Shown: one piece after another, positions 1 through 24,694 of the stretch
Layout of the letters: each line of letters starts with the position of its first letter
Position numbering within the stretch: the stretch's first letter is position 1
Source: a virus
Virus record (IMG/VR): IMGVR_UViG_3300040810_000390
Span: 1 to 24,694 of that record
Reading direction: 5' to 3' (one strand)
Length of the DNA stretch: 24,694 bases
Translations under genes and position numbers: made by a program
Notes under the pieces: generated by a model
Told to the model about the DNA's origin: nothing
Databases searched by the model: none
What the model saw: the letters and a program-made list of their open reading frames with translations, nothing else

Positions 1-362
1 GTCATGTGAGGCCCGTCAAAATGTACAAAGTCAAAAGGACCGGCATCGTGAAATCTATTCATAAAATCAATATCGGTCATATGAAACAAATCAAAGTTTT
101 CATAATCAGACATATCTTTTAGCAATTGAACTCTCATACCTTCTGTGTAATCACATTGATATTTACCGGTATGATCGTAGTGTTGGTAGTTTAAATTACC
201 ATAAGGATCAATGCCTATATGTTTATTCGGTTTTAAATTATCTAATATAACTTTAGATCCCATTCCTTCACGAACACCAATCTCACAACTTAGATTTTTA
301 TTCTCGCACTCTGTTGCCCATTTAGCTAACAGTTCATACTCTACACTATCTCCTTGAATCAT
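1..362 (-). CDS. Class I SAM-dependent methyltransferase (3' part off the left edge)
   Basis: The first 120 codons are visible; the C-terminus lies beyond base 1. Residues about 25-35 read CEIGVREGMGS, the acidic-Gly-rich motif I loop that binds S-adenosylmethionine in Rossmann-fold methyltransferases. Residues about 112-118 read FVHFDGPH, like the hhDGxH signature of the Methyltransf_24 type, where the Asp and His usually sit near the catalytic or metal site. The start ATG at 362 overlaps the stop of the 45-aa gene upstream as ATGA, so translation is probably coupled. The substrate cannot be told from sequence. Marine phages often carry such enzymes beside glycosyltransferase and tail genes, so sugar or virion-protein methylation is a possible role (inference). 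The fold assignment is fairly safe; the function is open. Confidence 0.75.
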   Translation of the reverse strand, partial: MIQGDSVEYELLAKWATECENKNLSCEIGVREGMGSKVILDNLKPNKHIGIDPYGNLNYQHYDHTGKYQCDYTEGMRVQLLKDMSDYENFDLFHMTDIDFMNRFHDAGPFDFVHFDGPHM

Positions 363-496
363 TGTAAATACTCCAATCCTAATGACATTAATTTAATAAA
401 TCCTCCAAGTAATATTAAACCTATAAAATATTTTTTAAATTTACTTTTCTTTTTTTCTTTAACTACGTGTTGTATTCGTTTTTGTTTTGGATTCAT
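359..496 (-). CDS. Tiny basic single-pass membrane protein, 45 aa
   Basis: This short frame begins MNPKQKRIQH and has a Lys-rich N-terminal half (a KEKKKSKFKK stretch) followed by a hydrophobic segment, YFIGLILLGGFIKLMSLGL, at residues about 23-41. A positive N-terminus before one short helix suggests an inner-membrane protein with the N-terminus inside. The stop TGA overlaps the methyltransferase ATG by four bases, and the start lies 38 bases inside the 68-aa gene upstream, the tight packing of the other genes here. No family was recognised. It could be a small holin-like or regulatory membrane peptide, but nothing shows this directly. Confidence 0.55.
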   Translation of the reverse strand: MNPKQKRIQHVVKEKKKSKFKKYFIGLILLGGFIKLMSLGLEYLQ

Positions 497-665
497 AAAC
501 CTCTCTTAATTTCTTTTGTAAGAATTTCTTTTGTTTTTGTAACATACTTACCTGTTTCATCAAACCATCAACAATATCTCTAGAATATTCATTAGTTTTC
601 TTTGCACATATTCTTTCAATTTTGTTTATGTTTTTTAAACGTTTTAAGTCTTCTTGTTGTATCAT
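459..665 (-). CDS. Small charged coiled-coil protein, 68 aa
   Basis: The protein is almost all charged helix: residues about 1-20 are Lys/Glu/Arg-rich and residues about 33-60 (GLMKQVSMLQKQKKFLQKKL region) show the spaced Leu, Met and Val pattern of a coiled coil. There are no membrane segments and no catalytic motif. The ATG overlaps the stop of the zinc-binding protein upstream as ATGA, and the 3' end overlaps the tiny membrane protein. The strongly basic composition would suit nucleic-acid binding or a protein-protein adaptor, but no family was recognised. Confidence 0.55.
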   Translation of the reverse strand: MIQQEDLKRLKNINKIERICAKKTNEYSRDIVDGLMKQVSMLQKQKKFLQKKLREVYESKTKTNTTRS

Positions 666-868
666 TGTAGCCTCGTCATGTTTTCTAAGTCCCTCAATAC
701 ATCTTCTGTAATATCAACTTCTCCTTGTGAATTACAGTTTTTACATTGAGTTGTTGTTTGTTTACGAATATCAGGATGGGATTCTTTATCTCTGATAAAA
801 CCATTACCATCACAATGCGGACAAATTATTTTACCCGACATGATTGTATCTCCAGTGTGATTGTACAT
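662..868 (-). CDS. Small zinc-binding protein with DnaJ-like cysteine pairs
   Basis: Numbered from the chosen ATG at 868, two Cys pairs are present: CPHCDGNG at residues 16-23 and CKNCNSQG at 42-49. The CxxCxxxG layout is that of half of the DnaJ central zinc-finger domain, so one zinc ion is probably held by C16, C19, C42 and C45. The open frame extends upstream to a GTG at 955, but that would overlap the previous gene by 125 bases. The ATG at 868 has a good AAGGAAG site five bases upstream and is preferred; an ATG at 841 with GGAG ahead of it is the alternative. No J domain is present, so it is not a co-chaperone by itself. Such mini zinc fingers are common in phages; the role is unknown. 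Confidence 0.6.
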   Translation of the reverse strand: MYNHTGDTIMSGKIICPHCDGNGFIRDKESHPDIRKQTTTQCKNCNSQGEVDITEDVLRDLENMTRLQ

Positions 869-1226
869 ATTTCTTCCTTCTTTCTTTAAATCTTTCAAAC
901 ATTTCAATAGTTTTTGATTCTTTCTTTTGTGGAAATAAAAATCCTGCTTGAACACCTTTCAATCTTTGTATCTTTCTCCAAAGTCTTGTTGGATCCAAAC
1001 CTGCATTATCACACAAATCATCAAACTCTTGAGTTCTTGTTTTGAAAAAATTATCTACATCTTTTTTTTCATGATCACAGATCCAAATGGTATTTACACC
1101 AAATGCATCTACTAAAGCTTGATTTAATACTGCTCTCCAAAGTTTTTGTTCTGAAGGTGCGTTATTATATTCCTGCATAGCTTGACCATAAAAGACGTGT
1201 GTTTTATTTTGATGAGAGCTTGCCAT
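831..1226 (-). CDS. Conserved phage protein of unknown function, 131 aa
   Basis: No catalytic motif is evident. The most distinctive stretch is SEQKLWRAVLNQALVDAF at about residues 25-42, followed by a charged segment and a C-terminus rich in basic residues (FKERRKKYVQSHWRYNH). The N-terminal Trp/Ala/Asp pattern resembles a protein seen next to small regulators in many phages, but I recall it only as an unnamed conserved protein. The ATG at 1226 overlaps the 57-aa gene by 23 bases; a Met at residue 17 (base 1178) is a possible later start. The basic C-terminus and the position behind a ribbon-helix-helix-like protein suggest a DNA-related job (inference). Confidence 0.6.
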   Translation of the reverse strand: MASSHQNKTHVFYGQAMQEYNNAPSEQKLWRAVLNQALVDAFGVNTIWICDHEKKDVDNFFKTRTQEFDDLCDNAGLDPTRLWRKIQRLKGVQAGFLFPQKKESKTIEMFERFKERRKKYVQSHWRYNHVG

Positions 1227-1377
1227 TCATCTTTCTCGCTTTCTCTGTCACTAATGTTTTTACTACTTGACTACGACTTAATTTGACATCAGGTGTCATT
1301 TTAGTCTGTAGCTTTGTTATTGTCTCATATGTTCTATTATCGACAGTAACGTTTTTATACTTGCTAAAGTCAGTCAT
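1204..1377 (-). CDS. Ribbon-helix-helix-like small DNA-binding protein, 57 aa
   Basis: This frame is short but well supported: an AGGAG site lies about eight bases before the ATG and a strong promoter lies just upstream. The fold pattern fits the Arc/MetJ/CopG type: a beta strand with alternating residues (YKNVTVD, residues 7-13), helix A (RTYETITKLQTKM), then LSRSQVVKTLVTEKARKM at 33-50 as helix B, beginning with the Ser-Arg-Ser cap typical of this fold. It is the first gene of the leftmost minus-strand unit and sits against overlapping divergent promoters, so it could repress its own promoter and that of the plus-strand gene at 1441 (inference). Confidence 0.6.
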   Translation of the reverse strand: MTDFSKYKNVTVDNRTYETITKLQTKMTPDVKLSRSQVVKTLVTEKARKMNGKLSSK

Positions 1378-1398
1378 TGTTTATATTCTCCTTTATTA

Positions 1399-1426
1399 TT
1401 TAACTCACAATATAGGATATTATAAT
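1399..1426 (+). promoter_or_regulatory. Sigma70-like promoter for the lone plus-strand gene
   Basis: On the plus strand, TTTAAC (1399-1404) and a perfect TATAAT (1421-1426) are 16 bases apart. The expected start is near 1433, only about eight bases before the ATG at 1441. The -10 lies inside the spacer of the opposing minus-strand promoter. Confidence 0.5.
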
Positions 1427-1436
1427 AATAAGTCAA
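1409..1436 (-). promoter_or_regulatory. Sigma70-like promoter for the leftmost minus-strand gene run
   Basis: Read on the minus strand, TTGACT (1436-1431) and TATATT (1414-1409) are separated by 16 bases. The expected transcript start is near 1402, leaving a leader of about 25 bases with AGGAG before the ATG at 1377. The -35 lies in a tandem TGACTTGACT. It interleaves with an opposing promoter. Confidence 0.6.
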
Positions 1437-1440
1437 GTCA

Positions 1441-1686
1441 ATGAAATTCTTTTTAACATTATATATTTGTTCAGCTTTAACTGGAGATTGTATTATCCCA
1501 AATCAAGAGCCTTATACTTATCCTAAAATGTTTGATACGCATTATGAATGCGCAAGAGCTGGACTTTCTGAGTCATATGAGATATTATACGCCGAAAAAT
1601 TTTTCGATAAAGATAGAATTAATGAGTATAAATTATACCCAAAATTTGGTTGTGTAGAAACCCCTGTAGTTGGAGAAAATACTTAA
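1441..1686 (+). CDS. Small Cys-containing exported-looking protein, 81 aa
   Basis: One of only three plus-strand genes. The N-terminus MKFFLTLYICSALTGDC is hydrophobic after one Lys and looks like a short signal or anchor sequence. Four cysteines (C10, C17, C37, C71) with YEC in the middle and a Cys near the end suggest disulfides outside the cytoplasm. This layout matches a small uncharacterised protein common in marine viromes (recalled resemblance, unverified). There is no Shine-Dalgarno site; the ATG lies 15 bases after a perfect -10 box, so the mRNA may be nearly leaderless. The stop shares TTAA with the stop of the convergent 43-aa gene. A secreted or periplasmic role such as exclusion or lysis control is possible but unproven. 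Confidence 0.6.
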   Translation: MKFFLTLYICSALTGDCIIPNQEPYTYPKMFDTHYECARAGLSESYEILYAEKFFDKDRINEYKLYPKFGCVETPVVGENT

Positions 1687-1814
1687 GCTCTTCCTTGTCC
1701 GTTATATTTTTTATAACTTCTTTTTTCTGATTTATTCATAGATTTTTTGTGACGGCCAGGACGTTTCGGAGGCTTTGGTCTAGGTACGAAGTTAGTAAAT
1801 TTCTGTTTTGCCAT
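1683..1814 (-). CDS. Highly basic 43-aa protein
   Basis: The protein is almost entirely Lys, Arg, Pro, Gly and Asn. Residues 12-20 read RPKPPKRPG and the C-terminus reads KYNGQGRA; there is no hydrophobic core, so it is probably disordered alone and binds nucleic acid or an acidic partner (inference). I recall a very similar short protein in marine phages, where it is unnamed. The ATG lies 23 bases inside the end of the 77-aa zinc protein, and the stop overlaps the plus-strand 81-aa gene by four bases in a convergent arrangement. Confidence 0.55.
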   Translation of the reverse strand: MAKQKFTNFVPRPKPPKRPGRHKKSMNKSEKRSYKKYNGQGRA

Positions 1815-2025
1815 GGTCTTTTATAAACGCTTTATCAGAATCTGACAACTTTAAATATCTAATACTGCCATTTATATGTTGTTTGGTGTCTTCACCACAA
1901 TTAGTACATCTGTAGTATTCAGGAACAATTGCAACTAATACTGTTTCTTCACCACAATATTCACAGTGGCCATTTACAGTATCTATATTGTTAAATAATC
2001 TTAATGTTTTAAATTTTGAATTCAT
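1792..2025 (-). CDS. Zinc-ribbon protein, 77 aa
   Basis: Two knuckles, CEYCGEE (C21, C24) and CTNCGED (C40, C43), spaced by a short beta-like stretch (TVLVAIVPEYYR), form a classic one-zinc ribbon. The rest is short and polar, with HINGSIRYLKLSD after the second knuckle. The same ribbon followed by a QHINGxIRYL-like segment is familiar from cyanophage and pelagiphage genomes as a conserved protein of unknown role. The ATG overlaps the lysin stop as ATGA. No nuclease or polymerase residues are present; an adaptor role in transcription or assembly is possible but not shown. Confidence 0.7.
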   Translation of the reverse strand: MNSKFKTLRLFNNIDTVNGHCEYCGEETVLVAIVPEYYRCTNCGEDTKQHINGSIRYLKLSDSDKAFIKDHGKTEIY

Positions 2026-2498
2026 ATTATATCTCTAAACTTTCCGGTTACTGGTTTATATTTAACTTTACCCTCTGATCTATATGCATGCAAACAGCTT
2101 GCTCTTCTCATTTCAGGAATATAGCTGCAGTGGATCCACCCTGAATTTGGTTCACCTGGATTATAGAATTCTAAAATTAGCTGATCATATTCTAAATTAT
2201 TTTTAATCCAATCTGCAACTTCTGCATTATCTACACCGGGACATTCGAAATCTGCGGCCTCAGCTTTAGCATGCTGTGAATTAGCTGCACTACCTATAGC
2301 TATACATAATTCTACACTACGGAATCCGCTAGTGATAGTCACTCTTCCAAACCTATCTCTTACCGGTTGAAGTATATTTTCACATAAAGATTTTAATTTT
2401 TCTATTTGATCTGCGGAGGGATTGTTATTAATCCCTTTTCGGATCGCAGTGTCCGACTTTGTTAATTCTGATAAACTGAAATTACGAGATAAGTTCAT
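2022..2498 (-). CDS. M15-family peptidase, probable endolysin
   Basis: The protein is a compact Peptidase_M15_3-like domain. Numbered from the ATG at 2498, the zinc ligands are H76 and D83 in SQHAKAEAADFE and H123 in GWIHCSY, with the ITSGFRS turn upstream that is typical of this fold. These enzymes are zinc metallopeptidases that cut peptide bonds in peptidoglycan stem peptides or crosslinks. The open frame starts at a TTG at 2513, but the ATG is preferred because it falls one base after the stop of the 73-aa gene. No signal peptide is visible, so release probably needs a holin. Coupled to the zinc-ribbon gene downstream (ATGA). Local G+C is higher than in neighbours. Confidence 0.88.
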   Translation of the reverse strand: MNLSRNFSLSELTKSDTAIRKGINNNPSADQIEKLKSLCENILQPVRDRFGRVTITSGFRSVELCIAIGSAANSQHAKAEAADFECPGVDNAEVADWIKNNLEYDQLILEFYNPGEPNSGWIHCSYIPEMRRASCLHAYRSEGKVKYKPVTGKFRDII

Positions 2499-2499
2499 T

Positions 2500-2721
2500 T
2501 TATTTTGATTCAATAATTATCTTATCAATACTCTCACTGCCGTCAATGTTTTTAGTTATAGAAGCTTTTACTTCACCACACATTAATTGTTTGTTTTCCA
2601 TATTCATATTACGTGTTGCTTCACGTTTCATTTTTAAACATGTAGACATAGATTCTTGTTTCCTATGTTCTATCAGTTCACCATTTAAAAACAAGCATAG
2701 TGCTATAACCATTTTAGTCAT
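2500..2721 (-). CDS. Small protein of the lysis region, 73 aa
   Basis: The N-terminus TKMVIALCLFLNGELIEHR is weakly hydrophobic; C9 and two further Cys (C28, C48) follow, and the C-terminal third is polar (SIDKIIIESK). I do not see a proper lipobox because the residue before C9 is Leu, so it is not a clear o-spanin. It lies between the single-helix coiled-coil protein (sharing TAATG) and the M15 gene (one-base gap), so it is probably translated as part of the lysis group. It could be a periplasmic spanin partner, a lysis inhibitor, or unrelated. Confidence 0.5.
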   Translation of the reverse strand: MTKMVIALCLFLNGELIEHRKQESMSTCLKMKREATRNMNMENKQLMCGEVKASITKNIDGSESIDKIIIESK

Positions 2722-3098
2722 TAATGTGATCCATTACCATTTGCAAATTTAATATTTCTTGTTGCGTCTTTTAATTTTTCAATATCTTTTTTTAATTTTT
2801 CAATTTCTTTTTCGTGATTATCTAACATCACACCTGTGTGTACATTTTCCTCTAACATTTTTTGCATCTTCTCTATTTGTGTTGCTTGCCATTCAAGGAT
2901 CATGAATTGCTCCTGGTCTATAGGCTTCTGGACGCTCGCTTCTAGTAAATCTTTTTCAAAGAGCTGGTTCTTAGTTTCTAGTTGATTTAAACGTTCAATT
3001 ACACCGAAGGCAAACCATGCACCTACAACTATGGCTCCAATTAGGCCAATTAAATTCCTTAGTGGTAAACCCACATTTGTAGCGTCACTTATTTTCAT
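2721..3098 (-). CDS. Single-helix membrane protein with coiled coil, possible holin or spanin
   Basis: One strong membrane helix covers residues about 14-35 (LRNLIGLIGAIVVGAWFAFG), followed by heptad-like charged helix at about 37-60 and again at 92-115 (EKEIEKLKKDIEKLKD). An N-terminal anchor with a long coiled coil resembles i-spanins of the Rz type, and also some single-helix holins. The neighbouring peptidase makes either lysis role plausible. The ATG is followed at the 3' end by a TAATG overlap with the 73-aa gene. No lipoprotein partner is obvious. Function is inferred from topology and context only. Confidence 0.6.
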   Translation of the reverse strand: MKISDATNVGLPLRNLIGLIGAIVVGAWFAFGVIERLNQLETKNQLFEKDLLEASVQKPIDQEQFMILEWQATQIEKMQKMLEENVHTGVMLDNHEKEIEKLKKDIEKLKDATRNIKFANGNGSH

Positions 3099-3133
3099 AA
3101 ATGTTTTTTATAATTATTCTAATGTAGGATCAA

Positions 3134-3289
3134 TTAAATTCCCTGTAATCTTGGGTCCTTAGAAGTTATATTTTTCTCAGCTTTTGGCCTGGAAATAGAA
3201 TCTAAACTTCTTTTTCTTAATTGAGCCTTTGCAGAACTAGCTTTTCTTCTCTCATCTAATTCTTTTTTTAAGTCCCATTTAAAATTCAT
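3134..3289 (-). CDS. Basic 51-aa protein with very strong ribosome site
   Basis: An AGGAGG site lies five bases before the ATG, the best-formed in this part of the window, which supports the gene despite its length. The sequence is mainly Lys, Arg, Ser and Glu (KKELDERRKASSAKAQLRKR at residues 8-27), predicted helical, with a DPRLQG tail. There is no membrane segment or Cys. No family was recognised. High expression and small basic character would fit a nucleic-acid or host-target-binding protein, but that is a guess. Confidence 0.6.
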   Translation of the reverse strand: MNFKWDLKKELDERRKASSAKAQLRKRSLDSISRPKAEKNITSKDPRLQGI

Positions 3290-3303
3290 ATGTTCCTCCT
3301 AGT

Positions 3304-3323
3304 TAGGTGAACCTACTATTATA
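3304..3323 (-). promoter_or_regulatory. Possible -10 box and near-palindrome in the 3290-3332 gap
   Basis: Read on the minus strand, a TATAAT (3323-3318) is followed at 3315-3304 by TAGGT-TC-ACCTA, five-base arms around a two-base centre. A matching -35 is poor, so this is a weak promoter candidate for the 51-aa gene and lysis genes, or simply an AT-rich gap. Confidence 0.25.
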
Positions 3324-3332
3324 TATAAAAAA

Positions 3333-3986
3333 TTATTTTTTAGAAGTGCTTTTTGGTTCTATCTCATAGAACATTTTGTCAGAATCTTCCGTAATCCAGT
3401 CCGAACCTTCAACATCCCACACTGTGTTTTGTACTTTATAGTCAGGCCAATCGGACTCAGTAGTGTAATTATTAACATGCCACAGAATGCGATTATTAGG
3501 CTGAGCTGCAAAATTCCCGTTATCGAGAGCCAATATATGCGCACACTTATGTTCTTGAGGTATTTGAGAATGCTCCACATCCAAAATATTAGGTTCAGGA
3601 TGGGCCCAATCAACAGTGAATAAATAATTTCCTGGATAAAAGTTTTTATCCTTTCCACGATACTTGCCATCTACACCAGCAAGAAAATCATAGACATGCA
3701 CACTAGGCCAATAACTAAAACAGTTCCACAACTGTAATTGGTCGACCGACATATCCGGCACTTCGGATCTAGAAAAACGTTTTTGGAAAAACGCTGAGAT
3801 AGGCAATCTATAAAAGACTGCACCGTTGGGAAGTAATGCATGAAATAAGAGAGCACGACCTGAAATAGAGCAAAGACCGAAGACAACGCAGTCACGCTCG
3901 CCTTTCTTATCCATGTCCATATCGTAAAGATACTCGGTTTTAATCTTACAATATATCGGTGGTATATTCGCGTTAAGGTAGGCCAT
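3333..3986 (-). CDS. Conserved phage protein of unknown function, 217 aa
   Basis: The protein is rich in aromatic residues: LWNCFSYWPSVHVYDF (about 85-100), YPGNYLFTVDWAHPEPN (about 117-133) and NRILWHVNNYT in the C-terminal third. The segments look like alternating beta strands; there is no membrane helix, nucleotide loop or metal motif that I can name. It closely resembles in character a conserved marine podovirus protein found near the polymerase (recalled, unverified). The ATG follows AAGGAT and lies 21 bases after the DNA polymerase stop, so it is probably co-transcribed with replication genes. Its G+C is clearly higher than that of the polymerase gene, which leaves long empty frames overlapping it. 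Two such minus-strand frames (3359-3670 and 3671-4015) are treated as shadows. Confidence 0.75.
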   Translation of the reverse strand: MAYLNANIPPIYCKIKTEYLYDMDMDKKGERDCVVFGLCSISGRALLFHALLPNGAVFYRLPISAFFQKRFSRSEVPDMSVDQLQLWNCFSYWPSVHVYDFLAGVDGKYRGKDKNFYPGNYLFTVDWAHPEPNILDVEHSQIPQEHKCAHILALDNGNFAAQPNNRILWHVNNYTTESDWPDYKVQNTVWDVEGSDWITEDSDKMFYEIEPKSTSKK

Positions 3987-4007
3987 ACTTTAATCCTTAT
4001 ATTATCA

Positions 4008-5867
4008 TCATCCATTTATTTCACCCCATGTTTTTCCGTATTCATAATCAACTTTATTTGGGACAGCTAGTGTAACAGCATTTTCCATAATCTCAATAAT
4101 CTTTTTTGCTTGTGCATCAGATTCAATAGAAATATCTAATTCATCATGGATTTGAATATGAGGTATAATTCCTTCATTATATAAATCTAACATAGCTTTC
4201 TTAGTCATGTCAGCTGCACTACCTTGTATCAATTTATTTAAAGCTTTGTATGTAAAGGCTCTTTTGATTCTTCCTCTTCCATAAGTTCTTTCAGCTTCTT
4301 CTAAAGTCATAGGAGTATGCATACCAAAAGTATTTGGTTCCCATTTATTAAATCTACATCTACGTCCAAGTAATGTTCCAATAGACCCAGAAAATTGAGC
4401 TTGTTGTGATGTTCTATTCATAAGTTCTCTAACAAAAGGTACGTTCTCATGATATTGATTAAATAAATTTTCAGCTTCTGCTTTAGTTGATAAACCAAGT
4501 TCTGCTTGTAGTTTTGCTTTACCCATACCATAGAATAATCCTAAGTTAATTGTTTTAGCATTACTTCTAGATATGCCGGCCATGTCTGCTACAGTTTGGT
4601 GAAAGTCTACTGAATCACTTTTAAATTTTTCTACAATAGAAGACACTGAATCATCATACATAATTGGATCTGTAGTTGCTGCATAGTGAACTACAAGTCT
4701 TGGCTCTTGTTGTGAGTAGTCAAAACAACCCCAATGACAATTATCTTCTGGTATAAATAATGATCTAATCTTTGGTCCTAGATCCTTGTTCCTCGCTGGA
4801 ATTTGTTGAAGGTTAGGATTAGAATAACTAAATCTACCTGTTACTGTTCCACCTTGATCAGATCGTATTGGATTTATATCTGCATGAATCCTACCTCTGT
4901 ATTCATGCTTTAAGATTGTATCAATAAAAGTTGTATGTGCTTTATTAATTTCCCTTGCTTTAGCAATCTTTTGTATTAAAGGGTGTTTGTGCTCAGATAA
5001 AAAATTTTTAGTAAAGGAGGGCGCCTGTGATTTCAAAGTTCTTTCGTAATGTAAACCGAGCTTGTCAAAAACTTTCGCAATGGACCTTGCTGCCCATATC
5101 TGTGGTTCAATTCCTGTTTGCTTTTTTACTTCTAATAGTAGTGCCTCTTCTTCTTTTAACATGTTTTGTTTTAATTTGTGTGCACCTTCTACGTTTACTC
5201 GCACTCCTTTAAATTTCATGTCTATCAAACATGGAAACAGTTGTGTCTCCAGGTCAAATATTTCTGATAAATTTTGTTTTTGTATTTCTCTTGATAAAGC
5301 TTTAAATAATTCTAATGTAAGTTCAGCATCTTTTTCTGCATAAGCTCCAACATACATTGCAGGAAGTTTATACATTTCAGATTTAGCATCTACACCAGCA
5401 GCTTCTGCTGCTTCTTTCAATCCTTTTTCATCTTTAACTTCTCTTAAATATTCATAAGCGATACTATTTAATGTATATGATAATCTATTCTCATCAATTA
5501 ATGATGCCATTACCATCGTATCAATAATAAAACCATTAATAGGAATATTATATGCTCTTAACCAACATACGTCATACATTGCATTATGAAATATTTTTGT
5601 GTTTGGTGCTTTACAAACATCTTTTACATAATCAAGTACAATTCTTTTATCTAAATTACCTTCTCTATGTCCTATTGGATAATAACCAGACCAACCATCA
5701 ACAGCTAAAGCAACACCAATAATTTCCCCTTCACCGATAACTGCACCTGATCCTCTTGATTTTAAATTAGGATCTCTAGTTTCTAAGTCAATTGCTACGT
5801 AATCGTATTTTGATAAATCAGGAAATGTTTCTGGACAAGTCCATTCTGTTGCTGCGTTAAACATCAT
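4008..5867 (-). CDS. polA: Family A DNA polymerase with 3'-5' proofreading domain
   Basis: Replicative phage polymerase of the Pol I type, lacking the 5' nuclease domain. The proofreading domain is intact: Exo I D27/E29 (IDLETRD), Exo II N95/D99 (FHNAMYD), Exo III Y176/D180 (YAEKD). The polymerase domain has TGRFSYSNPNLQQIP (about 343-357), motif A with D383 (CFDYSQQEPR), motif B R434-K438-L442-Y446 (RSNAKTINLGLFYG), and motif C H574-D575-E576 (IQIHDELDIS). D383 and D575 should bind the two catalytic metals. The residue equal to E. coli Phe762 is Leu, a variant linked in virome studies to slower or temperate lifestyles. The ATG follows a GGAG inside the tiny upstream gene. At 619 aa it is of normal phage length. 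Confidence 0.96.
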   Translation of the reverse strand: MMFNAATEWTCPETFPDLSKYDYVAIDLETRDPNLKSRGSGAVIGEGEIIGVALAVDGWSGYYPIGHREGNLDKRIVLDYVKDVCKAPNTKIFHNAMYDVCWLRAYNIPINGFIIDTMVMASLIDENRLSYTLNSIAYEYLREVKDEKGLKEAAEAAGVDAKSEMYKLPAMYVGAYAEKDAELTLELFKALSREIQKQNLSEIFDLETQLFPCLIDMKFKGVRVNVEGAHKLKQNMLKEEEALLLEVKKQTGIEPQIWAARSIAKVFDKLGLHYERTLKSQAPSFTKNFLSEHKHPLIQKIAKAREINKAHTTFIDTILKHEYRGRIHADINPIRSDQGGTVTGRFSYSNPNLQQIPARNKDLGPKIRSLFIPEDNCHWGCFDYSQQEPRLVVHYAATTDPIMYDDSVSSIVEKFKSDSVDFHQTVADMAGISRSNAKTINLGLFYGMGKAKLQAELGLSTKAEAENLFNQYHENVPFVRELMNRTSQQAQFSGSIGTLLGRRCRFNKWEPNTFGMHTPMTLEEAERTYGRGRIKRAFTYKALNKLIQGSAADMTKKAMLDLYNEGIIPHIQIHDELDISIESDAQAKKIIEIMENAVTLAVPNKVDYEYGKTWGEING

Positions 5868-5868
5868 A

Positions 5869-5949
5869 TTATACTCCTAACATAAAATAAAACATTGCAA
5901 CGCAGGTCAATAATCCTAAATCATAAATAGCTGTCATTTCAAAATTCAT
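5869..5949 (-). CDS. 26-aa membrane peptide upstream of DNA polymerase
   Basis: A minimal frame, MNFEMTAIYDLGLLTCVAMF followed by a few more hydrophobic residues to a TAA. Residues about 7-26 would form one membrane helix. The ATG overlaps the DUF3310 stop as ATGA and the stop is two bases before the polymerase ATG; its last codons contain the AGGAG used by the polymerase. It could therefore be a genuine tiny protein, or a leader peptide whose translation opens the polymerase start. Length alone makes it uncertain. Confidence 0.45.
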   Translation of the reverse strand: MNFEMTAIYDLGLLTCVAMFYFMLGV

Positions 5950-6194
5950 TTCTTTTTACTCATGTCTTTCAATTTCTTTTTTTCTAATTCACAATAATGA
6001 ATTATCTTATCTATATCTTCAATTCCGTTCTTATTCAAGTATCGACAAACATATTTTATTACGTTTCCCTGAAAAAATGAAAGGTCGTTTTTTGATATAA
6101 ATTCATATGGTTGAATCTTAAAATTTTTATAATGGGATCCTCCAATTTGTGTATCTTGTGGAAATGCATCTTTAAATATATCTTTATGTGTCAT
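5946..6194 (-). CDS. DUF3310 protein (SaV-like nucleotide-kinase-associated)
   Basis: The core GGSHYKNFKIQPYEFISKND (residues about 18-37) followed by FQGNVIKYVCRYLNKNG and a C-terminal helix DIDKIIHYCELEKKKL is the DUF3310 signature, widespread in phages and often found near replication or nucleotide-metabolism genes. Family members are short, as here (82 aa). No biochemical function is established with certainty. The ATG overlaps the helicase stop (ATGA) and the 3' end overlaps the tiny membrane peptide, so it is embedded in the replication operon. Confidence 0.85.
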   Translation of the reverse strand: MTHKDIFKDAFPQDTQIGGSHYKNFKIQPYEFISKNDLSFFQGNVIKYVCRYLNKNGIEDIDKIIHYCELEKKKLKDMSKKK

Positions 6195-7705
6195 ATTATT
6201 TCTTCTCCTATGTTGTATTGATATTCATAACCTTGATTCATTATAAATAAGTTTTCTTTTGCTCTTGTGACACCAACAAAAAATAACCTATGTTCAGTGT
6301 CTTTATTTATTTGCGCTGCTTCATAAATAATTCTTTCTAAATCTGTAAACAAAATTACATTTTCTGCTTCTTCACCTTTAACAGAATGTATTGTAGCTAA
6401 TTTTATTCTTGCAGGTTTACTTAGATCCTCGCCGCTCGCCACAAGTTCCTGGATATATTGATTTTGATAATCTTTAAAACGTAATGCAGTCCAGTCACCA
6501 TGAGCAATTAAACCATGATCCATTCTTAATTCATCCATGTCTACAGAGTCTACGTTTGCCAGAGACTTGCCTCCAGAAAATCCATAAGAGACATCTCCTT
6601 TATCGTATTTTAAATATTCATAAATGTTTTGAGCTTCTTCTCCGGAGATACTTGCACCCTTATTTAATCGGTCCCAATCATTAATTGCTTTAATGACATC
6701 TAAAGGCAGTAAGTCATTGAATTTACAGTCAAATCTGAATCCTGTTTGTTGCAGGATTGGTACTAAATTTTTCATTTGATCATTAGTTCTAGTTAAAATC
6801 ATCCATTGACCTTTACTAAAATCAATATCTTCTAGTTCTAAATCTTCTATAACATGTCCTTCTGCTTCTCTAGGTTTCCAAACTTTCTCTCTTCTTTCAT
6901 CAATATTATTTAATATTGATAAAGCAGTTCTGTGTATTTCTTTTGGTACTCTTCTTGATACAGTTTGATGATCGGCAGTCCCTTTAAGATTAATAAATAT
7001 TTTAGGATCAGCACCTTGAAAAGCATAGATAGCTTGATCGTCATCCCCTGCAACGTAAGATCTTTTACAACAGGATTCTATGTAAAAGAACATATCCCAT
7101 TGCAAGGGATTCAGATCTTGAGCTTCATCAAGAAAAACGGCGCCGAGGGAGGGGCATAGTTTTTTCTCAACGAAATCGGAAATCATGTCTGAAAATTCAA
7201 ACATGTTATAATCTCTTTTGTAATCAATAATATCTTGATTCAATTGTTCAAGTAAAGGTTCACTTATAAAATCTATTAAATCTAATTTGATTGCTGCATC
7301 TTGCAAACTCATTTTAGTACAACGAGAGTATTCTATAATTTTCATGTATTGATTTTTATATTCATGATAACCATTTTCTTTTTGTATAGTTTCAAAATGC
7401 ATATCGGTGTGTCCATATTTATTTTTAAATGGATTCCAATTTTCATCTTTTAATAATTGAGACTTTGTATCTATGTTTAATAATTTAGTTCCCATTGAAT
7501 GCATGGTGCATATCCAATCAAATTCAAATGTTGGATATTCTTTTTGTATTCTATCTCTTGCTTCATCAGCTGCAGCATTACTAAATGTAATGTAACAAAT
7601 TTTTTTAGGATCAGTTTTATTTACAATTAATTCATTATGTAAATGTTTATGGATTAAGGTATGTGTTTTACCTGTTCCAGGTGGTCCTGCTATGACTGTT
7701 CTCAT
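6191..7705 (-). CDS. UvrD/PcrA-like superfamily 1 DNA helicase
   Basis: All core SF1A motifs are visible in order: Walker A AGPPGTGKTH (6-15), motif Ia around ITFSNAAADEAR (39-50), Walker B/motif II FLDEAQDLNP (191-200), motif III AGDDDQAIYAFQGADP (219-234), motif IV around SRRVPKEIHR (250-259), motif V TIHSVKGEEAENV (438-450) and motif VI FFVGVTRAKENL (475-486). These enzymes use ATP to move 3'-5' along single strands. At 504 aa it is shorter than UvrD, with reduced insert domains. It sits between primase and polymerase with four-base overlaps on both sides, so it may serve as a replicative or repair helicase. No DnaB-type helicase appears in this window. Confidence 0.95.
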   Translation of the reverse strand: MRTVIAGPPGTGKTHTLIHKHLHNELIVNKTDPKKICYITFSNAAADEARDRIQKEYPTFEFDWICTMHSMGTKLLNIDTKSQLLKDENWNPFKNKYGHTDMHFETIQKENGYHEYKNQYMKIIEYSRCTKMSLQDAAIKLDLIDFISEPLLEQLNQDIIDYKRDYNMFEFSDMISDFVEKKLCPSLGAVFLDEAQDLNPLQWDMFFYIESCCKRSYVAGDDDQAIYAFQGADPKIFINLKGTADHQTVSRRVPKEIHRTALSILNNIDERREKVWKPREAEGHVIEDLELEDIDFSKGQWMILTRTNDQMKNLVPILQQTGFRFDCKFNDLLPLDVIKAINDWDRLNKGASISGEEAQNIYEYLKYDKGDVSYGFSGGKSLANVDSVDMDELRMDHGLIAHGDWTALRFKDYQNQYIQELVASGEDLSKPARIKLATIHSVKGEEAENVILFTDLERIIYEAAQINKDTEHRLFFVGVTRAKENLFIMNQGYEYQYNIGEEII

Positions 7706-9276
7706 TCAAATGGTGCTGCTTTCTTTTCTAATCTTTTTGGTGTATACTCTTGCACTTCAATTTTTTCTACAGTCCATAATTTGACTGTTTTCTTTTCTTC
7801 CTTTCCTTTTACTTTAACTGTTATATCTTTAGTTGCTGTCTTACCGTTAAATAAATTTTCTACTAATCTGATTGTTTTATTTTTTGAATAAGTTTTTTCT
7901 GGCCAACTTTTACTTCTAATTATAAATCTCCAAAAATCTTTAAATTTAAAATAACTAACACCATTTTCTGTATAAGGTTTGCTTTGTAATACTGCAGATA
8001 TATCTTTTCCATCACGACTTATAAATTCAGTTAGTAATTCTTTTAATTGTATATCTACTTTAGCATCATCAGGAGCATCTAATGTTGCCATGTTTTTCAT
8101 TAAAGATGCCAGTTGTTTTCTCCACACTAATTTAGCAACTGGAATTAATGGTCTTCCAAGTTCAGTCATACATGCAATACTAAATTTTTCATGATCATGT
8201 AATGTTGCTGCATCAACTTCTATTGAATCTTCATCTATATCTACAAAAAATATTGGTGGATCAGATTCATATTTTCTTATTGATTCAATTGATGGCATTC
8301 TAACATCACCACCTTTTCCATATTGTTTTGTATAACAAAGTTTTTCATTACAAAAATTACAAATAGGTTTATCTTTACATCTATAATCATAGTCTTTCTT
8401 TTCTACTTGTTCTTTAATTCTAATAACATCTTCAGAAGATAATTTAGGTTTGATATATTTTTCATCATTATAATTATCTAAATCTTTTTTCCACCCTGTT
8501 GGATTAAATTTTTTTAAATAAACTCCAATATTAAATAATCCATTATCCCTACCTGATGCTGCAACATCACCATTACCTTCTACAATAGGACCATTTTTAA
8601 TAATGGTATTTAAACATGGTGGACCATCAGGAAATGCTTCTTTCTCTTTTTCTTTTGTTTTATTTACAAATAAATTTTCTAATTCAATATCTTCTAAAGC
8701 AATTAAATCATATGATTTTATAAAACTGTCTATAGTTAAAGAATTACCATTATCATCAATTGCATACTTAACCGTTCTATCTCCACCATGATAAGGCATG
8801 TTTAAAAAACTACCAACATCTCCTCTATCTGCCATAATTTTAGATTGTTTAGGAAATATTTCTGCTTTAGCATAGCCTAATGATGATGCCATTAGTTGTA
8901 ATTTTTGTCTCATCAAAGATGCAGGTACAAATTGTTTTGTAAAACAATAAACATGTGCACCACCTGATTTAGATCTAAATACAATTAGTGGTAATTTCTT
9001 TTCTCTTATCTTTTTAATTAATTTTAAATGATCAAAAGGATATGTATCAATATCTATTGCACCCCATTTACATTTATTATCTTCATTGATTGGTATAATA
9101 CCAAGACCAGGTTCTTCACCTTTTAAATGTTTTTCCCACAACTCATTAGTTACAGGTTCTCTTATAGTTTTGGATCTAACTTCGTTTTTACCGTCGTGTC
9201 TTATTTCTTCAGTTTTTCTAGTGATACCATGTGCACTTTCTAAACCTTTAAATATATCTTTTAATCTTTCTATCAT
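7702..9276 (-). CDS. Archaeo-eukaryotic-type primase (TOTE-like AEP domain)
   Basis: The N-terminal half is an AEP primase domain: the catalytic acidic pair D75/D77 in WGAIDIDTYP, the SKSGGAHVYCF stretch at 102-112 with H108, then AEIFPKQ (138-144) and GSFLNMPYHGG (155-165). This order matches the AEP branch found in TOTE conflict systems and many phages. A linker with YNDEKYIKPKLS and a Cys cluster C300, C306, C309, C314 follows, probably binding zinc or another metal and helping template recognition. The last 200 residues are charged and unassigned. It likely makes primers for the PolA-type polymerase. An AGAGGG site precedes the ATG; a hairpin lies just upstream. It overlaps the helicase by ATGA. 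Confidence 0.85.
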   Translation of the reverse strand: MIERLKDIFKGLESAHGITRKTEEIRHDGKNEVRSKTIREPVTNELWEKHLKGEEPGLGIIPINEDNKCKWGAIDIDTYPFDHLKLIKKIREKKLPLIVFRSKSGGAHVYCFTKQFVPASLMRQKLQLMASSLGYAKAEIFPKQSKIMADRGDVGSFLNMPYHGGDRTVKYAIDDNGNSLTIDSFIKSYDLIALEDIELENLFVNKTKEKEKEAFPDGPPCLNTIIKNGPIVEGNGDVAASGRDNGLFNIGVYLKKFNPTGWKKDLDNYNDEKYIKPKLSSEDVIRIKEQVEKKDYDYRCKDKPICNFCNEKLCYTKQYGKGGDVRMPSIESIRKYESDPPIFFVDIDEDSIEVDAATLHDHEKFSIACMTELGRPLIPVAKLVWRKQLASLMKNMATLDAPDDAKVDIQLKELLTEFISRDGKDISAVLQSKPYTENGVSYFKFKDFWRFIIRSKSWPEKTYSKNKTIRLVENLFNGKTATKDITVKVKGKEEKKTVKLWTVEKIEVQEYTPKRLEKKAAPFE

Positions 9277-9296
9277 TTTCCCTCTGATAAATTTGT

Positions 9297-9324
9297 ATCA
9301 GGCGGCACATCTGTACCGCCTGAT
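9297..9324. repeat. Perfect 9-bp hairpin between binding-protein and primase genes
   Basis: ATCAGGCGG (9297-9305) and CCGCCTGAT (9316-9324) are exact inverted copies around a 10-base loop, GC-rich in an AT-rich setting. No U-run follows on the minus strand, so it is not an ordinary terminator. It lies in the 56-base gap, about 20 bases before the primase ATG. It may stabilise or process the mRNA between the abundant upstream gene and the primase. Confidence 0.65.
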
Positions 9325-9332
9325 TGTGGCAA

Positions 9333-10049
9333 TTACTTGTCGTAATTTCTCATAGAAACATGAAAGTCTTTAGCTGCTTGATACATGCCGCCATCTTTCA
9401 CTTGTTCAGGTGCACCAACAGAAAAACCATACCATTGATTACCTTTTCCAGAGTTTAATACTGATGTTATGTGATAACTAAAAGCATATGGAGCAGGTGT
9501 ATATACACCTTCAGCATCTTTTAGTGTTTGAGATTTTTGCAATGATATCCATTTTCTTGCAATCTTACCTTGAGATGCAGACATTGACATCAAAGCTTTC
9601 TCAGCTCCATTCTCACCAACTATAATAACATAGTTTTGGTGTACTGTTAAAATGTAGTTACCATTTTGTAATCTATCTTTACCACCATCCTTAGTAGTTT
9701 TTGATAGAATATCAGAATCAGCAGGATAAATTTGTTCTGGTCTACCTGAACCAGTACCAAATTCTGCCCATTCTTGGAACTCCATTTTGTAGTAACAAGG
9801 GATTGCTCTGAATCCTTTATCACCATCATATAGTTTTTTAGTAACTATATTTAAGAACATACCTGGTTCTGCACCTTCAACGTAATTTTGATTACGCTTC
9901 TGTGCTTCTCCAGATCCATTCTGTAAAAGTTTTAAGATAGGTAAAGCAAGAGATTCTTGTCTTACATTCTCAAAACCTGTTCCGGCATCTTCTCTATATA
10001 AAATAGTAGAAGGTGTTTGTGCCTTTTTTGTTTGTACTTCTGTACTCAT
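9333..10049 (-). CDS. Probable single-stranded-DNA-binding protein, 238 aa
   Basis: The protein lacks enzyme motifs. It has a disordered N-terminus, then LALPILKLLQNGSGE (33-47), GMFLNIVTKKLYDGDKGFRA (63-82) and several aromatic and beta-prone segments (YYKMEFQEWAEF, NYILTVHQNYVIIVG, YAFSYHITS) that suggest an OB-type fold. Similar proteins sit beside primase and polymerase genes in marine phages and are sometimes labelled binding proteins; I rely on context and composition. The tail is not acidic as in T7 gp2.5, which weakens the case. The AAGGAG site overlaps the stop of the coiled-coil gene upstream, so expression is probably high and coupled. Confidence 0.55.
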   Translation of the reverse strand: MSTEVQTKKAQTPSTILYREDAGTGFENVRQESLALPILKLLQNGSGEAQKRNQNYVEGAEPGMFLNIVTKKLYDGDKGFRAIPCYYKMEFQEWAEFGTGSGRPEQIYPADSDILSKTTKDGGKDRLQNGNYILTVHQNYVIIVGENGAEKALMSMSASQGKIARKWISLQKSQTLKDAEGVYTPAPYAFSYHITSVLNSGKGNQWYGFSVGAPEQVKDGGMYQAAKDFHVSMRNYDK

Positions 10050-10052
10050 AGT

Positions 10053-10595
10053 TTAACTCCTTTTTATATTTGTACGGTTACCTACGTAAGTTTTGAAGCA
10101 ATCAGGGAGTTCGATTCCAGACTCGTGACACTCCCTAACTACTCCTTTAAGGGTCTGAGGATGTACGCCTACTTTCTGGACAGGTTCGTATCCTTGACCT
10201 TTTGCAAGGACAGCATATTGTGCCGCCTTGTTATCTTCGCCACGACCAAAGGTAACGGTGATATCATTTTTAATAATATCACCTCGACCGTTATCACGAA
10301 GCCAGTTAAAAGCTGCATCTTCATCTAAGATAGATGCACTATAAAAGTTGGAGACTTCAACTGTCTCTCCATCTTTTAGCTTTAATTTTTTAATATTCAT
10401 TTCCTCCATCATTTGAGGAATTTCAAACTGTGAAATTATATTTGCTTTTTCTTTTAGTTTCTTAATACCATCTTCAGCATTTTTAATTTCATCTTCTAAA
10501 TTTTTTAGTTCTTGTACTTTGTTAGCTAATTCATTTGGATTAGCAACAGAACTTATTTGATCTTGCTTATCTTCTCTATAATTTATTTCACTCAT
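10053..10595 (-). CDS. Coiled-coil replication-region protein, 180 aa
   Basis: Residues about 22-60 form a charged coiled coil (VQELKNLEDEIKNAEDGIKK), followed by FEIPQMMEEMNIKKLKLKDG, a stretch I recall from conserved phage proteins lying just before binding-protein genes. The C-terminal half carries DEDAAFNWLRDNGRGDIIKN and KVGVHPQTLKGVVRE, resembling a small DNA-contacting helical domain, but no family name can be given safely. It is the first gene after the strong promoter at 10618-10645. The coding bases for the C-terminal third (about 10081-10260) are near 48% G+C by hand count, against about a quarter for the N-terminal part, which suggests a mosaic join. Confidence 0.75.
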   Translation of the reverse strand: MSEINYREDKQDQISSVANPNELANKVQELKNLEDEIKNAEDGIKKLKEKANIISQFEIPQMMEEMNIKKLKLKDGETVEVSNFYSASILDEDAAFNWLRDNGRGDIIKNDITVTFGRGEDNKAAQYAVLAKGQGYEPVQKVGVHPQTLKGVVRECHESGIELPDCFKTYVGNRTNIKRS

Positions 10596-10617
10596 GTGTT
10601 ACCTTTCTATTCTTTCT

Positions 10618-10645
10618 AATATAATCCTACAAACTAAATTGTCAA
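10618..10645 (-). promoter_or_regulatory. Strong sigma70-like promoter of the replication operon
   Basis: On the minus strand TTGACA (10645-10640) is a perfect -35 and TATATT (10623-10618) the -10, with a 16-base spacer. The start would be near 10611, leaving a short leader with AAAGGT before the ATG at 10595. The TGA inside the -35 is also the stop codon of the 115-aa gene. Confidence 0.7.
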
Positions 10646-10989
10646 GTAGTTTCTCTTTGATACAAATCAATTTCAATTGGATAATATCTTCTTTCTTGTT
10701 TGTCCCATTTTAACAATCTATATTGGCCGTTAGTTATATCAGAAACAATTGAACATGCAACACCAATAATTGCAGGATCACCGGTTAATAATAAATAATC
10801 TTCTGGTGTATAATCTTTTAATAATTTTCTTAATTTAAAAACTAAAGGACCTGCACTTAAAATAATTTGTGCATTCTCAGGTAGTAAAACTTTTAATTCA
10901 CCATAGTGGCCAGCACCAATAATGTTTATTTTGGGACGACCTTCTCTAGTACCAGGAATGTCCTGGATGACATAAACTTTATTTTTCAT
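10642..10989 (-). CDS. Conserved protein of unknown function, 115 aa
   Basis: The protein looks like a small alpha/beta domain: NIIGAGHYGELKVLLPEN (23-40), QIILSAGPLVFKLRKLL (41-57) and YLLLTGDPAIIGVACSIVSD (65-84), ending in LLKWDKQERRYYPIEIDLY. The GDPAIIG turn is the most conserved-looking part. I recall this type in marine phage replication regions, always unnamed. It is the first gene after the divergent promoter at 11003-11031 and has no convincing ribosome site; its TSS would be only six to eight bases before the ATG. Its stop TGA lies within the -35 of the next promoter. Confidence 0.7.
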   Translation of the reverse strand: MKNKVYVIQDIPGTREGRPKINIIGAGHYGELKVLLPENAQIILSAGPLVFKLRKLLKDYTPEDYLLLTGDPAIIGVACSIVSDITNGQYRLLKWDKQERRYYPIEIDLYQRETT

Positions 10990-11002
10990 AACTTCTTGAC
11001 AT

Positions 11003-11031
11003 TTTATATGACATTTGATAACGCATTACAA
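11003..11031 (-). promoter_or_regulatory. Minus-strand promoter of the divergent region
   Basis: TTGTAA (11031-11026) and TATAAA (11008-11003) are 17 bases apart on the minus strand. The -10 is flanked directly by two copies of AAATGTCA (minus-strand sense), at 11016-11009 and 11004-10997. Transcription would start near 10996, just ahead of the ATG at 10989. Confidence 0.5.
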
Positions 11032-11044
11032 TAGAAAGTATAAA
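11015..11044 (+). promoter_or_regulatory. Candidate plus-strand promoter for the SNF2 helicase unit
   Basis: TTGATA (11015-11020) and TATAAA (11039-11044) are 18 bases apart. The start would be within a base or two of the ATG at 11053. A perfect TTGACA lies at 10996-11001, but no good -10 is at the right distance, so the exact promoter is uncertain. Confidence 0.35.
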
Positions 11045-11052
11045 TAAAAATT

Positions 11053-12474
11053 ATGGATTATAAATTCAAAAGTAAGCCTTTTGAGCATCAGCTCAAAGCT
11101 TTAGAAATGTCTTGGAACAAAGAAGTATTTGCATACTTTATGGAAATGGGTACCGGTAAATCAAAGGTACTTATTGATAATATTGCTATGCTTTATGATA
11201 AAGGTAAGATTAATGGTGCATTAATTGTTGCACCAAAAGGTGTTTATAAAAACTGGTTGGAAGCAGAAATTCCAAATCACTTACCAGATCATATAGAAAA
11301 GAAAATTGGTTTCTGGCAAACTAAACCTGATGCTCCTGACATGAAAGCTTTGTTTCAAACTGATGAAGATTTACATATTTGTATTATGAATGTTGAAGCG
11401 TTTTCAACTAAAAAAGGATTACAATATGCATGGAAGTTTTTAAATTCACATAGAGCATTAATTGGCATTGATGAATCTACTACAATAAAAAATCCTAGTG
11501 CAAAAAGAACTAAAGCCATTTTAGATTTAGCTCAATATTCTAAGTATAGAAGAATACTTACAGGTTCACCTGTAACTAAATCACCCTTAGATTTATTTAG
11601 TCAATGTCAATTTTTAGATCCGTGGTTACTAGATCAACAATCTTATTATTCATTTAGAACTAGATATGCTATCTGTAGAAAAATAAATGTATCAGGTAGA
11701 CAAGTTGAAATTGTAGTTGGTTATAGAAACTTAGGTGAACTATCAGAAAAATTAAAACCATTTTCATACAGATGTTTAAAAGATGATTGTTTAGATTTAC
11801 CTAAAAAAACTTATATGAAAAGAATTATACAACTCACTGATGAACAAAAAAAATTATATAAACAAATGAAAGAACAGGCTCTTGCTATGTTAAATGGTAA
11901 GATGACTACAACCGCAACTGTCATTACTCAAATGATGAGACTACATCAAATTACTTGTGGTCATTTTAAAGCTGATGATGATTCTGTTCAAGAAGTTAAA
12001 AGTAATAGACTAAATGAACTTATGAATATTATTGAAGAGGTTGAAGGTAAAGCTGTAATATGGGCTCACTATAGATATGATATTAAAAGTATTGTAGATG
12101 CATTAGAGAAAAAATATCCTGGTTCAACTGTAACTTATTTTGGTGACACTACAACTGAAGATAGACAAAAAGCAATTAAAGAAATTCAAAACCCTGATAG
12201 TAAAGTTAGATTTATTGTTGGTACACCACAAACAGGTGGTTATGGTATTACTCTTACAGGTGCATCAACTATGATTTATTATTCTAATGGTTATGATTTA
12301 GAAAAACGTCAACAATCAGAAGCAAGAATAGATAGAATAGGTCAAGAAAAACCAATGACATACATTGATATTATGGCAGAGGAAACTATTGATGAGAAAA
12401 TTGTTAAAGCTTTGAGAAATAAAATAAATATTGCATCTGAAATTATGGGTGAAGAGTTAAAAGAATGGATCTAA
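11053..12474 (+). CDS. SNF2-type superfamily 2 helicase
   Basis: ATP-dependent DNA translocase of compact phage type (473 aa). Visible motifs: Q-like FEHQLKALE (10-18), Walker A EMGTGKSK (31-38), motif Ia LIVAPKGVYKNW (57-68), motif II DESTTIKN (140-147), motif III LTGSPV (169-174), and in the second lobe GTPQTGGYGITLTGAS (390-405) and motif VI QSEARIDRIGQ (421-431) with arginine fingers R425 and R428. Domains outside the two lobes are minimal, so partner proteins may decide the target. Phage SNF2 enzymes probably act in recombination, replication restart or clearing bound proteins. It is transcribed opposite to the replication operon. No Shine-Dalgarno site is visible before the ATG. Confidence 0.93.
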   Translation: MDYKFKSKPFEHQLKALEMSWNKEVFAYFMEMGTGKSKVLIDNIAMLYDKGKINGALIVAPKGVYKNWLEAEIPNHLPDHIEKKIGFWQTKPDAPDMKALFQTDEDLHICIMNVEAFSTKKGLQYAWKFLNSHRALIGIDESTTIKNPSAKRTKAILDLAQYSKYRRILTGSPVTKSPLDLFSQCQFLDPWLLDQQSYYSFRTRYAICRKINVSGRQVEIVVGYRNLGELSEKLKPFSYRCLKDDCLDLPKKTYMKRIIQLTDEQKKLYKQMKEQALAMLNGKMTTTATVITQMMRLHQITCGHFKADDDSVQEVKSNRLNELMNIIEEVEGKAVIWAHYRYDIKSIVDALEKKYPGSTVTYFGDTTTEDRQKAIKEIQNPDSKVRFIVGTPQTGGYGITLTGASTMIYYSNGYDLEKRQQSEARIDRIGQEKPMTYIDIMAEETIDEKIVKALRNKINIASEIMGEELKEWI

Positions 12475-12647
12475 TATTATTTGATAATAATTTATATCAT
12501 TTAGTATCTGTAACAAAAGAAATGTTACAAGGAATAGATATACCTAAAGGTGTGGATTGTTTTGATCTTTGTGAAATAATAAGAGAAAATATTAATTTTA
12601 AACAAAAATTTATGGGATGTATATGTGGGGCCGGAGCCCCACAATAA
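12465..12647 (+). CDS. 60-aa protein coupled to the SNF2 helicase
   Basis: The ATG lies ten bases inside the end of the helicase gene, behind GAAGAG, so it is likely co-translated. The sequence begins MDLILFDNNLYHLVSVTKEM and continues with IDIPKGVDCFDLCEIIRENI, then ends in CICGAGAPQ. Four cysteines occur (two in the middle, two near the end). No family was recognised. The last codons make up a perfect terminator hairpin, so the C-terminal residues may be dictated by RNA structure. Facing gene Hsp20 ends at the next base. Confidence 0.5.
   Translation: MDLILFDNNLYHLVSVTKEMLQGIDIPKGVDCFDLCEIIRENINFKQKFMGCICGAGAPQ
12624..12643. terminator. Perfect 8-bp GC-rich hairpin between convergent genes
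   Basis: TGTGGGGC (12624-12631) and GCCCCACA (12636-12643) pair exactly around CGGA. On the minus strand the loop is UCCG closed by C-G, a UNCG-class tetraloop known for high stability. It begins five bases after the Hsp20 stop on that strand and covers the last codons of the 60-aa gene on the plus strand, where a T-rich but broken run follows. It probably serves both directions. Confidence 0.75.
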
Positions 12648-13037
12648 TTATTTTATATTTACTTTTGTACCTTTAACTTCTTCAGGTTCTTTAAAACCTA
12701 ATTTAATTGTTAGTACACCATCTTTCATTTCAGCTTCATCAACAAGTACATCATTTCTTAATGAGAACTGTTTATAAAACTTTTTATAAGATAGACCTTT
12801 TGTAATATATTCTTTTTCAGAATCATCAACTTGACCAGACACAGTTAATATTCCGTCTTTTACTTCAACAGATATATTTTTCTTATTGTATCCTGCTAGT
12901 CCTAATTCCATTCCGTATTTACCTTTGCCGTATTTCACAACATTGTAAAAAGGGAAAGAATGTATTTTAGTTAAATTATTGAAGACATGATCGAAAGTGT
13001 CATCAAAAAAGTTATTCATTAAACCGAGTGCTGTCAT
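12648..13037 (-). CDS. Small heat-shock protein (Hsp20/alpha-crystallin)
   Basis: ATP-independent holdase chaperone. Residues about 28-120 form the alpha-crystallin domain: FPFYNVVKYGKGKYGMEL, then GLAGYNKKNISVEVKDG ILTVSG in the beta2-beta5 region, YKKFYKQFSLRNDV and the DGVLTIKLGF strand near the end. The N-terminal arm (GLMNNFFDDTFDHVFNNL) is aromatic-rich as usual. The classic C-terminal IxI is not clear; KVNIK is the closest. Its 129 residues are near the family minimum. Such genes occur in marine T4-like and other phages, where a role in capsid or tail assembly or stress survival is supposed. It has its own promoter, an AAGGAGG site, and a hairpin just after the stop, so it is a separate transcription unit. 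Confidence 0.93.
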   Translation of the reverse strand: MTALGLMNNFFDDTFDHVFNNLTKIHSFPFYNVVKYGKGKYGMELGLAGYNKKNISVEVKDGILTVSGQVDDSEKEYITKGLSYKKFYKQFSLRNDVLVDEAEMKDGVLTIKLGFKEPEEVKGTKVNIK

Positions 13038-13093
13038 ATTATCCTCCTTATTTAAGCAAGTTTAATAGGCCACATTATTGTGCACCTGCGTAA

Positions 13094-13122
13094 TATATAG
13101 GGGGTACTTAGGGTCACGTCAA
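13094..13122 (-). promoter_or_regulatory. Promoter of the small heat-shock gene
   Basis: TTGACG (13122-13117) and TATATA (13099-13094) are 17 bases apart on the minus strand. The start would be near 13087, giving a leader of about 50 bases that ends in AAGGAGG before the ATG at 13037. A second TTTTGACG lies 14 bases further up. I found no strong stem covering the ribosome site, so an RNA thermometer is not evident. Confidence 0.6.
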
Positions 13123-13162
13123 GGGTGTTTCGTCAAAATATGAAGCTCTCAGGAAGACTTTT

Positions 13163-13375
13163 TTAAAAGATTCCGAAGTATTTTCCAGCTATTGCGCCTA
13201 AAGCTGCAACAATCAATCCAAGAATATAATCTATTTTTTTAGAAGTTTTATCTATATCTTCATGCATATGCTTCAAATGATTGTCTTTAATTGTATGTAT
13301 ATCTTTCTTTAAACCTTTAACATGACCATAAAGAGCTACTAAATGTTCACCAGTAGTTTTAGGTTCTTTAGCCAT
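13163..13375 (-). CDS. XhlA-like small membrane protein, possible holin
   Basis: The 70-aa protein has a charged amphipathic helix at about 15-48 (LKKDIHTIKDNHLKHMHEDI) and a C-terminal membrane segment at about 48-68 (IDYILGLIVAALGAIAGKYF). This order resembles haemolysin XhlA-type proteins and small phage holins, which work with an endolysin. It lies next to structural genes and not beside the M15 gene, so a virion-associated membrane role is also possible. The start overlaps the 259-aa gene stop as TAATG. Topology is clear; function is inference. Confidence 0.6.
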   Translation of the reverse strand: MAKEPKTTGEHLVALYGHVKGLKKDIHTIKDNHLKHMHEDIDKTSKKIDYILGLIVAALGAIAGKYFGIF

Positions 13376-14154
13376 TATAGTGATCCTAAATTTTGTAAGT
13401 ATTGATTATATAATTGAGCAACACCGCCCTGTAAATTTTCTTGTTGATCAACCGTAGGATTAGCAAGTTGTTGTGCTAATAATAAATTTTGTAATGGATT
13501 AGAATCATCGTCACTTTGAGGTAATGGATTACCATATGCATCTGTTTTACCTGCTAATCTATTTGACATGTAATCTTGATATACATCTTCTAATTGTTGA
13601 TCTGACATATCCGATAATGTAGCAAAATTCATACCTGGTATTTTACCTGCTCGAATTACATCTTGAAAAAAATCTCTATTTTTAGCTGTAGTAAAATCTG
13701 AAAATGCTTGCATTGGTCCTTCTAATAATTTCATCAATCCGTATTGTGGTACCTTTACATCAGGTCTGTATTTTGTAAATCTATCCAATGTTTGCATATT
13801 TTTAAACATGGTATTTGTTGGACTATATACCCCTGGCGGAGTTACAAAATCAAATACGCTTGGAGGTCCTTTAATTGTTGTTGGATAAAATTCAATATCA
13901 TCTTTAGTATAAAGACCTGGCATATCAACAGGATCTAAAATCTCCATAGTTATGTTATTATCATTTCTGTCTCCACCAGGAGAAACTGAAGGTCCTGATG
14001 GACCATCACCAAAACTTGATTGTGAACCTACATTACCTTGACCACCAGCGCTTGTTTTAGATTGTTCACTTCCACTACTGTAAGCAGCATCACCTCTATA
14101 ACCTGGACGTTTACCATCCATTCTTTCAGCTACTAATTGTGGTATTCCTGGCAT
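13375..14154 (-). CDS. Probable virion protein with disordered N-terminus, 259 aa
   Basis: Residues about 18-75 are Gly/Ser/Asp-rich and unstructured, starting with RMDGKRPGYRGDAAY; similar short basic Gly tracts begin other virion proteins in this cluster. The middle carries KGPPSVFDFVTPPGVYSPTN (about 94-113). The C-terminal part has acidic helical segments (MSDQQLEDVYQDYMSNRLAG) and ends in Gln/Asn/Leu-rich sequence. No enzymatic motif is seen. It shares TAATG junctions with the large protein upstream and the small membrane protein downstream, placing it in the ejection-protein operon. The likely role is a minor virion or internal protein. Confidence 0.6.
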   Translation of the reverse strand: MPGIPQLVAERMDGKRPGYRGDAAYSSGSEQSKTSAGGQGNVGSQSSFGDGPSGPSVSPGGDRNDNNITMEILDPVDMPGLYTKDDIEFYPTTIKGPPSVFDFVTPPGVYSPTNTMFKNMQTLDRFTKYRPDVKVPQYGLMKLLEGPMQAFSDFTTAKNRDFFQDVIRAGKIPGMNFATLSDMSDQQLEDVYQDYMSNRLAGKTDAYGNPLPQSDDDSNPLQNLLLAQQLANPTVDQQENLQGGVAQLYNQYLQNLGSL

Positions 14155-17100
14155 TATACTAATCCTCTTTGTCTTAATCTCATTTGTTGTTCCTCAGGTG
14201 ATAATAAAGCTAATTCTGTAGGTGTCAATCCTTGAGCTGTAGTTAATTGTTGAGGTTGAGCTTGACCAACTATGTTGTTATTTGGCATAGGTTGTGGTGG
14301 TAATGGCGCTTGAGTTAAAGGCTCACCACCGCCTGGTAAGAACTGTTTATAGTAATTAAAGTCAATAAATTCATCAAAATTGTCATCTAAAGATAAGCCT
14401 CTTAGATCTAATATTACATCTCTTAACGCACTAAATGCTTCTTTATATGGGTTTGGCTCACCAATTGTATCTTCTATTTCTTGGAACTGTTTTCTTATGT
14501 TATCTGATATTTCATAAGGTGCAAACTTTCCTCTCAATAGTCTGATATAATCATTACTTAATTGTCTATCAATAAACTCTCTTCTTATATCTAAATCATT
14601 AGCTCCTAGTATTTCAGCAGACAATAAATCTTTTCTCATTTCTTGTTGTACTAAAAATCTACCTTTGTTCGCTTTAATAAATCTATCTAAAACATCTTCC
14701 GGTGATTTAGGTCCACCTCTTAATAACCCTTCTTCACCCCCTGTAAATAATCTTCGTGCTTCCCTTAATCCTCTTTGATAGTCAGCTAACTTAAATCCCA
14801 TAGATTTAATAGGATCTAGTTTAACTGCACGGAATCCTGCAAAACCTGCAAGTTCATCTGGTAGTTCAAAAAATTCTCCTCTTTCAGATGGTTTATCTAA
14901 AGCTGCTTGATAAATTCTTCTTATTTGTGGATATGAAAAAGGCATCATTGCTTCTGCAATATGATTAATAGAGTTAGATACTACTTGACCTGGTTCAGTT
15001 TCTAATTGTGTTTCTGTCCAAATCTGTCTACCATCTTTACTTCTTCCACCTCTTGTTGTTAAATCTAATAAAGCTTGTGTGTAAATTGCTTCAGATATAA
15101 ATGGTGATGCAAGTTCACCTGCAGCTTGATACATACCATTTAATAAACCAGGCATTAAAGCTTGTTCATCTGTAATTCCATTTTGAATATTATTTAATAC
15201 TGTGTTGATAGGTCTAATAGCAGTGTCATAAGCATTACCATGACTGAAATCTACATATTTTAATTCACCTGTATCTTCATCTCTAATTGGAAGTATAGTA
15301 GAGTTCTTAGACCATTGAGGTAAATATCTTCTCATTGCCTCTAATTCTTCATTAGTTACATCATATAAAGCTTGGAAACCTTTTTGGATTCCATAAGGAG
15401 CTACAGCTAATACTGTAGATAATCCCATTAATCTTTTAATACCAATATTTCTTAATGCAGGATCATTAATTTCCTTAATTGCTCTATGTGCAATATTAGT
15501 TGTTGTTCTTAATATTTCAGATGGAAACGACATAAATGTACCAAGTGGTAAACGTCTTAATGCTCTTACTGTATCTGATACATAAGCATAATTAGGCACA
15601 GTATTTCTTACAATGTTTGCTGCTTCTTGATCTAAAAAATCTTCTGTAAATTCTATACCTGCTTTTGTATATGCATTTTTTAATCTTGATCTTTCAACAG
15701 CGAAGTTTGCTATTTTAAATAAATCATCTTCTGCAGTATATAAATCTTCTGCAATCTTCATTCCTTTTTTAGCACCACGTTTACCTAAACCAAAAAGTTT
15801 TTGTCCCATAGATGCTAAAGGTTTATCTATGTTTAAATTTTCACCAAACCTAACATCTTTTAAAAGATTTTTTATATCTCCTAATTGTACTTGTGAATTA
15901 GTCACACCTAATTTTAATAATTTTTGATAAGCTTCTGATTGTTGTTTAGTTGATTTACCAATCTGCAAGTCACCAAAAGCATCTATAAATGCTTTCCCAA
16001 CAACTCTTGGATCTTCAAACATAATACCATTAGCTGCAGAAAAACCTGTTGCAGAGAATAAGTTTCTAAAGTGTGTAACCGGTGATAAAATTGTTTTAGC
16101 AACTTGAGCTACACCTTTTGGTGCCAATATTAAATTTCTATATACCCAAGTCCCTAGCTCCTCGACGCCAGTTGCTCCTTCTCGTGGCTCAAATAAAAAC
16201 TTAAATGCTTTAGAACTATCTCCTAAACCCTCAGCAATAGCTTTAGATGTATATAAACCTTGTAATGGATTAACTGCAAAGTCATCTTTAAAAAAAGGTG
16301 CAAGATAATCATCAAGTGCAACTATTTCTTGGTTAGGTAAAGCTCTTTCAGCTTTTAAATTTTTAACATCATCTAAACTAAAAAAGAAACCTTCTTCACC
16401 TGGTCCACCTTGTTTAAGACCACCAACGACATCTCTTTTTATTTTCTCATCATCTTTAGCTAAATTTTCTAATAATTCATTTCTTCTAGCAACAGCAGAT
16501 AGTCTTGCCATACCATTATAAATTGAGAATCTTGGATCTTCTATCTTACCATATAAATCTCTAAATACTTTACTACCTTCTCCAACAACTTGATCTATCT
16601 TCTTACCATTAATATCTCTAGTTACTATCTGTTTAAAATATTTTTTAGTTGTAACATCATCAGATCCCGGTGTTAAATTAATATATTTAGTAAAAGGTAA
16701 TTGTTTAGGTCCTTTAGCTTCTACTGCATTCTTTAATACATTGTTTACTAACGTGTCTGCTTCTTGATCAGTTAATGCATTTTTAACTGGATCAAAACCA
16801 GGTGTTTTTCTATTTGCAAATCTATGATATCTTTTGAATAATTCTTTTGCATTATTAACAGCTTGATCTGTTGGTTTATAATTAATAAAAGGTAATGAAG
16901 ATTTATCTTCAAAGATCGCATAAGTATTACCTAAATATTCTTTTGTTCTTTCACCTAATAAACTTCTAAGTTCTGCAACATCTTTTGGTGCATTAGAACT
17001 CATATCAATTAAACTTACAAATTTGTTTCTAGCTGCATCAATTGTTTGAAATAAATTATTTACACCTTCTTGATCTAATCCTTTTTTCATTAAAGAATCA

Positions 17101-18104
17101 CTTAATGTTTCTTTTGCTTTTGTAGGTATACCTTCATCAAGTTTACCAGAAAACATAGTTTCATTTATTTCTTTTAATATCTGTTGTTTCTCTTGTGCTG
17201 TACCTTTATTAAAAGTAGATTTTAATGTTGGAAACATTTTATCTACTTCAGTATCTATGCTTTTAACTATTCTCATGGCTTCATTTGTGTCAGCCATTGT
17301 TGCACCTTTTTCTGCCATTTTAGATTCAAATATTTCTTGTGGTTTTGCACCTCTTGCTCTTAGTGAAGAAAATATTTTATTATAAAATTGATCTAGTTTT
17401 GAATTACTAAATTCTAGTCTCCTGCCTCTCGTCGCTGCAGCCTTGATTCCTTTACCTACACCATAGACAATAGGAGTTGTAAGTATTGCTTCAGATCCAA
17501 ATTTAACTCTGTTTAATAATTTTCTACCAGCATCTTCTCGTCCACCTTCATCTGTAACAGAAGTTAATTGTGTGGGTCCTCCTTGAAATGCATCTCCTAA
17601 AGATCCAATATCTTCTACATCAGCAACAAAAGCTTCTCCTGCTGCACCACCAGTAACTCCGGCCGCGAATCTAGCAGCCTTAGCTTTTTTATTTAAATCA
17701 CCTGCAGTTCCTAAAGCTTTACTAACATTAGGACTAGCAAGGTTTGCATAGTTACCAATCTTTTTAGCTTTGATCGCTTTATCTGCTAATTTAGTTGCAA
17801 GTTTAAAACCATAACCACCTGGTACAGCAACTTGTGTAATTGCTTCTGTTAATTTACCAATAGCTCTAGTTCTAGCAACTTCTTCAAATGGATTTATTTT
17901 ATCAAAAAATTTTTCTACATCAGCTGCAGTGTCGGTATCTAAACCTAAATCAATAAGTTCAGCTCCTAATGATACAACACCTTCTGGAATTTTAATTAGA
18001 CCTGACGCAATACCTGCAACACCGGCAACAATAGCATTTGTTTCACTGCCTTGTTCTTCATCTATAAGCTTAAATGACTCAAACTCATCGTATTTGGTAG
18101 TCAT
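14154..18104 (-). CDS. Very large probable internal or ejected virion protein, 1316 aa
   Basis: By size and position this is the counterpart of the large internal virion proteins that podoviruses inject with DNA. The N-terminus has hydrophobic Gly/Ala-rich helices (NAIVAGVAGIASGLIKIPEG, about 23-42) and another near 205-220 (EAILTTPIVYGVGKG); a third is near 890-905 (LSTVLAVAPYGIQKG). Such segments could enter the host membrane. The remainder is long alpha-helical and charged, with a Pro/Gln-rich tail (residues about 1258-1316). I see no lytic transglycosylase signature or polymerase motif. A very strong TAGGAGG site overlaps the stop of the 328-aa gene upstream. Assignment rests on context and composition. 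Confidence 0.65.
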   Translation of the reverse strand: MTTKYDEFESFKLIDEEQGSETNAIVAGVAGIASGLIKIPEGVVSLGAELIDLGLDTDTAADVEKFFDKINPFEEVARTRAIGKLTEAITQVAVPGGYGFKLATKLADKAIKAKKIGNYANLASPNVSKALGTAGDLNKKAKAARFAAGVTGGAAGEAFVADVEDIGSLGDAFQGGPTQLTSVTDEGGREDAGRKLLNRVKFGSEAILTTPIVYGVGKGIKAAATRGRRLEFSNSKLDQFYNKIFSSLRARGAKPQEIFESKMAEKGATMADTNEAMRIVKSIDTEVDKMFPTLKSTFNKGTAQEKQQILKEINETMFSGKLDEGIPTKAKETLSDSLMKKGLDQEGVNNLFQTIDAARNKFVSLIDMSSNAPKDVAELRSLLGERTKEYLGNTYAIFEDKSSLPFINYKPTDQAVNNAKELFKRYHRFANRKTPGFDPVKNALTDQEADTLVNNVLKNAVEAKGPKQLPFTKYINLTPGSDDVTTKKYFKQIVTRDINGKKIDQVVGEGSKVFRDLYGKIEDPRFSIYNGMARLSAVARRNELLENLAKDDEKIKRDVVGGLKQGGPGEEGFFFSLDDVKNLKAERALPNQEIVALDDYLAPFFKDDFAVNPLQGLYTSKAIAEGLGDSSKAFKFLFEPREGATGVEELGTWVYRNLILAPKGVAQVAKTILSPVTHFRNLFSATGFSAANGIMFEDPRVVGKAFIDAFGDLQIGKSTKQQSEAYQKLLKLGVTNSQVQLGDIKNLLKDVRFGENLNIDKPLASMGQKLFGLGKRGAKKGMKIAEDLYTAEDDLFKIANFAVERSRLKNAYTKAGIEFTEDFLDQEAANIVRNTVPNYAYVSDTVRALRRLPLGTFMSFPSEILRTTTNIAHRAIKEINDPALRNIGIKRLMGLSTVLAVAPYGIQKGFQALYDVTNEELEAMRRYLPQWSKNSTILPIRDEDTGELKYVDFSHGNAYDTAIRPINTVLNNIQNGITDEQALMPGLLNGMYQAAGELASPFISEAIYTQALLDLTTRGGRSKDGRQIWTETQLETEPGQVVSNSINHIAEAMMPFSYPQIRRIYQAALDKPSERGEFFELPDELAGFAGFRAVKLDPIKSMGFKLADYQRGLREARRLFTGGEEGLLRGGPKSPEDVLDRFIKANKGRFLVQQEMRKDLLSAEILGANDLDIRREFIDRQLSNDYIRLLRGKFAPYEISDNIRKQFQEIEDTIGEPNPYKEAFSALRDVILDLRGLSLDDNFDEFIDFNYYKQFLPGGGEPLTQAPLPPQPMPNNNIVGQAQPQQLTTAQGLTPTELALLSPEEQQMRLRQRGLV

Positions 18105-18112
18105 TTAACCTC

Positions 18113-19099
18113 CTAACCTATATTTAAAAATGGGTTATTTCCTCTTGATTCGAAAAACTCTGCACCTGGTTGTTTTGTTACAATTTTCTTTTCTTCTACT
18201 TTAGGAACTGTAGATACTTGCCCTGAAGTTGCTGCACCTAAAGGATCTGCAATTGTAGTGGCTACACCATTTTCAATTTGTAAATACACATCATATTGAG
18301 GATCATAGTAAATACCATCAGGTTTATTTTTAGCTTTTCTACTATAATCAATTTTACCACCTTTAGTTCTAGTACCATCAATATATCCTTGAACAGGTTT
18401 TCCAGTTTTATTTTCAATAGCGTCTTTTTTCTTTTGAAAGTTATAATATTTTTCTGCTTCAGGTTTTTCTAATAAATATTGTTTTTGTATAATTTCAATA
18501 TCATCTTGTTTAATACCTTCTTTAAATCTTTCACCTACACCATATGTAGATTCTTCAATTATCTTTTTAGCTTCTGCATTTACTCTTGCAGCATAATCTG
18601 ATTGAGACTCACCAGATTTTTGTGGTCCTACAATAATTTGAGCTTTCTTCTGAGCATCTAATAATTTATTTTCATTTTGTATTCTTGCTAATCTCTCTGC
18701 ACCTTTTTGTTCTATTGCAGTTTTAGCAGTCAACATTGCAGCTGGGTCTTGTTTTAGTTTTGACATTTCTGCTAATGCTTGTTCAGTTGGTCCTCTAAAT
18801 GCAGTAGCAATTGCACCTAATGTACCTTTACCTGCACCTTCACCAGATACTAATCCTAATCCACCTCTAATTAATAAATTAGCAAGCACATCGCTTCTCT
18901 CTTGTTGAATATCTCTACCATAACCCGCTTGTGCAGTTTGATAAATTTCTTTTAAAAATGGATCATCTTTAATTAAGTCTTGCATAGTCACTCGACCTGC
19001 ATCTTGATATTTAGCTCTACCACCAGATGCTAGTTTCATGACACCTTCCATAGCCGGTCCACCTCTTCTGAACATAGGTCTTTTTAAAATTCTACTCAT
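18113..19099 (-). CDS. Probable internal virion protein, 328 aa
   Basis: The N-terminus is basic and Gly-rich (MSRILKRPMFRRGGPAMEG, then MKLASGGRAKYQDAG), a style seen in marine phage virion proteins. Residues about 70-170 are helical with a Gly-rich turn (IRGGLGLVSGEGAGKGTLGA) and an Ala/Gln/Lys coiled part around MLTAKTAIEQKGAERLARIQ. The C-terminal third is polar (DGIYYDPQYDVYLQIENGVA) and may be a small beta domain. The start lies directly after the stop of the 276-aa gene (TAAATG). No enzyme motif was found. Confidence 0.6.
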   Translation of the reverse strand: MSRILKRPMFRRGGPAMEGVMKLASGGRAKYQDAGRVTMQDLIKDDPFLKEIYQTAQAGYGRDIQQERSDVLANLLIRGGLGLVSGEGAGKGTLGAIATAFRGPTEQALAEMSKLKQDPAAMLTAKTAIEQKGAERLARIQNENKLLDAQKKAQIIVGPQKSGESQSDYAARVNAEAKKIIEESTYGVGERFKEGIKQDDIEIIQKQYLLEKPEAEKYYNFQKKKDAIENKTGKPVQGYIDGTRTKGGKIDYSRKAKNKPDGIYYDPQYDVYLQIENGVATTIADPLGAATSGQVSTVPKVEEKKIVTKQPGAEFFESRGNNPFLNIG

Positions 19100-19930
19100 T
19101 TAAAATCCAAATGCTTTTGAGCCTTCACCTACGAGTTTGTATATTCCTGCTAGTGTTGAAGCTGTTCCTAATGCAGTTGATAAACCTGAAGGAGAAGGTG
19201 TAATTGTTTGTTGTGTTTGTGCTGGGTAACCAGAGATTAACCCCATAACACCAGAACCCAAAGCTTGTGTAGCTTGATATGGTTGGTAAGCTTGTTGGTA
19301 AGCAAGTTGTCTTTGTGCTTCTAATTCTGCTTGTTGTCTTGATTGTTGTTGTGAACCTAAAGCAGTTAAACCTGCAATCTGAGTTCCAACTGCTGCTGGA
19401 GCTGCTTGAGCCATTTGTAATTGTTGAGTAAATCCTTTTTGAGCTAAATCTTGAGCTTGCGTAAATCCTTGTTGTAATAACTGAGCTTGTAACGCAGCTC
19501 TGTTTCTATCTGATTCAGCACCGTAAACTGCTTCTTGCACCGCGCCTCTACCTTGACCAAATGCACCTGCACCTACTTGTTGTGCTCTTAATCCTGGTAA
19601 ACCTTTTTGTGCTTGAACATCAAATTCTTGTAAAGTTGTAGAAATAACATCTTGCTGATATGGAGACATGTATTGTTGATATGCAGTTGGACTTCCAGCA
19701 ATAGCTCCTGCTGCTTGTAAGTAAGGTGCATAAGAACCAAGTCCACTTGCTAGTTGTTCAGCTTGTGTAGTTAGTGCTCCAGGGCCAGCTACAAATTGTG
19801 GTCCATATAATTGTGATACATCTATTTCTTTTAGTCCGCCGACTGTTTTCGTTAATTCATCTGCATAAGTTTTTCCTAATGCTTCAATATATTCTGCGGG
19901 TAATTGACGTACTTCTTGTACTTCAGCCAT
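19100..19930 (-). CDS. Gln/Ala-rich virion (probable ejection) protein, 276 aa
   Basis: The core reads AYQQYMSPYQQDVISTTLQE (about 83-102), then GAGAFGQGRGAVQEAVYG (about 120-137), followed by long Gln/Ala helices with a repeated element (QQGFTQAQDLAQKGFTQQ). The tail is Ser/Thr/Gly-rich and ends in a short hydrophobic helix. I recall this MSPYQQDV plus GAFG pattern from many marine phages, next to the other internal proteins. Low-complexity helical composition fits a flexible virion protein that unfolds during ejection. A GGAGGAAC site precedes the ATG, which shares TAATG with the 281-aa gene. Confidence 0.65.
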   Translation of the reverse strand: MAEVQEVRQLPAEYIEALGKTYADELTKTVGGLKEIDVSQLYGPQFVAGPGALTTQAEQLASGLGSYAPYLQAAGAIAGSPTAYQQYMSPYQQDVISTTLQEFDVQAQKGLPGLRAQQVGAGAFGQGRGAVQEAVYGAESDRNRAALQAQLLQQGFTQAQDLAQKGFTQQLQMAQAAPAAVGTQIAGLTALGSQQQSRQQAELEAQRQLAYQQAYQPYQATQALGSGVMGLISGYPAQTQQTITPSPSGLSTALGTASTLAGIYKLVGEGSKAFGF

Positions 19931-20775
19931 TATACGGTTCCTCCATTTTCTAATGTCTTCATTGTGTTATACAGTCTTTCTGCGCCCTTTTCAACATCTC
20001 CGTTACCCGCTCCTCGCACCGCGTCAGCAGTGAAAACAAACTCATTTTTAGATAACATTGCAGGCACATCGTCTGCTTTTTCTTTAATTCCTACCGGTAC
20101 AAAACCACCTTCTTTTCTATAATCCAGTTCTTGCACACCTTGTTGATTTTCTCTAGGTTGACCCATAGGTATACCCATAATACCACCTTTTGCTGCATAT
20201 TCTCTAGTTTGTTCTTCAGCAAACTGAGCAGCTTCTTCATCAGTAGCATTTTTATTTAAATTTTTAAAATATTGTACAAGATAGTTTTTAACTCCTTGTG
20301 GATCTCTAGAAAAAGCAGCTTTAGCTTCTTCTTCGTTACCTTTAAACAGACCTGATAAAACAGATGCTCCACCTATTCCTAATAATGTTTTTCCGGTTGT
20401 TCCCATAGTTGCTAGTTTGTCTGCAGTCCCAGTAAACCCAGCAATATTAGCTATATTAGGTAGTATATTTCCAAAACCAAAACCTGTTCCAGCAGCATTA
20501 CCGTATTTCATTGCAGGTAAAAATTTACTAAGTCCAGGTATTTGACCACCACCTAAATAATATCCACCAGCAGCAAGTAATGCTAATTTACCTACATCAG
20601 ATTTTGCAAAATCACCTACAGCGCTAACAGCTTTTTTGATTGGTTTAGTAATAGATTTAACAATACTACCTAGACCATATTGACCTCTAGGTACCATCAT
20701 TTGATTAACAGGTAATTGAGTGATTCCTCCACCCATATATAATTGTCTTTTCATTTGTGATCTTGAAATAGCCAT
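19930..20775 (-). CDS. Virion protein with conserved marine-phage C-terminal module, 281 aa
   Basis: The N-terminus (SRSQMKRQLYMGGGITQLP) is basic with a GGG turn. Residues 35-120 hold Gly/Ala-rich, partly hydrophobic segments (LALLAAGGYYLGGGQIPG; GFGFGNILPNIANIAGF). The last 60 residues, with KADDVPAMLSKNEFVFTADA and GNGDVEKGAERLYNTMKTLE, form a module I recognise from many marine phage virion proteins, of unknown function. It is the first gene after the promoter at 20829-20857, so probably leads the ejection-protein operon. An AGGAAT site lies before the ATG. No enzyme motif seen. Confidence 0.7.
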   Translation of the reverse strand: MAISRSQMKRQLYMGGGITQLPVNQMMVPRGQYGLGSIVKSITKPIKKAVSAVGDFAKSDVGKLALLAAGGYYLGGGQIPGLSKFLPAMKYGNAAGTGFGFGNILPNIANIAGFTGTADKLATMGTTGKTLLGIGGASVLSGLFKGNEEEAKAAFSRDPQGVKNYLVQYFKNLNKNATDEEAAQFAEEQTREYAAKGGIMGIPMGQPRENQQGVQELDYRKEGGFVPVGIKEKADDVPAMLSKNEFVFTADAVRGAGNGDVEKGAERLYNTMKTLENGGTV

Positions 20776-20787
20776 AATTCCTATAAT

Positions 20788-20799
20788 ATTGTTAACAAT
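20788..20799. promoter_or_regulatory. Perfect 12-bp palindrome ATTGTTAACAAT, possible operator
   Basis: Each half is the exact reverse complement of the other. It lies in the 78-base gap between the predicted transcript start (near 20822) and the ATG at 20775. It could bind a dimeric repressor or be chance in AT-rich DNA. Confidence 0.3.
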
Positions 20800-20828
20800 C
20801 TGGCAGGCATATTATCCTGGAATATATC

Positions 20829-20857
20829 AATTTACTAGGTTTTATTAGCCTAGTCAA
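20829..20857 (-). promoter_or_regulatory. Promoter of the ejection-protein operon, with inverted repeat in the spacer
   Basis: TTGACT (20857-20852) and TAAATT (20834-20829) are 17 bases apart on the minus strand. The spacer and edges hold ACTAGG (20834-20839) and CCTAGT (20849-20854) as a 6-bp inverted repeat with a 9-base loop. This may act as weak terminator of the glycosyltransferase transcript or as an operator. The TGA within the -35 is the glycosyltransferase stop codon. Confidence 0.5.
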
Positions 20858-21711
20858 TCTTTTTTGAATGTCAGGTCATCCATTAAACGACCCTCATATC
20901 TATACTCACCAACGTGAGTTATGTAATCTTCAACTAAAACATGACATTTTCCACCTATTTCAGTCCATCTTTTACAAAAACCAAAATCCTCTCCATAATA
21001 TCTTTTAGTATCCGGTTCATGATAAGTATCAAAAAAATTATAAAAATATTCTTTTTCTATTTGTTGACCATTTAATATAGTTGGTTGGCTAATTTTTTTC
21101 TCTGGATAAGCTTTTATCATTTTATCAAAAACAGATTTTTTAATTAACATACATCCAGTTGGAGCATGTGATACTTCAGCAACCCCATTTTCAACTTTAA
21201 GTTCTTCTCTACCTTCTAGTTTAATAGGCCAAGTATAACCTTGTTTTGATAATAAATCTGGTTGCATATTACCTTTTTGATTAATACGATTATGTACTTT
21301 TTGCCAGTCTACGTGTTTTAGTGGATAAGGAGTTGCAATAACATCTTTGTCTGCGTTTATCATTTTCATAATAGTTTCAAATTTAAATTCAATATCAGAA
21401 TCAATAAATAATAAATGAGTATACATATCCCCTGCTTCCAACATACCATTTACACACAAATTTCTACCTTGTGTAACTAACGAAGATTTTAATAAAGAAA
21501 AAGAAACTAATATATTTCTCATTAAACATTCTTGTTGAAACTTTAATAATGACTGAGCATAATGAATAGAACACTCACTATGTACTGGTGTGGCTAAAAA
21601 TATTTTAGGTAAATTATTTTTTGTTTGTTTTACTTTTGATTCTGTATTTACTTCTTTAATTGTTTGATAAGTATTTTCATTTATCCATATAGGTTTACTT
21701 GAGTCTTGCAT
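20854..21711 (-). CDS. GT-A type glycosyltransferase (Anp1/GT2-like)
   Basis: The domain starts after a 35-residue polar lead: KIFLATPVHSE (36-46) is the first beta strand and nucleotide-binding loop, SLVTQGRNLCVNGML (77-91) follows, and HLLFIDSDIEF (99-109) carries the DxD metal motif D104/D106. APTGCMLIKKSVFD and YYGEDFGFCKRW later provide the acceptor-side acidic ED pair typical of this fold. It should transfer a sugar from a nucleotide donor with a divalent metal. It partners with the GT-B enzyme whose gene overlaps its start by 17 bases. The acceptor may be virion protein or host surface glycan; donor and acceptor cannot be read. The C-terminus ends within the next promoter. Confidence 0.85.
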   Translation of the reverse strand: MQDSSKPIWINENTYQTIKEVNTESKVKQTKNNLPKIFLATPVHSECSIHYAQSLLKFQQECLMRNILVSFSLLKSSLVTQGRNLCVNGMLEAGDMYTHLLFIDSDIEFKFETIMKMINADKDVIATPYPLKHVDWQKVHNRINQKGNMQPDLLSKQGYTWPIKLEGREELKVENGVAEVSHAPTGCMLIKKSVFDKMIKAYPEKKISQPTILNGQQIEKEYFYNFFDTYHEPDTKRYYGEDFGFCKRWTEIGGKCHVLVEDYITHVGEYRYEGRLMDDLTFKKD

Positions 21712-22630
21712 TTAATGCTCCTTTTAAAAAATTGTTCCAGGCGTGTCCTTGTTTTTCCCAACTATAAAAAGTATTTGTAAATTTTATTTGTAAATCTAAA
21801 TGATTTACAATACCTGGAGAGGTTAGATTATTTGCTACAGCATCAATAGCATAAGCAAAATTTTTAGCTAAATTATTATAATCTTTTTGATAAGGTATAT
21901 AAGAACTAAACTCTGAGCATGTTTCAAATAAAGCCCCTAGATCTGTTGTGATTATATATAAACCAGCTGCCATTGATTCTATTGCTGAGATACAAGATGT
22001 TTCTTCCCAAATACATGGATAAGCAAATATATCATACTTATGTAAATTTTCTTTTATATATTCATTTGGTTTATAACCGATATAATTTACATTAGGTAAT
22101 TGTCTTGCTTGTTCATATAATGCTTCCCATTTTTTATCATTAACTTCTTTAAAAGCTTGACCATAAACATCACACGAAGAATACACATCTAGTTCTACAT
22201 TTTTATTTTTAACATATTGCATTGCTGCTAATATTACATTTAAGCCTCTCCAAGGTGTTGGATGAAATATAAGTTTAACTTTATCTTTCTTTTCATTTAA
22301 TTTTCTTGGTTTAATATTATCAATACCATTTTTAATTACTAAAGATTTTTCTGTAGGTATATCAAACATCATTCTAAATTTTTCATAAGTCCAATGTGAA
22401 TTAAATACATACCAATCATATTTTTTATGATTAGATTTATCCTTAAACCATGGAGCCAGATTTGGTTGATCGTATGAATTTTTTTGCCAAAGAATATTCA
22501 TCTTTGTTGGATGTAGTGGAATTTTTTCAGGGACAGATGTTGTGATTTGTACTTGATCTAATATTTTAGAATCAACATACTTTCTTAAATATTCAAACTG
22601 TAGTTCCGTCCCACCTCGTGGTGCTTGCAT
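21695..22630 (-). CDS. GT-B type glycosyltransferase (GT4-like)
   Basis: The C-terminal Rossmann half is clear: VKLIFHPTPWRGLNVILAAM (118-137), NVNYIGYKPNEYIKE (180-194), then EETSCISAIESMAAG (209-223), which gives the EX7E signature with E210 and E218, the donor phosphate and ribose contacts of retaining GT4 enzymes. The N-terminus is short, beginning with RGGTE (5-9), which normally lies close to the start of such proteins, so little or nothing is missing. At 311 aa it is compact. Together with the GT-A gene it suggests two-step sugar addition. Neighbouring genes are virion proteins, so capsid or tail glycosylation is a reasonable inference. Confidence 0.85.
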   Translation of the reverse strand: MQAPRGGTELQFEYLRKYVDSKILDQVQITTSVPEKIPLHPTKMNILWQKNSYDQPNLAPWFKDKSNHKKYDWYVFNSHWTYEKFRMMFDIPTEKSLVIKNGIDNIKPRKLNEKKDKVKLIFHPTPWRGLNVILAAMQYVKNKNVELDVYSSCDVYGQAFKEVNDKKWEALYEQARQLPNVNYIGYKPNEYIKENLHKYDIFAYPCIWEETSCISAIESMAAGLYIITTDLGALFETCSEFSSYIPYQKDYNNLAKNFAYAIDAVANNLTSPGIVNHLDLQIKFTNTFYSWEKQGHAWNNFLKGALNARLK

Positions 22631-22633
22631 AAA

Positions 22634-22831
22634 TTACTTTCTTCCCATTACTTTCTGTAATAAATCTAATCCTTTGTTCGTTACTGTTACTGCAGTATCC
22701 ACTGCTAAATCATCTTCTTGATGAAACTTTAAAAACTCTTCTTTAGATTCATAAGTTTTATTTGTGGACTTACTTCTAAATGTTTGTTTGGTTACTGTTT
22801 CTATTTTAACTGGTTTATCCATTCTGATCAT
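22634..22831 (-). CDS. Small protein of unknown function, 65 aa
   Basis: No recognised domain. The N-terminal half is basic and beta-prone (KIETVTKQTFRSKSTNKTY), with a short helix ESKEEFLKFHQEDD, then a C-terminal amphipathic helix (NKGLDLLQKVMGRK). The open frame starts at 22831, overlapping the 112-aa gene by 17 bases; the Met at residue 4 (22822) is an alternative. It sits three bases before the GT-B gene. It may be a small virion or chaperone-like protein. Confidence 0.5.
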   Translation of the reverse strand: MIRMDKPVKIETVTKQTFRSKSTNKTYESKEEFLKFHQEDDLAVDTAVTVTNKGLDLLQKVMGRK

Positions 22832-23153
22832 CTCTGCTTATTTCTAATAATGCTAACGTAGCACTTATAGCAGATGTATCAGTAGATTCAAGAGATATAG
22901 AATCACTTTCTTCTAAAATAATTGGACCTTTTGCAATGTTACAAATAGTAGGCCCAGTAACTGCAGCATAAGCCACAATATAAGAAGTAGAAGCAGAAAA
23001 ATCTGTAACTCTTGCAGTTACATTTTTAGATCCACCAGTATTAGTGATTTGTATATTTTGAATAATTGCATTTGCATTCGTAGGCGCTGTGTATAAAGTT
23101 ACAGCATCTGTTGTGCTAGGATCATAGAATGCATTTTTATATACGTTTGCCAT
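22815..23153 (-). CDS. Beta-rich small virion protein, 112 aa
   Basis: The sequence alternates Thr/Ser/Val strands with turns: VTLYTAPTNANAIIQNIQIT (18-37), NVTARVTDF, then GPIILEESDSISLES and ATLALLEISRD. This is the pattern of a beta-sandwich decoration or tail protein; similar short proteins are typical in marine phages beside tail genes. No Cys pair or active site. It overlaps its neighbours on both sides (TAATG with the 258-aa gene; 17 bases with the 65-aa gene), so it is in the structural operon. Exact position in the particle cannot be told. Confidence 0.65.
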   Translation of the reverse strand: MANVYKNAFYDPSTTDAVTLYTAPTNANAIIQNIQITNTGGSKNVTARVTDFSASTSYIVAYAAVTGPTICNIAKGPIILEESDSISLESTDTSAISATLALLEISRDDQNG

Positions 23154-23929
23154 TAATATCCATCCTGTACTAATAATAAATCAAATGAAGCAGAAGCAGA
23201 AGAGGTAGAACTTGCCTTTCCAGAAACATAGATATCTGACTTTTCAGGTATTACATTGATTGCATTAAAGATAACAGTTGTCTGTCCACCTCTAACATTT
23301 AAAAATTGTTTTGTTTGAAAAGCTCCGTTAGAACCTTCATTTATTCTTTGTATAAATTTAAAATCCATTTCTTGGTCTTTACCAGATGATATATTCATTG
23401 ATAATAAATAACCAGTATAGCCTGCAGGTATTGTATATAATGTCATTAGTGTTTGTCCATTACCTTCCGATATAGTTGCAGCAACATCTGATCCACCTGT
23501 ATAGGTTACAGTAATTGTCCCCTCATTATTTCCAGTTGTTCCAGCTGTTTCTACAGACATTCTAAATACTCTTAAAAAAGTTTGAGTAGTTGTAACTGTG
23601 GTTGTTCCATCCATATCAACAGTCTCTTCAGCAAAATTATAAGAACCATCTAAACCTTGTATTCTCAAAGTTCTAGCACCTGTTCCTGCTACATCATCAT
23701 TAGTGTCATCACTTACTACATCAACAGTAACAGCTGTAGATTGCCAAGGATAGTTATCTCCTGTTTCCCAGATAGTTTCAAAAGCTCCTGAACCAATACT
23801 AGGATTATACCCAAACTTATTGACCATTGTATAACCAGGAACTTTACCTTGCTGTACAGCTAAATAAAATGGAATGTCATCAACTGTACTTCCACCTGTT
23901 ATTGGATTGACATTATTACATCCAGACAT
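23153..23929 (-). CDS. Beta-rich virion protein, 258 aa
   Basis: The open frame can be extended to a TTG at 23935, but the ATG at 23929, which shares TAATG with the 58-aa gene stop, is the likely start. Residues about 15-55 hold DDIPFYLAVQQGKVPGYTMV and KFGYNPSIGSGAFETIWETG, a pattern I recall in marine phage virion proteins. The rest is Thr/Gly-rich strands (GTITVTYTGGSDVAATISEG) ending in SSTSSASASFDLLLVQDG, compatible with a beta-sandwich capsid-decoration or tail protein. No enzymatic residues seen. Confidence 0.7.
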   Translation of the reverse strand: MSGCNNVNPITGGSTVDDIPFYLAVQQGKVPGYTMVNKFGYNPSIGSGAFETIWETGDNYPWQSTAVTVDVVSDDTNDDVAGTGARTLRIQGLDGSYNFAEETVDMDGTTTVTTTQTFLRVFRMSVETAGTTGNNEGTITVTYTGGSDVAATISEGNGQTLMTLYTIPAGYTGYLLSMNISSGKDQEMDFKFIQRINEGSNGAFQTKQFLNVRGGQTTVIFNAINVIPEKSDIYVSGKASSTSSASASFDLLLVQDGY

Positions 23930-24105
23930 TAGCAACCAAACCTCATACTAAACCATGTGAATCTTTGTAACTCTTGTTTTAAATCTTCTTGATAACCAAA
24001 ATTAAGTTCATTCTTTAAAGTATCTAAACCTTCTCTTAATTGTCTTTGATTAGACTCAGTGTACTCAGGAGTAGGTTCAGGTATTACTGCTGTAATCTTA
24101 GCCAT
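23929..24105 (-). CDS. 58-aa helical protein between structural genes
   Basis: A short frame with TAATG overlaps at both ends, which supports it. It starts MAKITAVIPEPTPEYTESN, then an amphipathic helix (QRQLREGLDTLKNELNFG; QEDLKQELQRF) and ends WFSMRFGC. No family was recognised. Position between two virion genes suggests a small structural or assembly factor such as a clamp or chaperone. Confidence 0.6.
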   Translation of the reverse strand: MAKITAVIPEPTPEYTESNQRQLREGLDTLKNELNFGYQEDLKQELQRFTWFSMRFGC

Positions 24106-24694
24106 TATCTTCTACCTCCTGCTGAAACATCTAATCTTAAAGTTCCATATCTCCAAGATTCATCTACTGCATCATTTTCTATTTTTAAACTTACTTGTCT
24201 TCCTCTAACTCTTGTACTTACAAATGTCGTTGTTGTATTACAAGTAAAAGGACCTGTAATCAAAGGTCCATTAGGATCTGATTGTTCTGATTCATTCGGA
24301 TAGTTTCTAAAAAACATAGTAACTTTTGCATTACCAGATAAGTTTTTAAAATCAGGAATAAACCTTGATACTCGCATAATGTTTTCACCATCACCTCTTA
24401 AGTCAGCTCCGGCTTGAGTAGTTACAATATCATAATCCCCTGATTGAATATAAGATGTAATTGCTGATGTATTACCATTTGCATCAACTTCATTTACTCC
24501 TGTTTCATGAGCCCAGAATTTACTTGATCCAAAAGTATTGGTTACACCATTAATTGTTGGAAAACTTGGTGTACCTGATGTTGTAAACTGAGAAGCATAA
24601 GGTAATCCATATGTATGGTTATCTGAATAAGCAGTTCTAGATAAGGAACCTGTTGTCCAAGTTTGTTCTAAGAAATTAAATACGACGTTTCTAT
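24105..24694 (-). CDS. Virion tail or DNA-stabilisation-type protein (5' part off the right edge)
   Basis: The frame stays open to the window edge, giving about 196 codons of the C-terminal part; the Met at 24377 is internal and not the start. Visible segments are RNVVFNFLEQTWTTGSLSRT, KFWAHETGVNEVDANGNTSA, ITSYIQSGDYDIV, DFKNLSGNAKVTMFFRNYP and, near the end, RGRQVSLKIENDA and WRYGTLRLDVSAGGRR. This succession of strands with a closing WRxGxLRLDxxxxGRR resembles the phage stabilisation/tail-hub proteins of P22 gp10 type found in marine podoviruses (recalled, unverified). It would be part of the connector or tail structure. Confidence 0.7.
   Translation of the reverse strand, partial: RNVVFNFLEQTWTTGSLSRTAYSDNHTYGLPYASQFTTSGTPSFPTINGVTNTFGSSKFWAHETGVNEVDANGNTSAITSYIQSGDYDIVTTQAGADLRGDGENIMRVSRFIPDFKNLSGNAKVTMFFRNYPNESEQSDPNGPLITGPFTCNTTTTFVSTRVRGRQVSLKIENDAVDESWRYGTLRLDVSAGGRR

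Follow-up and report, generated by a model that had tools for sequence, protein, structure and literature searches.

A probable control region for a small pelagiphage regulator gene, where the facing promoter first proposed is not conserved

The window, by which we mean the whole 24,694-base stretch that was analysed, is a virus record whose DNA polymerase is 57.9–59.7% identical to its counterparts in HTVC027P and 023Pt_psg01, and it is therefore taken to be a pelagiphage of the HTVC023P type. Judged by sequence, its source is an ocean virus infecting SAR11 bacteria. A 63-nt gap (1378–1440) separates a leftward gene of 57 amino acids from a rightward gene of 81 amino acids, both lying as originally predicted. 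The features of the locus, together with one more distant promoter, are:

1204–1377, minus strand: gene for the 57-aa ribbon-helix-helix (RHH)-like regulator, opening a leftward run (open reading frame; 50-member alignment; structure model)
1361–1366, plus strand: alternative -35 hexamer TTGCTA of a candidate face-to-face Cys promoter, within regulator codons 4–6 (upstream scan; TTGCTA is kept in the window's clade, where descent confounds)
1384–1389, plus strand: alternative -10 hexamer TATTCT after a 17-nt spacer, overlapping the Shine-Dalgarno leader of the regulator gene (upstream scan; anchored scoring)
1388–1394, minus strand: Shine-Dalgarno-like AAAGGAG of the regulator gene (from the sequence; a similar leader in 46 of 48 nonredundant relatives)
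1399–1426, plus strand: originally predicted promoter TTTAAC-16-TATAAT (letters present; score at chance; unconserved)
1409–1414, minus strand: -10 hexamer TATATT of the regulator promoter (44 straight-box relatives: TATATT in 20, TATATA in 16)
1410–1418, minus strand: conserved box ATCCTATAT over the -10, a candidate operator half-site (anchored columns; single exact copy in the window)
1431–1436, minus strand: -35 hexamer TTGACT of the regulator promoter (42 of the 44 straight-box relatives have TTG, with a spacer of 16 or 17 nt)
1441–1686, plus strand: gene for the 81-aa Cys protein of the phrog_19893 family (profile match, E 9e-14; alignment of 41)
10618–10645, minus strand: second box-bearing promoter, TTGACA-16-TATATT with TAGGAT directly before the -10, preceding a 180-aa gene (10053–10595, minus)

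Two opposing promoters had been proposed for this gap, and the four hexamers are indeed found at the coordinates given for them, each -10 falling inside the spacer of the opposite promoter. The minus promoter is TTGACT-16-TATATT (1436–1409). Scored with an approximate sigma-70 matrix, it obtains 9.05, a value reached by 0.9% of 2464 windows of 73 nt (shuffle p 0.036). Promoter-like matches between positions 1 and 5000 are at chance (21 found, 23.4 ± 4.7 expected), and a looser scan of the whole window returned a second interleaved pair near 2151–2188, inside a gene.

Conservation supports the minus promoter as that of the regulator. The 111 regulator genes collected gave 48 nonredundant upstream regions, and in 44 of these the -10 is overlaid by the block TC[CT][TC]A. 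The box is flipped in two of the exceptions (L031 and L112), degenerate in L006 and absent from L057, where the regulator gene sits directly behind a co-directional gene. In anchored columns of 38 divergent loci, the three positions just before the -10 read T in 38, C in 36 and C in 34; TCC in this place is not known as a feature of sigma-70 promoters. The divergent Cys gene is missing from eight of the 46 anchored regions, so the promoter belongs to the regulator and not to the gene pair. A leftward, regulator-led gene run from a real minus promoter, as first proposed, is thus borne out (44/48), and its transcripts would start near 1402. The -10 is spanned by the box ATCCTATA, which the original prediction did not include; this conserved box is the better explained part of the site.

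By eye, the same -10 block can be read in three regulator genes from cellular assemblies, one of them labelled Pelagibacteraceae AG-422-I02. Single-cell assembly contigs of this cell and of Prochlorococcus AG-686-P16 (L163 and L164) contain the regulator gene with its promoter, probably as phage DNA carried along with the cells.

The rightward promoter fared differently. Its hexamers TTTAAC (1399–1404) and TATAAT (1421–1426) are 16 nt apart, and TTTAAC matches TTGACA at three of six positions. The best-scoring form, TTAACT-15-TATAAT, obtains 6.17, which 13.9% of the 2464 windows reach (shuffle p 0.158). In the 38 divergent loci, the best plus -10 within the minus spacer has a mean score of 2.72; the reversed strand of that spacer gives 2.69 (median shuffle p 0.46). 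In the nearest relatives (L003, L004, L043, L065 and L072) TATAAT has become TATTAT or TAAAAT, so the named boxes fail the check on close relatives that came with the original prediction. We therefore rejected the promoter at 1399–1426 both as conserved and as above chance.

According to the original prediction, the interleaved promoters (1399–1426 plus, 1436–1409 minus) would be mutually exclusive and so switch expression between the regulator run and the Cys gene. The geometry, a perfect TATAAT and the real minus side agree with this, as does the arrangement of the genes: after 80 of 146 regulator relatives had been kept for a neighbourhood count, 57 had a divergent Cys gene, 20 had none and 3 were too short (57 of 77 scorable loci). 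The plus boxes, however, are at chance and unconserved, and the start would fall about 8 nt before the Cys ATG, with no Shine-Dalgarno sequence for it in the window. We consider such an interleaved toggle very unlikely. The broader idea of a small switch is weakened, its minus side standing as a conserved promoter and its named plus boxes falling away; it is no more than weakened because a face-to-face plus promoter at 1361–1389 could still provide mutual exclusion.

This second candidate came from a scan of 260 nt upstream, which pointed to TTGCTA-17-TATTCT, and it was then scored anchored on the regulator start. Sites of this type have a mean score of 5.73 in 39 divergent loci, against 1.46 in 9 non-divergent loci (p 1.6e-6, with related sequences treated as independent); for 352 control genes chosen with AAGG leaders the value is 2.64. 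Codon 5 of the regulator, which lies within the alternative -35, points the same way: among 33 nonredundant divergent MTDF genes, all 31 with Ser at this codon use AGC, and all 8 of the non-divergent set use AGT, AGC making up 5% of the Ser codons in these phages. With related loci, and with the non-divergent ones all in a single set, the contrast may reflect descent. Furthermore, AGC is not kept in 20 other divergent genes, where AGT accounts for 62% of the Ser cases at codon 5, and the -10 is weak (TAACCT in many loci) and partly forced by the Shine-Dalgarno sequence. If the Cys gene has a local promoter, TTGCTA-17-TATTCT would be the best candidate for it; the two promoters would then face each other, transcription would begin near 1396 and 1402, and polymerases and transcripts would interfere. 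That the Cys gene is driven in this way, from inside and just before the regulator gene, is a tentative reading to which we give slightly less than even odds.

The Cys gene may instead have no promoter of its own and be read from a distant plus start through the antisense of the regulator run. No conserved plus promoter was found in the 63-nt gap, no single position stands out in a position-averaged scan up to 260 nt upstream of the Cys gene, and in 023Pt_psg01 the Cys gene is co-directional, directly behind a 43-aa gene. Against this, the TTGCTA candidate exists, and the tight divergent layout is kept almost throughout: among 36 relatives of the Cys protein in viral contigs, 4 loci end too close to judge, one (L032) has no regulator, and 31 have the regulator divergent across a gap of about 60–75 nt. 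The layout in 31 of 32 loci with sufficient upstream sequence suggests shared control. A distant start is in our judgement rather doubtful.

The Cys protein has four conserved cysteines (C10, C17, C37 and C71) in an alignment of 41. Its matches fall in 34 phage records, and named Pelagibacter phages account for 32 of these. Its structure model is confident (pLDDT 88.7), and no PDB entry matches the fold (best E 1.3). The gene (window 1441–1686; L039 7001–7237) is inverted relative to 023Pt_psg01, and a search for inverted repeats near it, with an invertible segment in mind, found only short imperfect ones.

The 57-aa product had been described as a ribbon-helix-helix-like protein, and its motif and two-helix model support the likeness. 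In the 50-member alignment S34-R35 and N51-G52 are invariant; the model (mean pLDDT 83) places helices at 14–27 and 35–49 after residues 8–13, no strand being assigned in the monomer. No Pfam RHH family matched any of the 50 members at E ≤ 1. PHROG 12301, 'transcriptional regulator', matches 19 of the 50 (best E 0.013). The weak top Foldseek matches to the model are mostly TCP-domain chains (best E 2.3), which we take to be RHH-like; the best VIA Z in structure comparison is 4.7, and Arc, CopG and MetJ chains are not among the structure matches listed. The PDB gave no sequence relative, the one match being a chance one (E 0.71). Since no profile matches, we name the protein RHH-like and do not claim family membership.

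The box recurs well beyond the regulator promoter. When the regulator promoter is masked in each of 20 RHH-bearing phage records (one regulator start per record), the hexamers CCTATA, TCCTAT, TTGACA and ATCCTA take ranks 1–4 of 2080 for enrichment in noncoding DNA. Enrichment of the box is at least 2.5-fold in 12 of the 20 records and is not clearly seen in the other 8 (G003, G004, G005, G007, G010, G014, G016 and G020). TCCTAT and ATCCTA rank 204 and 539 of 2001 in five pelagiphages without a regulator match; these RHH-less controls come from other phage groups, so that lineage and regulator presence are confounded in the comparison. These two hexamers rank 57 and 382 in HTVC023P and 023Pt_psg01, which are of the same group as the RHH-bearing phages and whose regulator matches are weak (E 0.002 and 3.4e-4).

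Position relative to promoters gives the same picture. Downstream of TTGACW the box hexamers rank 1 and 5 in the RHH-bearing records, against 989 and 1640 (the pair in reverse order) in the upstream control and about 1340 after TTGACW in the RHH-less set. A half-site lies at most 36 nt from TTGACW at 22 of 74 nonredundant noncoding sites (shuffle mean 4.5, maximum 10), and at 2 of 13 such sites in the RHH-less set (shuffle 0.8). The exact pattern TTGACN{10,22}TAGGAT is a weaker test, with 21 matches in the 20 records against 9 for a reversed-pattern control. The nonamer ATCCTATAT, with its single exact copy in the window, has three within the initial 50 kb of HTVC027P, each of them intergenic, and TCCTAT occurs there 10 times in 2,697 intergenic bases versus 9 times in the coding rest. 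Its return at further promoters in related viruses suggests a control circuit that operates virus-wide.

Several individual sites were recorded as well. At 3122–3130 on the minus strand, the window carries ATCCTACAT, one mismatch from the box and 24–32 nt ahead of a 125-aa gene. HTVC027P gp33 and gp34 carry ATCCTATAC on the opposite strand, 16–28 nt before their starts (L121, 17365 and 17690). Between the Cys gene and the diverged regulator of 023Pt_psg01 lies a GC-rich, structured-looking stretch (L126, 1090–1330), entered by TTGACA-17-TATATA preceded by ATATCC; it may represent an unknown RNA that is under this box, and a search for structured RNA beside the 023Pt_psg01 and HTVC027P regulators gave no Rfam match at E ≤ 1.

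The half-sites are spaced in a regular manner. In 252 nonredundant noncoding segments, with the regulator promoters left unmasked, we counted 132 half-sites (shuffle 73). Fourteen same-strand pairs lie within 24 nt, 11 of them at exactly 10 bp (shuffle total 1.6); as some of these are orthologous promoters (e.g. L134, L153 and L154), they are not 11 independent events. Six pairs are of the form TAGGA..TCCTA, five of them at 8 bp, and nine are TCCTA..TAGGA. The RHH-less set has 19 half-sites (shuffle 31) and three same-strand pairs, one at 10 bp. Eight of the 44 regulator promoters contain an inverted partner, TCCTA-N4-6-TAGGA, where shuffling gives a mean of 0.28. The box occurs in both orientations, as expected for a protein site, and one helical turn between half-sites is typical of small dimeric regulator arrays. 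We had also tried a dyad, AATAT-CCT-ATATT, as the operator; it did no better than independent columns in the regulator promoters, and separate half-sites therefore replace it. In L134 (1130), L154 (12255), L153 and L131 (records G013, G009, G008 and G006), a TTGACA/TGTCAA inverted pair directly precedes the TAGGAT boxes, giving the recurring compound element TTGACAATANCTGTCAATAGGAT.

The box could also serve, as operator or promoter element, a host factor or a phage protein other than the regulator, whose gene would then be just one of several targets. We infer the 57-aa protein as the binder, which leaves room for this, and TAGGAT also lies exactly 17 nt after TTGACA and could itself serve as a -10. 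The two orientations and the 10-bp arrays are unlike a polymerase element, however, and the box is not enriched in the five RHH-less pelagiphages, four of which (HTVC010P, HTVC022P, HTVC008M and Skadi-1) have the same host species on record. Another binder seems to us unlikely.

Our preferred reading of the boxes is a set of iterated operators to which the RHH-like protein would bind. We favour, at a probability of roughly 60%, the view that the site serves a phage regulator operon as its promoter and operator, and that the operon's RHH-like protein would bind the box and repress its own and other early promoters. Host RNA polymerase would start leftward at TTGACT-16-TATATT, giving the 57-aa protein and the products of the genes after it. 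A dimer of the protein would most likely bind ATCCTATA over the -10 and shut off its own promoter. The same protein would also bind at the -10 of several other phage promoters, where the box is often repeated at 10-bp intervals, and the early genes may so be turned down together; here the set of boxes comes from statistics, and repression and timing are predicted. Bound polymerases and the box-bound regulator would also hinder a facing Cys promoter at 1361–1389.

Other small regulators offer points of comparison. In the immI region of phage P22, the RHH repressors Arc and Mnt act on opposing overlapping promoters; here the plus promoter is only a candidate, there is no second repressor gene and the sequences are unrelated. 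The omega repressor of pSM19035 and MetJ bind as RHH dimers to arrays of short half-sites, direct and inverted, which are spaced at 7 bp and 8 bp, compared with 10 bp here. We read the pelagiphage regulator as best likened in its working to the archaeal virus regulators F55 and SvtR. In PMC5569661, F55 of Sulfolobus spindle-shaped virus 1 is described as a small viral RHH regulator whose sites are tandem repeats within or beside early-gene promoters and the promoter of the F55 gene itself. Like F55, the pelagiphage regulator has a candidate site in its own promoter (44/48, flipped in 2), and the same site is iterated at other viral promoters, clearly in 12 of 20 records. Unlike the present case, F55 is described there as keeping lysogeny in an archaeal virus through the box ATAGATAG (PMC5569661); here the phage is of a lytic type on SAR11, the box is TATAGGAT/ATCCTATA with a 10-bp period, and binding is predicted. 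SvtR of SIRV1 differs, according to the same text, in its archaeal promoter elements and in a different, imperfect inverted-repeat consensus (PMC5569661).

Our search of the open-access literature found no description of the regulator or box in pelagiphages and no paper joining 'ribbon-helix-helix' with 'SAR11', and the available part of PMC9599517 makes no mention of such a regulator or box. The closest counterpart is the gp20/gp21 pair of HTVC027P, which has the same divergent arrangement and the same ATCCTATAT box over the regulator -10; the regulators are 53% and the Cys proteins 41% identical to those of the window, and both HTVC027P proteins are annotated as hypothetical. As reported in PMC12753301, HTVC027P has no RNA polymerase gene and relies on the host enzyme, the functions of its early genes are unknown, and gp33 and gp34 peak together in an extra expression cluster of their own. 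With a named candidate regulator, HTVC027P gp21, and a defined box at named promoters, gene timing becomes testable in a phage that is in culture and whose RNA-Seq data are public (PRJNA1253180).
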